64,000 bases of DNA from Streptomyces sp. NBC_00464 (GTDB taxonomy: Bacteria; Actinomycetota; Actinomycetes; Streptomycetales; Streptomycetaceae): contig NZ_CP107899.1 of NCBI RefSeq assembly GCF_036013915.1, positions 434,001 to 498,000 on the forward strand, in the 5' to 3' direction. Positions 1-64,000 of the stretch are shown here, piece after piece; within the stretch, counting starts at the first letter, position 1; every line of letters begins with the position of its first letter. A program made the position numbers and the translations under genes. Under the pieces are notes generated by a model. That model saw nothing but the letters and a program-made list of their open reading frames with translations, was not told the DNA's origin and did not search any database.

Positions 1-168
1 TGCGCGCGCCGTGAAGGCGGCGCACGCCCGGCCGTCGGACGGTCGGCCGTCGAGCGAGGTCATGACGTGCGGCCGACCATTGAGGCGGCGGCCACGCCGG
101 GGCTCAGCGACTGAGGGACCGCCCGCCCCGTAGGCTCTTCGGCAGGTCCTACGAGCAGGAGGCGGCAC

Positions 169-951
169 GTGCCGGTGGAGATCACCTGGTGGGGTCATGC
201 CACCTGCACCATCGAGGATTCCGGGGTGCGGGTCCTGACGGACCCCCTTTTCGTACGGCGCTTCGCGCATCTGCGCCGGCGCCGCGGTGAGCTGCCCGGT
301 CCGACGGCAGCGGTCGCCGATGTCGTCCTGATCTCGCATCTGCACTCCGACCATCTGCATCTGCCGTCCCTGGCCCGCGTCGCCCCGGGTGCCCGGCTGG
401 TCGTCCCGCTGGGGGCGGTCCGGGCGGTTCCGGGGCTCCGGCTGCTGCGCCGGATGCGAGGGGTGCGGATCACCGAGGTGGTGGCGGGCGACGAGGTGCG
501 TGTCGGCGAGGTGGTGATCCGGGCCGTGCCGGCGCTGCACGACGGGCGGCGTCTCCCGGTCGGCCCGCACCGCTCCCCCGCGCTCGGATACGTCGTGGAG
601 GGCGAGGCGCGCACGTATTTCGCCGGGGACACCGGGCTCTTCGACGACATGGCGCAAGCGGTCGGCCCGGTGGACGTGGCCCTGCTGCCGGTCGGCGGCT
701 GGGGACCGTACCTCGGGCACAGTCACCTCGACGCGGCGCGCGCGGCCGAGGCGCTGGCCCGGCTCGCGCCGCGCGCGGCGGTGCCGGTGCACTACGGCAC
801 GTACTGGCCGATCGGGATGGACGGGATCCGGCCCCACGAGTTCCACTCGCCGGGTGACGAGTTCGTCCGCCAGGCGGCGCTGCGGGCGCCCGAGGTGGCG
901 GTCCACCGGCTGGCGCACGGCGAGCACGTGCGGCCGGGAGCCGCCGGGTGA
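169..951 (+). CDS. MBL-fold metal-dependent hydrolase (UlaG-like)
   Basis: This is a 260-residue cytosolic metallo-beta-lactamase-fold protein. The metal-binding HxHxDH signature is at residues 57-62 (HLHSDH). A downstream GDTG motif near residue 150 and a VHYGTY histidine near residue 207 complete a dinuclear metal site. There is no signal peptide. The layout resembles the UlaG/RomA-like branch, whose members act on lactones or phosphodiesters, so the substrate cannot be named. The GTG start is chosen because GGAGG lies just upstream at about 158-162. The stop overlaps the start of the DedA-like gene by 4 bp, which indicates coupled translation. Confidence 0.85.
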   Translation: MPVEITWWGHATCTIEDSGVRVLTDPLFVRRFAHLRRRRGELPGPTAAVADVVLISHLHSDHLHLPSLARVAPGARLVVPLGAVRAVPGLRLLRRMRGVRITEVVAGDEVRVGEVVIRAVPALHDGRRLPVGPHRSPALGYVVEGEARTYFAGDTGLFDDMAQAVGPVDVALLPVGGWGPYLGHSHLDAARAAEALARLAPRAAVPVHYGTYWPIGMDGIRPHEFHSPGDEFVRQAALRAPEVAVHRLAHGEHVRPGAAG

Positions 952-1577
952 TAGTCGACTTCCTCAGACAGACGGCGACGCTGCCCCCGGAGTCGACGCA
1001 GCAGGCGGTCGGCTATCCCTCGCTGTTCCTGCTGGTGGCGCTGGGCGCGCTGGTTCCCGTGGTGCCGACGGGTGCCCTGGTGAGTTCGGCGGCCGTGGTG
1101 GCGTTCCATCAGTCGGCACCGTTCTCGCTGCTGATCGTCGTCGCGGTGGCGTCGTCCGCGGCGTTCCTCGGAGACATCTGCCTGTACTGGCTGGGGCAGC
1201 GCGGGGTCCGGTCGAAGAACGGTTCCAAGTGGCTGCGGGCGATCAGCGACCGGGCCGCGCCGGAGCGGCTCGCGCAGGCGCAGCAGAAGCTCGACGAGCA
1301 CGGGGCGATGGTGCTGGTGCTGTCCCGGCTGGTGCCGGCGGGGCGCATCCCGGTGATGCTGGCGTGCCTGCTGGGCCGGATGCCGCTCAGGCGGTTCGCC
1401 CGGGGCGATGTGCCGGCGTGTCTGGCGTGGGCCGCCACGTATCAGCTGATCGGAATCCTGGGCGGCTCGCTGTTCCCGGAGCCGTGGCAGGGCGTGGTGG
1501 CGGCGGTGGGCCTGACGCTTCTGATCAGCGGGGCGCCGGCAGTGTGGCGCCGGCTGCGTGCACGGTCCGGCCGGTGA
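948..1577 (+). CDS. DedA/SNARE-associated family membrane protein
   Basis: This 209-residue integral membrane protein has hydrophobic stretches near residues 25-50, 60-80, 140-160 and 175-195. The conserved segment SRLVPAGRIPV near residue 125 matches the arginine/proline re-entrant motif of DedA proteins, which are linked to lipid flipping and membrane homeostasis. It begins with GTG inside the end of the upstream hydrolase gene, so the two form a small operon. The specific lipid substrate is unknown. The family call rests on topology and that motif. Confidence 0.75.
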   Translation: MIVDFLRQTATLPPESTQQAVGYPSLFLLVALGALVPVVPTGALVSSAAVVAFHQSAPFSLLIVVAVASSAAFLGDICLYWLGQRGVRSKNGSKWLRAISDRAAPERLAQAQQKLDEHGAMVLVLSRLVPAGRIPVMLACLLGRMPLRRFARGDVPACLAWAATYQLIGILGGSLFPEPWQGVVAAVGLTLLISGAPAVWRRLRARSGR

Positions 1578-1643
1578 CCGCCGGGGTCCGGGGCTGTCGC
1601 GTCATCGAGTGGTTCCCGTCCCGGAGTGAGCCGGCGCGGTGCG

Positions 1644-2894
1644 TCAGCGGAGTTCGTCGAGGGCCGCCCGGAACCGGCTCAGGGCCGCCGCGACATGCGG
1701 CAGTTCGAGTGGCTCCGCGGCGGTGAGGGACTCCGTCTGCTGCTCCGGGGTCGACCCGAGCAGCGATCCGGTGCCCAGCCGTACCCGCAGCGCACCCAGT
1801 TCGTCACCGAAGCGGTGGCCGCCGGGGACCGGTGCGCCGAGCCGGGCCGTCAGGTACTCCTCCAGCTCCAGCGAGTCGGTGACCCCGCGGGCTGCGAGCC
1901 GGGAGCGGAGCGGGCCGAGGTCCGCGTACAGGTGGCGGCCGGCCTGCGGGGGACGGGCCAGCGCGCCGGAGGCCAGGACCGCCCGGTGGGCAGCCGCCGC
2001 GATCCGTGCCTGGAGCGCGGCGGCCCGGCGGATCCGCTGGGTGACGGCGTCCGGTTCGCGCAGCGCATGGGCGGCCGCCGCCGCGACCGGGCCGGCGACG
2101 AGGGCGCCGAGCGCGGTGAGGATGTCGAGCGTACGGGCGTGGCGCGCCGCCGACCGCTCGGTGTCCGGGAAGCGGGCGACGGCGACCGGCCAGGCCGACG
2201 GGGTCAGGGCGCCGGCCAGGTCGGAGACGACCGTCACGTCGTCGGGGCACATCTCGGCCGGGCTGAGGAGCACCGTGTCGTGGGGCCGGTGCAGGGTGTC
2301 GCACCATGTCTCGTCGCTGACGATGTGCAGCCCTTCGGCGACGGCCGCCTCGCACGCCTCACGCACCAGTTCCGGCGGGGCGACCGTGGCGGTGGGGTCG
2401 TCCACCACCGAGATGAGGAGGAGCCGCGGCCTGCCTCCCTCGGCGCGCACCCTGCGCACGGTCTCCAGGAGTGCGTACGGGTCGGGCACACCGCCGCACT
2501 CGGCGGGGGTCGGGACCTGGTAGGCGGGCCTGCCCAGCAGCCGGGCCTGCGGGATCCAGGAGGCGGGGCAGGGGCGCGGCATCAGTACGTCGCCGCCGTG
2601 CGCCGCGATCAGGGCGAGCACCAGCGGGGAGGTGCCCGGCGCGGCGGCGATGTGCTCGGGGCCGCCGTGCAGTCCGCGCCGGTCCCAGTAGGCGCGGGCC
2701 GCCTCGCGCAGGGCCGCCGATCCGCCGGCCGGTTCGGGTTCGCCGTCGGCCGCCGCGGCCGCCAGCACCTCGGCGAGTTCGGGCAGGACCGGCAGTCCGG
2801 GGCCGGGCGCGGGCGGTCCGTACCGTACGGGTCCGCGGTCCTCCCGGACCCCTGGCCCGCCGCGCCCCTGACGTCCGGTCCGCTCCCGGCCCAT
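1644..2894 (-). CDS. Class I/II aminotransferase-like protein with no lysine
   Basis: This 416-residue protein has the order of a fold-type I PLP aminotransferase: a small-molecule loop around 80-90, DDPTAT at 165-170 where active enzymes have NPxNPTG, SDETW at 193-197 supplying the PLP-pyridine aspartate D194, and a C-terminal RVRL arginine segment. The segment SDLAGAL at 224-230, where the catalytic lysine should sit (S-x-S-K), has alanine at 227. The whole protein contains no lysine, so a normal internal aldimine with PLP is impossible. A GGAGG lies 5 nt before the ATG. It is divergent from the sugar-acid cluster. It could be a pseudoenzyme, a PLP sensor or scaffold, or a decayed gene that still has an open frame. 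Confidence 0.75.
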   Translation of the reverse strand: MGRERTGRQGRGGPGVREDRGPVRYGPPAPGPGLPVLPELAEVLAAAAADGEPEPAGGSAALREAARAYWDRRGLHGGPEHIAAAPGTSPLVLALIAAHGGDVLMPRPCPASWIPQARLLGRPAYQVPTPAECGGVPDPYALLETVRRVRAEGGRPRLLLISVVDDPTATVAPPELVREACEAAVAEGLHIVSDETWCDTLHRPHDTVLLSPAEMCPDDVTVVSDLAGALTPSAWPVAVARFPDTERSAARHARTLDILTALGALVAGPVAAAAAHALREPDAVTQRIRRAAALQARIAAAAHRAVLASGALARPPQAGRHLYADLGPLRSRLAARGVTDSLELEEYLTARLGAPVPGGHRFGDELGALRVRLGTGSLLGSTPEQQTESLTAAEPLELPHVAAALSRFRAALDELR

Positions 2895-3096
2895 CCGGGC
2901 CTCCTTCGCCGCCGCTGGCTCACTGGCTCTCGGGCCCTTTATACGAGGGAATGGAGCGGGGCGCCTGCGCTACCGCGAAGCCGTCCGGGGCGTCGTACCA
3001 CGACCTCGGCAGGGATGCCCGGCGGCGCGGGAACCGCACGGCACCGCGACGGCCCCATTGACACTCGCCCTGCCGCGTTATTACGGTCACGCCAGG

Positions 3097-3117
3097 ATTT
3101 CGAACGAGTGACGAAAT
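3097..3117. promoter_or_regulatory. Candidate operator before enolase-family gene
   Basis: A perfect inverted repeat ATTTCG-N9-CGAAAT lies 27-47 nt upstream of the GTG start of the enolase-superfamily gene. A TTGACA hexamer at 3058-3063 with a TATTAC-like element at 3079-3084 (15-bp spacing, rather short) could be the promoter. A direct repeat of CGAAC-x-AGT at 3101 and 3120 overlaps the palindrome. The IclR regulator encoded at the other end of the cluster is the obvious candidate binder, but that link is inferred only from proximity. Confidence 0.4.
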
Positions 3118-3143
3118 ATCGAACAAGTCGAGGGGCAACTCCC

Positions 3144-4298
3144 GTGCGTATCACCGGAATCAGCACACATGTGGTCGGAACACCCTGGCGCAACCTCACC
3201 TATGTGCAGGTCCATACCGACGAGGGTCTCACCGGCGTGGGCGAGACCCGGATGCTCGGTCGCACCGATGCGCTCATCGGCTATCTGCGCGAGGCGGAGG
3301 CCAACCACATCGCCGGTTCGGACCCGTTCGCCGTCGAGGACCTGGTACGCCGGATGAAGTACGGCGACTACGGGCGGGCAGGCGAGATCGTGATGTCCGG
3401 CATCGCGGTCGTCGAGATGGCCTGCTGGGACATCAAGGGCAAGGCACTCGGCGTCCCGGTCTGGCAGTTGCTCGGCGGGAAGGTCACCGACCGGGTCAAG
3501 GCGTACGCCAACGGCTGGTACACGACCGAGCGGACCCCGGAGGCGTATCACAAGGCCGCGTCGGCGGTCGTCGCGCGCGGCTACCGGGCGCTGAAGATCG
3601 ACCCGTTCGGGACGGGCCACTTCGAGCTGGGCCAGGAGGAGACCCGGTACTCCGTATCGCTGATCGAGGCGGTCCGGGATGCCATCGGCCCGGACACCGA
3701 GCTGATGCTGGAGATGCACGGCCGTTTCAGCCCCTCGACGGCGGTGCGGATCGCCCACGAAATGGCTCCGTTCCGGCCGGCCTGGCTGGAGGAGCCGGTG
3801 CCGCCGGAGAACCTCAAGGCGCTCGCCAAGGTGGCGGGCAAGGTCGACATGCCGATCGCGACGGGTGAGCGCATCCATGACCGCATCGAGTTCCGCGAGC
3901 TCTTCGAGTCGCAGGCCGCCGACATCATCCAGCCGGACGTCGGCCACATCGGCGGCATCCTGGAGACCCGGAAGCTCGCCGCGACGGCCGAGACCCACTA
4001 CACGCTGATCGCCCCGCACAACGTCGGCGGCTCGGTGCTGACGGCTGCCAGCCTCCAGGTCGCGGGCTGCACACCCAACTTCAAGATTCTTGAGCACTTC
4101 AACGACTTCGCGGACGCCGACATCAAGAAGGTCGTGAAGGGTGCGCCGCAGGTCGACCCGGAGACCGGCTGCTTCGAGCTGTCCGACGCCCCCGGTCTCG
4201 GCGTGGAGCTCGATGTGGACGCCGCCGCCGAATTCCCGCAGCAGCAGGCCCGGTTCGACCTGTGGGCCGACGGCTGGGAGAAGAGGCAGCCCAAGTGA
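3144..4298 (+). CDS. Enolase-superfamily sugar-acid dehydratase (MR/MLE family)
   Basis: This 384-residue member of the mandelate racemase/muconate lactonizing family has an N-terminal capping domain (1-120) and a beta-barrel with the expected active-site positions: ALKID with K151, LEMHGR with E190 and H192, WLEEP with E216, TGE with E242, QPDVGHIGG with D265, and APHNVGG with H292. The E-x-H-G-R motif and second-half histidine resemble acid-sugar dehydratases such as galactonate dehydratase rather than muconate cycloisomerase. The open frame continues far upstream. The GTG at 3144 is chosen because AGGGG precedes it and family homology begins there (MRITGIST). The 3' end lies in the first copy of a 36-bp tandem repeat, and the stop overlaps the start of the dehydrogenase gene as GTGA. 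Confidence 0.85.
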   Translation: MRITGISTHVVGTPWRNLTYVQVHTDEGLTGVGETRMLGRTDALIGYLREAEANHIAGSDPFAVEDLVRRMKYGDYGRAGEIVMSGIAVVEMACWDIKGKALGVPVWQLLGGKVTDRVKAYANGWYTTERTPEAYHKAASAVVARGYRALKIDPFGTGHFELGQEETRYSVSLIEAVRDAIGPDTELMLEMHGRFSPSTAVRIAHEMAPFRPAWLEEPVPPENLKALAKVAGKVDMPIATGERIHDRIEFRELFESQAADIIQPDVGHIGGILETRKLAATAETHYTLIAPHNVGGSVLTAASLQVAGCTPNFKILEHFNDFADADIKKVVKGAPQVDPETGCFELSDAPGLGVELDVDAAAEFPQQQARFDLWADGWEKRQPK

Positions 4299-4413
4299 GC
4301 GACGGACGGCTGGGAGAAGAGGCAGCCCAAGTGAGCGACGCACGGCTGGGAGAAGAGACAGCCCAAGTGAGCGACGCACGGCTGGGAGAAGAAGCAGCCC
4401 AAGTGGGCGACGG
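4270..4413 (+). repeat. Four tandem 36-bp repeats over a stop/start junction
   Basis: Four direct copies lie end to end at 4270-4305, 4306-4341, 4342-4377 and 4378-4413, differing at only a few positions. Each copy contains the last codons of the enolase-family gene, a GAGG-like ribosome site, and AAGTG(A/G)GCGAC carrying the GTG start of the next gene. In-frame GTGs fall at 4295, 4331, 4367 and 4403. GAGG is intact in copies 1 and 2 but becomes GAGA and GAAG in copies 3 and 4. Copy 4 has GTGGG, so it lacks the upstream-frame TGA. Because 36 is divisible by three, copy-number change never breaks the downstream frame. Confidence 0.95.
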
Positions 4414-5431
4414 ACCCGCCCGCTCACGGGCGATCACGATCGACCGGCCGGGCAAGCACCGGCTGACCTCCGGACCGGTCCCGGAGCCCGGCCCCGGCGA
4501 GGTCCGGGTGCGGGTGGCCGCGGCCGGGATCTGTATGAGCGACCGGGAGGTGTACGACGGCCATCGCGACCCTGGTTACGTGCGCTACCCGGTGGTGCCC
4601 GGTCATGAGTGGTCGGGCACCGTCGAGGCGGTGGGACCCGGCGTCGATCCCGCCCTGACCGGCCGGCGCACGGTCGCGGAGGGCTTCCGTTCCTGCGGGA
4701 GCTGCGAGCGCTGCCGCAGCGGTGAGACCTCGCTGTGCACCTCGGGGTACGACGAGACGGGCTTCACCCGGCCCGGGGCCTTCGCCGACCATGTCGTGCT
4801 GCCCGCACGGCTGTTGCACCCGTTGGCCGACGACGCGGACCTGCGGGCCGCCGCACTGCTGGAGCCCGCGGCCGTGGTCGCGGCGGCGGTGCGGGCCGGG
4901 GCGCCGGAGCCGGGTGAGCGGATCGCCGTGGTGGGCGCGGGCACGCTCGGGCTGCTCGCGGTCCAGCTGCTGGCCGCGGTGTCGCCCGGGGAGCTTACGG
5001 TGATCGACCCGAGGGACGAACGGGCCCGCCAGGCGCTGCTGTTCGGGGCGAGCGAGGCCCTGGCACCCAAGGAGGCCGCGGAGGTGCACGGCCGGTACGA
5101 CCTGGTGGTGGAGACGGCCGGGGCCGCGACCACCGCGGCCGACGCCTGCCTGCTCGCGCGGCGCGGCGGCCGGGTCGTGCTCACGGGGATGTTCGCCCCG
5201 GGGGCCGTCGGCATCGACCCGGTGCACCTGTCGCTGAGCCAGCTCACGGTGCGCAGCGTGTTCGGGGCGTCCTCCGCGTCCTGGTCGTACGCGGTGCGGG
5301 CGTTCACCGCGGGGCTGCTCGATCCGGCGGCGCTGATCACGCACGAGTTCCCGCTGGAGCGGTTCGCGGAGGCCGTGGCGCTGGTCGGGGGCGGCGGCGC
5401 GGGGACGGGGAAGGTGCTGATGCGCCCCTAG
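4295..5431 (+). CDS. Zinc-binding alcohol dehydrogenase (MDR family)
   Basis: This 378-residue medium-chain dehydrogenase has catalytic zinc ligands in AAGICMSD and PGHEW, the four structural-zinc cysteines in the CGSCERCRSG..C block, and a Rossmann motif VVGAGTLGLLAVQLL. It probably oxidises a sugar or polyol with NAD(P) in the surrounding sugar-acid pathway. The first 36 or so residues are three 12-residue repeats of the type DGRLGEEAAQVS, encoded by the 36-bp tandem repeats; catalytic homology begins about residue 44. The GTG at 4295, overlapping the upstream stop, has the best ribosome site, but starts at 4331, 4367 or 4403 would give progressively shorter N-termini. Confidence 0.85.
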   Translation: MSDGRLGEEAAQVSDARLGEETAQVSDARLGEEAAQVGDGPARSRAITIDRPGKHRLTSGPVPEPGPGEVRVRVAAAGICMSDREVYDGHRDPGYVRYPVVPGHEWSGTVEAVGPGVDPALTGRRTVAEGFRSCGSCERCRSGETSLCTSGYDETGFTRPGAFADHVVLPARLLHPLADDADLRAAALLEPAAVVAAAVRAGAPEPGERIAVVGAGTLGLLAVQLLAAVSPGELTVIDPRDERARQALLFGASEALAPKEAAEVHGRYDLVVETAGAATTAADACLLARRGGRVVLTGMFAPGAVGIDPVHLSLSQLTVRSVFGASSASWSYAVRAFTAGLLDPAALITHEFPLERFAEAVALVGGGGAGTGKVLMRP

Positions 5432-5538
5432 GGCCTTCCGTCCGGACCGGGCCGGGCTCGCGGCGACCCGTCGCCCCGCGCAGCCCGCCGCCACTCTCCC
5501 CGAACCTTGTCCGACCCACCGAACATGAAAGGTCGCTC

Positions 5539-6522
5539 ATGACCTCCGCATCCCCCGCCCCGTCCGGATCCTCCGCCGGCGTACGGCGCCCGGGTGAGCC
5601 CGCGCTCACCGCACTCGGGCTCGGCGCTCCCGCCGCAGACCCGGCCGACGCGTCCCCGCACGCCTTTCCCGACGGCGGCACCTGGCGGACCGAAGTCCCG
5701 TCCGTGGAGGGCCCCGAAGCGCTGTCCGTCGTACTGAAGGAGAGTGCGCGGCTCGACGTCCCCGTACACCGGATCAGCCAGGGCAGCGGCGTCTGGATGC
5801 TCAGTGACACCGAGATCACCGACATGGTCGAGGGCTGCGCCGAACGCGGCATCGAGCTCTGTCTGTTCACCGGTCCGCGCGGCAGCTGGGACACCGGGGC
5901 CTCCTTCCGCACCGATTCGGGCGGGGCCGGGCTGCGAGCCCGCGGCCACGACGCCCTGGCCGGCTGCGTCGAGGACGCCCTGCGGGCCTCCGCGCTGGGC
6001 GTGAAGTGCCTGCTGGTGGCGGACGAGGGGGTGCTCTGGACCCTGCACCGGCTGCGCGAACAGGGCGTACTGCCCGCCGACACGACGTTCAAGGTGTCCG
6101 CCCTGGTCGGCCCGGTGAACCCCGCCTCCTTCGCCGTGTACGAGCAGCTCGGGGCGGACTCGGTCAACATTCCGTCCGACCTGACGCTCGCCCACTTCAC
6201 CGAGATCCGGCGGGCGTCGGCCGCTCCGATGGACCTGTACATCGAGGCCCCGGACGACCTCGGCGGATATGTGCGGATGTACGAGGCGGCCGAGCTGATC
6301 CGGCGCGGCGCCCCGCTCTACCTCAAGTTCGGCCTGTCCAAGGCGCCCGGCATCTACCCGTACGGCGCCCATCTGCGCGATGTCGCCCTGGAGACGGCGC
6401 GCGAGCGGGTCCGGCGCGGCCGGCTGGTCCTGGATCTGCTGGCCCGGCACGGCGCCGACGGGAACATGTCCCCGCTGGGCTCCCGGCTGCCGGGAACCCT
6501 GCGGCGCTTCCCGGCGCGGTGA
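5539..6522 (+). CDS. TIM-barrel-like protein of sugar-acid cluster, function unknown
   Basis: This 327-residue cytosolic protein has alternating beta strands and helices that suggest a TIM barrel. Recognisable pieces are LCLFTGPRGSWD near 115, LGVKCLLVADEG near 160, ADSVNIPSDL near 215, MDLYIEAPDDLGGY near 235 and LYLKFGLSKAPG near 265. The last contains a lysine near the end of a strand, as in class I aldolases. Similar Streptomyces proteins have, as I recall, been labelled U32-peptidase-like, but I see no conclusive U32 signature. It follows the dehydrogenase in the same direction with AAAGG before the ATG. The context suggests an aldolase or epimerase step; this is inference. Confidence 0.6.
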   Translation: MTSASPAPSGSSAGVRRPGEPALTALGLGAPAADPADASPHAFPDGGTWRTEVPSVEGPEALSVVLKESARLDVPVHRISQGSGVWMLSDTEITDMVEGCAERGIELCLFTGPRGSWDTGASFRTDSGGAGLRARGHDALAGCVEDALRASALGVKCLLVADEGVLWTLHRLREQGVLPADTTFKVSALVGPVNPASFAVYEQLGADSVNIPSDLTLAHFTEIRRASAAPMDLYIEAPDDLGGYVRMYEAAELIRRGAPLYLKFGLSKAPGIYPYGAHLRDVALETARERVRRGRLVLDLLARHGADGNMSPLGSRLPGTLRRFPAR

Positions 6523-6528
6523 ACCGCC

Positions 6529-6561
6529 GCTGGGCGGGTCCGTGTGCCGAACCCGCCCAGC
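6529..6561. terminator. Convergent hairpin terminator
   Basis: An 11-bp perfect stem (GCTGGGCGGGT pairing with ACCCGCCCAGC, loop 11 nt) sits between the convergent barrel-protein gene and the SMP-30 gene. It has no T-run, as is usual in Streptomyces. Confidence 0.6.
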
Positions 6562-6572
6562 TCCTCCCCACC

Positions 6573-7424
6573 TCAGCCCGCGAAGGCCGTGCCGGGCATG
6601 CCCAGGCCGGCGTCCGGCAGGACCAGCAGCGATCCCGAGAGCGGGTGCGGTGCGTCGAGACCGGTGCGGGCGGTGGAGATGTAGAGGTCGCGCAGGTCAC
6701 GGCCGCCGAAGGCGCAGGCCGTGGGCCGTCGCACCGGCAGCTCGACGACGCGGTCCAGCCTGCCGTCGGCCGTGTAGCGGCGCACCGCGGCGCCGTCCCA
6801 CAGGGCGACCCAGACGGCCCCGTCGGCGTCGACCGTGAGGCCGTCGGGGTAGCCCGCGCCCTCCTCGACGGTCGCGAACGGGCGTCGGCCGGTGACCTGT
6901 TCGCCGTCCACGTCGAAGACGTCGATCCGGCGGGTCGGTGTGTCGATGTAGTACATCAGCCGGCCGTCCGGGCTCCATCCGGTGCCGTTGCTGCAGGCCA
7001 CCAGCGGCAGCACCCGGGTGGCCGTGCCGTCGGGGGCGACGCGGGTGAGGCTGCCGCCGACCTCCGATTCGTCGTAGCGCATGGTGCCCGCCCAGAGCGC
7101 CCCGTCCGGCGCCACCGCGGCGTCGTTCCCGCGCCGTCCCGGCTCGGCGTCATGGACGAGCCAGCGGAAGGCGCCGTCCGGGTCGTAGAGGCCGACGCCG
7201 TCGCGCAGGTTGACGACGAGGCCGCCGCCGGCCCGTGGCTTGGCCGCGCCGACATGCTGTTCGGTGGCCATGACGGTCCGCCGGCCGTCGGCCGGATCGT
7301 AGGTGTGGATGCGGGCGGAGAGGATGTCGACCCAGATCAGCCGCCCGGTGACCGGATCCCAGGTCGGACCCTCCCCGAGTGCGGCGTGCTCCCGTACGGC
7401 GACGTCGAGGCGCGGGTGGCTCAC
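6573..7424 (-). CDS. SMP-30/gluconolactonase-family lactonase
   Basis: This 283-residue six-bladed beta-propeller of the SMP-30/gluconolaconase/LRE family begins with the family hallmark LGEGPTWDPVTGRLIWVDI, which supplies the metal-binding glutamate. The NGTGWSPDGRLMYYIDT and YPDGLTVDADG segments carry the other metal-coordinating Asn and Asp residues. The expected role is hydrolysis of a sugar lactone, between a sugar dehydrogenase and an acid-sugar dehydratase. Its ATG overlaps the stop of the IclR gene (ATGA), so the regulator and lactonase are co-transcribed, convergent to the dehydratase/dehydrogenase group. Confidence 0.88.
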   Translation of the reverse strand: MSHPRLDVAVREHAALGEGPTWDPVTGRLIWVDILSARIHTYDPADGRRTVMATEQHVGAAKPRAGGGLVVNLRDGVGLYDPDGAFRWLVHDAEPGRRGNDAAVAPDGALWAGTMRYDESEVGGSLTRVAPDGTATRVLPLVACSNGTGWSPDGRLMYYIDTPTRRIDVFDVDGEQVTGRRPFATVEEGAGYPDGLTVDADGAVWVALWDGAAVRRYTADGRLDRVVELPVRRPTACAFGGRDLRDLYISTARTGLDAPHPLSGSLLVLPDAGLGMPGTAFAG

Positions 7425-8194
7425 ATCTCCCTCCGGTGGTGGCCGAGGCGGCCGGAGAGCGCCTCGGCGCCCTCGGCCGCGAGAGCGGCCAGTTCCGCCT
7501 CGCGCTCCTCGCTCCAGCGGATCATGGGGACGGAGACGGAGAGCGCGGCGACGACCCGGCCCGACCGGTCCCGCACGGGCGCCGCGACACAGCTCACGTC
7601 GGGGTTGGACTCCCGGTGCTCCACCGCGATGCCGCGTTCCCGCACGGCGGCGAGGGCCGCTCGCAACTCTTCCTCGTCGGTGATGCTGTCGGGAGTCATC
7701 CCGGTCAGTTCGAGGCCGTCGAGGCGGGCGTCGAGCTCCCGGCCGGGAAGGGCCGCGAGCAGCATCTTGCCGACCGATGTGCAGTGGGCGGGCAGTTTGC
7801 GGCCGGCCGCCGACACCATCCGGACCGCGTGGGTGGAGTCGACCTTGGCGATGTAGATGACGTCGGTCCCCTCCAGGATCGCCACATGGACGGTCTCCCC
7901 ACAGGTCTCCGCGACCTGCCGGGCCACCTGCTGGCCCTCGGCTGCGAGATCGAGCTGCTCGGCGTACCGGCTGCCGAGCTGGTAGGTACGGACGCCGAGC
8001 CGGTAGCGGCCGGGCTGGTCGGGAATCGTGACCAGGTACGAGCGGGCGGCGAGCGTGGTCAGCAGCTCATGGACGGTGGTGCGCGGGAGCTGGAGCTTGC
8101 GGGTCACCTCGGGCGCGGAGAGCGTACCGTCGCCCTGGAGGAAGAGTTCGAGTACGTCCAGCGCCCGGGTCACCGCAGGGACGAGTCGCCCCAT
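7421..8194 (-). CDS. IclR-family transcriptional regulator
   Basis: This 257-residue regulator has an N-terminal winged HTH (LSAPEVTRKLQLPRTTVHELLTTL, about 26-50) and a C-terminal IclR ligand domain with the landmark LPAHCTSVGKMLLAALP near 140. Members usually repress or activate catabolic genes in response to a sugar acid or aromatic acid. The ATG at 8194 is preferred because homology begins with MGRLVPAVTRAL; an ATG at 8224 would add ten residues. It is translationally coupled to the lactonase gene and probably controls the whole 3.1-8.2 kb cluster. Confidence 0.85.
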   Translation of the reverse strand: MGRLVPAVTRALDVLELFLQGDGTLSAPEVTRKLQLPRTTVHELLTTLAARSYLVTIPDQPGRYRLGVRTYQLGSRYAEQLDLAAEGQQVARQVAETCGETVHVAILEGTDVIYIAKVDSTHAVRMVSAAGRKLPAHCTSVGKMLLAALPGRELDARLDGLELTGMTPDSITDEEELRAALAAVRERGIAVEHRESNPDVSCVAAPVRDRSGRVVAALSVSVPMIRWSEEREAELAALAAEGAEALSGRLGHHRREM

Positions 8195-8454
8195 GGTTGT
8201 GCACCACCCTCTCGTGTTCGACATTCCGGCCAGTGACCGGCATCACGAACACAGGCTAAGCGTGGCGCACTTGCGGGGCAATGACGGGGTGATGTGCGGC
8301 ACCCGACTCCCGAACGGACCTGCCGGTTTCACCCCGATATGCGCATGAATGACAGGCGGGCGGTGTCGCCCGGCACCCCCTTCACAGGGGCTCGTGGCCA
8401 CCGTCCGGGCGCGCCTGCCGGTTCGGCGGGGACGGGCAGGGTATTCGCTGTTCC

Positions 8455-9960
8455 ATGCCTTCACCGAACTTCCCTTCACCTCTGCCGCGGCCCGCCGGGC
8501 TGCGGAGCGTTCTGCACCGAAGCGATCTGGCGGTGTTCCAGAACCTGGCCCAGCGACACTGGCCGGCCGCCGGGCCCGTACTGCCGCGGCTCAGCCGCAG
8601 CGCCAATCACGGGCTGCTGTGGTTCGGCGCGGCTGCGGGCATCGCCGCCTTCGGCGGCAGCGCCCGGGCCCGGCGGGCCGCGCTGCGCGGGGTCGCGTCG
8701 CTGGCGGTGGCCTCGGCGGCGATCAACACCATCGGCAAGGGAGCGGTGCGCCGCGAGCGGCCGATACTGGACGCCGTTCCGGTGATACGGCAGCTGAAGC
8801 GTCAGCCGGTCACCACGTCCTTCCCTTCGGGGCACGCCGCTTCCGCTGCCGCGTTCGCCACCGGGGTGGCACTCGAATCGAAGGGCTGGGGGGCGGTCGT
8901 CGCGCCGGTCGCCCTGTCGGTGGCCGCCTCCCGCGTCTACACCGGAGTCCATTACCCGAGCGATGTGCTGGCCGGTGCCGCGCTCGGCATAGGGGCGGCG
9001 TTCGCCCTGCGCGGCCTCGTGCCGACCCGGGGGCAGCTGCCCGCGCCGGGCCGGCCGCCCGCCGAGGCGCCCGCCCTGCCGGACGGCCAGGACCTGGTGG
9101 TCGTCGTCAACCAGGAGTCGGGGACGGCGACGGCCACGGCTTCGCTCGTCCGGGACGCCCTGCCGAACGCCGAAGTGGTGGAGTGCCCCCCGGCCGAGCT
9201 CTCGGCCGAGCTGGAGAAGGCGGCCGGCCGCGGCCGGGCGCTGGGAGTGTGCGGGGGTGACGGCACGGTCAACCAGGCAGCTGCGGTGGCCGCCGTGCAC
9301 GGTCTGCCGCTCGCCGTCTTCCCGGGCGGGACGCTGAACCACTTCGCGTACGACCTGGGCATCGAGACCGTGGCCGACGCCTGCGCCGCGCTCGGTGCGG
9401 GAGACGCGGTACGGGTGGACCTGGGCCGCTTCCGGCCAGGACCGGAGGGCCCCGGGGGCGCCCACGGCTACTTCCTCAACGCCTTCAGCCTGGGCGTCTA
9501 CCCGGAGCTGGTGCGGACCCGTGAGCACTGGGCCCCGCGGATCGGCGGCTGGCCGGCCGGTGTTCTCGCGGCCTTCGAGGTGTTGCGCGGCGAGCGTCCA
9601 CTGGAGGCCGAACTGCAGGGCCGGCGACGGCCCTTGTGGCTGCTGTTCGTCGGCAACGGACTGTTCCAGCGCGTCGGCCCGGCACCGGGCCGGCGGCACA
9701 ATCTCGCGGACGGGCTGCTGGACGTCCGGGTCGTACACGGGGGCCGGACACCCGCCCTCAGGCTCCTGGCGGCCGCCGTCGCAGGCCCACTGACCCGCTC
9801 CCCCATCCACGCCGCAGTCCGGCGCCAGCGCATCCGCATCTCCGGCCTGAAGCCCGGCACCCCGTATGCGTATGACGGTGAAGTGGCGCACAGTCAGGGC
9901 GACTTGATGATCGACAAACTGCCGGAGGCGCTGACGGTCTACTGCCCGAGACCGGTGTGA
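8455..9960 (+). CDS. PAP2 phosphatase / diacylglycerol kinase-like fusion
   Basis: This 501-residue bifunctional lipid enzyme has an N-terminal PAP2 domain with the three phosphatase motifs KGAVRRERP, SFPSGHA and SRVYTGVHYPSD within about residues 95-175, embedded in membrane helices. A C-terminal diacylglycerol kinase/sphingosine kinase-like catalytic domain from about 215 carries GGDGTVN near 265 and PGGTLNHFA near 290. The combination suggests phosphate transfer to and from lipid alcohols at the membrane (phosphatidate/diacylglycerol interconversion or undecaprenyl-type substrates). It stands alone and is followed by a strong terminator. The start has only a weak ribosome site. Confidence 0.88.
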   Translation: MPSPNFPSPLPRPAGLRSVLHRSDLAVFQNLAQRHWPAAGPVLPRLSRSANHGLLWFGAAAGIAAFGGSARARRAALRGVASLAVASAAINTIGKGAVRRERPILDAVPVIRQLKRQPVTTSFPSGHAASAAAFATGVALESKGWGAVVAPVALSVAASRVYTGVHYPSDVLAGAALGIGAAFALRGLVPTRGQLPAPGRPPAEAPALPDGQDLVVVVNQESGTATATASLVRDALPNAEVVECPPAELSAELEKAAGRGRALGVCGGDGTVNQAAAVAAVHGLPLAVFPGGTLNHFAYDLGIETVADACAALGAGDAVRVDLGRFRPGPEGPGGAHGYFLNAFSLGVYPELVRTREHWAPRIGGWPAGVLAAFEVLRGERPLEAELQGRRRPLWLLFVGNGLFQRVGPAPGRRHNLADGLLDVRVVHGGRTPALRLLAAAVAGPLTRSPIHAAVRRQRIRISGLKPGTPYAYDGEVAHSQGDLMIDKLPEALTVYCPRPV

Positions 9961-9980
9961 TCCCAGCCGGATCAGGGTGA

Positions 9981-10019
9981 GCGCAAGGGCGGCCGACGCC
10001 GAGTCGGCCGCCCTTGCGC
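9981..10019. terminator. Strong intrinsic hairpin terminator
   Basis: A perfect 17-bp GC-rich stem with a 5-nt loop (left arm 9981-9997, right arm 10003-10019) begins 21 bp after the stop of the PAP2/kinase gene. Confidence 0.85.
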
Positions 10020-10159
10020 ATGAGTTCGCACCCCACCACGCATGTCCACATAGCAAGATACCCATCTCATCATTCGGCATCAGGGCATACGGTGGCCGTA
10101 CCGATCAGCGCTTTGCGGCCCGCGTTTCGCGGTTCGCGTTCGAGAGAGGATGCACGGTC

Positions 10160-10969
10160 ATGCCGAAGGAGACCGCCGTCTACACCCATGGCCACCACGA
10201 GTCGGTGCTGCGCTCGCACCGCTGGCGTACCGCCGCCAATTCCGCGGCCTACCTCATCGGTGAACTCCGCTCCGGCCTGAGCGTGCTGGACGTCGGGTGC
10301 GGGCCCGGCACCATCACCGCGGACCTGGCCGCGCTGGTCGCCCCGGCCCGCGTGACGGCCGTCGACACCACCCAGGAGATCCTCGACCAAGCGGCCGACA
10401 CCGCGTCCGAACGAGGCCTGGACAACGTCGAGTTCGCCGTCGCCGATGTCCACGCCCTGGATTTCCCCGACGACTCCTTCGACGTGGTCCACGCCCACCA
10501 GGTGCTCCAGCACGTCGGCGACCCGGTGCAGGCGCTGCGCGAGATGCGGCGGGTGTGCCGCCCCGGCGGCATCGTCGCGGCCCGCGACAGCGACTACGCG
10601 GCCATGGGCTGGTTCCCCGAGTCACCGGTGATGAACGGCTGGCTGGAGCTGTACCGCCGGGTGGCACGCGCCAACGGGGGCGAGCCGGACGCGGGGCGCC
10701 GGCTGCTTTCCTGGGCGCGCGAGGCGGGCTTCACCGACATCACCCCGACCGCGGCCTCCTGGTGCTACGCCACCCCGAAGGACCGGGCCTGGTGGAGCGG
10801 CCTGTGGGCGGACCGCACCGTCGGCTCGGTCTACGCGAAGCTGGCGGTCGACGGCGGCCACGCGACGCCCGAGGAGCTCACCGCGATCGCCGATGCCTGG
10901 CGCACCTGGGGCGAGCAGGGTGACGGCTGGTTCATGGTCCCGCACGGCGAGATCCTCTGCCGGGCCTGA
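10160..10969 (+). CDS. Class I SAM-dependent methyltransferase
   Basis: This 269-residue UbiE/Methyltransf_11-type enzyme carries SAM-binding motif I VLDVGCGPGTIT near 41-52, an acidic residue in AVDTTQEIL, ADVHALDFPDDSFDVVHAHQVLQH (motif II/III) and VCRPGGIVAARDSD. The C-terminal half is typical of small-molecule methyltransferases of unknown substrate. The ATG at 10160 is chosen because GAGAGAGG lies about 10 nt upstream and homology starts MPKETAVYTHGHHESVL. There is no obvious operon partner. Confidence 0.85.
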   Translation: MPKETAVYTHGHHESVLRSHRWRTAANSAAYLIGELRSGLSVLDVGCGPGTITADLAALVAPARVTAVDTTQEILDQAADTASERGLDNVEFAVADVHALDFPDDSFDVVHAHQVLQHVGDPVQALREMRRVCRPGGIVAARDSDYAAMGWFPESPVMNGWLELYRRVARANGGEPDAGRRLLSWAREAGFTDITPTAASWCYATPKDRAWWSGLWADRTVGSVYAKLAVDGGHATPEELTAIADAWRTWGEQGDGWFMVPHGEILCRA

Positions 10970-10977
10970 TTCCACCA

Positions 10978-11009
10978 CCCCGGGGCCGACCGGAACGCCG
11001 GCTCCGGGG
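10978..11009. terminator. Hairpin after methyltransferase gene
   Basis: An 11-bp stem containing one G-T pair (10978-10988 with 10999-11009) and a 10-nt loop starts 9 bp after the methyltransferase stop. Confidence 0.45.
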
Positions 11010-11078
11010 CATCCCACCGCTCCGCCCCCTCCGCCGAATCGATCACACGCCACCGACCGGCCAACTACTCTGTCCGGC

Positions 11079-11432
11079 ATGGAAATCCTGGGAACCACGC
11101 TGCGCATCTGCGTCGACGACCTGGAGGCCGCGGTGGCCTTCTACGAGGACCTGACGGCGAGTCCGGCGCTGCGCTTCGAGCGCGGCGGGGTGTCCGTCGC
11201 CGCCATCAGCTGCTTTCTGCTGATGAGCGGCCCCGAGTCCGAGCTGGAGATCCTGCGCAAGGTGACCGCGACGATCGCGGTGAAGGACATCGACGAGGCC
11301 CACACCGCCCTGGCCCGGGTCGGCGCCCGGATCATCGCAGGACCGGTGCCCACCCCGGTCGGCCGCAATCTGATCGCGGTGCACCCGGACGGCTCGGTCT
11401 TCGAGTACGCAGACCGCAACCGAACCGTCTGA
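11079..11432 (+). CDS. VOC-fold (glyoxalase/bleomycin-resistance-like) protein
   Basis: This 117-residue single VOC module has the pattern LRICVDDLEAAVAFYEDL at the start and AVHPDGSVFEYADR at the end, giving the beta-alpha-beta-beta-beta repeats of the vicinal-oxygen-chelate fold. Metal ligands are not clearly conserved: the usual N-terminal His/Gln is not obvious, while a glutamate in VFEYAD is present. It may bind a small molecule rather than catalyse a reaction. It is convergent with the DUF5107/TPR gene. Confidence 0.75.
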   Translation: MEILGTTLRICVDDLEAAVAFYEDLTASPALRFERGGVSVAAISCFLLMSGPESELEILRKVTATIAVKDIDEAHTALARVGARIIAGPVPTPVGRNLIAVHPDGSVFEYADRNRTV

Positions 11433-11464
11433 GCCGTCCGCCGCCGCCCCCGCGCCCTCCGCCG

Positions 11465-13435
11465 TCAGCCCCGTGGCCGCATCCGGTAGTTGTACACATC
11501 CGGCAGCGGTTCATCGGTGAGTCCGGCCCACACCTCGTCCAGAATCTCGGCGCCCTCGCGCAGATCGGCGACCTCGAAGCCCTCGTCGAACAGCGCACGG
11601 GCGGCCGCCCGATCGCCCTCTGCGAGCAGGAGCCGTGCCTCCATCAGGCGGAAGCGGCCCCGGGAACGGATTCCCGGAAGCAGGCCGGTCCAGACCGCGC
11701 GGGCCGCGGCGGTGCGGCCCGCCGTCAGCAGGGCCTCGATCGCCTCCCGGCCGAGAGCCGCCGTGGCCGCGGTCCAGTCCTCGCCGTCGTCGCGGCGTTC
11801 CGCGCACAGGTCGTCGAACGCCTCCGTGTAGTGGTCGGCCGCCCGGTCCCGCTGTCCGCTCTCCTGGGCGGCTACGGCGAGACAGCGGAGCAGCGGCCAG
11901 CGCGACGCGGCGAGGGCAAGGCCGCGCTCCCAGCTGCGGACCGCCTGGGCGCGGTCGTCGGCATGCCACTGGGCGATGCCGAGGTGGTACTCCGTGAGAG
12001 GTTCGGCGGAGGCCGTCTCCAGCATGTCGCGCCAGTGCGAAGACACGAGGCTGGGCCCCGGCGGGGCGGCGCGGCCCGGTTCGGGGAAGGCGCCCTGTTC
12101 CAGCAGTTCGATCCAGGGCTCCTGCTGTTCGCCGAGCGTGGACTCCCCGAACGGGGTGCCGGGCAGCCTGTACCCGGCGCGGCGTACTTCGAGGGCGCCC
12201 CATCCCGAGCCGGTGGCCAGGATCTCGCCCGGCTCCGTGTCGGCACAGCGGCGCCAGGCCTCGTACGCGGCGTCCACATCGGCACGGGGCAGCGCCTCGG
12301 CGAGCCGCCGCTCCGTCTCGGTACGGGCCGCTGCCCAGTCGTCGCCGTGCACGGTGGCGGGGTCGGCGGCCAGCGGCCCGTACGACTCCAGCCAGCTGAA
12401 CTCGCCGCCCGGCTCCAGCGGAACGTGCTCCAGCTGGGTGCGGGCGAGCCCGGCCTGGATCTCGGCATAGCCGGTGGTGCCGGGCTCGGTGAGCCATTCC
12501 TGCCAGCGGCGGCCACCGGGCCCGCTGCCCCAGAGGAAGAGCTTGCGGCCGCGCAGCAGATCGGTGGAGGTCTGGACGAGTCCGCGGCCGTGCTCGTCGA
12601 GGGAGGCGATCCAGCGGCGGGCGCCGTCGGGAACCTCGTAGAAGTAGTCCGCCGGGAAGTCGCTGCGCAGCGGGTACGTACGATCGACGCCCCCGGTCTC
12701 GGGCATCGGGACCCGGGTCAGTGCCCGCTCGTACCCGAAGTGCCAGGCCTCATCGGCGGGTGCCAGCACCCGGGTGCGTTCGCCCTCCGGGACGGCGATG
12801 TTGGACCACCAGTAGACGGGTGCGGGGTGTTCGTGCGGGTTGCGTATCCGTACGCCCACGTGAAGGAAGTCGGAGTCCTCCGGCAGCCACAGATCGACCT
12901 GGAACGGCAGGTCGCGCAGCCGCTCCCACTCCCAGAGCCGGACCATCTCGCCGCCGTCGGGTGCCGGGACACGGGCGGCGTGCACCGGGGCGCAGGACAG
13001 TGTGGTGTGGCCCGTCGCGCCGATGTTCCATTCGATGCCACCGGAGAACCAGGCGCCGTTGAGCGCGAAGTCGGCCGGCTGCAGCACGGGGTTGGTGTAG
13101 ACGAGGTCGCGGCCGGTCGGCTTGTGGAAGAGGGAGTGGATACGGCCACCCAGGCCGGGGAGCACGGTGGCCCGCAGCCGGTCGTTCTCGATGACGATCG
13201 CGTCGAGGTCCGTGGGCGTGCGCTCCCGTCCGTACCCGTCGAGGATGCGCACCGGAAGCACGGTGGCCAGGGGTGCGTGGCCCAGCTGGCGGGCCATGTC
13301 GCGGGGCAGTCCCGCCCGGTCCCGGTCGTCGACCACATGCATCTCGTCGAGCGGCCGCAGTGCGGGCAGCGGATTCTCCGGTCCCGTCGCCGCCGCGGGC
13401 AGGGTCAGTACGGTGCGTCGTACGGTGGTGGCCAA
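11465..13435 (-). CDS. DUF5107 domain protein with TPR-like C-terminus
   Basis: This protein of about 656 residues has an N-terminal galactose-mutarotase-like DUF5107 domain (segments PGLGGRIHSLFHKPTGRDL, WFSGGIEWNIGATGH and VYWWSNIAVPEGERTR) and a C-terminal helical repeat region (from about 440) resembling tetratricopeptide repeats. Such proteins are thought to act on or sense carbohydrates; no activity can be assigned. The start is taken as TTG at 13435 because GAGG lies 5 nt upstream and the protein then begins MATTVRRTVLTLPAA. The ATG at 13492 has no ribosome site. It is cytosolic, with no signal peptide. Confidence 0.75.
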   Translation of the reverse strand: MATTVRRTVLTLPAAATGPENPLPALRPLDEMHVVDDRDRAGLPRDMARQLGHAPLATVLPVRILDGYGRERTPTDLDAIVIENDRLRATVLPGLGGRIHSLFHKPTGRDLVYTNPVLQPADFALNGAWFSGGIEWNIGATGHTTLSCAPVHAARVPAPDGGEMVRLWEWERLRDLPFQVDLWLPEDSDFLHVGVRIRNPHEHPAPVYWWSNIAVPEGERTRVLAPADEAWHFGYERALTRVPMPETGGVDRTYPLRSDFPADYFYEVPDGARRWIASLDEHGRGLVQTSTDLLRGRKLFLWGSGPGGRRWQEWLTEPGTTGYAEIQAGLARTQLEHVPLEPGGEFSWLESYGPLAADPATVHGDDWAAARTETERRLAEALPRADVDAAYEAWRRCADTEPGEILATGSGWGALEVRRAGYRLPGTPFGESTLGEQQEPWIELLEQGAFPEPGRAAPPGPSLVSSHWRDMLETASAEPLTEYHLGIAQWHADDRAQAVRSWERGLALAASRWPLLRCLAVAAQESGQRDRAADHYTEAFDDLCAERRDDGEDWTAATAALGREAIEALLTAGRTAAARAVWTGLLPGIRSRGRFRLMEARLLLAEGDRAAARALFDEGFEVADLREGAEILDEVWAGLTDEPLPDVYNYRMRPRG

Positions 13436-13726
13436 GGCAACCTCGCTCCCTCGCGCGGGCCGCCGCAGGTCCGGGCGCCCCCCGATGACCATGGAACACG
13501 CTGGACGCCGCCCGGACCAGGGGATCGGCCGTCAGACTTCGGCAAAAGCCGCGACGACCTCCGAGTACACCTGGACGCCGACGTGATCGAGCTACGGTGC
13601 GGCCGGACGGAGTCCCAGGTCGGAGGGGTCGTCGAGCACGAGAATATTCCGCGCGCGCCCCGTCCTGCGCACCGTAGGCTGGCTCCTCGATCGGCATGCG
13701 GCATGTGACAGGAACGGTGGGACACG

Positions 13727-14080
13727 ATGGGCACGCAGCACACGTACCGGGTGATCGTGCGCGGCACGTGGGAGGGGCTCACGGACGAGGCCCGCGAGCG
13801 ACTGCTGGCCGAGGTGGAGCAGCACGGACTGGCCGGGATGCAGTTCAGCGAGGAGGGATCGCTGACCTACGACCGCGTGCTCAAGCACTTCAGCTTCCGC
13901 TACGTGGTGGTGTCGGACGCCGAGGACGGCGAGGAGATGGCCGCCGCGATCGCCGAGGACCGCGCGGAGACGGCGCTGCGGAAGGCCGGTTACGGGCACG
14001 GCGAACTGCGGTCCACCGCGACGGACATGGACACCATGAAGATCAACTACAAGGGGCGGCGGGGGCCGGGGGCGGAGTGA
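13727..14080 (+). CDS. Small conserved hypothetical protein (DUF6204-like)
   Basis: This 117-residue soluble protein starts MGTQHTYRVIVRGTWEGLT and contains LKHFSFRYVVVSDAEDGEE near 45-63, followed by a charged helix (AIAEDRAETALRKAGYG). It resembles the actinobacterial DUF6204 family as I remember it; function is unknown. The predicted fold is an alpha/beta ferredoxin-like sandwich. The 291-bp region between this gene and the divergent DUF5107 gene must hold both promoters; no clear operator is seen there. Confidence 0.65.
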   Translation: MGTQHTYRVIVRGTWEGLTDEARERLLAEVEQHGLAGMQFSEEGSLTYDRVLKHFSFRYVVVSDAEDGEEMAAAIAEDRAETALRKAGYGHGELRSTATDMDTMKINYKGRRGPGAE

Positions 14081-14202
14081 CCGCGGGCCGGCGACGGCTA
14101 CGGCATCTGTGATCAGGAGTATTCCGACCCTCGGTGGAGAACGAGGAACGGATCCTGCGTCAACACCCGCAGGTCGTGCGCCGGCCAGGTGTCCTGGCCA
14201 AA

Positions 14203-14283
14203 GCCCCAGTCGCCGGCACCGGTGCAAGCCATGGCGGCGAGGATCGGGACGCCATCGCTTGCATCGGTGCCGGCGACTGGGGC
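14203..14283. repeat. 81-bp near-perfect inverted repeat
   Basis: Two 34-bp arms (14203-14236 and 14250-14283) differ at two positions and flank a 13-nt loop. The arms carry GCCCCAGTCGCCGGCACC. The structure is much longer than the other terminators here and is not directly behind a gene. It lies between an intact small gene and clipped gene fragments, so it may be a recombination product, a small mobile-element relic or a REP-like element. A 39-codon frame (14113-14232, minus) reads through the left arm but lacks a ribosome site. Confidence 0.85.
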
Positions 14284-14321
14284 ACCACAGCCGGCCATCT
14301 CGGCCGAGCACGGCCGGTCCG

Positions 14322-14411
14322 TCAGCCGGCCCGGATGAACACCTTGGTCAGCAGGACGACGAGGGAGACGGCCTCGACGGCGGCCGCGCCCCGTAGGGAA
14401 CGCACGCTCAT
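14322..14411 (-). pseudogene. N-terminal fragment of DUF3817-like membrane protein
   Basis: Only 29 codons remain: MSVRSLRGAAAVEAVSLVV then LLTKVFIRAG and a stop. The first part matches what I recall of the N-terminus of small Streptomyces DUF3817 integral membrane proteins, which are normally about 100 residues. The frame stops inside the first membrane helix, which indicates truncation at about 14340. Its ATG still overlaps the preceding gene's stop as TGATG, so the ancestral operon junction is intact. Confidence 0.6.
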
Positions 14412-14671
14412 CACGCACCCGTCGTGGAGCCGGGACGGACGATCATCAGGATCACAACAACCGCCCACAGCAGGTTGAAGACGCCGGTGAGCATGGCCAG
14501 TCGGCTCGCCGGGGGAGGCGGCGCGTCCGGAGCTGCCGATCCTTCCGCCGACGTCAGTACGCGCTGCTGGTTGGGCAGGATGGCCATCGCAAGGACGGCC
14601 GCGGCAACCGCGGTCAGGGCAATCGAGACGACGAGCCACGCGTCGGTGAGAACGCCTGCCGAGGACTGCAC
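14411..14671 (-). pseudogene. C-terminal fragment of DUF2269-like membrane protein
   Basis: About 86 codons remain with two membrane helices (AWLVVSIALTAVAAAVLAMAI and LAMLTGVFNLLWAVVVILMIV) joined by a linker containing LPNQQRVL. This resembles the C-terminal half of DUF2269-type integral membrane proteins, which usually have four helices. The frame has no convincing start; a GTG at 14671 lacks a ribosome site. The 5' end meets the 5' end of another membrane-protein frame on the opposite strand, suggesting a break at about 14672-14676. It could be a short intact gene, but this is less likely. Confidence 0.5.
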
Positions 14672-14676
14672 AGCTG

Positions 14677-15018
14677 TTGGCCGTGCACCTGGCGGGTGTC
14701 GCGGTCGGTGCGGCCCTGCTCGCGGCGGCACTCGCCGCCACCGGCACCCTCGCCCGCCGGCTGCCCACCCCGGAGCGGCTGCCGCGCATGGTGGGGTGGA
14801 CGGGCACCACCGCCAGTGTGTCCATGGCCATCGCCCCGCTCGCTCTCGCCACCGCCTCCGTCCTGGCCACGAACTGGCCGCTGACAGCGCTCGCCGGTTC
14901 GCTCGCCGCCGCCTCGCACGGCTGGATGGCCGGGTCGGTCCGCGCCTGCCGCCGGTGCGCACGTCTGCCGATCATGGAACCCGGCGGTGACCCGTCCATC
15001 GGCCACGACGCGCCATAG
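14677..15018 (+). CDS. Small membrane protein or membrane-protein fragment
   Basis: This is a 113-codon frame with hydrophobic segments (VAVGAALLAAALAATGTLA, MAIAPLALATASVLA and LTALAGSLAAASHGWM) and a Cys-containing tail (RACRRCARLP). I do not recognise the family. The TTG at 14677 has only a distant GAGG (14661-14664) in front. Because its 5' end abuts the clipped end of the opposite-strand DUF2269-like fragment, it may itself be the C-terminal remnant of a longer gene. Confidence 0.4.
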   Translation: MAVHLAGVAVGAALLAAALAATGTLARRLPTPERLPRMVGWTGTTASVSMAIAPLALATASVLATNWPLTALAGSLAAASHGWMAGSVRACRRCARLPIMEPGGDPSIGHDAP

Positions 15019-15060
15019 GGGCGCAGTCGGCCCCAGCGAAACGGGCGGGCGGTACGGCCT

Positions 15061-15684
15061 TCACCAGCCGACCAGGTCCATGGAATGTCGAGTGAGCCAT
15101 TCCACGAACGAAACCGGCCGGCCGTCCAACTGCAGAGGAAGGATCCGGTCACAGCTGGCCCGGCCGTCGAACCACAGTGAGCCACGGAGGGGGCCGGTGA
15201 CGACGAGGAGGGTCGCGAAGCCACAGCCGTTGTCCTGGATGAACACAGCGCCGGACGTCTTGCGCTCCTGGAACACCTCGTACTCCGCGTCCCACTGTTG
15301 CCAGGCCGCCCGGTAGGCGCTCTCGTCCGGGTAGTCGCCCGCCGACGGCGTGCGCGCGTCCAGCTCCTCCTCTTCGGCACGGTAGGAGTCCGGATGCGGA
15401 AAGGCGGTGGTGAGCAGGCCGTAGTTGGTGTCCGAGTCCCCCTGCCATCCCCAGCCCGCCACGGACCGGCGCAGACGGTTCACCGCGCCACCCGCGCTCC
15501 GGCGGAGCAAGTACGCGCGGTACTGGTCGGGGAAGGCGATACCCAGCTCCGCCTCGGCTTCGCAGATCTCCGTCTCCGACAGTGGCGGCGCCATGCAGGC
15601 GTCCGGCCTCGTGGGGGAACCGAGCTCGTCGGAGCGCCGCCCCCGGGCCGTGCGCCGGGCTACCTCAGTCCAATCGGTGGTCAT
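15061..15684 (-). CDS. SMI1/KNR4-family protein
   Basis: This 207-residue soluble protein contains the SMI1/KNR4 (SUKH) core: LSETEICEAEAELGIAFPDQYRAYLLRRSAGG at about 36-67 with the typical P-x-x-Y-x-x-x-L pattern, then WGWQGDSDTNYG, GAVFIQDNGCGFATLLVV and GSLWFDGRA. SUKH proteins often serve as immunity proteins to secreted toxins. No polymorphic toxin gene is seen beside it, so an orphan immunity or housekeeping role is possible. The start at 15684 gives MTTDWTEVARR, and the frame further upstream is non-homologous. Confidence 0.75.
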   Translation of the reverse strand: MTTDWTEVARRTARGRRSDELGSPTRPDACMAPPLSETEICEAEAELGIAFPDQYRAYLLRRSAGGAVNRLRRSVAGWGWQGDSDTNYGLLTTAFPHPDSYRAEEEELDARTPSAGDYPDESAYRAAWQQWDAEYEVFQERKTSGAVFIQDNGCGFATLLVVTGPLRGSLWFDGRASCDRILPLQLDGRPVSFVEWLTRHSMDLVGW

Positions 15685-15807
15685 ACGGGTGAGCGTAGAC
15701 GCACCCGGAGGCGGGCGGGCGAACCGTCCTTGAGCGCCACCCAGTCGGCCTCCGGCCTGGTGGGAGGGCCGTGGAGACCGCGAAAGCCCCGCCGCTATGG
15801 TGGGCCG

Positions 15808-16245
15808 ATGACGTCGATCAAGCAGTTTCAAGTCACCTTCGACTGCGCGGACCCTGAGCGCGTCGCCCGTTTCTGGTGCGAAGTGCTGGGGTATGTCGTG
15901 CCGCCGGCACCGGAGGGGTTCGACACATGGGAGGCCTACAAGCGGTCCCTGCCGCCCGGGGAGCAGCAGCTTTCAGGGTTCGTCTGCTCCGATCCCACGG
16001 GGGTGGGCCCGCGCATGTACTTCCAGCGTGTTCCCGAGGGCAAGGTCGTCAAGAACCGGGTGCACCTCGACGTACGGGTCGGCACCGGGCTGGTGGGTGA
16101 GGAGCGCCTCGCCGCGCTTGAGTCCGAGTGCGCACGGCTGCTCCCGCTCGGCGCGGTACGCGGGCAACTGCTGCTTGCCGACGACGAGAACGAGTCCTGC
16201 CTCAACATGCAGGACGTCGAGGGCAACGAGTTCTGTCTCGACTGA
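15808..16245 (+). CDS. VOC-family protein (glyoxalase-like domain)
   Basis: This 145-residue protein has the glyoxalase-like domain hallmarks QVTFDCADPERVARFWCEVLGY at the start, KNRVHLDVRV near 90 and DVEGNEFCLD at the extreme C-terminus. Members are common in Streptomyces and mostly uncharacterised; some bind or modify small molecules. It is divergent from the SMI1-like gene with about 120 bp between starts. Metal-ligand positions are partly kept (a histidine in VHLDV and a glutamate in NEFCLD). Confidence 0.78.
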   Translation: MTSIKQFQVTFDCADPERVARFWCEVLGYVVPPAPEGFDTWEAYKRSLPPGEQQLSGFVCSDPTGVGPRMYFQRVPEGKVVKNRVHLDVRVGTGLVGEERLAALESECARLLPLGAVRGQLLLADDENESCLNMQDVEGNEFCLD

Positions 16246-16307
16246 GCGGCAGCGGGAATCCGCGGACCGGGTACACACACCCGTCCGCGGGTCCCCTTGC
16301 GCACGGC

Positions 16308-17834
16308 TCAGTGCGACACGTGCCCCAGCACCGAGCGCATCGCACGGTGCACGGCCTCGCGTGACTCCTCCGTCGGGTCGAGGGTCTCGAAGGCGTGGCG
16401 GCCGTTCGGTACGTCGACCACCTCGACGTTCGCCCCGGACTTCTGGGACGCGGCCATGAACTCCTCCACGGTGGCGGCGATTTCGGGCGACTCGCGTCCC
16501 GCCCGGGTGAGCACGACGGGCAGGGTGCCCGCGCCCGCCACCGCGTCCACCGGGCGGAACCGGCCGTCGACCGGCCCCCAGCCGGGGACGGGAACCAGGA
16601 TCGGGTACGAGGCCGCAAGGCAGCGCAGCCAGGCCGGCGGCTTCCTCAGCCAGTCCGCCGCGATGAGGCCGCCTCCCGAGAGGAACCACAGCGCGATCCG
16701 GTCCGCGTCCACCCGCGGGTCGGCCCGGACCAGCTCCACCGCGGCCGCCACGTCCGCCGCGGCGCGCGGGTAGTCGGCCATGTCGTGCAGTCGGTGATCG
16801 AGGGTCACACCGACCGCTCCCTCCGCTGCCGCGTAGCGGGCGTATCCCCTGAGGGCCGGCCAGTCCCGCGGGGTCGGCCGGACCCCGGCGGGCACCGGGC
16901 CGCCATGCACGAACACCACCGCGGGCCGGGGGCCCCCGGCCTCGGGCAGGTACAGATCGACGTTACCGATCCGCTCGTGCGGGATCTCCGGCACGTCCAG
17001 CAGGAACGGCCGCAGGTGCGCGGGCGGCTCCGCCGAGCCGGGCGGAACCATGCGGTGTCCCTCGCCCGCGGCTGCCCGCAGCAGGACCTCGGCCAGCTCG
17101 GCCGGGAGGGACAGCATCGGCCAGTGCCCGGTGGGCAGTTCGAAGAACGACACCTGAGGGTCGGCCAGGGCGAGGAAGACGGGGTCACCGAGGTCCACCC
17201 GCCGCTGGACCATCTCGATGGTCGAACCGTTCGCGTTGCACAGCACCCCGGTGACGGGCACCGAGGCCACCGCGCCGGTCAGCCGCAGCGGCTGGAGGAG
17301 CGTGCGCAGCGGCTGGGGCGAGGCCAGGGCGGTGAGCCGGTCCAGCGCCGCTGCGGGGATGCCCGCGGTGCTGCCCCAGCGCTGCCACTCGTCGCGGGCC
17401 GGGGCGGCCAGCCCCCGGCCGGCCCCTTCCGCTCCGGCGCGCTCGGCCACCTTCTCGCGCGCGGCCGGGTTCGCGACGGCGGCCAGCGCGGGCATTCCGT
17501 CCTGGGCGGGCCCCGTGTCCAGGCAGACGATCCGGCCGATGTGCTCCGCGCGGCGGTCGGCGGCCCCGAGCACGGGGTGGACGCCGTAGTCGTGCCCGAC
17601 CAGCACGATCTGCTGGTCCCGGCCTGCCCCGGCGCTCACCGAGTCGATCAGCGCGAGCACGTCCTCGATGTGCGTCTCCAGGTCGGCGTCGTCCGTCGCT
17701 GTTCCGCGGGACCCGCCGAGCCCGGTGAGCGCCACCGTGTGCACCCCGGCGCCCGACGAGGCCAGGGCCGCTGCGGTTTGGTCCCACACGTGTGCGCCGG
17801 TGAACATGCCCGGCACCAGGATGAATTCGGTCAT
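16308..17834 (-). CDS. Tandem double alpha/beta-hydrolase fusion
   Basis: This 508-residue protein is made of two alpha/beta-hydrolase domains. Domain 1 (1 to about 250) has VLVGHDYG at the nucleophile elbow, with Asp where esterases of this type have Ser, and a late ELPTGHWPML histidine. Domain 2 (about 270-508) has HGG (oxyanion), WFLSGGG at the nucleophile and NGRHAFE with the catalytic histidine, like dienelactone-hydrolase/BAAT-type enzymes. Each half is the length of a normal single enzyme, so this is a gene fusion. It is cytosolic. GGAG precedes the ATG. The promoter region carries a MerR-type operator, and the MerR gene is divergent. Confidence 0.8.
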   Translation of the reverse strand: MTEFILVPGMFTGAHVWDQTAAALASSGAGVHTVALTGLGGSRGTATDDADLETHIEDVLALIDSVSAGAGRDQQIVLVGHDYGVHPVLGAADRRAEHIGRIVCLDTGPAQDGMPALAAVANPAAREKVAERAGAEGAGRGLAAPARDEWQRWGSTAGIPAAALDRLTALASPQPLRTLLQPLRLTGAVASVPVTGVLCNANGSTIEMVQRRVDLGDPVFLALADPQVSFFELPTGHWPMLSLPAELAEVLLRAAAGEGHRMVPPGSAEPPAHLRPFLLDVPEIPHERIGNVDLYLPEAGGPRPAVVFVHGGPVPAGVRPTPRDWPALRGYARYAAAEGAVGVTLDHRLHDMADYPRAAADVAAAVELVRADPRVDADRIALWFLSGGGLIAADWLRKPPAWLRCLAASYPILVPVPGWGPVDGRFRPVDAVAGAGTLPVVLTRAGRESPEIAATVEEFMAASQKSGANVEVVDVPNGRHAFETLDPTEESREAVHRAMRSVLGHVSH

Positions 17835-17898
17835 GGTCCTCTCCTCCGCGTTCCTTCGTCGGCGGACCGTCCACGATCGCCCGGCCGCCCTCGCCGGT

Positions 17899-17929
17899 AC
17901 GGTAGAAGCTCCCCCTGAGGGAGGTTCAA
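17899..17929 (-). promoter_or_regulatory. MerR-type promoter with 19-bp spacer
   Basis: Reading leftward, TTGAAC (17929-17924) and TACCGT (17904-17899) are separated by 19 bp, the over-long spacer typical of MerR-controlled promoters. The spacer contains the dyad CTCCC-N5-GGGAG at 17909-17923. It would transcribe the double hydrolase gene, with a leader of about 60 nt, and sits directly before the divergent MerR gene. Confidence 0.75.
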
Positions 17930-17935
17930 GTGTTC

Positions 17936-18898
17936 ATGTCGCACGACGACGGCCTGTGCAGCATCGGTGAACTCGCCGAGCGCGCGGGCGTCACCGTCAA
18001 GGCCGTCCGCTTCTACTCCGACAACGGATTGCTCCCGGAGGCCGCCCGCAGCGCGGGCGGGCATCGCCGCTACGGCCCGGACGCGCTCGGCCGGCTCCGC
18101 ATGCTCCGCTCCCTGCGCGCGCTCGGCCTGCCGGTGCGCGAGGTGCGCCGCGTCCTCGACGAGGAGGAGAAGAACGGGGCACAGGACGGGGCCGGCAGCG
18201 TGCTGGAGGACGTCGTCGCGGGGCAGCTGCGCGAACTGGGCTCGCAGCTCACGGCCCTGCGCTGGCGGGAGGCGGGGATGCGGCTGGTGCTGGAGTGCCC
18301 GCCCGGGGAGCGGGCCGACCGGTTGCGCCTGATCGGGGCGGTGAGCACTCCGCCCAGCACAGCCCCGCTGGCCCGGTTCTGGCGTGCCTGGCTGCCGCCG
18401 CGGATGCCGGCGCGGGCGACGGCCGCGTTCCTGGAGGTGGCGGTGCCTCAGCCGCCCGAGGACCCGGATCCGTCCCAGGTCCTCGCCTTCGCCCGGCTGA
18501 ACGCGCTCGTGACCCGCCCGTGCACGGGCGGCGAGCGGCCCCAGCCCGAGGCGCACAAGGCCGCGGGGCCCCGTGGTCCTGCCGTGCTGTACGCGGGCCT
18601 CGCCCAGGCGTACGAGCTGGCCGGAACACAGCTGCGCCGGGGCCACGGACCATGCGCAGGCGAGGAGTTGGACTGTTTCGTGGACGCGTACGCAAGCGCG
18701 TACGGCAGCCGGGACACCCCGGCCTTCCGCAGCGTGCTCGCCGGTCAGCTCGCCGTCGACCCTCGGATCGACCGGTACTGGGAGCTGGTGACCGGCGTGA
18801 TCACCGCACCCGGCAGTCCGCCGGAGCCGACCGCCGGGACCGCGCACGACTGGCTGCTCGCGGCACTGGACGCGCAGGCCGTCGCGGCGGCGGGCTGA
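17936..18898 (+). CDS. MerR-family transcriptional regulator
   Basis: The protein has 320 residues. The MerR winged HTH (SIGELAERAGVTVKAVRFYSDNGLL, about 8-32, followed by GGHRRYGPDALGRLRML) precedes a dimerisation helix (LPVREVRRVLDEEE) and a long C-terminal ligand-like domain of about 200 residues that I do not recognise. It is longer than metal-sensing MerR proteins, suggesting a drug- or metabolite-type effector. The ATG at 17936 is placed 11 nt after GAGG; a GTG at 17930 is possible. The operator between it and the hydrolase gene points to control of that gene. Confidence 0.82.
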   Translation: MSHDDGLCSIGELAERAGVTVKAVRFYSDNGLLPEAARSAGGHRRYGPDALGRLRMLRSLRALGLPVREVRRVLDEEEKNGAQDGAGSVLEDVVAGQLRELGSQLTALRWREAGMRLVLECPPGERADRLRLIGAVSTPPSTAPLARFWRAWLPPRMPARATAAFLEVAVPQPPEDPDPSQVLAFARLNALVTRPCTGGERPQPEAHKAAGPRGPAVLYAGLAQAYELAGTQLRRGHGPCAGEELDCFVDAYASAYGSRDTPAFRSVLAGQLAVDPRIDRYWELVTGVITAPGSPPEPTAGTAHDWLLAALDAQAVAAAG

Positions 18899-18910
18899 GC
18901 ACCGGCCGGC

Positions 18911-19024
18911 GTCCTCGCGGTGGTCGACCGCGGGTCCGGCGGCGGCAAAGCCATCGCGGCGGCAGGTCTGCCCTTCGACGCCCTGTTCCGTATCGACGAG
19001 CTGCTTCCGCAGGGCGTGGGGTGA
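18911..19024 (+). pseudogene. 3' remnant of an orotate phosphoribosyltransferase-like gene
   Basis: Thirty-seven in-frame codons then a stop read VLAVVDRGSGGGKAIAAAG and LPFDALFRIDELLPQG. This matches the conserved end of type I phosphoribosyltransferases such as PyrE (VVDRxEGG...AxxAAG, then the final helix). No start, PRPP loop or N-terminal domain is present, because the preceding sequence is the intact MerR gene. It is therefore a relic left by deletion or insertion. Confidence 0.7.
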
Positions 19025-19076
19025 GCGGCACCCGACATGCTCAGGGCCGCGCGGCTCCGGTCCGCCGGCTCGGCGA

Positions 19077-19634
19077 TCAGCGCATCTCCGCGGTGATCGC
19101 CCACCGTTCGTGGTCGCGCCAGGCCCCGTCGATGAACAGGAAGTCCGGCGAGAGTCCCTCCAGCCGGAACCCCGCCCTGCGCACCAGGGCGATCGAGCCC
19201 GTGTTGTCCGGCTGGATGTTCGCTTCGAGCCGGTGCAGGCCGAGCGGCCCGAAGGCATGCCCGATGACCAGCCCGAGCCCCTCGCTCATCAGGCCGCGCC
19301 GGGTGGCGTGGGCGAAGGCTCCGTAGCCGAGCGCGCCACAGCGGAACCCGCCGATGACGATGTTGTTGATGTTGATGAACCCGGCGATCGCCCCGTCGGT
19401 CCGGCCCTCGGCCTCCCCGTGCCGTTCGCACACGAGGAATCCCGCCTTCGTCGGGTCCTCGATGAGCACGCCCGCGTAGGCGGCGTACGCGTCGGGGCCG
19501 ACGGGCGGGTAGAGCCAGGGACGATGCAGTTCCCTGCTCTCCCGGGCGCGGGCGGTGAACTCGTCCGCGTCGGCGTGTGTGAAGGGGCGGATCGCCGTGC
19601 GCGGACCCTCGGCCAGGTAGGTGGTGTCGGACAT
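19077..19634 (-). CDS. GNAT-family N-acetyltransferase (RimJ/RimL-like)
   Basis: This 185-residue enzyme has the GNAT core: an N-terminal strand (TAIRPFTHADADEFTARARES), IAGFININNIVIGGFRCGALGYGAF near 85-110 (acetyl-CoA-binding strand/loop region), GLMSEGLGLVIGHAF and LHRLEANIQPDNTGSIALVRRAGF (the RimJ/RimL signature N-x-x-S). It probably acetylates a ribosomal-protein N-terminus or a small amine. It is convergent with the phosphoribosyltransferase remnant; homology supports the ATG at 19634. Confidence 0.85.
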   Translation of the reverse strand: MSDTTYLAEGPRTAIRPFTHADADEFTARARESRELHRPWLYPPVGPDAYAAYAGVLIEDPTKAGFLVCERHGEAEGRTDGAIAGFININNIVIGGFRCGALGYGAFAHATRRGLMSEGLGLVIGHAFGPLGLHRLEANIQPDNTGSIALVRRAGFRLEGLSPDFLFIDGAWRDHERWAITAEMR

Positions 19635-19693
19635 CGGCCCAGCCTAGATCGTCGCCGCCCGGCCCATCGGGGCCGGGTGGCGGCGAAAGGCAT

Positions 19694-19933
19694 CTACTTG
19701 GTCCGCCGCCGGAAGACGTACGCCCCACAGGCCATGCCGGCGAGGAACATCACGATCAGCCACACGTACAGCGGCATGGTCACCAGCGGAACGATGAGGC
19801 GGACCTCGACCTCTTCGGTGTTCTCCGCGATGAACACGACCGACAGAACCGCGATGATGATGACGAGGATGCGGGCCGGTGTGAACGCACCCGTGCTGCC
19901 CTTGCTGCCGCTCGACACGTCTTTCGGGCTCAT
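19694..19933 (-). CDS. LapA-domain (DUF1049) small membrane protein
   Basis: This 79-residue protein has two membrane helices (ARILVIIIAVLSVVFIAEN and TMPLYVWLIVMFLAGMACG) and ends RRRTK. Helix, ENTEEVEVRLI strand, helix is the layout of the lipopolysaccharide-assembly protein A domain. In actinobacteria, which lack LPS, the role is unknown but probably in the envelope. An AAGGG sequence precedes the ATG. Confidence 0.8.
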   Translation of the reverse strand: MSPKDVSSGSKGSTGAFTPARILVIIIAVLSVVFIAENTEEVEVRLIVPLVTMPLYVWLIVMFLAGMACGAYVFRRRTK

Positions 19934-20046
19934 GAGGCGTGCCCCTTCCCTGGTTCTGGTGCGCCACCGTCCCCCGGAGCACCAGGATGGCTCCGTTCGG
20001 GTGCCGGGGGGCGGTGCTGTACACCCATTCGGGTGACGGCTGCCTA

Positions 20047-20099
20047 CCGGCGCCAGGGCCTGCCCGGCAGATCGGACCCGGACAGACCCTGGCCGGCGG
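20047..20099. terminator. Imperfect hairpin terminator
   Basis: Long imperfect arms (20047-20066 and 20077-20099, with CCAGGG pairing to CCCTGG and CCGG ends) lie just after the secreted hydrolase gene read leftward. Confidence 0.5.
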
Positions 20100-20125
20100 A
20101 TCGGGGCCGGACCTGCCCTACCGCA

Positions 20126-21961
20126 TCACTCCCCCGCGGTGCCGACCACCGGAAGCTCCAGCACGCCGGTGTCCCCGGGCGCGCTGACGACCGTGACGGG
20201 CTTGATGCCTCGGTTGCCGAAGTACGCGCTGTCGCTGGCCGCGATCGCGAATTCGAGCCGGTGCCCCGCCTCGTACCGGTGGACGATGCCGGGCAGCTGA
20301 ACGGTGAAGGGCCGCGTCACGTCGGGCACCCGGACCGGCGAGACGAGACGGTTCACCAGCGTCTTGGTGCCGTCCGGCGCGACGTCGTACACCTTGGCGA
20401 ACAGGACGAGCTTGTCGGCGGCGTCTCCGCTGTTCTGCACGCGTTCCGTCTTCGGCGAGACGACCTTGAGCGTGGCCTTCGGGGACCCGACCACATCGAC
20501 CGCCGAGCCGAGGGGTGCGCTGGTCCAGCCGAGGTAGGTGCCCAAGGTGTCGTACGGCTTCGGGTCGGGCAGTCCGATGAGACCGGCGAGTGAGCTCTCC
20601 GAGTGGCTGGTGGGCACCAGCCAGTTGGTGTACTGGCGGCTGCCTCGTGCGACCTTGGCGCGGTTGTCGACGAGCTTGCCGTCGCCGGAGAGGTACATCT
20701 TCCGCGTGAGGCCGGGGACGGCGTCCGCGGTGCCGTAGCCGCTCTGCCAGTCACGGTAGTAGGCGAACTCCGGCCCGGTGTCCTTCGTCGTCTCGTGGCG
20801 GAGGTAGCGGTCGAACCAGGCGAGGATCCGCCCGCCGACGTAGCTGGTCTCCAGATTGCCCTGCCCCAGGTCGAGTTCACCCTCCACCTGGCCGCCGCTG
20901 TGGCCCCAGGCCTGCCAGATCATCTTGGCCGTGGTGCCCTGCGCCTTGAGCGTCCGGTACGTGGCCGTCGCCTCGTTGAGGTTGAACAGGCTGTCGGCCT
21001 GACCCTGAATCAGAAGAGTGGGCGCCTTGACGCGCTTCAGGTACGAGACGGGCGAGACGCTGCGCGCGTAGTCGAGCATGGCGTCGGTCCTGCCGGCCGG
21101 GTAGCGGCCGGAGTTGAGCAACCGGATGGTGTCGCAGGCCTGCGCGGCGAAGTGGAGGCAGTCCAGGCTCCCGAAGCGGGACGGGTCGAGGCTGGGGCTG
21201 AGAAGCATCTGCCCCTCCCCCATCAGGTAGAAGCCGTTGGTCCACTGCCACTTGAAGACGCCTGCGGTGTCGGAGGAGACGCCCGCGGCCGCGCCGGTGT
21301 TGTTGGGAGCGAGCGCATAACCGAGGTCGTTCCAGGTGATGAGCGGGACGAGGGCGTCGACGCGGGGGTCGACCGCCGCGGTGGCCATCTGGATGGCTCC
21401 GCCGTACGAGCCGCCGATCATGCCGACCGTGGGGTCTCCGGGGCCGTCCTGGGCGACGAAGTCGGCCTTGGTGCCGTCGTCGGCGGCGCGTGTTCCGCCG
21501 AGGAAGTCGACGAGGGCCGCCGCCGCCCTGCCGTCGGTCTCCGGGTCGTCGAGCGTGATGCGGCAGCCGGACTTGCCGAAGCCCAGGCCGGAGTAGACGA
21601 GTCCGGCGTAACCGCGCGCGGCGAACGCCTTGCCGATGCCGTCGGTCGAACCGTCCGACTTGCTGCCGCCGAAGCCGTTGGTGGCGAGGACTGCGGGCAC
21701 CGGATGCCGGGCGTCGGCCCCGGCGGGGCGGTAGAGGTCGGCGTCCACGGTGCAGGACCGGCCGCCCGCGGACACGGTGAACTTCAGTGCGGTGACGGTG
21801 TACTCGGACGTCGCGCCCGCCGTTCCCGCCTGTGCGGTACCGGCGAACACGAGGGGCGCGGCAAGCGCGGCCCCGGCGACGAAGGCGAGTGGTCTGCGGG
21901 ACAGCGACTTCGACAACTTCGACCGTGAACGGGAACGGGAACCGGAGACAGCACGCGACAC
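20126..21961 (-). CDS. Secreted CocE/NonD (X-Pro dipeptidyl-peptidase S15-like) hydrolase
   Basis: The protein has 611 residues. An N-terminal signal peptide has an unusual SRSRSRSK basic stretch before the hydrophobic core (PLAFVAGAALAAPLVFAG) and a likely cleavage after AQA. The alpha/beta-hydrolase domain carries MIGGSYGGAI (Ser nucleophile), LIQGQADSLFN (Asp) and AWGHSGGQ (His), followed by a C-terminal jelly-roll domain (X-Pro DPP type). It probably hydrolyses exported peptides or esters outside the cell. The GTG at 21961 is preferred because GGAGG lies 5 nt before it; a GTG at 21973 would add four residues. A perfect 7-bp-arm palindrome overlaps its promoter. Confidence 0.85.
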   Translation of the reverse strand: MSRAVSGSRSRSRSKLSKSLSRRPLAFVAGAALAAPLVFAGTAQAGTAGATSEYTVTALKFTVSAGGRSCTVDADLYRPAGADARHPVPAVLATNGFGGSKSDGSTDGIGKAFAARGYAGLVYSGLGFGKSGCRITLDDPETDGRAAAALVDFLGGTRAADDGTKADFVAQDGPGDPTVGMIGGSYGGAIQMATAAVDPRVDALVPLITWNDLGYALAPNNTGAAAGVSSDTAGVFKWQWTNGFYLMGEGQMLLSPSLDPSRFGSLDCLHFAAQACDTIRLLNSGRYPAGRTDAMLDYARSVSPVSYLKRVKAPTLLIQGQADSLFNLNEATATYRTLKAQGTTAKMIWQAWGHSGGQVEGELDLGQGNLETSYVGGRILAWFDRYLRHETTKDTGPEFAYYRDWQSGYGTADAVPGLTRKMYLSGDGKLVDNRAKVARGSRQYTNWLVPTSHSESSLAGLIGLPDPKPYDTLGTYLGWTSAPLGSAVDVVGSPKATLKVVSPKTERVQNSGDAADKLVLFAKVYDVAPDGTKTLVNRLVSPVRVPDVTRPFTVQLPGIVHRYEAGHRLEFAIAASDSAYFGNRGIKPVTVVSAPGDTGVLELPVVGTAGE

Positions 21962-21984
21962 GAGGACCTCCACGCCGAGGACAC

Positions 21985-22000
21985 CTTACCGACCGGTAAG
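21985..22000. promoter_or_regulatory. TetR-type operator palindrome
   Basis: CTTACCG-AC-CGGTAAG, with perfect 7-bp arms around a 2-bp centre, lies 24-39 bp upstream of the chosen start of the secreted hydrolase. The form is like TetR-family operators. No TetR gene lies next to it, so the binder would be encoded elsewhere, or could be the TetR protein at 49340-50155. Confidence 0.6.
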
Positions 22001-22164
22001 TATTGGGCCGCGCTCATGCTGTGACACAGGTCATGGCGGTGTCAACGCCCAGGACGGTGATTCCTGAAGGTTGTTCAGCTTCTCCCCATCACCGACCCGT
22101 TCGGGCCCGCACCCCGCCCTCGCACCCCGTCCTCGCGCCCCGTCCTCGCGCCCCGTCCTCGCGA

Positions 22165-23166
22165 TCAGACCAGCGCCGGCACCTCGACGGTGAGCGTGGC
22201 CGGGCCGCCGTCGGCCGGCGCGTCCAGCAGGGCCGGCACCCCGAGCGGGATCGTCAGCGCGGTGGGCCCGTGCCCGAAGCCGAGTTCCTCGACGACGGGG
22301 ATGCCCAGGGGGCCGAGCCGGTCGATGAGCACCGACCGCACCCGCTCGTACGGCCCGCAGCCCGCCCAGGAACCACAGGCCACCCCGGCCACGCCGTCGA
22401 GCGCTCCGGCCCGCAGCAGCTGGGTGAGGATCCGGTCGATGCCGTACGGGTCCTCCGTGGTGTCCTCGATGACGAGCAGACCGCCGCGGGCCGACGTGCG
22501 GGCGTGCGGGGTGGCGAGGTCGGCGGCGAGCAGGCTCACACAGCCGCCGTACGTGATGCCCCGGGCCCGCCCCGGCACCAGCGCCCTGGCATCGTCGAGC
22601 CCCAGCGTCATCACGGAATCGGGCTCGAAGAGGGTGGCGCGCAGGGACTCCCGGGTCCGCGGGTCCTTCAGGAAGGTCTCCGTACCCACCATGGGGCCGT
22701 GCAGCGTGGCGAGCCCCGTCCGCAGGGCGAACGCCTCATGGAGCACGGTGATGTCGCTGTAGCCGACGAACACGTTGGGTCCGGCGGCCCGCATCGCCGA
22801 CCAGTCCACCAGATCGACCATGCGGTGTGCCCCGTACCCGCCGCGGGCGCAGATCACCGCGTCGACGGACGGATCGCACCAGGCGTCCTGGAGGTCACGG
22901 GCCCGCGCCTCGTCCGCACCGGCGAGGTATCCCAACTCCCGGTGCACATCCAGCACATGCGGCATCACGACCGGGTCGAGCCCCCAGCCGCGCAGAAGGT
23001 CGAGGCCGGGCTCCAGCCGGTCGGCGGGCACCGGTCCGCTCGGGGAGACGACGGCGACCCTGGCGCCCGCGCGCAGCCGGGCGGGACGAGTCAGTGGGGC
23101 AAGGGTCATTTCGGTCGCCGCTTCTTCAGCGGTCACTTCTTCAGCTGTCACTTCTCCAGCGTTCAC
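22165..23166 (-). CDS. S66 LD-carboxypeptidase (MccF-like)
   Basis: This 333-residue serine peptidase has VAVVSPSGPVP near 38, ICARGGYGAHRMVDLVDW near 110 and the nucleophile elbow GYSDITVLH near 140; the Glu and His of the S66 triad follow in the C-terminal domain. It removes the terminal D-residue from tetrapeptides in peptidoglycan recycling, or cleaves microcin-C-like adducts. The GTG at 23166 overlaps the S9 peptidase stop (GTGA). The first 19 residues are five-residue repeats (VTAEE type) encoded by a 15-bp tandem repeat, and family homology begins near Met20 (23109), which may be the ancestral start. Confidence 0.85.
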   Translation of the reverse strand: MNAGEVTAEEVTAEEAATEMTLAPLTRPARLRAGARVAVVSPSGPVPADRLEPGLDLLRGWGLDPVVMPHVLDVHRELGYLAGADEARARDLQDAWCDPSVDAVICARGGYGAHRMVDLVDWSAMRAAGPNVFVGYSDITVLHEAFALRTGLATLHGPMVGTETFLKDPRTRESLRATLFEPDSVMTLGLDDARALVPGRARGITYGGCVSLLAADLATPHARTSARGGLLVIEDTTEDPYGIDRILTQLLRAGALDGVAGVACGSWAGCGPYERVRSVLIDRLGPLGIPVVEELGFGHGPTALTIPLGVPALLDAPADGGPATLTVEVPALV

Positions 23167-23174
23167 TTCTTCAG
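23121..23174 (-). repeat. 15-bp tandem repeats over a second stop/start junction
   Basis: Three full 15-bp copies (23121-23135, 23136-23150, 23151-23165) and a partial fourth (23166-23174) read leftward as GAAGAAGTGA-type units. In-frame GTG codons for the S66 gene occur at 23166, 23151 and 23136, each followed by A, so GTGA recurs three times. The S9 gene ends at the first one. The unit is divisible by three, as in the 36-bp repeat at 4270-4413. Confidence 0.9.
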
Positions 23175-25148
23175 TTCCAGCCGCGGCACGTCGGTCCGGT
23201 CGATCCCGAACGTCTGCACGTACAAGGAGAGTTCGGACTCCAGTGCGCTGATCATGGTCTCGGCGCGCCGGAATCCGTGCCCCTCACCCGGGTACGTGAG
23301 ATAGGCGTGCGGAATGCCGCGCCCCTCGACCGCGGCCAGGAACCGCTCGCACTGCACGGGCGGGCAGATCGGGTCGTCCTCCCCCTGGAGCAGCAGGAAG
23401 GGGGTGGTGAGCCCGGCGGTGCGGCTGATCGGCGACCTGTCGCGATAGCGGTCAGGGACCTCGGCAAGGGGGCCGACCAGCGACTCCAGGTACTGCGACT
23501 CGAAGTCGTGGGTCTCGTCGGTGCCCCAGCCCGTGAGGTCGAGGATGGGATAGATGATCGTGCCGCAGGCGTAGACGTCGGTCCCGGTCAGCGAGGCGGC
23601 GGTGGTCCATCCCCCGGCGCTGCCGCCACGGACGGCGAGCCGGCGGGGGTCGGCGGTGCCCTCTGCGGCAAGCGCGCCGGCGACGGCCGCGCAGTCCTCC
23701 ACATCGACGACGCCCCACTGTTCGCGCAGCCGGTTGCGGTAGGACCGGCCGTAGCCGGTGGAGCCGCCGTAGTTGACCTCGGCGACGCCGATGCCGCGCG
23801 AGGTGAAGTAGGCGATCTCCAGGTCCAGTACGAGCGCGGCATGGCCGGTCGGGCCGCCGTGGGCCCACACCACATAGGGCGGCAGCTCGCCCTCGGGGCC
23901 GGTGCGGTCGGGGCTGTGCGGCGGGTAGACCTGGGCGTGGATCTCGCGGCCGCCGGGTCCGGTGAAGGTGCGGACGACGGGCTCGGGGTAGTACGCCGGG
24001 TCGACCGCGTCCTCGTGCGGTGCGCCGATGATGCGGGTGTGCCCGGTCGAGGTGTCCAGCTCCACGATCTCGTACGCGCTGTGCGGACTCGCCGCGATAC
24101 CGATGACGCGGCTGCCCTGCACGGCGAGGGTTTCGGCCCATTCGGTCCAGGGCCCGGCGATGTCGACGAGGTCGCCCGACTCCGGGTCGAGGATGCCGAG
24201 GGTGGTGGAACCCTTGCCGTGGATCGCGGCGATCAGCCCGTTGTCCAGCGGGCAGAACCAGTTGAGCCCGATCTTCCAGAGCGGTCCGGCGAACTCTTCG
24301 TCACGGAAGCAGAGTTCGACGGCTTCCCGCTGCGGGTCGGCGCGGTAGAGGTTCCACCACCCGCTGCGGTCACTGGCGAACAGCAACTGCCCGCCCGCGT
24401 CCCACCGGATCTGCGGTACGGATTCCTCCGGGCCGCCCACGAAGCTCCGGGCGTCGTGGAACGTGCCGTCCTCGCCGATGTCCGCGAGCATCACCTCGGT
24501 ACCGTCCCACGGCATCCGCGGATGGTCCCAGGCGATCCAGGCCGCACGCCTCCCGTCGGGCGACACCTCGGGGCCGGTGACGAACCGGTGCCGGTCGTCG
24601 GAGAGTTCGCGTATCGCGGACCGGTCACCGGCCGCCGATCCGTCCAGCGGCACGGCGGCGATGACGCGGCGCAGGTCGGTCGGGCCCTCGCCGGTGAACT
24701 CCTCCAGGACGCACCAGACCTCGCCCTCGGCGCCTCGGTCCGGATGCAGCCGGGGGTCGACCCAGCGCAGTCCGCCGCCGACGGCGGAGACGGGGGTGAG
24801 CGGCCAGGGTTCACGGGGCCCGTCGGGCGCGTAGGCGTACAGCCGCTGGTCGTCGAAGTGCACGAAGACGATCAGCGGGCCGCCCTCGGCCCGCCCGGTG
24901 CCGGCCCACGGCCTGCCGCCGTACTCGATGACCCGGCTGCGGGCGTTCCACGGCGCGGGCAGCTCCGCCGTGGTGCCGTCCGGCAGTCTGCGGACCAGGG
25001 CGCGCCGGCCGGCCTGGGCCGGCCGGGGCTCCGTCCACCACAGCTCGTCGCCGACCGCTCCGACGTACTCGGGGCGGCCGTCGCGGGAGGCGGCCAGCGC
25101 GGCGTCGATCGGTGACGGCCAGCTTCCGTAGGCCCCTGTGGATACCAT
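23163..25148 (-). CDS. S9-family prolyl oligopeptidase-like serine peptidase
   Basis: This 661-residue cytosolic peptidase has an N-terminal beta-propeller (about 1-390) and a C-terminal alpha/beta-hydrolase domain with VRGGSAGGWTT (Ser nucleophile), LLQGEDDPICP (Asp) and YPGEGHGFR (His). It probably trims small peptides or acyl-peptides. The ATG at 25148 is chosen because GGGGGA precedes it by about 8 nt and homology starts MVSTGAYGSWPSPI; the open frame upstream is non-coding. It sits between the M20 and S66 peptidase genes and is coupled to S66 by GTGA. Confidence 0.88.
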   Translation of the reverse strand: MVSTGAYGSWPSPIDAALAASRDGRPEYVGAVGDELWWTEPRPAQAGRRALVRRLPDGTTAELPAPWNARSRVIEYGGRPWAGTGRAEGGPLIVFVHFDDQRLYAYAPDGPREPWPLTPVSAVGGGLRWVDPRLHPDRGAEGEVWCVLEEFTGEGPTDLRRVIAAVPLDGSAAGDRSAIRELSDDRHRFVTGPEVSPDGRRAAWIAWDHPRMPWDGTEVMLADIGEDGTFHDARSFVGGPEESVPQIRWDAGGQLLFASDRSGWWNLYRADPQREAVELCFRDEEFAGPLWKIGLNWFCPLDNGLIAAIHGKGSTTLGILDPESGDLVDIAGPWTEWAETLAVQGSRVIGIAASPHSAYEIVELDTSTGHTRIIGAPHEDAVDPAYYPEPVVRTFTGPGGREIHAQVYPPHSPDRTGPEGELPPYVVWAHGGPTGHAALVLDLEIAYFTSRGIGVAEVNYGGSTGYGRSYRNRLREQWGVVDVEDCAAVAGALAAEGTADPRRLAVRGGSAGGWTTAASLTGTDVYACGTIIYPILDLTGWGTDETHDFESQYLESLVGPLAEVPDRYRDRSPISRTAGLTTPFLLLQGEDDPICPPVQCERFLAAVEGRGIPHAYLTYPGEGHGFRRAETMISALESELSLYVQTFGIDRTDVPRLELKK

Positions 25149-25168
25149 GTTCAATTCCCCCGAGCGGT

Positions 25169-26512
25169 TCAGGCGGTACGCAGATAGTGGTCCAGGACCC
25201 GGACGCCGAAGTGCAGCGCCTCGACGGGGACACGCTCGTCCACGCCGTGGAAGAGGGCCTGGTAGTCGAAGCCGAAGGGCAGCTTCAGCGGCGAGAAGCC
25301 GTAGCCGGTGATGCCGAGCCGGGAGAACTGCTTGGCGTCGGTGCCGCCGGACATGCTGTACGGGACAACGTGGCCGTCCGGGTCGAACTGCTCCACCGCG
25401 GCACGGAGTTTGGCGTACGTGGGTGAGTCGACCGGCGCCTGGAGCGGCACCTCGCGGTGGTGGAACTCCCAGTCGACCGAGGGGCCGGTGAGCCGGTCCA
25501 GGGTGGTGCGGAACTCGTCCTCGCCGCCGGGGACCATCCGGCCGTCGATGTAGGCGGTGGCGTGGCCCGGGATCACGTTGACCTTGTAACCGGCTTCCAG
25601 CATCGTCGGGTTGGAGCTGTTGCGGACGGTCGGCGCGACGAGCTCGGCGGCCGGTCCGATCTTGCCGAGGAGTTCGTCCACGTCGAAGCCGGGGGCGTCG
25701 AGGTCGGGGTGGATGCCGTGCAGTGCGGCGATCTCGGTGAGTGCGGCGCGGACGGTCGGGGTGAGGCGCACCGGCCATTCGTGGGCGCCGATCCGGGCGA
25801 CGGCGGCGGCCAGCGTGCTGACCGCGTTCGCGTGGTTGACCTTGGAGCCGTGGCCCGCCTTGCCGTGAGCGGTGAGCTTGAGCCATCCGGTGCCGCGCTC
25901 GCCCGCCGCGATGGGATAGAGCGGCATGTTCGGTCCGGCGTGGAAGGTGAAGGCGCCCGACTCGCTGATGCCTTCCGTACACCCCTCGAAGAGTGCGGCG
26001 TGCCGGTCGGCGAGGAAGCCGGAGCCGTCGTCGGCGCTGGCCTCCTCGTCGGCGGTGTACGCGATCACGATGTCGCGGCGGGGGCGGATGCCGGCCCTGG
26101 CCCAGTACCGGACGACGGCGAGGACCATCGCGTCCATGTTCTTCATGTCGATGGCGCCGCGGCCCCAGACGACTCCGTCGCGCACCTCGCCGGAGAAGGG
26201 GTGCACGGTCCAGTCGTCGGCCTCGGCGGGCACCACGTCCAGGTGGCCGTGGACCAGGAGGGCGTCCGCGGCGGGGTCGGTGCCCGGGATCCGGGCGACC
26301 ACGTTGGTTCGGCCGGGGGTGCGCTCCAGCAGCGCCGGTTCGAGCCCCGCGGCGGCCAGCCGCTCGGCGACGTACTCGGCCGCGGGACGTTCGCGGCAGT
26401 CGCCGCCGCCCCGGTTCGTGGTGTCGATGCGGATCAGTTCGGAGGTGAACGTCACCGATTCGTCGAGCGCGAGCTCGTCGACGCTGTCCTTGGGGGTGCT
26501 CGCCTCAGCCAT
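25169..26512 (-). CDS. M20/M25/M40-family metallopeptidase
   Basis: This 447-residue cytosolic di-zinc enzyme carries LLVHGHLDVVPAE (His/Asp ligands, about 85-97), WGRGAIDMKN, TADEEASADDGSGFL (Glu general base and Glu ligand), NVIPGHATAYIDGRMVPG in the lid domain, and a late SGGTDAKQF and FHGVDERV histidine segment. Relatives include carboxypeptidase G2, succinyl-diaminopimelate desuccinylase and ArgE, so substrate is not fixed. The start overlaps the end of the M55 gene by 8 bp, and it is followed by the S9 gene after 20 bp. Confidence 0.88.
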   Translation of the reverse strand: MAEASTPKDSVDELALDESVTFTSELIRIDTTNRGGGDCRERPAAEYVAERLAAAGLEPALLERTPGRTNVVARIPGTDPAADALLVHGHLDVVPAEADDWTVHPFSGEVRDGVVWGRGAIDMKNMDAMVLAVVRYWARAGIRPRRDIVIAYTADEEASADDGSGFLADRHAALFEGCTEGISESGAFTFHAGPNMPLYPIAAGERGTGWLKLTAHGKAGHGSKVNHANAVSTLAAAVARIGAHEWPVRLTPTVRAALTEIAALHGIHPDLDAPGFDVDELLGKIGPAAELVAPTVRNSSNPTMLEAGYKVNVIPGHATAYIDGRMVPGGEDEFRTTLDRLTGPSVDWEFHHREVPLQAPVDSPTYAKLRAAVEQFDPDGHVVPYSMSGGTDAKQFSRLGITGYGFSPLKLPFGFDYQALFHGVDERVPVEALHFGVRVLDHYLRTA

Positions 26513-27338
26513 ACTGTTCCTCCACGGCGGACGACACGATGGTCGTCACCGCCTTGAACGTGCGGATACCTTCGTACATCGTCGCGCTCGTGTAGGCGAC
26601 ACGCCTCTCGCCGGAGGGTGCCACGCCGGGTACGACCGTGGCCGCGGCGGCCAGGTGTTCGGCGTCGAACTCCAGCTCCACGGTGAACGGGCCGCCGTCG
26701 ACCGGTGTGTACCGCCCGGCGAGCGCGGCCGCCTCCTTGGCCGCCGCACGGATGTCGGCGGCGGTGCGGGCGGGGGTGCGGCAGACCGCGGCGTAGCGCG
26801 ACACATAGTCCTTGACGGCGACCGTCCGCGCGTCGGGGGCGTACCCCTCGGCGTCCACGCAGGTCAGGTCGTCGCCGGTGACGAGGACGACGGGGACGCC
26901 GTACTCCGCGGCCACATGGGCGTTGAGCAGGCCCTCGCTGGCCCTGATCCCGTTCAGCCACACCCCGGTGATGGAGTTGGCCAGATAGGTGTGGGCCAGG
27001 ACGCCTTCCGTGCCGGCGCCCGTGTGGTAGCCGACGAAGGCGACGGCGTCGACGTCGCCGTGCTGGATGCCCTCCACCATGCTGAGCGACTTGTGCTTGC
27101 CGGTGAGCATCTGGACCCGGTCGTCGAGCTGCTCAAGCAGCAGGTTGCGCATGGTCCAGTGGGCCTCGTTGATGAGCACCTCGTCGGCGCCCCCGTCATA
27201 GAAGCCGAGGGCGGCCGCGTTGACGTCGGAGGTGAATAGGGAGCGGCACCGCTCCCACTGAGGCGTGCCGGGCAGCACATCGGCCGGCCAGGTCACGCCG
27301 GTGGCGCCTTCCATGTCGGCGCTGACGAGGATCTTCAT
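26505..27338 (-). CDS. M55-family D-aminopeptidase (DppA-like)
   Basis: This 277-residue zinc peptidase begins MKILVSADMEGATGV, the M55 signature giving the SxDxEG metal site, followed by AHWTMRNLL, VAFVGYHTGAG near 115 and LVTGDDLTCVDA. DppA-type enzymes release D-amino acids from D-Ala-D-Ala-type peptides and form decameric rings in the cytosol. The start at 27338 is set by homology. It leads the M55-M20-S9-S66 gene series, which fits turnover of peptides with D-residues from cell wall. Confidence 0.85.
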   Translation of the reverse strand: MKILVSADMEGATGVTWPADVLPGTPQWERCRSLFTSDVNAAALGFYDGGADEVLINEAHWTMRNLLLEQLDDRVQMLTGKHKSLSMVEGIQHGDVDAVAFVGYHTGAGTEGVLAHTYLANSITGVWLNGIRASEGLLNAHVAAEYGVPVVLVTGDDLTCVDAEGYAPDARTVAVKDYVSRYAAVCRTPARTAADIRAAAKEAAALAGRYTPVDGGPFTVELEFDAEHLAAAATVVPGVAPSGERRVAYTSATMYEGIRTFKAVTTIVSSAVEEQYG

Positions 27339-27446
27339 GCGGCCACACGGTACGCGCCACAGAACGCGCAGGCCAGGGCTGCCGTGACCTCCAGAGGTCC
27401 ATTCCACTGAAGGCCGCGGGCCCTGGCGTGCAGGCCCCGGGGATAT

Positions 27447-28373
27447 TCAGACGGCAAAGGCCGTTCGGTGTTCGTGGACGCGCAGGTTGAGCGTGACGAG
27501 GTCCAGCAGCGGCGTGTCCACGGACAGGAGCCTGGCCCGGTCGACCAGGTCACCGAAGACCTGCTCGACCTCGGTCGGGGCGCCCTGGGCGACGTCGCGG
27601 TACAGCGAGGCGGTGAGGGGCGAGCCCTCCGTGGTGAGCATCTCGGCCACGGCGTCGAGTTCCTTCTCCCGTACGGGGTGGCCGGCGGCTGCCGCGACGG
27701 CTGCGCACTCGGCCAGCAGGGCGGTGACGAAGCCCTGTCCCCCGGGAACGGCCCGGACGTCGCCGACGGTGCCGCGCATCAGACAGGTCAGCCCCGCCAG
27801 GGTGCTGATGAACACCCACTTGCTCCACATCGCCGTGCGGATGTCCTTGGACTGGTACGTGTCGATGCCCGCGTCGGCGAGGACGGCGGCGATCGCCTCC
27901 ACCCGCGGGGACGTGCCGCCCTGCTGCTCGCCGATCGTCAGGCTTGCGACCGGGGCGAGGCGCACGATGTCCCCTTCCGCGTTCAGCGTGGTGATGACCT
28001 TCGCGACGCCGCCCAGCACCGCCTTCTCGCCGAAGCGGTCGTTGAGCCGCGCGAGATGCGCCATGCCGTTGAGCAGCGGCACGATCGCGGTGCCCGGTCC
28101 GACGGCCGGCGCGATGTCGTCGAGGGCCCCGCCCAGGGCCGTGGCCTTCACCGAGAGCAGCACCAGGTCGTAGGCGTCGGTGAGCCGGTCCGCGGTGACG
28201 AGCCGGGGCGTGAGCGTCTCCTCCTCCCCCAGCCCGGTGATGCGCAGGCCCCGCTCGCGGAGAGCGGCTGCGCGGCGCGGACGGACCAGGAAGGTGACGT
28301 CCTCGCCCGCCTGCGCGAGCCTGGCGCCGAAGTAGCCACCGGTGGCTCCTGCTCCTACGACCAGAATCTTCAT
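27447..28373 (-). CDS. Ketopantoate reductase-like (PanE/ApbA family) oxidoreductase
   Basis: This 308-residue NADPH enzyme begins MKILVVGAGATGGYFGARLAQAG (Rossmann glycine motif) and contains LLSVKAT with the lysine position and the ketopantoate-reductase C-domain (WSKWVFISTLAGLTCL, then EVEQVFGDLVDRARLLSVDTPLLD). It would reduce 2-dehydropantoate to pantoate for CoA, but Streptomyces often has several paralogues, so this may act on other 2-keto acids. GGAAGG precedes the ATG at 28373. Confidence 0.82.
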   Translation of the reverse strand: MKILVVGAGATGGYFGARLAQAGEDVTFLVRPRRAAALRERGLRITGLGEEETLTPRLVTADRLTDAYDLVLLSVKATALGGALDDIAPAVGPGTAIVPLLNGMAHLARLNDRFGEKAVLGGVAKVITTLNAEGDIVRLAPVASLTIGEQQGGTSPRVEAIAAVLADAGIDTYQSKDIRTAMWSKWVFISTLAGLTCLMRGTVGDVRAVPGGQGFVTALLAECAAVAAAAGHPVREKELDAVAEMLTTEGSPLTASLYRDVAQGAPTEVEQVFGDLVDRARLLSVDTPLLDLVTLNLRVHEHRTAFAV

Positions 28374-28429
28374 GTACGTGCACCTTCCGGGTTCCGTGAC
28401 CAAGGGTTCGGGGCGAGCGACGGGACCGC

Positions 28430-29407
28430 TCAGTCGCCGATACGCAGCACCAGCTTGCCGGTCGACGTGCGCCCCTCCATCAGCAGGTGTGCTTCGGCCG
28501 CATCCGCCAGCGCGTACTCGGCCGTCACCGGAAGGTCGACGTGTCCGTCGGTCACGGCGCGGAAGGCGCGCTCCGCGACGGCACGCAGGGTGGCGGGATC
28601 GTTCGCGGCCAGTTCCAGGATCGAGAAGCCGGCCACCGACCTGCTGCCCGGGTAGAGCTCGCTCTGCCCGGCACTCCAGGGCTGTGCGCCGCTCGCGTTG
28701 CCGAACGAGACCAGCCGCCCGAACACGGCGAGCGCGTCGATGCCGCGGCGCAGGGTGTCCCCGCCGACCGGGTCGAGCACCAGGTCGACGCCCCGGCCGC
28801 CGGTGGCACGGCGGACCTCGTCCGGGAAGGTGTCGCCGACGAACACCTCGTCGTAGCCGTGGGCGAGGGCGTAGTCGGCCTTCGCGGCGGAGGACACCAC
28901 GCCGTACACGGCTCCGGCACCCGCTGCCCGGGCCAGCTGACCGGCCACCGTGCCGACTCCCCCGGCCGCGCCCTGCACCAGCACACTCTCACCCTCCCGC
29001 AGCCGCCCGACCTCGTGCAGCAGGGCGTGCGCGGTCGGCAGCACGGTGGGCAGGGTGGCGCCGGTGCGCAGGTTCACGCCGTCGGGGAGGGGGAAGACGG
29101 CGGCGGCCGGCGCCGTCACCACGTCCGCGTATCCGCCGCCGTCCAGGAACGCCGCGACCTCCTGCCCGGGGCTCAGCCCCTCGGTCCCCTCGCCGACCGC
29201 CCGCACCCGGCCCGAGACCTCCAGGCCCGGAACGAAGGGCAGTGCGGGCACCCGGTATCCGTCGGATCTGGCCTTGAGGTCGGCGAAATTGACGCCCGCG
29301 TAGGCGACGTCGATCGTGACCTGGCCGGGGCCCGGTTCGGGGGCGGCCATCTCGACGACCGCCAGCACCTCGGGCCCGCCGTACTCCTTGAACTCGACTG
29401 CACGCAT
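28430..29407 (-). CDS. Quinone oxidoreductase-like MDR enzyme
   Basis: This 325-residue protein begins MRAVEFKEYGGPEVL, with AYAGVNFADLKAR, GLEVSGRV and the nucleotide-binding VLVQGAAGGVGTVAGQLAR near 140. No zinc-binding cysteine cluster is present, as in zeta-crystallin/NADPH:quinone reductases. It probably reduces quinones or reactive enals. It is divergent from an ArsR gene whose operator-like repeats fill the shared promoter, so oxidative or electrophile control is likely. Confidence 0.85.
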   Translation of the reverse strand: MRAVEFKEYGGPEVLAVVEMAAPEPGPGQVTIDVAYAGVNFADLKARSDGYRVPALPFVPGLEVSGRVRAVGEGTEGLSPGQEVAAFLDGGGYADVVTAPAAAVFPLPDGVNLRTGATLPTVLPTAHALLHEVGRLREGESVLVQGAAGGVGTVAGQLARAAGAGAVYGVVSSAAKADYALAHGYDEVFVGDTFPDEVRRATGGRGVDLVLDPVGGDTLRRGIDALAVFGRLVSFGNASGAQPWSAGQSELYPGSRSVAGFSILELAANDPATLRAVAERAFRAVTDGHVDLPVTAEYALADAAEAHLLMEGRTSTGKLVLRIGD

Positions 29408-29442
29408 GACAGACCGCCCCCTGGAAGTTGTGTTCAACGAAA

Positions 29443-29480
29443 ATCGAACACTCGGAGTGTAAGATATTCATCGAACACTC
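29443..29480. promoter_or_regulatory. ArsR operator-like repeats in divergent promoter
   Basis: ATCGAACACTC occurs twice (29443-29453 and 29470-29480) with a 27-bp period, and the palindrome ACACT-CGG-AGTGT lies at 29448-29460. GTTC at 29432-29435 pairs with GAAC at 29446-29449. The segment is AT-richer than its surroundings and lies between the divergent quinone reductase and ArsR genes. Confidence 0.6.
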
Positions 29481-29510
29481 AGCAAGGGCCACGGACACGA
29501 GGAGCGGAAC

Positions 29511-29852
29511 ATGCCCAACCAGCCTGCGGGCAGCGGACATCGCGCCGCCCCCGTACACACCGACCCCGCCGAGGTCTCCGTGCTCGGAGCCCTGTCCGCG
29601 CTGGCCGATCCGGTCCGTCTCCAGCTGGTCCGCGACCTGGCGGGCTCCGAGGACTGGACGCGCAGCTGCGGCAGCTTCGACGTACCGGTCGGCAAGGCCG
29701 CACTCAGCCATCACTTCTCCGTGCTGCGCGGGGCGGGCCTGGTGGAACAGCGCGACCTGGGCCCCAAACGGGTCAACCGGCTGCGCCGCGAGGAGTTCGA
29801 GGCCCGCTTCCCGGGTCTGCTGCACCTGCTGCTGCGGGCCGACGACGTCTGA
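29511..29852 (+). CDS. ArsR-family winged-helix regulator
   Basis: This 113-residue regulator has the ArsR HTH in ALADPVRLQLVRDLAGS and VGKAALSHHFSVLRGAGLVEQRD (recognition helix about 62-77), then the beta-wing GPKRVNRLRREEF. It has no metal-binding CxC in helix 5. A single Cys (RSCGSF) before the HTH could sense electrophiles or oxidants. GGAG lies 8 nt before the ATG. It is divergent from the quinone oxidoreductase and followed by a strong bidirectional terminator. Confidence 0.85.
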   Translation: MPNQPAGSGHRAAPVHTDPAEVSVLGALSALADPVRLQLVRDLAGSEDWTRSCGSFDVPVGKAALSHHFSVLRGAGLVEQRDLGPKRVNRLRREEFEARFPGLLHLLLRADDV

Positions 29853-29870
29853 GCCGGGGCTCGCGACGAA

Positions 29871-29916
29871 CACGAAGAGGCCGGAGCCCCGCTTGCGGGG
29901 CTCCGGCCTCTTCGTG
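29871..29916. terminator. Strong bidirectional terminator
   Basis: A perfect 22-bp stem with a 2-nt loop (29871-29892 with 29895-29916) lies between the convergent ArsR and aldo/keto reductase genes. Confidence 0.9.
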
Positions 29917-29918
29917 GT

Positions 29919-30920
29919 TCAGCGGCGCTTCGCGCCCTTCAGCAGCTCCTCGATCCTGTCGAGTTCCTTGTCGCTGAACTCCAGGTCACGGATCGCCTCG
30001 ACGCTGTTCTCCAGCTGAGCGACGCTGCTCGCGCCGACCACCGCGGAGGTGACCCGGCCGCCGCGCAGCACCCAGGCCAGCGCCAGCTGGGCCAGCGACT
30101 GGCCGCGCTCGGACGCCAGTCGGTCGAGTTCGCGGAGCCGGCCGACCAGGTCCGGGGTGACCGAATCGGCCGACAGGAACGGGCTGTTGCCGGCCGCCCG
30201 CGAGCCCTCCGGGATGCCCCGGAGGTAGCGGTCGGAGAGGATGCCCTGTTCCAGCGGCGAGTAGGCGATGGAACCGATGCCCAGCTCGTCCAGAGCCGTG
30301 AGCAGTCCGTCCTCGACCCAGCGGTCCAGCATCGAGTAGCGCGGCTGGTGGATGAGCAGCGGGGTGCCGAGCTCCTTCAGGATCCGGGCGGCCTCCCTCG
30401 TCTGCTCGGCCGAGTAGTTGGAGACACCCACGTAGAGCGCCTTGCCCTGCTGCACCGCCGAGTGCAGAGCGCCCATCGTCTCTTCGAGCGGGGTCTCGGG
30501 GTCGGGCCGGTGGGAGTAGAAGATGTCCACGTAGTCGAGACCGAGGCGGCCGAGGCTCTGGTCCAGCGAGGAGAGCAGGTTCTTGCGCGAGCCCCACTCC
30601 CCGTACGGACCGTCCCACATCAGATAGCCGGCCTTGGTGGAGACGATGATCTCGTCCCGGTGCCGGGCGAAGTCCGTCCCCAGCGCGCGGCCCATCGCCG
30701 TCTCGGCGGAGCCGGGCGGCGGGCCGTAGTTGTTCGCCAGGTCGAAGTGGGTGATCCCGAGGTCGAACGCCCGGCGGAGGATCTGCCCCTGGGACTCCGG
30801 CGTCCGGTCACCGCCGAAGTTGTGCCAAAGACCCAGCGAGAGCGCGGGCAGCTTCAGACCGCTGCGCCCGGTACGCCGGTACGGCATGTCCTGGTAGCGG
30901 TCGGCGGACGGGATGTACAT
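29919..30920 (-). CDS. Aldo/keto reductase (YghZ/L-glyceraldehyde-3-P reductase-like)
   Basis: This 333-residue NADPH-dependent reductase has the catalytic tetrad residues in FDLANNYGPPPGSAE (Asp/Tyr), STKAGY (Lys) and DIFYSHRPD (His), plus the GVSNYSAEQ and SAVVGASS cofactor segments. The WHNFGGDR and GPYGEWGSRK inserts are typical of the YghZ/Kv-beta-like subgroup, which detoxifies methylglyoxal and similar aldehydes. The ATG at 30920 follows GGAG by 5 nt. It is divergent from a LysR gene. Confidence 0.87.
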   Translation of the reverse strand: MYIPSADRYQDMPYRRTGRSGLKLPALSLGLWHNFGGDRTPESQGQILRRAFDLGITHFDLANNYGPPPGSAETAMGRALGTDFARHRDEIIVSTKAGYLMWDGPYGEWGSRKNLLSSLDQSLGRLGLDYVDIFYSHRPDPETPLEETMGALHSAVQQGKALYVGVSNYSAEQTREAARILKELGTPLLIHQPRYSMLDRWVEDGLLTALDELGIGSIAYSPLEQGILSDRYLRGIPEGSRAAGNSPFLSADSVTPDLVGRLRELDRLASERGQSLAQLALAWVLRGGRVTSAVVGASSVAQLENSVEAIRDLEFSDKELDRIEELLKGAKRR

Positions 30921-31048
30921 GCGGGCTCCACGGGAGAGATCGTTCCGGTTCACGACGGGGTACGACGTGCGGGGTCCAGGTTCGCCCACAACGATCCAGC
31001 AGTCCAACAGGAGATTCCGCTGGGATTCAGCGCCTATATTTCTCAATC

Positions 31049-31939
31049 ATGGAGTTGCGCCAGCTGGAACATTTCGTCGCCGTCGCCCAGGAACGGCATT
31101 TCACCCGGGCCGCCGAGCGCGTCGCCGTTTCGCAGTCCGGCCTCTCCGCCTCCGTCCGGGCCCTGGAGCAGGAGCTGCGGACCCCGCTGTTCAGCCGGAC
31201 CACCCGCAGCGTGCGGCTGACCGAGGCCGGGCGCGCCCTGCTCGTGGAGGCCGAGCGCACCCTGGCAGGAGCACGGGCTGCGAAGGACGCCGTCGACGCC
31301 GTTCGGGGGCTGCTGCGCGGCACCCTGTCGGTGGGCGTGGAGCAGTGCGTCGCCGGGGTGAGCCCGCCGCGGCTGCTCGCCGCCTTCCACCGCGCACACC
31401 CGCACATGGAGATCCGGCTCCGCCAGGAGGGCACGATGAACCTCCTGGACGGGGTGGCCGGCGGGCGGCTCGACATCGCCTTCGCCGCCACGGTCTCCCC
31501 CGTGGAGTGGCGGGGCGAGCTGGTCCCGCTGGCCCGTGAGCCCATGGTCCTGCTGTGCGCTGCCGGGCACCGGCTGGCGGCGGCGGACCGGGTCGGGTGG
31601 GACGAGCTGCCGGGCGAGGCGTTCATCGACTTCCATCCGGACTTCGGTCCGCGCCGTGCGGCCGACGAGGCGTTCGCGGCCGCACGGGTGCGCCGCACGG
31701 TGGCGCTGGAGGTCAACGACGTGCACAGCCTGCTGGAACTGGTGCACGAGGGGCTCGGCATCGCGGTGGTGCCGCACCACTTCTCCCGCAAGCCCGAGGC
31801 CCGGGATCTGGTGGCGGTACCACTCGACGGAGCGGACCAGCCGCACTACGAGAGCGTCGTGGTGCTTCCGGCCGCGCAGGCGATGAGCCCCGGGGCACGG
31901 GCGCTGATGGCGCTCGTACGGGAGGAGACCGGGCACTGA
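31049..31939 (+). CDS. LysR-family transcriptional regulator
   Basis: This 296-residue protein has the LysR HTH at residues 1-60 (MELRQLEHFVAVAQERHF then VAVSQSGLSASVRALEQEL) and a type-2 periplasmic-binding-like effector domain (from about 88: GTLSVGVEQCVAGVSPPRL). Such regulators usually control the adjacent divergent gene, here the aldo/keto reductase, through sites in the 128-bp gap (30921-31048). No unambiguous T-N11-A palindrome could be picked. Confidence 0.87.
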   Translation: MELRQLEHFVAVAQERHFTRAAERVAVSQSGLSASVRALEQELRTPLFSRTTRSVRLTEAGRALLVEAERTLAGARAAKDAVDAVRGLLRGTLSVGVEQCVAGVSPPRLLAAFHRAHPHMEIRLRQEGTMNLLDGVAGGRLDIAFAATVSPVEWRGELVPLAREPMVLLCAAGHRLAAADRVGWDELPGEAFIDFHPDFGPRRAADEAFAAARVRRTVALEVNDVHSLLELVHEGLGIAVVPHHFSRKPEARDLVAVPLDGADQPHYESVVVLPAAQAMSPGARALMALVREETGH

Positions 31940-31949
31940 CCCACGGCGG

Positions 31950-32966
31950 TCAGCCATTCAGCGCCTCGGCGAACGCCCCGTCCTCCTGCTCGACGCCGCT
32001 GCACGTGTCAGCGGCCTTCGACGTGTCCTCACCGGTGCACGCCCGGTCGCGGAACGCCGCCCAGAGCGACAGCGCACCGACCCCCTGGCGCCGGGCGAAG
32101 GAGCGCAGGGACGCCGCGTCGGCCAGGGTGAAGGTCTCCCCCGCCACATCGTTGACGCCGATCATCACGGTGATGTGCAGCGCCCGCCAGGCCTCGGCGT
32201 CGGACAGCGCGAGGACGTCGGCGATCTGGTCATGGGCGGCCGAGGCCGCCTGCTGCGCGTAGTCGCTCATGTCGCCGTCGTGGGACGAGCTGTAGTTCAT
32301 CGCCATGATGTTCACCGCCGAGACCTCGACGCCCCGGGCGACTGCGTCGTCGAGGACGGCTGTCCCACTCGCCTCCAGGCCGTCGGGCATGACCGGCAGG
32401 GTGTACGTGACGTCCAGGTCCCGCTCCTGCTGGAGCAGGTGCAGGGCCTCGTTGCGACGGGTGACCGAGGGGGTGTCGGTGAGAGCGTCGCCCTCGATGT
32501 CGAAGTCCGCCTTGGTCGCTCCGACGGCGTCCAGCACCTCTCCGTACACATCGGCGAGTTCCTGCGCGCTGTCGCAGGCGAGTGCCGCTTCGGTGCCCGC
32601 GGCCCCTCCGAAGGAGACCCGGATGTCCGCACCGGAGGCGGTGAGCGCCGCGACGCGCGAGACGACCGCAGGGTCGGTGGCCGCCGCGCTGCCGCCCCAG
32701 AGCGGGGTGCAGCCGCCTCCGCCGGCAACCACGAAGGCGAGGTCGTACGTGTCGGGGGAGCCCGCGGCGTCCGTGTCCGCGGCGTCCGTGGCGCTGACGT
32801 AGGGGGTGTACGCGGTGGCTGCCTGGGCCGTTGCGGTGGCGCTCGGTCGAGGGGCCGACGCAGCGCCCTGGTCCGCCGCGGTGCCGGTCGCACAGGCGGA
32901 GCAGGCGAGAAGGAGCGCCGCAAGGCCGGCGCCGGCCGCCGCCGGCCGGAAGGATGACATACGCAT
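31950..32966 (-). CDS. Lipoprotein GH18-family chitinase-like protein
   Basis: The 338-residue protein has an N-terminal lipoprotein signal (AGLAALLLAC, then SAC), an Ala/Thr-rich linker and a GH18 barrel (from about 65). The barrel contains the catalytic motif ADFDIEG, where the Glu is the proton donor of the DxxDxDxE family motif, and VNIMAMNYSSS. The missing first Asp suggests a divergent subgroup. The product is anchored to the outer face of the membrane and may cleave chitin oligomers or bind GlcNAc polymer. Its position beside the mat operon, which makes a GlcNAc-type polymer, is noteworthy. The ATG at 32966 has an AGGTG-like site. Confidence 0.8.
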   Translation of the reverse strand: MRMSSFRPAAAGAGLAALLLACSACATGTAADQGAASAPRPSATATAQAATAYTPYVSATDAADTDAAGSPDTYDLAFVVAGGGGCTPLWGGSAAATDPAVVSRVAALTASGADIRVSFGGAAGTEAALACDSAQELADVYGEVLDAVGATKADFDIEGDALTDTPSVTRRNEALHLLQQERDLDVTYTLPVMPDGLEASGTAVLDDAVARGVEVSAVNIMAMNYSSSHDGDMSDYAQQAASAAHDQIADVLALSDAEAWRALHITVMIGVNDVAGETFTLADAASLRSFARRQGVGALSLWAAFRDRACTGEDTSKAADTCSGVEQEDGAFAEALNG

Positions 32967-33248
32967 GGTGTTTGCACCTGCTTTCGGCAAAGAGTGCCCC
33001 GCAGCTGCGACACAGTGGGACCGGAACACCCGAAACCTCTCACACCCGCCCAGCAGCACCCTCACAGCCAAGCCACAGCCGGACGGCACGCATCACCATG
33101 ATCCACACGCCAACGCCCAAATATCCCTGGGCCGTTGATGGAATCTTGGACTCAATGCACTGCGAATCACCGCCCACATACTCTCAGCCGACCGACAGGT
33201 GACGGACCGATCCACAGCGTTCGGCCAGCAAAGCACCAGCCTTCGCAC

Positions 33249-33608
33249 ATGACCATTGGTCAACATACGCAAATGCCTTCCGATACCCCTGTCGATACAG
33301 ATCCGGCCGTGCGTGGCCGACACCGCAAACACGCGCGCACCTCCCTGCCCTCGGCGCAGGACGGGCCCGTCTTCGTGGACAGCTCCGGCCGGCGCGCCCG
33401 GCTGCTGCGCCGGGCCGGTGCGGTGCTGGGTGTCACCTGCGTCGGGTACGCCGCCGTTCTGGCCCTTTCCTTCATGGGCGGGATCTCCTTGTCCCCCTCG
33501 ACGCTGCTCCCCTTCGACGGCACGTCCAATGCCCAGGGCGGCCCCGGCGGCGGACCCCCTGGCGGCAGCAGCGCGTACGCCCCGCCGAGCACCGGCACGG
33601 CCCGATGA
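33249..33608 (+). CDS. matA: MatA-like small membrane protein
   Basis: This protein of about 119 residues has a basic cytosolic N-terminus (RGRHRKHART...GRRARLLRRAG), one membrane helix (VLGVTCVGYAAVLALSFMGGI) and a Gly/Pro-rich extracellular tail. Its stop overlaps the ATG of matB, the arrangement of the matA-matB locus of Streptomyces (SCO2963-SCO2962 as I recall), which drives mycelial aggregation through a poly-GlcNAc-like polymer. MatA is thought to assist the synthase. ATGs at 33249 or 33273 are both possible and neither has a clear ribosome site. Confidence 0.65.
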   Translation: MTIGQHTQMPSDTPVDTDPAVRGRHRKHARTSLPSAQDGPVFVDSSGRRARLLRRAGAVLGVTCVGYAAVLALSFMGGISLSPSTLLPFDGTSNAQGGPGGGPPGGSSAYAPPSTGTAR

Positions 33609-35818
33609 GCCGCAGCCGCCCGTCGGCGGTACCGGGGCCCCGAGTGGTCGTCGCCCTGTTGCTGCTCCTGGGCCTGGTCTCCGTGATGCTGCTCGACGGT
33701 TATCTGAGGGCCGAGGTCGGCGACGACCAACGGATCCGCTCCGGCGCGAGTGCGGACAAGGTGCCGGACAGCGTCCTGGACGGCGGTCCCCTGCTCAGCT
33801 TCCCGGGCGGCACCGCGCGCACCCAGTCGGTGCCGGACAAGACGATCGTGCTGACCTTCGACGACGGGCCCGATCCGGAATGGACCGGCAAGGTGCTCGA
33901 CGTCCTGGACGCCAACGACGTCCCGGGCACGTTCTTCCTCGTGGGCTCCATGATCTCGCGCTATCCGAGCCTCGTGCGCGACATGGTCGACGGCGGCAAC
34001 GAGGTGGGCATCCACACGTTCACGCACGTCGACCTCTCCTACCAGGGTGCTTCCCGCATCACGCGTGAGCTCGCCCAGACGCAACTGGCCCTGGCCGGGG
34101 CCGCCGGCATCACCACGACACTGTTCCGCGCCCCGTACTCGTCCACGAACGACTCCATCGACAACTACAGCTGGCCCGTCTACGAGAAGCTCGGCGCCCT
34201 CGGCTACACCAGCGTCTTCATCGACACCGACAGCGAGGACTGGCAGCAGCCGGGCGTCGACAAGATCATCGACCTGGCCACTCCGAAGAGCGGCAAGGGC
34301 GCCTCCGTGCTCTTCCACGACTCGGGCGGCGATCGCGAGCAGACCCTTGAGGCGCTGCCCCGGTACATCAAGAAGATGAAGGCGAAGGGCTACACCTTCA
34401 CCACGGTGAGCGGCGCCCAGCAGCAGGACGAGCAGACTCGGGCACAGTCCGGACAGGGCACCCCGGCCCCGGGCGGACAGGCAGCCACTCCGCCGGCCGC
34501 CGCCTCCGATCCCGAGCAGGCCGCGCACCGCAAGGCCGACACCACCACCCTCTGGGAGGGCCGGGCGCTTCTCGCCGCCGTCGCGGTCGCCGAGTGGACG
34601 ATGCCCGGACTCGCCGCGGCACTGACCGTCGTCGGGGTCGCCGTGCTGGGACGGTTCGGGCTGATGCTCGTCCTTGCCCGGAGCCACTACCGGCGGCGCA
34701 ACAGACGCCGGTTCGCCTGGGGGCCCGCGGTCACCGGCCCGGTGAGCGTGATCGTGCCCGCGTACAACGAGAAGGAGTGCATCGCCCACACGCTCAACTC
34801 GCTGGCGTCCAGCACCCATCCGATCGAGATCATCCTCGTCGACGACGGGTCGACCGACGGGACCCCGGAGATCGCCGAGGCCCTGGGACTGCCCAACCTC
34901 CGTGTCGTACGCCAGGAGAACGCCGGCAAGTCGGCCGCTCTCAACAACGGTGTGCGGCAAGCGCGTTACGACATCGTGGTGATGATGGACGGCGACACCG
35001 TCTTCGAACCCGACACCGTGCACCGGCTCGTGCAGCCCTTCGGTGACCCGGCCGTCGGCGCGGTCGCCGGAAACGCCAAGGTCGGCAACCGCAACACGAT
35101 CATCGGCGCCTGGCAGCACATCGAGTACGTGATGGGCTTCAACCTCGACCGCCGGATGTACGACCTGCTGCGCTGCATGCCCACCATCCCCGGTGCGATC
35201 GGCGCGTTCCGCCGCACGGCGGTGCTGGACGTCGGCGGCATGAGCGAGGACACGCTCGCCGAGGACACCGACATCACGATCGCCCTGCACCGGGCCGGCT
35301 GGCGCGTCGTCTACGCCGAGCACGCCCGTGCGTGGACCGAGGCCCCGGCGTCCCTGGGGCAGCTGTGGAGGCAGCGCTACCGCTGGAGCTACGGCACCAT
35401 GCAGGCCCTGTGGAAGCACCGGAGGTCCGTGAGCGATCGCGGGCCGTCGGGCCGTTTCGGCCGGGTCGGGATGCCGTTGGTGGTCCTCTTCCAGATCGTC
35501 ACACCGGTCTTCGCCCCGCTGATCGACGTGTTCACGCTCTACGCGATGCTGTTCGTGGACTTCAGGGCGTCCCTGGTGGCGTGGCTGGCAGTCCTGCTGG
35601 TGCAACTCGTCTGCGCGGCCTATGCGTTCCGCCTGGACCGCGAGAAGTACCGGTATCTGCTCATGCTTCCGCTCCAGCAACTCGCGTACCGGCAGCTGAT
35701 GTATCTCGTACTCATCCACTCGTGCGTCACCGCGGCGACCGGCGGCCGGCTGCGCTGGCAGAAGCTGAAACGGACCGGCGTGGTCGGCTCCCCCGTGTCC
35801 GGTACGGAGAGCCGCTGA
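33605..35818 (+). CDS. matB: MatB: polysaccharide deacetylase-glycosyltransferase 2 fusion
   Basis: The 737-residue membrane enzyme has one helix near 17-37. The external NodB polysaccharide deacetylase domain (about 75-265) carries LTFDDGPDPE and the HTFTH metal site. Further helices lead to a cytosolic GT2 synthase domain (about 375-600) with VIVPAYNEKE, ILVDDGSTDGT, MMDGDTVFEPD, EDTDITIAL and the acceptor/processivity motif QRYRW, then C-terminal helices. The set matches PgaB/PgaC functions fused in one chain and the described MatB of Streptomyces, which produces a beta-1,6-GlcNAc polymer causing pellet aggregation. ATGA overlap with matA and TGATG overlap with the acyltransferase gene show one operon. 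Confidence 0.85.
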   Translation: MSRSRPSAVPGPRVVVALLLLLGLVSVMLLDGYLRAEVGDDQRIRSGASADKVPDSVLDGGPLLSFPGGTARTQSVPDKTIVLTFDDGPDPEWTGKVLDVLDANDVPGTFFLVGSMISRYPSLVRDMVDGGNEVGIHTFTHVDLSYQGASRITRELAQTQLALAGAAGITTTLFRAPYSSTNDSIDNYSWPVYEKLGALGYTSVFIDTDSEDWQQPGVDKIIDLATPKSGKGASVLFHDSGGDREQTLEALPRYIKKMKAKGYTFTTVSGAQQQDEQTRAQSGQGTPAPGGQAATPPAAASDPEQAAHRKADTTTLWEGRALLAAVAVAEWTMPGLAAALTVVGVAVLGRFGLMLVLARSHYRRRNRRRFAWGPAVTGPVSVIVPAYNEKECIAHTLNSLASSTHPIEIILVDDGSTDGTPEIAEALGLPNLRVVRQENAGKSAALNNGVRQARYDIVVMMDGDTVFEPDTVHRLVQPFGDPAVGAVAGNAKVGNRNTIIGAWQHIEYVMGFNLDRRMYDLLRCMPTIPGAIGAFRRTAVLDVGGMSEDTLAEDTDITIALHRAGWRVVYAEHARAWTEAPASLGQLWRQRYRWSYGTMQALWKHRRSVSDRGPSGRFGRVGMPLVVLFQIVTPVFAPLIDVFTLYAMLFVDFRASLVAWLAVLLVQLVCAAYAFRLDREKYRYLLMLPLQQLAYRQLMYLVLIHSCVTAATGGRLRWQKLKRTGVVGSPVSGTESR

Positions 35819-36894
35819 TGGGGGGTACCCACAGGCGGGGTGCGCCATTCGCGACCGCCCCCGCAGAACCAGCCCCCGACGGCCGTGACCGCTGGTTCGA
35901 TGTGCTGCGGGCCTTCGCGCTGGTCCGTGTCGTCACCTACCACACCTTCGGATGGCCGTGGCTGGGGCTTGTGTTCCCGTCGATGGGTGTGATGTTCGCG
36001 CTCGCCGGTTCGCTCATGGCGCGTTCCCTGGAGCGCCCTGCCCGACAGGTGATCCGGGGGCGGCTGCGCAGGCTGCTGATCCCGCTGTGGGTGTTCGGCC
36101 TGCTCCTCGGTGTGGCGATGCTGCTGCACGGCTGGGTGCCGGGCGCCGATGTCCTGTACTGGGTGCTGCCGGTGGGCGATCCGCCGGGCGACGCGTGGGG
36201 CGAGCAGGCCTGGGCGGTGCTGTGGTACCTGAGGACGTACCTCTGGTTCGTCCTCCTGTCACCCGTCCTGCTGCGGGTCTTCCGGCTCGCGCCGCTCCCG
36301 GTGGTGGCGCTCTCTCTCGTCCCCGTCCTGGTGCTGACCGCGCTGGGCGGGGGGCCGGACGGGCGGCTGGGGAGTGCGCTCAGCGATGTGTCGGTCTTCC
36401 TGTTCTGCTGGCTGCTCGGATTCGCCCACCGCGACGGGGTGCTCGACCGGCTGCGTCCCGGCCAGGTCGTCGCAGTGGCGCCGGTCCTGCTGGCGGGGGG
36501 AGGCTGGTGGGCCCTGCACCACCGGGTCGACGGGTCGTACGACCTCGACGACATTCCGCTCGCCCAGGCACTGTGGTCCGCGGGATTCGTCCTGCTGCTC
36601 CTGCGGTTCCGGCCCGCCTGCGCATGGCTCGGCCGCCGCCCGGTGGCGGCACGGGTGGTGAAGGTCTTCAACGCCCGTGCCGTGACCGTCTATCTGTGGC
36701 ACGAGGTGGCGCTGATGGCTGGCGTGCCGCTGATCGACCTGATGTGGAACGTCCCCGCCTTCGAACGACATCTGCCCCTCGGCAGCACCTGGCTGCAGTT
36801 CGGCGTCGCCTGGGTGCTGATCGCCGCGGCCGTGGCGCTCTTCGGCTGGGTCGAGGACGTCGCGGCGCGACGGAGGCCGCGACTGCTGCCGTGA
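35818..36894 (+). CDS. Acyltransferase 3-family membrane protein of mat operon
   Basis: This 358-residue polytopic membrane protein (about ten helices) has the acyltransferase-3 pattern: WFDVLRAFALVRVVTYHTFGW at about 25-45 with the conserved R and H, MFALAGSLMARSLE, and the late AVTVYLWHEVAL. Such proteins O-acylate (acetyl or succinyl) surface polysaccharides using cytosolic acyl-CoA. Its start overlaps the matB stop, so it probably decorates the MatB polymer. It resembles PgaD/IcaC partners in role but not necessarily in descent. Confidence 0.8.
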   Translation: MGGTHRRGAPFATAPAEPAPDGRDRWFDVLRAFALVRVVTYHTFGWPWLGLVFPSMGVMFALAGSLMARSLERPARQVIRGRLRRLLIPLWVFGLLLGVAMLLHGWVPGADVLYWVLPVGDPPGDAWGEQAWAVLWYLRTYLWFVLLSPVLLRVFRLAPLPVVALSLVPVLVLTALGGGPDGRLGSALSDVSVFLFCWLLGFAHRDGVLDRLRPGQVVAVAPVLLAGGGWWALHHRVDGSYDLDDIPLAQALWSAGFVLLLLRFRPACAWLGRRPVAARVVKVFNARAVTVYLWHEVALMAGVPLIDLMWNVPAFERHLPLGSTWLQFGVAWVLIAAAVALFGWVEDVAARRRPRLLP

Positions 36895-36903
36895 AGGACG
36901 CGG

Positions 36904-36936
36904 CCGGCCCCGGACGGACTCCACGCCCGGGGCCGG
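36904..36936. terminator. Convergent hairpin terminator
   Basis: A perfect 10-bp stem CCGGCCCCGG/CCGGGGCCGG with a 13-nt loop lies between the mat operon and the convergent methyltransferase gene. Confidence 0.6.
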
Positions 36937-36951
36937 TGCGCGCTCCCCGGA

Positions 36952-37671
36952 TCAGCGGGCGGCCAGGACGAACCACCGCGCCGGCAGGTCGATCCGGGTT
37001 CCGTCGGGCAGGTACTCGGTCTGCGGCAGGGCCGTGTCACCGCTGTCCAGGGTGGTCAGCCCGGCCGCCCGCAGCACCTCCGGCACCTCCTCCTCGGTGG
37101 CGTTCGCCGGTTTCAGCCCGTGCTCGAAGACCCGCCGCAGCTTCTCGGGCGGCCCGTCCGGCCCCTGGGACGCCTGCTCCAGCACGGCCTTGGAGGCCGG
37201 GGTCAGCTCGGCAACGAAGGCCCGTCCGTGTTCCCCCAGCAGCGTCGCCACGGCCGCCGCGACCGCCGGCCTGGCCTCGGGGTCGCTCTGGTGGATGACC
37301 GCCCGCATGTAGACGTTCGTATCGCCGATCCGCTCATGCAGGGCGCGCACCGCGTCGCCGTCGACCAGGTCCAACTGGATGAACTCGGCTATGCCTTCAA
37401 GGTCCGCCCGCCGGGCGTGGCCGATCGCGGCGTGCGAGAGGTCCACGCCGATCGCGCGGGCGAACCGGGTGGCCAGATAGCGGGTCTGGGTGCCGTTTCC
37501 GCAGCCGAGGTCCACGACGGGCAGTGTGGCATCGGCGTACGGCAGAAGCAGCTCGCTGTGCGGTACGGCGCTCAGCGAGGGGTCGGCGTCCCAGATCGCC
37601 TCGCCGGGTGTGTCCGAGGTGGCCGACCAGAAGCCTTCCCACGCCTCGCGGTATCGCTGCGACACATCCAT
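36952..37671 (-). CDS. Class I SAM-dependent methyltransferase
   Basis: This 239-residue enzyme has SAM motif I LPVVDLGCGNGTQTRYLA near 50-67, an acidic AIGVDLSHAAI and a FIQLDLVDGDAV segment. The C-terminal half contains VAELTPASKAVLEQA and a final ARWFVLAAR strand. The substrate is unknown. The ATG at 37671 is preferred over the GTG two codons earlier because GGGAG then sits at normal distance. It could be co-transcribed with the upstream phosphatase gene after a 101-bp gap. Confidence 0.8.
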   Translation of the reverse strand: MDVSQRYREAWEGFWSATSDTPGEAIWDADPSLSAVPHSELLLPYADATLPVVDLGCGNGTQTRYLATRFARAIGVDLSHAAIGHARRADLEGIAEFIQLDLVDGDAVRALHERIGDTNVYMRAVIHQSDPEARPAVAAAVATLLGEHGRAFVAELTPASKAVLEQASQGPDGPPEKLRRVFEHGLKPANATEEEVPEVLRAAGLTTLDSGDTALPQTEYLPDGTRIDLPARWFVLAAR

Positions 37672-37772
37672 GCGCACTCCCAGGTCCGGCCGTCCCGCGG
37701 CTTTTCGCTCAGGACCGGACTATCGTCTTCCGCCGCCGTGGGCAAGTGTGCGCACACGGTTGAAGGCCGGAT

Positions 37773-40214
37773 TCACCAGGTGACCGACCGGGGGTGCGGT
37801 ACGCGGGAGAGCGCCAGCTCGAACCAGACGGTCTTGCCGCGCGCCGTGGTGCTGCTGCCCCATTCGCGCGCGAGGCCGCTCACCAGGACCAGTCCGCGGC
37901 CGAACTCGTCGTGGTCGGTGGCGCCCAGCAGCGTGGCGGGGGCGGGCTCGTCGTCGCTGACCTCGCACAGCAGGGCGCCGGTGCGCACCAGCCGGAGCCC
38001 GATGTGGTGGGTGCGGCCGTGCTTCACCGCATTGGTGACGAGCTCACTGACCATCAGCTCGGCGGCCTCCACCGCGTCCGGCAGATCCCAGTCGAGGAGC
38101 CGGCCTCGGACCAGCCGGCGGGCTCTGGCCACCTCGCGTGGGTCCAGGGCCAGTTGCCACTCGGCGACGTCGTCGTCCGGGATGCCGTTGAGCCGGGCCA
38201 TGAGCAGGGCCACATCGTCCTTGCGGCCGCCGCTGGGGTTCAGGGCCCGGATGATCGTGTCGCAGGCGTCGTCCATCGACGCGGCGGGATGGGCTGCCGA
38301 GGCGCAGAGCGCGGCCAGGCCTGCCCCGATGTCCTGTCCCCGCACCTCGACCAGGCCGTCGGTGCAGAGCACCAGCCGGTCGCCGGGCCGCACCCGCACG
38401 GTGGCGGTCTCGAAGGCAACGCCGCCGACGCCGATCGGCGCGCCGGTCGGCAGGTCGAGCAGCTCGGCCCGGCCGTCCTCGGCCCGGACCAGTACGGGCG
38501 GGATATGACCGGCGTTGGCGATCTGGAGCTCGGAGCGGATCGGGTCGTAGACCGCGTACAGGCAGGTCGCGAGGTACTGCTCACCGAGCCGCTGGGCCAG
38601 GTCGTCGAGGTTGCGCAGCAGTTGGGCGGGCGGCATCTCCATGGTGGCCATGGTCAGCACGGCGGTGCGTAACTGACCCATCATTGCTGCAGAGTTGAGG
38701 CCGTGCCCCATCACGTCGCCGACGACGAGAGCGGTCCGGGATCCGGGGAGCTTCACCGAGTCGAACCAGTCGCCGCCGACCCTGCCGAGCCGGGCGCCGG
38801 GCAGGTAGCGGGTGGCGATGTCACAGCCCGCCATGCGCGGTTCGATCTGCGGCAGCATGCTGTCCTGGAGCGTCTCGGCGACGTTCTCCTGGTACGTGTA
38901 CATCCGCGCGTTGTCGAGGACGAGCCCGGCCCTGGCGGCGAGTTCGGCGCCAGTGGTGCGGTCCATGTCGTCGAAGGGTTCGCGTCCGGGTCGGCGCATC
39001 AGCACCATGAAACCGAGCACCACGTCACGGGCCTTGAGCGGCACGATGAGCAGGGAGCGGTGCGTGATCAGGGGGCGCAGGTCGCGCTTCTCGAACTCGC
39101 CCGAGATCCGGTTGCTCAACTCCTCGCCGACGTAGGGGACGATGACCGGCTCGCCGGTGACCATGCACCGGAAGAACGGGGTGTGTTCGGGGAAGGCGAT
39201 GGATTCGCCGACGGGCACGGTGTCGTCCCAGCGGCCCGGTTCGTCGTTGTGCTCGACCCAGACGCGGTGCCAGATCGTCGTGACGTCGGGCGGCCCGTCC
39301 GGAAAGCCCTCGCCTGCCAGGACCGCGGCGCGCAGATGCGTCCCCGCGAAGTCGGTGAAGCGGGGCACGGCGGCACTGGTGACCTCGCGGATGGTGCGTT
39401 CCAGGTCGAGGGAGGTGCCGATGCGGCCGCTGACCTCGTTGAGGAACTCCAGCCGTTCGCGGACCGCCGCGTATTCGAGGTCCAGCTCGGGGCGGGGTGC
39501 CGCACGAGGGACGGGCGCACCCCCGGCGGTGCGCGGGCGGCCGTCGGCGGTGCGGCGTCCGGTGCGCCGCGCCACACCCCAGTCGGGGGTCACCGGGATC
39601 CGGTCGTGGTGGCTGAACTCCAGGACCGGATAGCCGAGTTCAAGGACCTGGGAAACGATCCTGGTGGCCTCCTGGACGCTCATGCTGGGCAGGATCTCGG
39701 GCAGCCGCGAGGAGAGGTCCCGATAGTCGGGGAAGTCGGTGTGCAGGGCGAATCCGGGAGAGATGGTCTCGGTGTCCCCGCCGGCCCCGTCGCCCCGCAG
39801 CGGTGCGGAGTCCGCGGCGAGCACGAGCAGCCGTTCGGGGCCGGGGCCGACGAGCGGATAGGCCCACCACAGCACATCGATACGGCCACGGCCGGCGTCG
39901 TCCACCCGGGCCCGGCCCACCGTCGGGTAGGCGACGGCGCCGCTCGGGGAGCTGTCGAGCTCGGGGCCGAACTCCTCGTACACCCCGTCCGGCAGCGGAT
40001 CGCCGTGTGTCCGTAACGCCCCGGACACCGGCAGGAGTTCACCCGCCGGGCAGCCGACGGCGTCCTCCCGGGAGACCCCGAAGAGCCTCCTCGCACCGGT
40101 CGACCAGTGCGAGACGAGTCCGTCCGCGTCGACGACGACCACGGCGAGCGGCACACGGCCCGCCGCGGCGTCGGGCGGCTGTGGTGTCCTCTGCGGCGGC
40201 ACACCGGGGTCCAT
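37773..40214 (-). CDS. PAS-GAF-PP2C(SpoIIE)-HATPase regulatory phosphatase
   Basis: This 813-residue soluble signalling protein has an N-terminal PAS domain (about 20-140, VVVVDADGLVSHWSTGARRLFG), a GAF domain (about 245-410), a SpoIIE/PP2C phosphatase domain (about 440-655) and a C-terminal GHKL ATPase domain (about 680-805). The phosphatase domain has metal aspartates in GGDWFDS, GDVMGHG, CTDGLVE and KDDVALL. The ATPase domain has ELVTNAVKHG (N box), and DDEP and GRGLVLVSGL (G boxes). It can in principle both phosphorylate and dephosphorylate anti-sigma-antagonist proteins, coupling an N-terminal signal to an alternative sigma factor. No anti-sigma partner genes are adjacent. Confidence 0.88.
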   Translation of the reverse strand: MDPGVPPQRTPQPPDAAAGRVPLAVVVVDADGLVSHWSTGARRLFGVSREDAVGCPAGELLPVSGALRTHGDPLPDGVYEEFGPELDSSPSGAVAYPTVGRARVDDAGRGRIDVLWWAYPLVGPGPERLLVLAADSAPLRGDGAGGDTETISPGFALHTDFPDYRDLSSRLPEILPSMSVQEATRIVSQVLELGYPVLEFSHHDRIPVTPDWGVARRTGRRTADGRPRTAGGAPVPRAAPRPELDLEYAAVRERLEFLNEVSGRIGTSLDLERTIREVTSAAVPRFTDFAGTHLRAAVLAGEGFPDGPPDVTTIWHRVWVEHNDEPGRWDDTVPVGESIAFPEHTPFFRCMVTGEPVIVPYVGEELSNRISGEFEKRDLRPLITHRSLLIVPLKARDVVLGFMVLMRRPGREPFDDMDRTTGAELAARAGLVLDNARMYTYQENVAETLQDSMLPQIEPRMAGCDIATRYLPGARLGRVGGDWFDSVKLPGSRTALVVGDVMGHGLNSAAMMGQLRTAVLTMATMEMPPAQLLRNLDDLAQRLGEQYLATCLYAVYDPIRSELQIANAGHIPPVLVRAEDGRAELLDLPTGAPIGVGGVAFETATVRVRPGDRLVLCTDGLVEVRGQDIGAGLAALCASAAHPAASMDDACDTIIRALNPSGGRKDDVALLMARLNGIPDDDVAEWQLALDPREVARARRLVRGRLLDWDLPDAVEAAELMVSELVTNAVKHGRTHHIGLRLVRTGALLCEVSDDEPAPATLLGATDHDEFGRGLVLVSGLAREWGSSTTARGKTVWFELALSRVPHPRSVTW

Positions 40215-40400
40215 GGGCGGAAGGCTCCTTCCTCACCGCAAGGTTCTGCGATGCGTGCGTCCACGGTACGGCCCGGCGTCCGGCGTCGCGGAGCATCGGC
40301 GGAATCACCCTCGAAGGGGGGTGCACCACGCGCGGCCCGGCACGACGGGACCGCGCGGCCGGGCCCGGTGGCGAACGGGAGGCCCGGCCGGCCCGGACTC

Positions 40401-42848
40401 TCAGTCCTCGTGGCCCAGTTGCAGGTCCCGTTCGGTGCGCCCGCCGCCCGCGACCTGGAGCACGGTGGCGACCGGCGGATAGCCGGCGGCAATCACGGTG
40501 TACTCGCCCGTGGACAGGTCGACGAACCGGAAGGATCCGTCGGGGCCGGTGGTCAGCGTGTCGACCACATTGCCGGCCGCGTCCAGGAGCGTCACGCGGG
40601 CGTCCTCTACGGGCCGTCCGCCACTGGCGCGGACGATTCCGCGCAGCACGGCTCCGCCGGCCAGTTCGATGTCCTGCCGGGTCTCCCTGGCCGCCTGCAC
40701 GCTGACCGGAAGGGCGGCAGGCCGGAAGGCGGGTGCGGAGGCGGCGAGGGTGTACTCGCCCGCGACGAGCTCCGTGATCACGTACCCGCCTTCGCGCCCG
40801 CTGCGCGTGGAGGAGACGACTTCGCCGCGTACGTCGGTCAGGGTGACGGCCGCGTCCCGTACCGGGACTCCGTCCGCCGTCAGGACGGTCCCGGCCAGCC
40901 GTCCGGCGCCGCCGAGCACCACGTCCAGTTCCACCGGCCGTTCGCCCACGGTGACGCTGACGGCCTGCGGCTGGTGGCCCCCAGCGGCGGCGATGAGGAC
41001 GTACGAACCGGCTCCGGGCACGCTCAGCGCGTACCGCCCCTCGTCCCCGCTGGCGCCCCTGCCGACCTGCTGGCCCTGGACGTCGATGAGGGTGAGGGCG
41101 GCCCGAGGCACCTTCGTACCGTCGGGGTGCTGGACGCTGCCGCAGACCGGCACCCCGGAGAGGTATCCGGCGGAAGGGGGGCCCGGGTCGGTGCGGGCGG
41201 AGGGGATCGTCGCGGGCTCGGCTGCGGTTTCGGGGCTGTGGTGGGACACCAGCGGTTTCTCCTTGAGGAAGAAGGCGAAGAACAGGCCGAGCACGAGGAC
41301 CGGCACGAGGTAGAGGAAGATCCGGGGCATCGCGTCGGCGTAGGCCTGGATGTAGGCGTCCCGCAGCGCGGGCTCCATCGCGTGGACCAACTGCGGAGTG
41401 ATCGACTCCGGGTCGGGCAGCCCGGCTCCGGCGGGCAGCCGCACGGCGAGCGCGTCGGCCAGCCGTCCGGCGAAGAGGGTGCCGAACACGGCGGCGCCGA
41501 CGCTGCCGCCGATCTGCCTGAAGTAGTTGTTGGCACTGGTGGCGGTGCCGAGGTCGGCCGGGCGTACGGAGTTCTGCACGGCCAGGACCAGCACCGGCAT
41601 GATCAGCCCGATCCCGAGGCCGAGGACCGCCTGCGCGATGCTGTATTCGAACCGCGGGGTGTCGGTCTCCAGCCGGGACAGCAGCCACATGCCCACCGCC
41701 GAGATCGCGCTGCCCGCGATCGGGTAGACGCGGTAGCGCCCGGTACGGGAGATGAGCTGGCCCGAGACGACGGAGGCACCCACGATGCCGCCCATCATCG
41801 GGAGCATGAGCAGCCCGGACTCGGTGGCGGTGGCCCCGTCGACCATCTGCAGGAAAGTCGGCAGATAGCTGGCGGCGCCGAACAGCGCCACCCCGACGAC
41901 CGCACCGACCAGAGCGGTGACGTTGAAGATCGAGTCGCGGAACAGCCGCAGCGGGATGATCGGTTCGGGCGCGCGGTGCTCCACGGCGAGGAACAGCAGA
42001 GTCGTTCCGGCAGCTCCGGCGGCCAGCCCCAGAATGGTGCCCGAGCCCCAGGCGTACTCCGTACCGCCCCAACTGGTCAGCAGCACCAGGCAGGTGGAGG
42101 CGGCGGCCAGCAGCACGGCGCCGAGGATGTCGAGCCGGGGCCGGACAGTCGGCTTGGGCAGTTTCAGTACGACGGTGATCACGGCCAGCGTGGCCAGGCC
42201 GAACGGCACGTTGATGTAGAAGCACCAGCGCCACGAGGCGTGGTCGGTGAAGAAGCCGCCGAGCAACGGCCCTGCCACGGACGCGAGACCGAAGGCCGCG
42301 CCGATGAGCCCCATGAACCGGCCGCGCTCCCGTGGCGGCACGACGTCCGCGATGATCGCCTGGACGCCGATCATCAGCCCGCCGCCGCCGACGCCCTGGA
42401 TGGCGCGGAAGGCGATCAGTTCGTCCATGGTGCGCGACCAGCCGGCCAGTGCGGAGCCGACGACGAAGACGACGATCGCGAACTGGAAGACGCTCTTGCG
42501 GCCGAAGAGGTCGCCGAGCTTGCCGTAGATCGGGAGACCGATGGTCGAGGCGAGCAGATAGGCGGTGACCGCCCAGGACATCTTCTCCAGGCCGTGCAGC
42601 TCACCGACGATCTTCGGGAGCGCGGTGGCGACGATCATCTGGTCGAGCGCCGCGAGCAGGAGCGTGAGCATCAGCCCGATGAAGACGAGCCTGATGCGGC
42701 GGGGGTCCGTGGCCCCGTCACCGGCCGGGGCCGGGGCGGCGGGTTCCGTCGCGGCGGGCGGCGGAGGGGGCGGGACGACCGCGGGTACCGCCTCGGCGCC
42801 GTCCGTACCTTCCGGCTCGTCCTTCACCAGAGTGATGCCACCCACCAC
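40401..42848 (-). CDS. DHA2-type MFS exporter with three C-terminal Cna-B/CarboxypepD_reg repeats
   Basis: The protein has about 815 residues. A Pro/Ala-rich N-terminus precedes 14 predicted membrane helices of the EmrB/QacA type (about 45-535), with [18 protein letters not shown] (motif A) and [16 protein letters not shown] (motif C). Helices end near [11 protein letters not shown]. The last 240 or so residues contain three repeats of about 80 residues (cores [36 protein letters not shown] and [18 protein letters not shown], each with a GxYxL/V ending), which are carboxypeptidase-regulatory-like beta-sandwiches. The start is taken as GTG at 42848 after GGGAG. The substrate is unknown. Confidence 0.85.
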
Positions 42849-42991
42849 GTGCCGCTCCCCTCGTCGCACTGCCGCCGCCCATTTTTCGCATTGGGCAACA
42901 ATCAAGGGCAAACGCGGCGAGGGGCGCTGACGGCGCACTCAGGGGGCGTATCCCCCGGTGGGAGCCACTACGGCGCACAACCGACCGGCCG

Positions 42992-43025
42992 AAAAAACCA
43001 CCCGAACCGGTGAGGCCGGCCGGTT
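42992..43025 (-). terminator. Possible T-run terminator
   Basis: Read leftward, a 6-bp AACCGG/CCGGTT stem (43005-43025) is followed by a run of six T at 42997-42992, a rare pattern here. It follows the SRPBCC gene by about 10 bp. Confidence 0.35.
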
Positions 43026-43035
43026 GGACCGGAGG

Positions 43036-43479
43036 TTACTTCTCCACCTCGGTGGCGAGGTTCTGCAGAAGCTCGTCGTAGATGCGCCCAAGTCCCTTGG
43101 GCGCGAAGGTCCTCTCGAAGAATCCACCGACACCACCGGCCCCGTCCCACACCGTGGAGACGACCGCCCTGGACTTGCCCTCACCGGCCGGGGTGACGGT
43201 CCAGGTCGTGACCATCGAGGAGTTGCGGTCCTTCTCCACGAGCTGCCCGTCGGTGGGCTCGGTGACCTCCAGCAGACAGTCGCGCACCCGCTTGCTGGTG
43301 GCCTGGAGCTTCCAGTGGACGAGGGTGCCCTCGCCGTCGCCGCCCTCCCGGATCTCGTACTCGCTGAAGTGGCCGGGCAGCACCTTGCCGCGGACGTCCT
43401 TGTAGTCGGCCAGCGCGTCGAACACCGTCTCCGCGTCCGCCGCGATGATCCGCTCTGTCGTGGCCTCGACCTGCGCCAT
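43036..43479 (-). CDS. SRPBCC-family (polyketide cyclase/START-like) protein
   Basis: This 147-residue helix-grip protein begins MAQVEATTERIIAADAETVFDALADY, the typical SRPBCC start. WKLQATSKRVRDCLLEV and a long C-terminal helix (FFERTFAPKGLGRIYDELLQNLA) closing the cavity follow. It probably binds a hydrophobic ligand or acts as a lipid/cofactor carrier; no catalytic residues are evident. GGAGG lies 7 nt before the ATG at 43479. It is divergent from the radical SAM gene with 149 bp between. Confidence 0.8.
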   Translation of the reverse strand: MAQVEATTERIIAADAETVFDALADYKDVRGKVLPGHFSEYEIREGGDGEGTLVHWKLQATSKRVRDCLLEVTEPTDGQLVEKDRNSSMVTTWTVTPAGEGKSRAVVSTVWDGAGGVGGFFERTFAPKGLGRIYDELLQNLATEVEK

Positions 43480-43583
43480 GGCTGTTCCTCCAGCACTCGG
43501 TTGTTCGGGGGTGTGCTGAGCCAACCACCTCGGCAGCCCTGCTCAAAATCCGGTCCGGGACGAAGGGGAGAAAACGATCAAGG

Positions 43584-43595
43584 GAACACATGTTC
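43584..43595. promoter_or_regulatory. LexA-type SOS box (GAAC-N4-GTTC)
   Basis: GAACACATGTTC fits the actinobacterial/Gram-positive LexA core GAACRNRYGTTY at every position; only the outer C and G of the longer consensus are missing. It lies 33-44 nt upstream of the radical SAM gene, adjacent to a TATTCT -10-like element at 43596-43601, so LexA bound there would block RNA polymerase. Confidence 0.65.
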
Positions 43596-43628
43596 TATTC
43601 TCGGGTCAGTGCTACCGAGGAGGCGTCC

Positions 43629-44678
43629 ATGCGTTGGGACAATCTGGCCGATAACCCCGCCGCAACCATCAAACCCGGTACCGGCGCGCTCTTCGCCGCG
43701 GACGCGGTGACCACACGCACCTTCGACACTCCGGAATTCCGAGGAATCACCTTCCACGAGATACGGGCCCGCTCGATCGTCAACCGGGTGCCCGGTGCGT
43801 CCCGGATGCCGTTCGAGTGGACCGTCAACCCGTACCGCGGCTGTTCACATGCCTGCGTCTACTGCTTCGCCCGCAAGACCCACAGTTACCTGGACCTCGA
43901 CACCGGGCTCGGCTTCGACTCCCAGATCGTGGTCAAGATCAACGCCCCGGAGCTGGTGCGCCGCGAGCTCGCCTCGCGGCGCTGGCACGGCGCGCACATC
44001 GCGATGGGCACCAACGTCGACTGCTACCAGCGGGCGGAGGGCCGCTACCGGCTGATGCCCGGCATCCTCACGGCCCTGCGCGACCACGCAAACCCCTTCT
44101 CGATCCTCACGAAGGGCACGTTGATCCTCCGGGACCTGGAGCTGCTGCGACAGGCCGCCGAGGTCACCGAGGTCGGCGTCTCGGTCTCCGTCGGCTTCGT
44201 CGACCCCGAACTGTGGCGGACCGTGGAGCCCGGCACCCCCTCCCCCGAGCGGCGCCTCGACGTGGTCCGCACCCTCAGCGAGCACGGCATCGGCTGCGGG
44301 GTGCTGATGGCGCCCGTCATCCCCTACCTCGGCGACCGTCCGGACCAGCTGCGGGCGACGGTCCGCGCGATCGCCGCCGCCGGCGCGACCTCGGTGACCC
44401 CGCTCGTCCTCCATCTGCGCCCCGGAGCACGGGAGTGGTTCATGGAGTGGCTCGGCCGCCACCACCCTCATCTGGTGCGGCAGTACGAGCGGCTGTACGC
44501 GGACGGCGCCTACGCACCCACCTGGTACCAGCGCCGTATCACCCGGTACGTGCACGAGCTGGCGACGGAGTACGGCATCGGCCCCTCGCACCACGGGACG
44601 CCCCGCGGTTTCCCCGAGCGCGGCGAGCCGCAGACCCCGCCGCCCGGTTCCGAACCCACCCAGTTGACCCTGCTCTGA
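43629..44678 (+). CDS. Rv2578c-family radical SAM protein (SplB-related)
   Basis: This 349-residue radical SAM enzyme binds its 4Fe-4S cluster through C-x3-C-x2-C in GCSHACVYCFARKTHSYLD near 75-93. SAM-binding segments are MGTNVDCYQRAEG, FSILTKGTLILRDLE and GVSVSVGFVD. The N-terminal FTRx-like segment and the C-terminal ATEYGIGPSH tail fit the Rv2578c family, related to the spore-photoproduct-lyase group and of unknown substrate. A DNA-repair role is suggested by the LexA-type box in the promoter. GAGGAGG precedes the ATG at 43629 by 6 nt; an earlier ATG at 43590 overlaps the box and is unlikely. Confidence 0.85.
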   Translation: MRWDNLADNPAATIKPGTGALFAADAVTTRTFDTPEFRGITFHEIRARSIVNRVPGASRMPFEWTVNPYRGCSHACVYCFARKTHSYLDLDTGLGFDSQIVVKINAPELVRRELASRRWHGAHIAMGTNVDCYQRAEGRYRLMPGILTALRDHANPFSILTKGTLILRDLELLRQAAEVTEVGVSVSVGFVDPELWRTVEPGTPSPERRLDVVRTLSEHGIGCGVLMAPVIPYLGDRPDQLRATVRAIAAAGATSVTPLVLHLRPGAREWFMEWLGRHHPHLVRQYERLYADGAYAPTWYQRRITRYVHELATEYGIGPSHHGTPRGFPERGEPQTPPPGSEPTQLTLL

Positions 44679-44808
44679 CCGGGCGGCGTCACCCTGAGGG
44701 CAAACGGGTCATCTCTCACCGGAACAGGTCCTTGCGGCTCCGAATACGGGGAGCATGCGGCGGGGGCTGCGTCACGCGCAGCCGTGTTCCCCCACCACGG
44801 GAGGCCAT

Positions 44809-46401
44809 ATGACGAACCGTTCAGGAATTCTGTTCGCCGTCGGGGCGACGGTAGCCGGTCTGGTGACCGCCGCCCCGTCCCCGGCGAGCGCCGACAGCGG
44901 CGCGCAGCGCGCCGCATCGCTCAAGTGGACCGACTGCTCCACCCAGTCGTACCCGACGCTCCAGTGCGCATCGGTGCACGCGCCCCTCGACCATGACGAC
45001 CCGTCGGGCCGCCAGGTCACTCTCGCCCTGTCACGGATCCCGCACACGGCGAAGACCTTCCAGGGGCCACTGCTGGTCAATCCGGGCGGTCCCGGTGGCA
45101 GCGGTCTGTCGATGGCCGGATTCGTCGCCGGCTCGCTGCCGGAGGCGGTGGCCGCCCAGTACGACGTGATCGGCTTCGACCCGCGCGGTGTGGGCAGGAG
45201 CCGGCCGGCCCTGGACTGCGTACCGAAGTACTTCGACCCGGTACGGCCGGACCCGGTGCCGCACTCCGTCCAGGACGAGCGGACCAACCGGAACCGCGCC
45301 CGCGACTTCGCGGCCGCCTGCGGCAAGAAGTACCCGGACCTGCTTCCGTACATGGACACGGTGAGCGCGGCCAAGGACCTCGACGTGATCCGGGCCGCGA
45401 CCGGCTCCCGGCAGCTCAACTACCTCGGATACTCCTACGGCACCTACCTGGGCGCGGTGTACGCGAAGCTGTTCCCGGACCGCGTCCGGCGCCTGGTCCT
45501 CGACTCGAACGTGGACCCGGACGGGGTCTGGTACGACGACAACATCGCCCAGGACTACGCGTTCGACACCCGCCACAAGGCGTTCGCGGCCTGGGTGGCG
45601 AAGTACGACAGCACGTACGGGCTCGGCACCGACCCGGCGAAGGTCGAGGCGGCCTGGTACCGGATGCGGGACGCGGTCAAGAAGCATCCCGCGGGCAAGA
45701 AGGTCGGCGCGGGCGAGCTGGACGACACCTTCCTGCCGGGCGGCTACTACAACGGCTACTGGCCGACGCTGGCCGGTGCGTTCGCCGCCTATGTGAACCA
45801 CAAGGACGAGAAGGCCCTGGTCAAGGCGTACGAACGCTTCGGCGCGGTCGACGCGGAGGGCGACAACGGGTACTCGGTCTACTCGGCCGTGCAGTGCCGC
45901 GACGCGCAGTGGCCGAGCGACTGGAACGTCTGGCGCAGCGACAGCCAGCGGGTCCACGCCAAGGCGCCGTTCATGACCTGGGGCAACACCTGGTACAACG
46001 CCCCGTGCGCCGACTGGCCGGTGGAGCCGCTGAATCCGGTCCGGGTCTCCAACCACGAGCTGCCGCCGGCGCTGCTCTTCCAGGCGACGGACGACGCGGC
46101 CACTCCGTACGAGGGCGGGGTCACCCTTCACCGCAAGCTCAAGGATTCCAGCCTGGTCGTCGAGGAGGGCGGCGGCAACCACGGCGTCACGCTGAGCGGG
46201 AACGCCTGCCTGGACCGGTATCTGGCGGACTATCTCGCCAAGGGGACGGTGCCGCGCGGCAAGGGCGGCGATGTGGACGCGGTCTGCGCGAAGACGCCCG
46301 ATCCGAAGCCGGCGACGGCCAAGTCCGCGCGGCCCGCGTCCCGTACGGAGGCGGACGGCCGGGGCAGCACGCTGCACGGGATCCTCGGGTTCCGGGGCTG
46401 A
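44809..46401 (+). CDS. Secreted tripeptidyl aminopeptidase-like alpha/beta hydrolase
   Basis: The protein has 530 residues. The signal peptide (GILFAVGATVAGLVTAAPSP) is probably cleaved after ASA. The alpha/beta-hydrolase domain contains NPGGPGGSG (oxyanion loop), GFDPRGVGRS, the nucleophile elbow LGYSYGTYLG, ATDDAATP (Asp) and GGGNHGVT (His), with a TAP-like C-terminal domain ending in a Lys/Ala-rich tail. It belongs with the Streptomyces SlpD/SlpE/Tap mycelium-associated proteinases that remove N-terminal tripeptides. The ATG at 44809 follows GGGAGG; the frame upstream is not conserved. Confidence 0.88.
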   Translation: MTNRSGILFAVGATVAGLVTAAPSPASADSGAQRAASLKWTDCSTQSYPTLQCASVHAPLDHDDPSGRQVTLALSRIPHTAKTFQGPLLVNPGGPGGSGLSMAGFVAGSLPEAVAAQYDVIGFDPRGVGRSRPALDCVPKYFDPVRPDPVPHSVQDERTNRNRARDFAAACGKKYPDLLPYMDTVSAAKDLDVIRAATGSRQLNYLGYSYGTYLGAVYAKLFPDRVRRLVLDSNVDPDGVWYDDNIAQDYAFDTRHKAFAAWVAKYDSTYGLGTDPAKVEAAWYRMRDAVKKHPAGKKVGAGELDDTFLPGGYYNGYWPTLAGAFAAYVNHKDEKALVKAYERFGAVDAEGDNGYSVYSAVQCRDAQWPSDWNVWRSDSQRVHAKAPFMTWGNTWYNAPCADWPVEPLNPVRVSNHELPPALLFQATDDAATPYEGGVTLHRKLKDSSLVVEEGGGNHGVTLSGNACLDRYLADYLAKGTVPRGKGGDVDAVCAKTPDPKPATAKSARPASRTEADGRGSTLHGILGFRG

Positions 46402-46434
46402 CGGGTCCGCGAGGGCCGGCCGAAGGAACCTGCC

Positions 46435-46467
46435 GCACCTCGGGGACCGGAACGGATCCCGAGGTGC
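46435..46467. terminator. Bidirectional hairpin terminator
   Basis: A perfect 10-bp stem GCACCTCGGG/CCCGAGGTGC with a 13-nt loop lies between the convergent peptidase and HEAT-repeat genes. Confidence 0.65.
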
Positions 46468-46481
46468 ACTCCGTACCCGCC

Positions 46482-47054
46482 TCAGCCCGCCGGAAGCCGG
46501 CTGAGCGCGTCCTCTGCCGCGCCCCCGAGGCGGGGGTGCGGCAGCGCCGCCTCCAGGACCGGGCGGGCCTGCACGTCGCCGAGCCGCCCCAGGCCCTCGA
46601 CGCAGGCCAGCGCCACCCGCCAGTGCGGCTCGTCCGGCCCCAGCAGCCGGGACAGGGTGCTCATCAGCGCGGGTACGGACTCGGGCGCCCGCAGTTCGGT
46701 GAGCAGGCGGACCGGATGGAGGGCGTAGGCGGTGCGCAGGTCGTTGGTGGCGAGCGCCGCCGCGGCACGGGGTGTGCGGGGGTCGCCCAGGCGGGCCAGG
46801 GCGTGGGCGGCCGCGACGCAGCGCTCCGGGTCGCGGTGGTTGAGCAGCAGCACGAGGGGCTCGAAGGCGCGGCGGTCACCGCCGCAGCCGAGCCGGAACG
46901 CCGCGATCTCGCGTGCCCACAGCGGGCGTTCCCGCTCGACGAGCACCTGGGCCAGTTCCTCGTCGTCATCGGTGGCGAGCAGTCTGCGGTAGGCCGCCGA
47001 CTCCCCCGCCTCGTCCGCCAGCCGGTGCGTGAGTGACCGGTACTCCTCATCCAT
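46482..47054 (-). CDS. HEAT-repeat protein
   Basis: This 190-residue all-helical cytosolic protein has repeating units such as FEPLVLLLNHRDPERCVAAA, HALARLGDPRTPRAAAAL, VPALMSTLSRLL and CVEGLGRLGDVQARPVLEAAL, which are HEAT/PBS-lyase-like repeats (about five). Similar Streptomyces proteins have sometimes been mislabelled adenylosuccinate lyase; no lyase signature is present. It probably scaffolds protein interactions. The ATG at 47054 (MDEEYRSLTHRLADEAG) is chosen by sequence pattern. Confidence 0.7.
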   Translation of the reverse strand: MDEEYRSLTHRLADEAGESAAYRRLLATDDDEELAQVLVERERPLWAREIAAFRLGCGGDRRAFEPLVLLLNHRDPERCVAAAHALARLGDPRTPRAAAALATNDLRTAYALHPVRLLTELRAPESVPALMSTLSRLLGPDEPHWRVALACVEGLGRLGDVQARPVLEAALPHPRLGGAAEDALSRLPAG

Positions 47055-47427
47055 GACCGTCAGCGTATCGGTGGCCACACAGCGTGCCGACGGGGGCGGT
47101 GGATGTGAGGGGGGCCACAACGATCGAGGGCTGGCGCGCTCATTACCCGTCGGTTAACCTCATGTGAGCGGGACACTCCCCCGCCGGCTCCGATGGCCTG
47201 GTGACGCAGCCACTCGGAGTGTTTGTCGGTTCGGCAGTTTTGTGAGACGTGACTCCGGGACAGAGTCCGTCGCCCCTTACCGGTCCCGGCGTGAGCTTCG
47301 CGCCCGGAACCCGAGCACCACGACAGGCAATTCCCGCACGCCATACGCCGGTCGGGCCCTTCGGCCCCTCTCACCGGCCGCGCGCTCCGTGCGTCCCTCA
47401 GTCGTCACTCATCCCTGGAGTCCCGTG
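47055..47427. other. Divergent promoter region before 3-hydroxyacyl-CoA dehydrogenase
   Basis: This 373-bp gap between divergent genes contains TTACC-CGTC-GGTTAA (47141-47155), an imperfect palindrome. It also contains a TTTGTCGGTTCGGCAGTTTTG stretch near 47222. I see no ORF with family features and no obvious RNA structure. The GGAG at 47417-47420 is the ribosome site of the dehydrogenase gene. Confidence 0.4.
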
Positions 47428-49209
47428 ATGGACACCCGTTTCAGCACCATTGCCGTCGTCGGCCTCGGCACCATGGGCACCGGCATCGCCGAGGTCCTGG
47501 CCCGCGCCGGCCGCGAGGTCATCGGTATCGACATCAGTGACGCTGCCGCCCGCCAGGCCGTCGCGTCCCTGGAGGCCTCCACCGCCCGCGCCGTGCAGCG
47601 CGAGCGGATCACGGAGGAGGAGCGGCGCAACATCCTCGCCCGGTTCCGCACCTTCTCCGATCTCCAGGCGGCCGCGGAGGCCGAGCTGGTCATCGAGGTC
47701 GTGCCGGAGACGTACGAGATCAAGCAGCAGGTCTTCCGGGAGCTCGACGCGGTCGTCCCGCCCACCACGATCCTCGCCACGGGCACCAACGCCCTGTCGG
47801 TGACCCGGCTCGCTGCCGAGTCGCAGCACCCCGAGCGCGTGCTCGGCCTGCACTTCTTCAACCCGGCGCCGGCGATGAAGCTGGTCGAGGTGGTCTCCTC
47901 GGTGCTGACCGCGCCGCCGGCCGTCGAAGCCGTCACCGCGCTCGCCCGGCAGCTGGGCAAGGAACCGGTCGCCGTCGGCGACCGGCCGGGCTTCGTCGCC
48001 GACGGCCTGCTGTTCGGCTATCTCAACCAGGCCGCCGCGATGTACGAGGCGAACTACGCCTCCCGCGAGGACATCGACGCCGCGATGAAGCTCGGCTGCG
48101 GCCTGCCCATGGGCCCGCTCGCGCTGCTCGACCTGATCGGCATCGACACCGCCCGTACCGTCCTGGAGGCGATGTACTCCGCCTCGCACGACCGGCTGCA
48201 CGCCCCGGCCCCCGTCCTCGGCCAGCTCAGCGCTGCCGGGCTGACCGGACGCAAGACGGGCCGCGGCTTCTACACGTATGCGGAGCCGGGCAGCCAGACC
48301 GTGGTCCCGGACGCGCAGACTCCCGCGCAGGACGCGGGGGCCGGTGCGGGCCGCACGGTGCGTTCGGTCGGTGTCGCGGGCTCCGGGACGATGGCTTCGG
48401 GGATCGCGGAGGTCTTCGCGAAGGCCGGTTACGACGTGGTGCTCGCCGCCCGCAGCCAGGAGAAGGCGGACATCGCCAAGGGCCGGATCGCCAAGTCGCT
48501 GGAGCGGTCGGTCACCAAGGGACGGCTGACGGCCGAGGCGCGGGACGAGACGCTCGCCCGGATCACCGCGGCGGGCTCGCTGGACTCCTTCGCCGAGGTG
48601 GACCTGGCCGTCGAGGCGGTCGCCGAGGACCTGCTGGTCAAGCAGCAGCTGTTCGCCACTCTGGACAAGGTGTGCAGGCCGGGCGCGGTGCTCGCCACCA
48701 CCACCTCGTCACTGCCCGTCGTCTCGATCGCCCGGGCCACCTCACGGCCCGAGGACGTCATCGGGATGCACTTCTTCAACCCGGCGCCCGCGATGAAGCT
48801 GGTCGAGGTCGTCCGCACCGTGCTCACGGCCGACGATGTGCACGCGACGGTCCGCGAGGTCTGCGGGAAGGTGCGCAAGCACCCGGTGGACTGCGGGGAC
48901 CGGGCCGGGTTCATCGTGAACGCGCTGCTGTTCCCGTACCTCAACAACGCGATCAAGATGGTCGAGGAGCACTACGCCACCCTCGACGACATCGACGCCG
49001 CGATGAAGCTGGGCGGCGGCTACCCGATGGGGCCCTTCGAGCTCCTGGACGTCGTCGGGCTCGATGTCTCGCTGGCCATCGAGAAGGTGCTGCACGGCGA
49101 GTTCCGCGACCCGGGCCTCGCGCCGGCGCCGCTCCTGGAGCATCTGGTGGCCGCGGGCTGCCTCGGCCGCAAGACGGGGCGCGGCTTCCGCGAATATGCC
49201 CGCCGCTGA
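47428..49209 (+). CDS. Tandem-fused 3-hydroxyacyl-CoA dehydrogenase
   Basis: The 593-residue protein contains two complete 3-hydroxybutyryl/3-hydroxyacyl-CoA dehydrogenases in series. Copy A (1 to about 285) has VVGLGTMGTGIAEVLARAG, HFFNPAPAMKLVEVVSSVL and GLPMGPLALLDLIG. Copy B (about 297-593) has VAGSGTMASGIAEVFAKAG, HFFNPAPAMKLVEVVRTVL and GYPMGPFELLDVVG. Both keep the His-Asn-Pro NAD/substrate residues, so both are probably active. It is expected to convert 3-hydroxybutyryl-CoA and acetoacetyl-CoA, feeding crotonyl-CoA supply for the ccr pathway downstream. GGAG lies 7 nt before the ATG. Confidence 0.9.
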   Translation: MDTRFSTIAVVGLGTMGTGIAEVLARAGREVIGIDISDAAARQAVASLEASTARAVQRERITEEERRNILARFRTFSDLQAAAEAELVIEVVPETYEIKQQVFRELDAVVPPTTILATGTNALSVTRLAAESQHPERVLGLHFFNPAPAMKLVEVVSSVLTAPPAVEAVTALARQLGKEPVAVGDRPGFVADGLLFGYLNQAAAMYEANYASREDIDAAMKLGCGLPMGPLALLDLIGIDTARTVLEAMYSASHDRLHAPAPVLGQLSAAGLTGRKTGRGFYTYAEPGSQTVVPDAQTPAQDAGAGAGRTVRSVGVAGSGTMASGIAEVFAKAGYDVVLAARSQEKADIAKGRIAKSLERSVTKGRLTAEARDETLARITAAGSLDSFAEVDLAVEAVAEDLLVKQQLFATLDKVCRPGAVLATTTSSLPVVSIARATSRPEDVIGMHFFNPAPAMKLVEVVRTVLTADDVHATVREVCGKVRKHPVDCGDRAGFIVNALLFPYLNNAIKMVEEHYATLDDIDAAMKLGGGYPMGPFELLDVVGLDVSLAIEKVLHGEFRDPGLAPAPLLEHLVAAGCLGRKTGRGFREYARR

Positions 49210-49219
49210 GCGGGCCCGT

Positions 49220-49249
49220 CCCGGAAGGCCCGATGCGGGGCCTTCCGGG
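49220..49249. terminator. Hairpin terminator
   Basis: A perfect 12-bp stem CCCGGAAGGCCC/GGGCCTTCCGGG with a 6-nt loop lies 10 bp after the dehydrogenase stop. Confidence 0.75.
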
Positions 49250-49339
49250 CCGGGAGGCGGCTGGGGCGGGCTGCTCGGCCCTTCGGGCGGCCCGCCCCCA
49301 CGGGCGCACCCTCCTGCACCGATGCAGTACGTTCACACC

Positions 49340-50155
49340 ATGTCCCAGCCCGCCAGGTCCCCCCGTGTGTCCGCCACGCCCGACGTCCCGGAAAGTGCCG
49401 CAGGCACCCGCGCCGCCGCCCAACGGCTCAAAATGCGCCGTGAACTGGCTGCCGCGGCGATGGAGCTCTTCGCCACGAAGGGGTACGAGGCGACGACCGT
49501 CGACGAGATCGCGGGCGCCGCGGGTGTCGCCCGGCGGACCTTCTTCCGGCACTTCCGGTCCAAGGACGAGGCGATCTTCCCGGACCACGACGACACCCTC
49601 GTGCGGGCCGAGGCGGTGCTCAACGCCGCCCCCGCGCACGAGCACCCGCTCGACACGGTCTGCCGGGGCATCAAGGAAGTCATGCGGATGTACGCGGCGA
49701 AGCCCGCGGTCTCCGTGGCCCGGTACAAGCTGACCCGCGAGGTACCCACCCTGCGGCAGGCCGAGATCGCCTCGGTGGCCCGCTACGAGCGGCTGTTCAC
49801 ACGCTATCTGCTGGGCCACTTCGACGAGCGCGACCACCTTGCCGGCAACGACGATCCGCTGCTGGCGGAGGTCGCGGCGTCGGCCGTGGTCACCGCGCAC
49901 AACCATGTGCTGCGCCGCTGGCTGCGCGCGGACGGCCAGGGCGACGTGGAGGCGCAGCTGGACCAGGCGTTCTCCATCGTCCGCGACACGTTCGGGACGG
50001 GGATCGGCGCGGGCCGGACCGCCGGCAACGAGCCGGCGAAGCCGCCGGCCGCGTCGGTGAGCACGGAGGGCGAGGTCCTGGTGGCCGTGGCGCGGACGGA
50101 CGCGCCGCTGGACGAAGTGATGCGCACGATCCAGCAGGCGCTCAAGGAGCGCTGA
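49340..50155 (+). CDS. TetR-family regulator of the ethylmalonyl-CoA region
   Basis: This 271-residue protein has an N-terminal TetR HTH (AAAAMELFATKGYEATTVDEIAGAAGVARRTFFRHFRSKDEAIF, about 40-83) and an all-helical ligand/dimer domain. A further C-terminal extension from about 230 (EGEVLVAVARTDAPLDEVMRTIQQAL) looks like an extra small domain not usual in TetR. It lies upstream of ccr in the same direction, with one acetyltransferase gene between, and probably controls the operon in response to an acyl-CoA. The ATG at 49340 is chosen; one at 49322 is in frame and possible. Confidence 0.85.
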   Translation: MSQPARSPRVSATPDVPESAAGTRAAAQRLKMRRELAAAAMELFATKGYEATTVDEIAGAAGVARRTFFRHFRSKDEAIFPDHDDTLVRAEAVLNAAPAHEHPLDTVCRGIKEVMRMYAAKPAVSVARYKLTREVPTLRQAEIASVARYERLFTRYLLGHFDERDHLAGNDDPLLAEVAASAVVTAHNHVLRRWLRADGQGDVEAQLDQAFSIVRDTFGTGIGAGRTAGNEPAKPPAASVSTEGEVLVAVARTDAPLDEVMRTIQQALKER

Positions 50156-50211
50156 GCGGGGCGCGCCGAAACCCGGTTGCCGGGGCGGTGCCCCGGTGCT
50201 GTGGTGTGCGG

Positions 50212-51021
50212 ATGAACGATCAACCGACGCACCGCCGTGAAGAGCTGCTGGCCGTCTTCGACCGCGAGATGCGCGAGCATGCCCGCCCCGACGGCCCCGG
50301 CGTCCGCGTCGAGCGCACCGACGGCCTCGTACGGCAGGTGGGCGGGCCCCACGACTGGAACGGGGTCGTCTGGTCGTCGCCGGATCTGGACGCCGCGGGC
50401 GCGGACGCGGCGATCGCCGCGCAGGTGGCCCACTGGACCGAGCTCGGGTACGACGCGTTCGAGTGGAAGCTGTACGGGCACGACCGGCCGGCCGACCTCG
50501 GGGCGCGGCTGCTGGCGGCCGGATTCGAGCCGGAGGAGCCGGAGACCCTGCTCGTGGCGCCGGTCGCGGACCAGCCCACGGCCGTCCGGCTCCCGGACGG
50601 CGTCCACCTGCGCACGGTGCGCGACGAGGCCGATGTGGACCTGATGGCGCGGGCCCATGAGCAGGCGTTCGGCTCGGACTGGTCCCGGTTGCGGCATCAG
50701 GTGCTGGCCCGGCTGAAGGAGGAACCGGACCACTTCGTCGGAGTGTTGGCCATGGCGGGCGACGAGCCGGTGAGCTCGGCCCGGATGGAGCTGTACCCGG
50801 GCACCGGCTTCGCCGGGCTGTGGGGCGGCGGCACGGTCGAGGCGTGGCGCGGCAGGGGCATCTACCGGGCGCTGATCGCCTTCCGGGCGGGGATCGCCGC
50901 CGAGCGCGGCTACCGGTACCTCCAGGTCGACGCCACGGAGGACAGTCGTCCGATCCTCCAGCGCCTCGGGTTCGCGGCCCTGAGCACGACGACGCCGTAC
51001 GTCTGCCGTCCCACCTCCTGA
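50212..51021 (+). CDS. GNAT-family N-acetyltransferase (two-domain)
   Basis: This 269-residue protein has an N-terminal region with DWNGVVWSSPDLDAAGADAAIAA, resembling a degenerate GNAT half. The C-terminal GNAT core (about 130-265) contains VEAWRGRGIYRALIAFRAGIA (the R/Q-x-x-G-x-G/A acetyl-CoA loop, here RGRGIY) and YRYLQVDATEDSRPILQRLGF. The substrate is unknown. It separates the TetR gene from the ccr operon. The ATG at 50212 is chosen by homology; its ribosome site is weak. Confidence 0.8.
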   Translation: MNDQPTHRREELLAVFDREMREHARPDGPGVRVERTDGLVRQVGGPHDWNGVVWSSPDLDAAGADAAIAAQVAHWTELGYDAFEWKLYGHDRPADLGARLLAAGFEPEEPETLLVAPVADQPTAVRLPDGVHLRTVRDEADVDLMARAHEQAFGSDWSRLRHQVLARLKEEPDHFVGVLAMAGDEPVSSARMELYPGTGFAGLWGGGTVEAWRGRGIYRALIAFRAGIAAERGYRYLQVDATEDSRPILQRLGFAALSTTTPYVCRPTS

Positions 51022-51199
51022 CCACCCACAGTGGGGCACATGACGGCATATCGCCCGCCGTGTTGCTCATGCGTGGCACCCGGATGACAATTGAGGGAAA
51101 TTACTGGCACCCAGTGCCTTGCCAGCTGTCACGGAGTGCCATACGTTGAAGTCGTCCGGGCGGCCGGCGTGCTGAGACCTCACGTACGCCGGCTGTCCC

Positions 51200-51218
51200 C
51201 GCAAACCACGTGTTTGCG
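51200..51218. promoter_or_regulatory. Palindromic operator candidate upstream of ccr
   Basis: CGCAAAC-CACGT-GTTTGCG has perfect 7-bp arms around a 5-bp centre, about 160 bp before ccr. An extra GCAAAC half-site lies at 51239-51244. The same 357-bp gap (51022-51378) also holds the palindrome GGCAC-CCA-GTGCC at 51106-51118 and no convincing gene. The TetR protein encoded at 49340-50155 is the natural candidate binder. Confidence 0.55.
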
Positions 51219-51378
51219 CGCTCGGACGCCTGCGTCACAGGCAAACCCTTCTGCTCCACAGAGCAAGCAGCCGAAGCACCATCCGCCGAACCGACGGCAC
51301 ACCTCCACGCAATACCGCTCCCCCTGCTTCGCAGGACCCTCAAGCGTTCCCTCAACGCCGCGCCACCGGAGGCACACC

Positions 51379-52740
51379 GTGAAGGAAATCCTGGACGCGA
51401 TCCAGTCGCAGACTGATTCGAAGGGCGGCTCCGCCGCGGGCACCGCCGCGGACTTCGCGGCCCTGTCCATTCCCGAGTCGTACCGCGCGGTGACCGTGCA
51501 CAAGGACGAGGCCGAGATGTTCGCCGGCGTCGCCAGCCGCGACAAGGACCCGCGCAAGTCCCTCCACGTCGAGGACGTCCCGGTGCCCGAGCTCGGTCCG
51601 GGCGAGGCCCTCGTGGCAGTGATGGCCAGCTCGGTCAACTACAACTCCGTGTGGACGTCGATCTTCGAGCCCGTCTCGACCTTCGGCTTCCTGGAGCGCT
51701 ACGGCAAGCTCAGCGACCTCAGCAAGCGCCACGACCTGCCGTACCACGTCATCGGCTCCGACCTGGCGGGCGTCGTCCTGCGCACCGGCCCCGGCGTCAA
51801 CGCCTGGAAGCCCGGTGACGAGGTCGTCGCCCACTGCCTCTCGGTCGAACTGGAGTCCTCGGACGGCCACAACGACACGATGCTCGACCCCGAGCAGCGC
51901 ATCTGGGGCTTCGAGACCAACTTCGGCGGCCTGGCGGAGATCGCACTCGTCAAGTCCAACCAGCTGATGCCGAAGCCGGACCACCTCAGCTGGGAGGAGG
52001 CTGCGGCTCCCGGGCTCGTCAACTCCACCGCGTACCGCCAGCTCGTCTCCCGCAACGGCGCCGGCATGAAGCAGGGCGACAACGTCCTCATCTGGGGCGC
52101 GAGCGGCGGGCTCGGCTCCTACGCCACGCAGTTCGCCCTGGCCGGCGGTGCCAACCCGATCTGTGTCGTCTCCAGCGACCAGAAGGCGGAGATCTGCCGG
52201 AAGATGGGCGCCGAGGCGATCATCGACCGCAACGCCGAGGGCTACAAGTTCTGGAAGGACGAGCACAACCAGGACCCGCGCGAGTGGAAGCGGTTCGGCA
52301 AGCGCATCCGTGAACTGACCGGCGGCGAGGACGTGGACATCGTCTTCGAGCACCCGGGCCGCGAGACCTTCGGCGCGAGTGTGTACGTGACCCGCAAGGG
52401 CGGCACGATCGTCACCTGTGCCTCGACCTCGGGCTACAACCACGAGTACGACAACCGCTACCTGTGGATGTCGCTCAAGAAGATCGTGGGCTCGCACTTC
52501 GCCAACTACCGCGAGGCGTGGGAGGCCAACCGGCTGGTCGCCAAGGGGAAGATCCACCCGACGCTGTCGAAGGTCTACTCCCTGGAGGACACCGGCCAGG
52601 CCGCGTACGACGTGCACCGCAACCTCCACCAGGGCAAGGTCGGCGTCCTGGCGCTGGCGCCCACCGAGGGCCTGGGCGTGCGCGACAAGGAGCTGCGCGA
52701 GCAGCACATCGACGCCATCAACCGCTTCCGCAACATCTGA
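51379..52740 (+). CDS. ccr: Crotonyl-CoA carboxylase/reductase
   Basis: The protein has 453 residues and reductively carboxylates crotonyl-CoA to ethylmalonyl-CoA with NADPH and CO2. This is the entry step of the ethylmalonyl-CoA pathway and a supplier of polyketide extender units. The MDR fold shows ASSVNYNSVWTSIFEP (CO2-pocket Asn), WGFETNFGGLAEIA (Phe/Glu), LIWGASGGLGSYATQFA (NADPH site) and GSHFANYREAWEAN (His). GGAGG lies 7 nt before the GTG start. It heads a five-gene operon with intervals of 9 bp or less, preceded by a palindromic operator candidate. Confidence 0.95.
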   Translation: MKEILDAIQSQTDSKGGSAAGTAADFAALSIPESYRAVTVHKDEAEMFAGVASRDKDPRKSLHVEDVPVPELGPGEALVAVMASSVNYNSVWTSIFEPVSTFGFLERYGKLSDLSKRHDLPYHVIGSDLAGVVLRTGPGVNAWKPGDEVVAHCLSVELESSDGHNDTMLDPEQRIWGFETNFGGLAEIALVKSNQLMPKPDHLSWEEAAAPGLVNSTAYRQLVSRNGAGMKQGDNVLIWGASGGLGSYATQFALAGGANPICVVSSDQKAEICRKMGAEAIIDRNAEGYKFWKDEHNQDPREWKRFGKRIRELTGGEDVDIVFEHPGRETFGASVYVTRKGGTIVTCASTSGYNHEYDNRYLWMSLKKIVGSHFANYREAWEANRLVAKGKIHPTLSKVYSLEDTGQAAYDVHRNLHQGKVGVLALAPTEGLGVRDKELREQHIDAINRFRNI

Positions 52741-52749
52741 GGCCCGGAT

Positions 52750-54762
52750 ATGACTGAGCGCCAGAAGGACCGGCCCTGGCTCATGAGGACGTACGCCGGC
52801 CACTCGACGGCCGAGGCGTCCAACGAGCTCTACCGGCGTAACCTCGCCAAGGGTCAGACAGGTCTGTCGGTCGCCTTCGACCTGCCGACGCAGACGGGTT
52901 ACGACCCCGATCACGTCCTCGCCCGCGGCGAGGTGGGCCGGGTCGGCGTGCCCGTCTCGCACCTCGGCGACATGCGTCGGCTGTTCCAGGGCATCCCCCT
53001 GGAGCAGATGAACACCTCGATGACGATCAACGCCACCGCCATGTGGCTGCTGGCGCTCTATCAGGTCGTCGCCGAGGAGCAGGGCGCAGACGCCGGCAAG
53101 CTCCAGGGCACGACACAGAACGACATCGTGAAGGAGTACCTCTCGCGCGGGACGCACGTCTTCCCGCCGGGGCCCTCGCTGCGGCTGACCACCGACATGA
53201 TCACGTACACGGTCAACCGCATCCCGAAGTGGAACCCGATCAACATCTGCAGCTATCACCTGCAGGAGGCCGGGGCCACCCCGGTCCAGGAGATCGCGTA
53301 CGCCATGTCGACGGCGATCGCCGTGCTCGACGCGGTCCGCGACTCCGGGCAGGTGCCCGAGGAGAAGTTCGGCGATGTGGTCGCCCGGATCTCCTTCTTC
53401 GTGAACGCGGGCGTCCGCTTCATCGAGGAGATGTGCAAGATGCGCGCCTTCGGCCGCATCTGGGACCGGGTCACCCGCGAGCGCTACGGCATCACCGACG
53501 CCAAGCAGCGCCGCTTCCGTTACGGCGTCCAGGTCAACTCGCTCGGTCTGACGGAGGCGCAGCCGGAGAACAACGTCCAGCGCATCGTGCTGGAGATGCT
53601 GGCCGTCACGCTCTCCAAGGACGCCCGCGCCCGCGCCGTGCAGCTGCCCGCCTGGAACGAGGCGCTGGGGCTCCCCCGGCCCTGGGACCAGCAGTGGTCG
53701 CTGCGCATCCAGCAGGTCCTCGCCCATGAGAGCGATCTGCTGGAGTACGAGGACATCTTCGCCGGGTCCCACGTCATCGAGGCCAAGGTGGACGAGCTGG
53801 TCACCGACTCGCTCGCCGAGATGGACCGGATCGAGCAGATGGGCGGCGCCATGGCGGCCGTCGAGTCCGGTTATCTGAAGTCGGAGCTGGTCTCCTCGCA
53901 CGCCGCCAGGCGCGCCCGGATCGAGGGCGGCGAGGAGAAGATCGTCGGCGTCAACATCTACGGGACGACCGAGCCCAATCCGCTCACGGCCGACCTCGAC
54001 GCCGCGATCATGACGGTCGACCCGGCGAATGAGGCCAAGGTCGTCGCCGCGCTGCACGAGTGGCGCGACAACCGCGACGAGCCCCGTGCCACCGAGGCGC
54101 TGGCCGCCCTGAAGAAGGCCGCCGCGGGCACCGAGAACATGATGGAGGCGACCGTCGAGTGCGCCCGCGCGGGCGTCACCACCGGCGAGTGGTCCTGGGC
54201 CCTGCGCGACGTCTTCGGCGAGTTCCGCGCACCGACCGGTGTGTCGTCCGCGCCGGTCGCGGTGACGGCGGAGGCGGGCACCCCGCTGGCCCTCGTACGC
54301 GAGAAGGTCGCCAGGACCGCCGAGGACCTGGGCGCGGGCCGGCTGCGGCTGCTCGTCGGCAAGCCCGGACTGGACGGGCACTCCAACGGCGCCGAGCAGA
54401 TCGCCGTGCGCGCCCGGGACGCCGGTTTCGAGGTCGTCTACCAGGGCATTCGCCTGACGCCCGAACAGATCGTCTCGGCCGCCGTCGCCGAGGACGTGCA
54501 CTGCGTCGGTCTGTCGATCCTGTCCGGCTCGCACGCCGAGCTGGTGCCGGACGTACTGAACCGGCTGCGCCGCACCGGCGCCGGCGACATCCCGGTGATC
54601 GCGGGCGGAATCATTCCCCCCGCCGACGCCGAGGCCCTGATCAAGGCCGGTGTCGCCGCCGTATTCACCCCGAAGGACTTCGGTATCACGGAGATCATCG
54701 GCCGTATCGTCGACGAGATCCGGAAAGCGAACAAGCTCGACCCTCTGGAGGTCCCCGCATGA
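52750..54762 (+). CDS. meaA: Ethylmalonyl-CoA mutase (MeaA), adenosylcobalamin-dependent
   Basis: The 670-residue enzyme rearranges (2R)-ethylmalonyl-CoA to methylsuccinyl-CoA. The catalytic barrel (about 1-510) starts KDRPWLMRTYAGHSTAEASN and contains GLSVAFDLPTQTGYDPDH and YHLQEAGATPVQE, as in methylmalonyl-CoA mutase large subunits. The C-terminal B12 domain (about 530-660) has the DxHxxG cobalamin motif in GKPGLDGHSNGAEQ, then LSILSGSH and VIAGGIIP. The single chain of about 670 residues carrying its own B12 domain is typical of MeaA. It lies 9 bp after ccr and overlaps the next start (ATGA). Confidence 0.93.
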   Translation: MTERQKDRPWLMRTYAGHSTAEASNELYRRNLAKGQTGLSVAFDLPTQTGYDPDHVLARGEVGRVGVPVSHLGDMRRLFQGIPLEQMNTSMTINATAMWLLALYQVVAEEQGADAGKLQGTTQNDIVKEYLSRGTHVFPPGPSLRLTTDMITYTVNRIPKWNPINICSYHLQEAGATPVQEIAYAMSTAIAVLDAVRDSGQVPEEKFGDVVARISFFVNAGVRFIEEMCKMRAFGRIWDRVTRERYGITDAKQRRFRYGVQVNSLGLTEAQPENNVQRIVLEMLAVTLSKDARARAVQLPAWNEALGLPRPWDQQWSLRIQQVLAHESDLLEYEDIFAGSHVIEAKVDELVTDSLAEMDRIEQMGGAMAAVESGYLKSELVSSHAARRARIEGGEEKIVGVNIYGTTEPNPLTADLDAAIMTVDPANEAKVVAALHEWRDNRDEPRATEALAALKKAAAGTENMMEATVECARAGVTTGEWSWALRDVFGEFRAPTGVSSAPVAVTAEAGTPLALVREKVARTAEDLGAGRLRLLVGKPGLDGHSNGAEQIAVRARDAGFEVVYQGIRLTPEQIVSAAVAEDVHCVGLSILSGSHAELVPDVLNRLRRTGAGDIPVIAGGIIPPADAEALIKAGVAAVFTPKDFGITEIIGRIVDEIRKANKLDPLEVPA

Positions 54763-55724
54763 CCCAGCCCGTGAACCGTCTGCGTCCGCGCCGCTCCTGC
54801 CTGGCTGTGCCCGGCTCGAATCCCCGGTTCCTGGAGAAGGCCCAAGGCCTCCCGGCCGACCAGGTCTTCCTCGACCTGGAGGACGCCTGCGCGCCGCTCG
54901 CCAAGGAGGGCGCCCGTCACCACATCGTCGACGCGCTGAACAACGGCGACTGGACGGGCAAGACCCGGGTGGTGCGGGTCAACGACTGGACGACGCACTG
55001 GACGTACCGCGACGTCATCACGGTCGTCGAGGGCGCGGGCCCCAACCTCGACTGCATCATGCTGCCGAAGGTCCAGGACGCCCAGCAGGTCGTCGCGCTG
55101 GACCTGCTGCTCACCCAGATCGAGAAGACGATGGGCTTCGAGGTCGGGAAGATCGGCATCGAGGCGCAGATCGAGAACGCCAAGGGTCTCGTCAACATCG
55201 ACGACATCGCCGCGGCCTCGCCCCGTCTCGAAACCCTCATCTTCGGCCCGGCGGACTTCATGGCGTCGATCAACATGAAGACCCTGGTCGTCGGTCAGCA
55301 GCCGCCCGGCTACGGCGCGGACGCCTACCACTACATCCTGATGCGCATCCTGATGGCGGCGCGGACGCACGACCTCCAGGCGATCGACGGCCCGTTCCTC
55401 CAGATCCGCGACGTGGACGCGTACCGCGAGGTCGCCGGCCGTGCCGCGGCGCTCGGATTCGACGGCAAGTGGGTGCTGCACCCCGGCCAGGTCGACGCGG
55501 CCAACGAGGTGTTCTCGCCCTCGCAGGAGGACTACGACCACGCCGAGCTCATCCTCGACGCCTACGACTGGTGCACCTCCGAGGAGGGCGGCAAGAAGGG
55601 CTCCGCGATGCTCGGCGACGAGATGATCGACGAGGCCAGCCGCAAGATGGCCCTGGTCATCGCGGGCAAGGGCCGCGCGGCCGGCATGCAGCGCACCTCC
55701 AAGTTCGAAGCGCCGGAGGCCTGA
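54759..55724 (+). CDS. CitE/HpcH-family malyl-CoA / beta-methylmalyl-CoA lyase
   Basis: This 321-residue Mg-dependent lyase has RRSCLAVPGSNPRFLEKA at 12-29, VFLDLEDACAPLAKEGAR (metal Glu/Asp region), VRVNDWTTHW (substrate Arg), IEAQIENAKGLVN and LIFGPADFMA. In the ethylmalonyl-CoA pathway this family (Mcl1/MclA) cleaves beta-methylmalyl-CoA to glyoxylate and propionyl-CoA and can condense glyoxylate with acetyl-CoA. Overlap with meaA by four bases and the next gene 2 bp after its stop indicate tight translational coupling. Confidence 0.9.
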   Translation: MTQPVNRLRPRRSCLAVPGSNPRFLEKAQGLPADQVFLDLEDACAPLAKEGARHHIVDALNNGDWTGKTRVVRVNDWTTHWTYRDVITVVEGAGPNLDCIMLPKVQDAQQVVALDLLLTQIEKTMGFEVGKIGIEAQIENAKGLVNIDDIAAASPRLETLIFGPADFMASINMKTLVVGQQPPGYGADAYHYILMRILMAARTHDLQAIDGPFLQIRDVDAYREVAGRAAALGFDGKWVLHPGQVDAANEVFSPSQEDYDHAELILDAYDWCTSEEGGKKGSAMLGDEMIDEASRKMALVIAGKGRAAGMQRTSKFEAPEA

Positions 55725-55726
55725 TC

Positions 55727-56254
55727 ATGCAGTTCGGACGCACATACGAGGAATTCGAGGTCGGTGCGGTCTACAAGCACTGGCCCGGAAAGACCGTCAC
55801 CGAATACGACGACCACCTCTTCTGCCTGCTGACCATGAATCATCACCCGCTGCACATGGACAGCAACTACGCGGAGAAGACGACCGACTTCGGCAAGAAC
55901 GTCGTCGTCGGCAACTACATCTACTCGCTGCTGCTCGGGATGTCGGTCCCGGACGTCTCCGGAAAGGCCATCGCCAATCTGGAGGTCGAGTCGCTGAAGC
56001 ACGTGGCGCCGACCTTCCACGGCGACACGATCTACGGCGAGACCACCGTCCTGGACAAGACGCCGTCAAAATCCAAGAGCGACCGCGGAATCGTTTACGT
56101 GGAGACCAAGGGCTACAAGCAGGACGGCACACTCGTCTGCGTGTTCCGCCGCAAGGTCATGGTTCCCACCGAGACGTACATCAAGGAGCGGGGCGGCGAG
56201 CAGCCCGGCCGCCCGGAGCTGAAGCAGCCTTCGCAGAAGAACGTGGAGAAGTAG
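55727..56254 (+). CDS. MaoC-family dehydratase (probable mesaconyl-CoA hydratase)
   Basis: This 175-residue single hot-dog domain has the hydratase-2 motif region DDHLFCLLTMNHHPLHMDSNYAE near 28-50 (catalytic Asp/His) and FGKNVVVGNYIYSLLLGMS. Its expected job in this operon is hydration of mesaconyl-CoA to beta-methylmalyl-CoA. Proteobacterial Mch enzymes are about twice this length with two hot-dog units, so this is the compact actinobacterial form, probably working as a dimer. It starts 3 bp after the lyase stop. Confidence 0.87.
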   Translation: MQFGRTYEEFEVGAVYKHWPGKTVTEYDDHLFCLLTMNHHPLHMDSNYAEKTTDFGKNVVVGNYIYSLLLGMSVPDVSGKAIANLEVESLKHVAPTFHGDTIYGETTVLDKTPSKSKSDRGIVYVETKGYKQDGTLVCVFRRKVMVPTETYIKERGGEQPGRPELKQPSQKNVEK

Positions 56255-56256
56255 CC

Positions 56257-57462
56257 ATGACGCGACTCGCCCAGACAGCCGGTCTCAACGACGTCCAGCA
56301 GGAAATCCTCTCCACGGTCCGGGATTTCGTCGACAAGGAGATCATTCCGGTCGCGACCCAGCTGGAGCACCGCGACGAGTATCCGATCGAGATCGTCGAG
56401 GGCCTCAAGGAACTCGGCCTGTTCGGGCTGATGATTCCCGAGGAGTACGGGGGTCTGGGTGAGTCGCTTCTCACATACGCGCTGTGTGTGGAGGAAATCG
56501 CCCGCGGCTGGATGAGCGTGTCGGGAATCATCAACACGCACTTCATCGTGGCGTACATGCTCAAGCAGCACGGCACACAGGAGCAGAAGGACACCTTCCT
56601 GCCCCGGATGGCGCTGGGCGAGGTCCGTGGCGCCTTCTCGATGTCCGAGCCGGCGCTGGGCTCCGATGTCTCGGCGATCAGCTCCAAGGGCGTCAAGGAC
56701 GGCGACGAGTACGTCCTCAACGGCCAGAAGATGTGGCTGACGAACGGCGGCACGTCCTCGCTCGTCGCCGTCCTGTGCCGGAGTGACGAAGGCCACCCCG
56801 AGGGCACTCCGCCGCACAAGTCGATGACGACCTTCCTGGTGGAGAAGGAGCCCGGATTCGGCGAGGTCCGGCCCGGTCTCACCATCCCGGGAAAGATCGA
56901 CAAGATGGGCTACAAGGGCGTCGACACCACCGAGCTCATCATGGACGGACTGCGCATTCCGGCCAATCGAGTGCTGGGCGGCACCACCGGCCGAGGGTTT
57001 TACCAAATGATGGACGGAGTGGAGGTCGGCCGCGTAAACGTGGCTGCGCGTGGCTGTGGCGTCGCACAGCGTGCATTCGAACTGGGCGTTTCCTACGCGC
57101 AGCAGCGCCACACCTTCGGAAAGCCGATCGCCCAGCACCAGGCGATCCAGTTCAAGCTGGCCGAAATGGCCACCAAGGTCGAGGCCGCGCATGCGATGAT
57201 GGTAAATGCAGCGCGCAAAAAGGACTCCGGGGAGCGAAACGACCTGGAGGCAGGGATGGCGAAGTACCTCGCCTCCGAGTACTGCAAGGAAGTCGTCGAG
57301 GACGCCTTCCGTATCCACGGCGGTTACGGCTTCTCCAAGGAGTACGAGATCGAGCGCCTCTACCGTGAGGCCCCGATGCTGCTGATCGGTGAAGGTACCG
57401 CCGAGATCCAGAAAATGATCATCGGGCGCCGACTCCTCGAGGAGTACCGTTTCCAGGGTTGA
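56257..57462 (+). CDS. Acyl-CoA dehydrogenase (probable methylsuccinyl-CoA dehydrogenase)
   Basis: This 401-residue FAD enzyme has GLFGLMIPEEYGGLG, FSMSEPALGSDVSAI and MWLTNGGTSSLVAVL as flavin/substrate loops. The C-terminal LLIGEGTAEIQKMIIGRRLL contains the catalytic-base Glu. Gene context assigns oxidation of methylsuccinyl-CoA to mesaconyl-CoA, the step between MeaA and the MaoC hydratase. It is shorter than proteobacterial Mcd (about 550 residues). It is the last gene of the ccr operon and is followed by a TTCGCGGT/ACCGCGAA hairpin. Confidence 0.88.
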   Translation: MTRLAQTAGLNDVQQEILSTVRDFVDKEIIPVATQLEHRDEYPIEIVEGLKELGLFGLMIPEEYGGLGESLLTYALCVEEIARGWMSVSGIINTHFIVAYMLKQHGTQEQKDTFLPRMALGEVRGAFSMSEPALGSDVSAISSKGVKDGDEYVLNGQKMWLTNGGTSSLVAVLCRSDEGHPEGTPPHKSMTTFLVEKEPGFGEVRPGLTIPGKIDKMGYKGVDTTELIMDGLRIPANRVLGGTTGRGFYQMMDGVEVGRVNVAARGCGVAQRAFELGVSYAQQRHTFGKPIAQHQAIQFKLAEMATKVEAAHAMMVNAARKKDSGERNDLEAGMAKYLASEYCKEVVEDAFRIHGGYGFSKEYEIERLYREAPMLLIGEGTAEIQKMIIGRRLLEEYRFQG

Positions 57463-57470
57463 TTGTCCCT

Positions 57471-57492
57471 TTCGCGGTGATTTTACCGCGAA
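57471..57492. terminator. Small hairpin after ccr operon
   Basis: A perfect 8-bp stem TTCGCGGT/ACCGCGAA with a 6-nt loop begins 9 bp after the dehydrogenase stop. It may be a terminator or an operator for psd. The rest of the gap up to 57642 shows nothing clear. Confidence 0.5.
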
Positions 57493-57642
57493 GAAGATCA
57501 CACCCTGTCATCCTCATCCGGTGCCTTCCAGACGTCCGACTCGGCTGCTGGCTTGCCCAGTTGCGGTCCGCAACCGATAACATCGCCGGAAAGCCGCCGT
57601 CCCCCGTTGCCAGCGCGGCCTCATCCGCTACGAAGGTCATCC

Positions 57643-58290
57643 ATGCCCGACAGCCATACCTCTGCCACACGCGGCGGGGTCCGCATCGCACGCGGAGCTT
57701 CGCCGTGGCTCCTGCCGACCGTCGCCACCGCCGCCCTCAGCCTGACCCGGGCCCGCAAGTCCGGGCGCTGGGCGGCGGTAGCCGTGCCCACCACCGCGCT
57801 CGCGGCGGGCATGCTGTGGTTCTTCCGCGACCCCGAGCGCGAGATCACCCAGGGTCGCGTCATCTCACCGGCCGACGGCGTGGTGCAGAGCATCATGCCG
57901 TGGAAGGACGGGCGTACCCGCGTCGCGATCTTCATGAGCCCGCTGAACGTCCACGTCAACCGCGCGCCGCTGGCCGGCACCGTGACCTCGGTCGAGCACA
58001 TCCCCGGTGGTTTCGTTCCGGCGTTCAACAAGGAGAGCGAGAACAACGAGCGCGTTGTCTGGCACTTCGACACCGAGCTCGGTGACATCGAGATGGTGCA
58101 GATCGCGGGTGCGGTCGCCCGCCGCATCGTTCCCTACATTCCGCAGGGCACGAAGGTGGAGCAGGGCGAGCGCATCGGTCTGATCCGCTTCGGTTCGCGT
58201 GTCGACATCTACCTCCCGGAAGGTGTGGACGTCGCGGTCGAGGTCGGCCAGGCCACCACCGCGGGGGTGACTCGCATTGACCGTGATTGA
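57643..58290 (+). CDS. psd: Phosphatidylserine decarboxylase
   Basis: The 215-residue membrane-associated enzyme makes phosphatidylethanolamine. A hydrophobic N-terminus (LPTVATAALSLTRARK and VAVPTTALAAGMLWFFRDPER) is followed by SPADGVVQSIMP, FMSPLNVHVNRAPLAG and the processing site IRFGSRVDIYLP. There, cleavage at Gly-Ser generates the pyruvoyl cofactor on the short alpha chain. The length fits the short archaeal/actinobacterial type. GAAGG precedes the ATG. It overlaps pssA by 14 bp, giving the two consecutive steps of PE synthesis. Confidence 0.9.
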   Translation: MPDSHTSATRGGVRIARGASPWLLPTVATAALSLTRARKSGRWAAVAVPTTALAAGMLWFFRDPEREITQGRVISPADGVVQSIMPWKDGRTRVAIFMSPLNVHVNRAPLAGTVTSVEHIPGGFVPAFNKESENNERVVWHFDTELGDIEMVQIAGAVARRIVPYIPQGTKVEQGERIGLIRFGSRVDIYLPEGVDVAVEVGQATTAGVTRIDRD

Positions 58291-59131
58291 TCCTGATACA
58301 CAGGCCGGCTGGGTGCCGGAGGCCGAGGCCGAGGACGACGCCGAGGACATGCCGCTCTCCATGCGGCTGTCGATAGCGGACACCCTCACTCTCGGTAACG
58401 CCACGTGCGGCTTCATGGCGGTGTACTTCACCACCACGGGGATCCTCATCCCGCACCTCACGGGCAGCGACGAGAGCGGCATGGCGCGGCACTCCGCGGC
58501 CACCGCCGTGATCCTCATGCTCATGGCCGCCATCTTCGACCTGTTCGACGGACTCGTGGCCCGCAAGCTGCGCTCGTCGCCGATGGGTGCCGAGCTGGAC
58601 AACCTCTCGGACCTGGTCAGCTTCGGACTCGCCCCGGCGTACTTCGTCCTCGTGTACGGCATGGTCGCGGACGACGCACACCAGCGGGTCTCGGCGCTCG
58701 CCGCGATCGTGGTCCTGCTGGCGGTGGTGCTCAGGCTTGCGAGATTCTCCTGCGTGACCTTGAAGGACGGCATGTTCCAGGGCATGCCGAGCCCCTTCGG
58801 AGCGCTCACGGTCATCTCGATCGTGCTCCTGGAGCTGCCCTTCGTGCCGACGCTGCTCGCGATCATCGGAGTGGCGTGGCTGATGGTCAGCCGGGTCGAG
58901 TACCCCAAGCCGCGGGGTGTCCTCGCGGTGGCGATGCTCGGCTGGATCGTGGCCGCGATGGGGCTGCTGGCCGGATGGGCGTTCGACGCCCCCGGCGGTC
59001 AGCTGCTGCTCCAGACCGGCTGTGCGCTCCAGGTGGTCCTGGGAGCGGTCATCCCGCTCTTCGCGACCGCCCGCCGGGTGAACACCTTCCGTGACAACCG
59101 GCGCGAGGCACGAGCGGCTCAGCTGCCGTAG
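58277..59131 (+). CDS. pssA: CDP-diacylglycerol-serine O-phosphatidyltransferase
   Basis: The 284-residue integral membrane enzyme has six to eight helices. The CDP-alcohol phosphatidyltransferase motif D-G-x2-A-R-x8-G-x3-D-x3-D appears as DGLVARKLRSSPMGAELDNL followed by SD near 90-113. It makes phosphatidylserine, the substrate of Psd. The TTG at 58277 is preferred because GGGGG lies about 9 nt upstream; a GTG at 58283 is in frame. Reading over the psd stop implies coupled synthesis. It ends before a very strong terminator. Confidence 0.9.
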   Translation: MTVIDPDTQAGWVPEAEAEDDAEDMPLSMRLSIADTLTLGNATCGFMAVYFTTTGILIPHLTGSDESGMARHSAATAVILMLMAAIFDLFDGLVARKLRSSPMGAELDNLSDLVSFGLAPAYFVLVYGMVADDAHQRVSALAAIVVLLAVVLRLARFSCVTLKDGMFQGMPSPFGALTVISIVLLELPFVPTLLAIIGVAWLMVSRVEYPKPRGVLAVAMLGWIVAAMGLLAGWAFDAPGGQLLLQTGCALQVVLGAVIPLFATARRVNTFRDNRREARAAQLP

Positions 59132-59141
59132 TCGCACATCA

Positions 59142-59185
59142 TGCAAGAGGGCCCGGATGCTCCCCAGCATCCGGGCCCTCTTGCA
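59142..59185. terminator. Strong hairpin terminator after pssA
   Basis: A perfect 20-bp stem with a CCCC loop (59142-59161 with 59166-59185) lies between the convergent pssA and decarboxylase genes. Confidence 0.9.
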
Positions 59186-59252
59186 CGACGTCCGGCTCGA
59201 TCGGAGCGAGACGCCCGTACGCCTCGCCGGAGCCCGGCGACGCGGCGGCGTC

Positions 59253-61589
59253 TCACCCGTGTGACAGTGCCTCGGCCGGATCGGTTCGGACGCATTCGAT
59301 CAGGTAGTCGCCGGTGTCCGGGTCGCGTGTGACGCCGTGCGTCTCACTCCGGAATCCGGGGAAAGAACGGTCGAACGATTCGAGTGCGGTCAGATAGCTC
59401 AGCAGCGGACCGTCCGGACCGCCGGTGTTCTCGCCGGGCATCAGGACGGGAATGCCCGGCGGGGTGACGGTGACCATGGCCGCGGCCACACGGTCGGCGG
59501 CCTCCGTGAGGCGCACCCGCTCGGTGCCACTGCGGACAAGTCGTTCGTAGCAGTGCTGAGGCGGTACGACGGGCACGGGAAGCTCCTGGAACGCGGTGTC
59601 GAGCAACTCCACCAGACGCCCCTGCCGCAGGTGGTCGTGCATCTGCCGGCACAGGCCCCGCAGGCTGCTGCCCGCGTAGCGGCCCGGGTGCTGCGCCACC
59701 AGTGCGGGCAGCAGTTCCGACAACTGGACGTCCTGGTCGTAGAGCGTCTTGAAGTCCATCAAGGCGTCCATCAGGGTTCCCCACTTGCCCTTGGTGATCC
59801 CCATAGAGAAGAGAATCAGCGTGGTGTAGCTGTCGGTCTTCTCCACCACGATGTTCCTGGTGGCCAGATAGGCAGTGAGTACGCGAGCGGGGATGCCCCA
59901 CTCCGCCATGCTCCCTCGCGCGTCGATACCGGGGCAGGTCAAGGTCACCTTGACCGGGTCGAGCAGACAGTACCCCTGGGAGAGGCCCTCGAAGCCGTGC
60001 CAGTCGGCGCCCGGTTCCAGTTCCCAGCACGACGAGTGCGTGCCGAGCAGGGCCGGCGGGGCCTCGGCGAAGGGCACCCGGTCACCGGTGGCGGGGTCGG
60101 TGACGGTCTCCGGCTGCCAGACGCCGAAGAACCAGTCGGGCCGGTCACCGGCCTGCCCGATCCGCTGTGCCGTGCGCACCATCGTCTGGCGGAAGCGGAT
60201 GGCCTCCGTCACCGCTTCGTCGATCAGCCACGTGCCCTGCGGCCCGTCCATCATCGCAGCGGCCACATCAAGTGAGGCGATCATCGGGTAGAGCGGCGAG
60301 GTGGTGCCGTGCATCATGAACGCCTCGTTGAACCGGTCGTGCTCGACCGGGGCCCGCGGGGCGGACCTCACGTGCACCATGGCGCTCTGCGAGATGGCCG
60401 AGAGCAGCTTGTGCGTCGACTGGGTGGCGAAGACGGTCGGCCGCTCGGGCTCCGGAAAGCTCTCCGCGTCCACCGCCATGCCGTAGCGCCCCGCGTAGAG
60501 GGGATGGAAGCGGGCGTAGGCGAACCATGCTTCGTCGAAGTGGAGTCGCGGTGTGCTGGGTGCGAGGGCCCGGGCGACCTGGAGCGACTGGTAGCACAGT
60601 CCGTCGTACGTGGAGTTGGTGAGCACCGCGTACTGCGCCTCGGCGGAGACCGCGCCCCGGGTCAGCGGGTTCGCGGCGATTCTGGAGGCGATCGCTGTTG
60701 CCTCGATCCCGCCCGGCGGCAGCGGACCCGCGAGTCCGTAACCGTTGCGGGTCGGAATCAGGTATACCGGCCGGGCGCCCGAGAGGACGAGACCGTGCAG
60801 CACGGACTTGTGGCAGTTGCGGTCCACGAGGGCGATCTCGTCTCGGGTGACGCTGAAATGCCCGACCATGCGGTCACAGGTCGAATCGCCGTGCAGAACG
60901 AAATACGTGCGGTCGGCGCCGAAAATCCGGGCGGCATTCGCCTCCGCGTCGCCGACCGCGCCGGTGTGCTCGAAGAGCGAGCCGAGTTCCTCCACCGAGA
61001 TCGACAGATCACTGCGCAGAATTCGTTCCCCGAAATAGTCGTGGAAGGCCCGGCCCACCGGCGACTTGAGGAAACCGACTCCTCCCGCGTGAGCCGGGGT
61101 GTGCCAGGAGTATTCGTGCGCGTCATCGAAGCGGCGCAGCGCCTTGAAGAAGGGCGGCAGAAGGCCCTCCTCATAGGTGCGGGACGCAGTTACGATCCGT
61201 CCCGCAATAAAGGCGGCGGTATCCTCCAAAGGCCAGATATATCCGATGACGGACTCGGCCACCCACAGCGGCAGATGCTGGAGATCGTCGCCATCCGTGA
61301 CGAGGAAGACCGGAAGGTTCCGAAAGCGCCCGTCGGCCTGGCGCAGGACATCGGAACCCCCGGGCCCACCGCCGTCCGCATCCGCCTTCGGAAGGTCCCA
61401 GTCCACGACGGCCGCGACCATTCCCGCTTCCGTCCGCAGTACCGCCAGCGCATCATGAGCGGTCGACGCTCTGCGCACCTCGAATCCCCGGTCCACCAGC
61501 ACGCGCTCGATGCGGCGCAGTTGTCCGGCTCTGGCGCCTTCGCCTTCCTTGCGCTCGGGGACCGCGAACATGATGAGACCGCTGGACAT
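59253..61589 (-). CDS. Orn/Lys/Arg decarboxylase, PLP-dependent
   Basis: This 778-residue protein has the classical inducible-decarboxylase architecture. An N-terminal receiver-like wing domain (about 1-130) contains VAAVVDWDLPKAD. The PLP fold-type I core (about 150-600) has LHGDSTCDRM, DRNCHKSVLHGL, LHFDEAWFAYARFHP and the Schiff-base lysine in FATQSTHKLLSAIS. The C-terminal domain contains CPGIDARG and TPPGIPVLMPGE. It would make cadaverine, putrescine or agmatine; the subgroup cannot be fixed by eye. The ATG at 61589 with GGGG 6 nt upstream is preferred over a GTG four codons earlier. Confidence 0.88.
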   Translation of the reverse strand: MSSGLIMFAVPERKEGEGARAGQLRRIERVLVDRGFEVRRASTAHDALAVLRTEAGMVAAVVDWDLPKADADGGGPGGSDVLRQADGRFRNLPVFLVTDGDDLQHLPLWVAESVIGYIWPLEDTAAFIAGRIVTASRTYEEGLLPPFFKALRRFDDAHEYSWHTPAHAGGVGFLKSPVGRAFHDYFGERILRSDLSISVEELGSLFEHTGAVGDAEANAARIFGADRTYFVLHGDSTCDRMVGHFSVTRDEIALVDRNCHKSVLHGLVLSGARPVYLIPTRNGYGLAGPLPPGGIEATAIASRIAANPLTRGAVSAEAQYAVLTNSTYDGLCYQSLQVARALAPSTPRLHFDEAWFAYARFHPLYAGRYGMAVDAESFPEPERPTVFATQSTHKLLSAISQSAMVHVRSAPRAPVEHDRFNEAFMMHGTTSPLYPMIASLDVAAAMMDGPQGTWLIDEAVTEAIRFRQTMVRTAQRIGQAGDRPDWFFGVWQPETVTDPATGDRVPFAEAPPALLGTHSSCWELEPGADWHGFEGLSQGYCLLDPVKVTLTCPGIDARGSMAEWGIPARVLTAYLATRNIVVEKTDSYTTLILFSMGITKGKWGTLMDALMDFKTLYDQDVQLSELLPALVAQHPGRYAGSSLRGLCRQMHDHLRQGRLVELLDTAFQELPVPVVPPQHCYERLVRSGTERVRLTEAADRVAAAMVTVTPPGIPVLMPGENTGGPDGPLLSYLTALESFDRSFPGFRSETHGVTRDPDTGDYLIECVRTDPAEALSHG

Positions 61590-61997
61590 GCGAGACCCCA
61601 CTCAACGAAGAGATGGAGCGCCGATTTCAGTGCGCCCCATCCAAGAGAAGCACTGACTCGCGAAGCGGCGTAGGGAATGAGAAGCGAAACCACCTGAACG
61701 GGCTTTCCCGCCATTCCGCCGAGCCGGATGCAGCCAGTGTCGGCGTTCTTCCGAGCTGATGCGAATCTTTTGCGCGCCACCACGGGGTCTCTGGCGCAAC
61801 GCTCCGCCGCACTCGGGGGCCCGACCTGCCCACACGATGACCAAACGTAACCAACTACCCCATTACCCCCCAAAGTTGAGTCATATATTTGAGTAACTAG
61901 AGCAGAAATTTGCGCACCGACATAGACGTCCTTGCGTTACTACTCCTAGCCTGTGGGCGTCCGCAGAGCCCCCACGAGCCGCAAGGACGACTGTGAC
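61590..61997. other. 408-bp divergent intergenic region, AT-rich in the middle
   Basis: No gene is seen. The part near the decarboxylase (61640-61800) can form several GC stems on the minus strand and would be a long leader, but I could not match it to a known riboswitch. The segment 61850-61940 is strikingly AT-rich for this genome and contains the repeated hexamer TTGAGT (61874-61879 and 61889-61894) around CATATAT. It probably holds promoters for the glucanase gene and perhaps regulator sites. Confidence 0.45.
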
Positions 61998-64000
61998 GTG
62001 ACCCCACCATCCCGACGCCCGTTGCTCAGACGATCCCTGTCCGCCTCTCTCTCGCTGGCACTCGCCGCGTTCGGCGTCTCCGCCGCCGTGGTCCTGTCCA
62101 GCGCTCCGCCCGCCCGGGCGGCGGGGGTCCCCGCCCCCTCCCCTCTGGCGGTCCCCGGTCGCGGTGCGACCGTTCCGTTCAAGGAGCAGGAAGCCGAGTA
62201 CGCCGCCACGAACGGCACCCTGATCGGCCCGAACCGCCTGTACGGCACGCTGCCCTCGGAGGCATCGGGCCGACAGGCCGTAACGCTGGACGCGGTCGGT
62301 GAGTACGTGGAGTTCACGCTCACCGCCCCCGCGAACGCCATGTCCTTCCGGTACTCGCTGCCGGACAACGCCGCCGGATCGGGCCGGGACGCCTCGATCG
62401 ACGTGACAGTGAACGGTGCCTCGCCCAAGGCTGTGCCGGTCACGTCGAAGTACGGCTGGTACTACGGCGGCTATCCCTTCAACAACAACCCGGGAGACAC
62501 CAACCCGCACCACTTCTACGACGAGGCCCGGACCATGTTCGGGTCGACCCTCGCGGCCGGTACGAAGGTCCGGCTGCAGGTCTCCTCCACCGCCGCCTCA
62601 CCGTCGTTCACCATCGACCTGGCGGACTTCGAGCAGGTGGCCGCGCCCACCGCCAAGCCCTCGGGCGCCCTCGACGTGGTCGCCGACTTCGGTGCCGACC
62701 CGACCGGGGCCGCCGACTCGACCGCCAAGATCCAGGCTGCCGTCGACGCGGGCAAGGCCCAGGGCAAGCAGGTGTACATCCCACAGGGCACCTTCCAGGT
62801 CCGCGACCACATCGTCGTGGACCAGGTGACCCTGCGTGGCGCCGGTCCCTGGTACTCCGTCCTGACCGGGCGTGATCCCTCGAACCGGAGCAAGGCCGTC
62901 GGCGTCTACGGCAAGTACGCCGCACAGGGCGGCAGCAGCAACGTCACGCTCAAGGACTTCGCGATCATCGGCGACATCCGGGAGCGCGAGGACAACGACC
63001 AGGTCAACGCCATCGGCGGCGCCCTGTCGAACTCGACCGTCGACAACGTCTGGATGCAGCACACCAAGTGCGGTGCCTGGATGGACGGCCCGATGGACAA
63101 CTTCACCATCAGGAACAGCCGCATCCTGGACCAGACCGCGGACGGCGTGAACTTCCACTACGGCGTCACGAACTCCACGGTCACCAACACCTTCGTCCGC
63201 AACACCGGTGACGACGGTCTGGCGATGTGGGCGGAGAACATCCCGAACGTGAAGAACAAGTTCACGTTCAACACCGTGATCCTGCCGATCCTCGCCAACA
63301 ACATCGTCACGTACGGCGGCAAGGACATCACCATCTCCGACAACGTCATGTCGGACACCATCACCAACGGCGGCGGTCTGCACATCGCCAACCGCTATCC
63401 CGGGGTCAACTCCGGTCAGGGCACCGCCGTCTCGGGCACCACCACGGCGGCGCGCAACACTCTGATCCGCACCGGGAACAACGACTACAACTGGCAGTTC
63501 GGGGTCGGCGCCGTCTGGTTCAGCGGGCTCAACGAACCGATCAACGCCACGATCAACATCTCGGACACCGAGATCCTGGACAGTTCCTACGCCGCGATCC
63601 ACCTCATCGAGGGCGCGACCAACGGACTGCACTTCGACAACATAAGGATCGACGGCGCAGGCACCTACGCGCTGCAGGTCCAGTCCCCCGGCAAGGCGAC
63701 CTTCAACAACGTGGTGGCCACGCACATCGCGCAGTCCAACCCGATCCACAACTGCGTGGGCAGCGGCTTCGAGATCACCCGGGGCACCGGAAACTCCGGC
63801 TGGTACGCCGATCCGCCGGCCTGCACCGGCAACTGGCCGGCCCCCGTCTGGACCAACGGCGGTGTGCCGGGCGGCGGCAGCGGTCCGACGGACCCGCCCA
63901 CCGACCCGCCGACCGACCCGACCGACCCGCCCACGGATCCGCCTGCCGAAACGGGCAACCTCGCCCAGGGCCGCAACGTCACCGAATCCGGCCACGCCGA
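61998..64000 (+). CDS. Secreted right-handed beta-helix glucanase, GH87 mycodextranase-like (3' truncated by window)
   Basis: The first 667 codons are present with no stop. A signal peptide (twin arginines in PLLRRSLSASLSLALAAFG) is cleaved after ARA. A carbohydrate-binding beta-sandwich follows (about 55-215: FKEQEAEYAATNG, GGYPFNNNPGD). The Pectate_lyase_3/beta-helix domain (from about 225: VVADFGADPTGAADST) has RNTGDDGLAMWAEN, whose paired aspartates match GH87 alpha-1,3-glucanase catalysis, and NDYNWQFGVGAVWFSG. A PTDPP-rich linker (about 632-650) then leads to NLAQGRNVTESGHA, the start of an F5/8-type binding module. It is exported and probably acts on alpha-1,3-glucan or mycodextran. 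The GTG start follows AAGGA. Confidence 0.82.
   Translation, partial: MTPPSRRPLLRRSLSASLSLALAAFGVSAAVVLSSAPPARAAGVPAPSPLAVPGRGATVPFKEQEAEYAATNGTLIGPNRLYGTLPSEASGRQAVTLDAVGEYVEFTLTAPANAMSFRYSLPDNAAGSGRDASIDVTVNGASPKAVPVTSKYGWYYGGYPFNNNPGDTNPHHFYDEARTMFGSTLAAGTKVRLQVSSTAASPSFTIDLADFEQVAAPTAKPSGALDVVADFGADPTGAADSTAKIQAAVDAGKAQGKQVYIPQGTFQVRDHIVVDQVTLRGAGPWYSVLTGRDPSNRSKAVGVYGKYAAQGGSSNVTLKDFAIIGDIREREDNDQVNAIGGALSNSTVDNVWMQHTKCGAWMDGPMDNFTIRNSRILDQTADGVNFHYGVTNSTVTNTFVRNTGDDGLAMWAENIPNVKNKFTFNTVILPILANNIVTYGGKDITISDNVMSDTITNGGGLHIANRYPGVNSGQGTAVSGTTTAARNTLIRTGNNDYNWQFGVGAVWFSGLNEPINATINISDTEILDSSYAAIHLIEGATNGLHFDNIRIDGAGTYALQVQSPGKATFNNVVATHIAQSNPIHNCVGSGFEITRGTGNSGWYADPPACTGNWPAPVWTNGGVPGGGSGPTDPPTDPPTDPTDPPTDPPAETGNLAQGRNVTESGHA

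Follow-up and report, generated by a model that had tools for sequence, protein, structure and literature searches.

Minisatellites, or variable-number tandem repeats (VNTRs), are built of units of about 10-100 bp repeated head to tail. MIRUs (mycobacterial interspersed repetitive units), with units of 40-100 bp (PMC2734929), lie at gene starts with -4 nt overlaps and, in the available text of two reports, appear as a dispersed and seemingly mobile family that carries a coupled reading frame of its own (PMC12548453, PMC2734929). Actinobacterial repeats linked to expression sit before the gene or in promoters, not in a leader, in the cases that the accessible parts of PMC2734929 and PMC12817950 describe. 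Direct repeats near start codons are also found in Beggiatoaceae, where the TAACTGA elements, as far as the accessible sections of PMC4679880 describe them, are 7-bp units, mostly intergenic, placed upstream of the start at many loci, and are not copies of a gene junction.

Here we report that in the window, the whole 64,000-nucleotide stretch of DNA analysed, four head-to-tail copies of a 36-bp unit span the GTGA stop/start overlap that leads from a dehydratase gene to a dehydrogenase gene (Table 1). Our reading, to which we give a probability of about 0.77, is that the array is an in-frame minisatellite, formed by tandem duplications tolerated across a coupled junction in an unconstrained leader. 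Like other in-frame minisatellites and VNTRs, it has a unit that is a multiple of three, encodes a repeated peptide and varies in copy number between species; it differs from them in straddling a gene overlap, each copy repeating a ribosome site and a start, and copies 1-3 also a stop.

The closest analogue is the mycobacterial MIRU, with which the array shares tandem repeats at an actinobacterial gene start and, in GTGA 4295-4298, the -4 nt geometry. Yet it is not a MIRU: its unit is local, is 36 bp long, is confined to one genomic site and contains no independent reading frame, so that three of the four MIRU features tested from the available descriptions (dispersal, a unit of 40-100 bp and an own frame) are missing, while the position at a start with an overlap is present. 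Copy 1 is an ordinary case of termination-reinitiation at a -4 nt (NTGA) overlap, of the kind kept in 116 of the 129 junctions compared below, whereas copies 2 and 3 have the junction sequence but no gene ends in them, and copy 4 lacks the TGA. Phase-variable contingency repeats likewise place tandem repeats at a translation start, but a 12-codon unit cannot switch the frame at any copy number. A search of open-licence PubMed Central found no description of a Streptomyces coupled junction repeated in tandem.

Tandem Repeats Finder reports the array at 4269-4415 (period 36, 4.1 copies, 94% matches, score 259), and the four full units, at 4269-4412, lie within a base of where the initial annotation had placed them (4270-4413). 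Each copy combines the codons for the final dehydratase residues, a stretch resembling a ribosome site, and a GTG, which overlaps a TGA in copies 1-3. The structural claims of that annotation stand: the dehydratase ends in copy 1; the dehydrogenase has four possible starts, the in-frame GTG codons 4295, 4331, 4367 and 4403; the unit is 12 codons long and its frame is open through all four copies, giving a repeated 12-residue N-terminus and a copy number whose changes never shift the frame; GAGG is intact in copies 1 and 2 and degraded in copies 3 (GAGA) and 4 (GAAG); and copy 4, which reads GTGG in place of GTGA, has lost the stop of the upstream frame. No position separates copy 1 from copy 2; relative to this pair, copy 3 has 2 substitutions in 36 positions and copy 4 has 3 in 36, and between copies 3 and 4 there are 3 differences. 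Three of the four substitutions among copies alter the dehydrogenase protein.

By score the array ranks sixth among the 331 found in 1.66 Mb of its own genome, and is therefore far beyond chance. Across the whole genome (8.96 Mb in 3 contigs) the unit has 4 matches with at most 3 mismatches, all of them inside the array. That an error of assembly made the four copies is very improbable, because they bear distinct substitutions and the array is only about 147 bp long, in a genome of 3 contigs.

Table 1. The repeat array, its flanking genes and two further junction arrays of the same genome (window positions, except for the last row).
Feature	Position	Strand	Description
Upstream gene: enolase-superfamily sugar-acid dehydratase, galactonate-dehydratase-like	3138..4298	+	5' end tentative; TGA 4296-4298
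Repeat copy 1	4269-4304	+	Dehydratase C-terminus, GAGG, GTG 4295 overlapping TGA 4296-4298; sole copy in which the gene ends
Repeat copy 2	4305-4340	+	Identical to copy 1; GAGG intact; in-frame GTG 4331
Repeat copy 3	4341-4376	+	GAGG to GAGA; in-frame GTG 4367
Repeat copy 4	4377-4412	+	GAGG to GAAG, GTGA to GTGG; in-frame GTG 4403
Downstream gene: zinc-dependent medium-chain (alcohol-dehydrogenase-type) dehydrogenase	4295..5431	+	Pfam ADH_N 2.2e-26, ADH_zinc_N 1.1e-14
LD-carboxypeptidase-type (Peptidase_S66-type) gene	22165-23166	-	Overlap 23163-23166
Second junction array, 15-bp unit x 3.6	23121-23174	-	Crosses the 4-nt overlap 23163-23166; three in-frame GTGA copies
Prolyl-oligopeptidase-type (Peptidase_S9-type) gene	23163-25982	-	Overlaps the LD-carboxypeptidase-type gene
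Third junction array, 9-bp unit x 4 (GTGAGCGAG)	L192, C1:1820001-1840000	-	Repeats GTGA at a called 4-nt overlap

The upstream gene matches Pfam MR_MLE_C (5.1e-66) and MR_MLE_N (3.2e-17), and its best NCBIfam model, PRK14017 galactonate dehydratase, scores 281.2 bits against a cut-off of 311; the assignment is therefore family-like only. The dehydrogenase is 378 aa long from the overlap start 4295 and 342 aa from 4403, residues 1-43 being the repeated leader. Its best three full-length protein matches (among the best 120 of 3658) are 342 aa long, in a protein set clustered at 90% identity, where strain variants of the dehydrogenase are invisible. None of 5033 candidates matched residues 1-60 at E 10 in a protein search. 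The named loci nearest to the window are from Streptomyces. At E 0.001 neither Pfam nor NCBIfam matches the 327-aa reading frame that follows the dehydrogenase (5539-6522, +).

We compared 162 junction loci: the best 80 of 536 relatives, 30 best-match loci from 392 genomes, 48 stretches hand-picked among the matches listed from the 392-genome search, and 4 loci of the window's own genome. Three of them (L040, L075, L120) lack one gene end, and the remaining 159 represent 129 distinct regions, window included. An in-frame dehydrogenase start overlaps the dehydratase stop by 4 nt in 116 of the 129 (88 GTGA, 27 ATGA and 1 TTGA), a count that ignores kinship, species being non-independent samples, and that scores L033 as uncoupled through a misread alignment gap, its sequence having an ordinary GTGA overlap. 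L033 was excluded from the array counts, which cover 128 loci and 116 coupled loci. Judged by sequence comparison, the -4 nt overlap of the two genes is old.

From the overlap start to the conserved core, the dehydrogenase leader is 1-102 codons long in the 116 coupled junctions (median 5), reaching at least 20 codons in 17 of them, and relatives have no common leader sequence past the first residues. The six closest sampled relatives (L005, L006, L018, L089, L008, L051), which are 86-94% identical to the window in the compared stretches, each have one copy and a 7-codon leader, such as VSGTPAR or VSDEPAR. Copy number therefore varies between species, with four copies in the window vs one in these six. 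Of 395 genomes, the window's own alone contains a copy-to-copy signature, the pattern spanning two adjacent copies; it was absent from the 394 others, 237 of them of the same genus; the collections hold one genome per species, and genomes very near the window's own may be absent from them. The initial annotation had set against its own reading a fixed copy number among relatives together with a dehydrogenase that always starts at 4403: the fixed number does hold in the sampled species, no other of which has this 36-bp array, and the start does not, the comparison favouring 4295. At L022 (Streptomyces sp. G44) the dehydrogenase leader has 102 codons, with degenerate repeats. L063, L067, L073 and L074 have no overlap; their dehydratase stops lie about 340-400 nt from the dehydrogenase core, with in-frame starts close to the far end of this spacer.

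Single-copy closest relatives, together with a signature found in the window's own genome alone, make a one-copy ancestor the most likely earlier state, from which three copies would have been added on the window's lineage. Replication slippage is possible as the origin of the array, but the edges of the single copy share just 3 bp (GAC) at a 36-bp shift. The first duplication would therefore have had no obvious slip site, and would have needed very short homology or an illegitimate event; later copies could have arisen by slippage or unequal exchange. Non-identical copies differ by 6-8%, similar to the 6-8% by which the window's flanking sequence differs from that of the closest sampled relative. 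Fast turnover of copy number should give a more uniform array, and the divergence between copies does not suggest it, while the identity of copies 1 and 2 would allow one recent event. Two CGACGG words were also considered as the slip site of the duplication and rejected; their spacing is 32 bp instead of 36 and would not result in the unit.

Relative to the dehydratase stop, the four GTG codons lie at -4, +32, +68 and +104 nt, and the -4 nt overlap of start 4295 is unchanged at any copy number. Duplex energies of the ribosome sites, calculated over 16 nt with what we take to be the sequence of the 16S tail, are -6.4, -6.4, -3.5 and -2.0 kcal/mol for copies 1-4, a graded series; the median for overlap starts at 116 loci, over the same 16 nt, is -6.5. 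Over 22 nt the energies are -9.9, -9.9, -7.5 and -7.5, so that copies 3 and 4 retain sites that are weakened but not abolished. The dehydratase frame has no ATG, GTG, TTG or CTG in the 180 nt past 4298, and with no start codon in copies 2-4 no ribosome is expected to terminate there. These copies had been regarded as multiplied working junctions; they would not be expected to act as such, since no gene ends in them, and what they add is 36 residues and three in-frame GTG codons to the dehydrogenase frame.

Work on coupling distance bears on the choice among these starts. In the available excerpts, a stop-start gap of about 20 nt left almost no coupling in six gene pairs (PMC10666635), and of two starts in one phage pair the nearer alone was used (PMC12548453). 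The latter source also cites a study in which spacing of up to +25 nt was without effect on coupling and another in which coupling decreased gradually from +50 to +350 nt; the literature, as represented there, is therefore not unanimous. We infer that 4295 is most likely the main start of the dehydrogenase. Ribosomes ending the dehydratase would restart at GTG 4295 and make the 378-residue enzyme, and GTG 4331, which has the same ribosome site, and to a lesser extent 4367 and 4403, may yield minor shorter forms. No switching would be expected, and the adjustable switch envisaged in the initial annotation is not supported, the overlap start being kept at any copy number and the extra GTGs lying as far away as +32, +68 and +104 nt. 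The leader is predicted to be unstructured: in an AlphaFold2 model residues 1-40 have a pLDDT of 28-33 and no predicted structure precedes residue 43. That model is poor overall (mean pLDDT 63, 19 sequences), and low confidence in the leader is therefore weak evidence of disorder.

If the array is an in-frame minisatellite in an unconstrained leader, duplication would have left intact both the dehydratase protein and the overlap start 4295, which lie in copy 1; as the dehydratase ends there and the unit is 12 codons, duplication would merely have added 36 residues to a variable leader. The open frame and the intact GAGG of copies 1-2 would equally fit selection for several starts. Copies 2-4 might then be extra ribosome entry sites, with copy number setting the dehydrogenase-to-dehydratase ratio and slippage varying that number between cells or strains. 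Consistent with this role in tuning expression, the ribosome site is the same in copies 1 and 2 and weaker in 3 and 4, all four GTGs are in frame, and repeat copy number is tied to expression elsewhere in Actinobacteria, at least in the parts available of the two sources (Mtb-fpg1, PMC2734929; promoter repeats, PMC12817950). The role is possible, but we hold it to be unlikely, with several points against it: whatever the copy number, the overlap start stays intact; the alternatives to it sit +32 to +104 nt off, within the dehydrogenase frame; each of the six closest sampled relatives has a single copy; and the 2-3 substitutions per 36 bases that separate copies 3 and 4 from copy 1 speak against fast turnover.

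Selection might instead act on the peptide, the leader VSDxRLGEExAQ serving as a functional N-terminal extension, for example in oligomer contact, stability or interaction with the dehydratase. Four copies without a stop or frameshift, a unit of 12 codons and the presence of long leaders in several species (at least 20 codons at 17 of the 116 coupled loci) are consistent with such a function, which we nevertheless consider quite improbable: the leaders of relatives have a median of 5 codons and no sequence in common past the first residues, three of the four substitutions among copies change the dehydrogenase protein, the search with residues 1-60 was empty at E 10, and the leader is predicted, albeit in a poor model, to be unstructured. 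A dispersed MIRU-type element inserted at the start codon would have the position and overlap geometry seen here, as MIRUs do in the available text of PMC12548453, and yet is hardly credible for a unit that consists of local gene-end sequence, is absent from the rest of the genome and carries no small open frame of its own in the dehydratase register.

On the in-frame minisatellite reading, tandem multiplication of a coupled-type gene junction can leave both reading frames unbroken, and repeats and novel N-terminal residues accumulate in the leader just past overlaps of this type. For start-site annotation, long repeated leaders are probably translated and not necessarily functional. The array can also be thought of as a natural construct for asking how a terminating ribosome picks a near vs a far restart site.

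Similar in-frame expansions appear to have arisen at dehydratase/dehydrogenase junctions and at other -4 nt junctions of Streptomyces. Of 128 loci, 12 have an array scoring at least 50 in the junction or spacer. Three of the 12 are uncoupled (L063, L067, L136); at the nine coupled loci the unit is a multiple of three in every case (9/9). Such arrays cover 11.2% of the bases of junction and leader, taken from 33 nt before the stop's end up to the core. In 150-nt bins, the coverage is 0-0.5% for the six on the upstream side and the two nearest on the downstream side, up to 2.7% farther into the dehydrogenase, and 6.7% at 1050-1200 nt past the core start, at about the gene end. The NTGA itself is covered at 7 of 116 coupled loci (L001, L022, L026, L037, L045, L061, L088), and the first 60 nt are overlapped at 9 of 116. 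Seven equal windows inside both genes have arrays at 1, 0, 0, 0, 0, 6 and 1 loci (n = 116, 116, 116, 116, 116, 115 and 95), and the internal dehydrogenase window with arrays at 6 of 115 loci counts against our reading. With the score lowered to 40, 10 of the 17 leaders of at least 20 codons hold an array. By eye, a GAGG-type site, TGA and GTG repeated as one unit were seen in the window's array only.

A second junction family is present in the same window, where an IclR-type regulator and an SMP-30/gluconolactonase-type gene (IclR/SGL) overlap at 7421-7424 (-). This junction is coupled at 36 of 38 loci, the leader of its second gene is 1-84 codons long, and arrays occur, as a raw count, in or near that leader at 4 of the 36 coupled loci. 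Variable, repeat-built leaders are therefore not special to the dehydratase/dehydrogenase junction.

Within 1.66 Mb of the window's own genome, a codon-usage caller found 148 coupled -4 nt junctions and probably misses many; it replaced a stricter caller, which gave 36 junctions without that at 4295. Arrays lie over the overlap at 3 of the 148 junctions vs 6 of 1036 positions 100-320 nt away on either side (Fisher p 0.09), or at 2 of 147 when the 36-bp array is left out (p 0.26), and they cover 1.3% of random positions; the excess at junctions is therefore not significant. The first 60 nt carry arrays at 5 of 148 junctions vs 2.3% of random positions. Because 263 of the 331 arrays in this 1.66 Mb have a period divisible by three, in-frame units are the rule of the genome and no mark of selection at the junction. 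We offer as speculation, and with considerable doubt, that in Streptomyces coupled -4 nt junctions repeatedly act as nurseries of in-frame minisatellites, in which the stop and the coupled start would be locked in the first copy while the rest expands in threes, any expansion that includes the ribosome site leaving graded back-up starts that could later shift the level or the start of the downstream protein.

Two other arrays of this genome cross a called overlap and repeat its GTGA (Table 1). A further candidate, at L185:6922-6999, was rejected as a junction array, its unit being 29 bp. Just beyond the end of the Peptidase_S66-type gene, at 22108-22163, lies a 13-bp tandem repeat of 4.3 copies, with a unit that is not a multiple of three.
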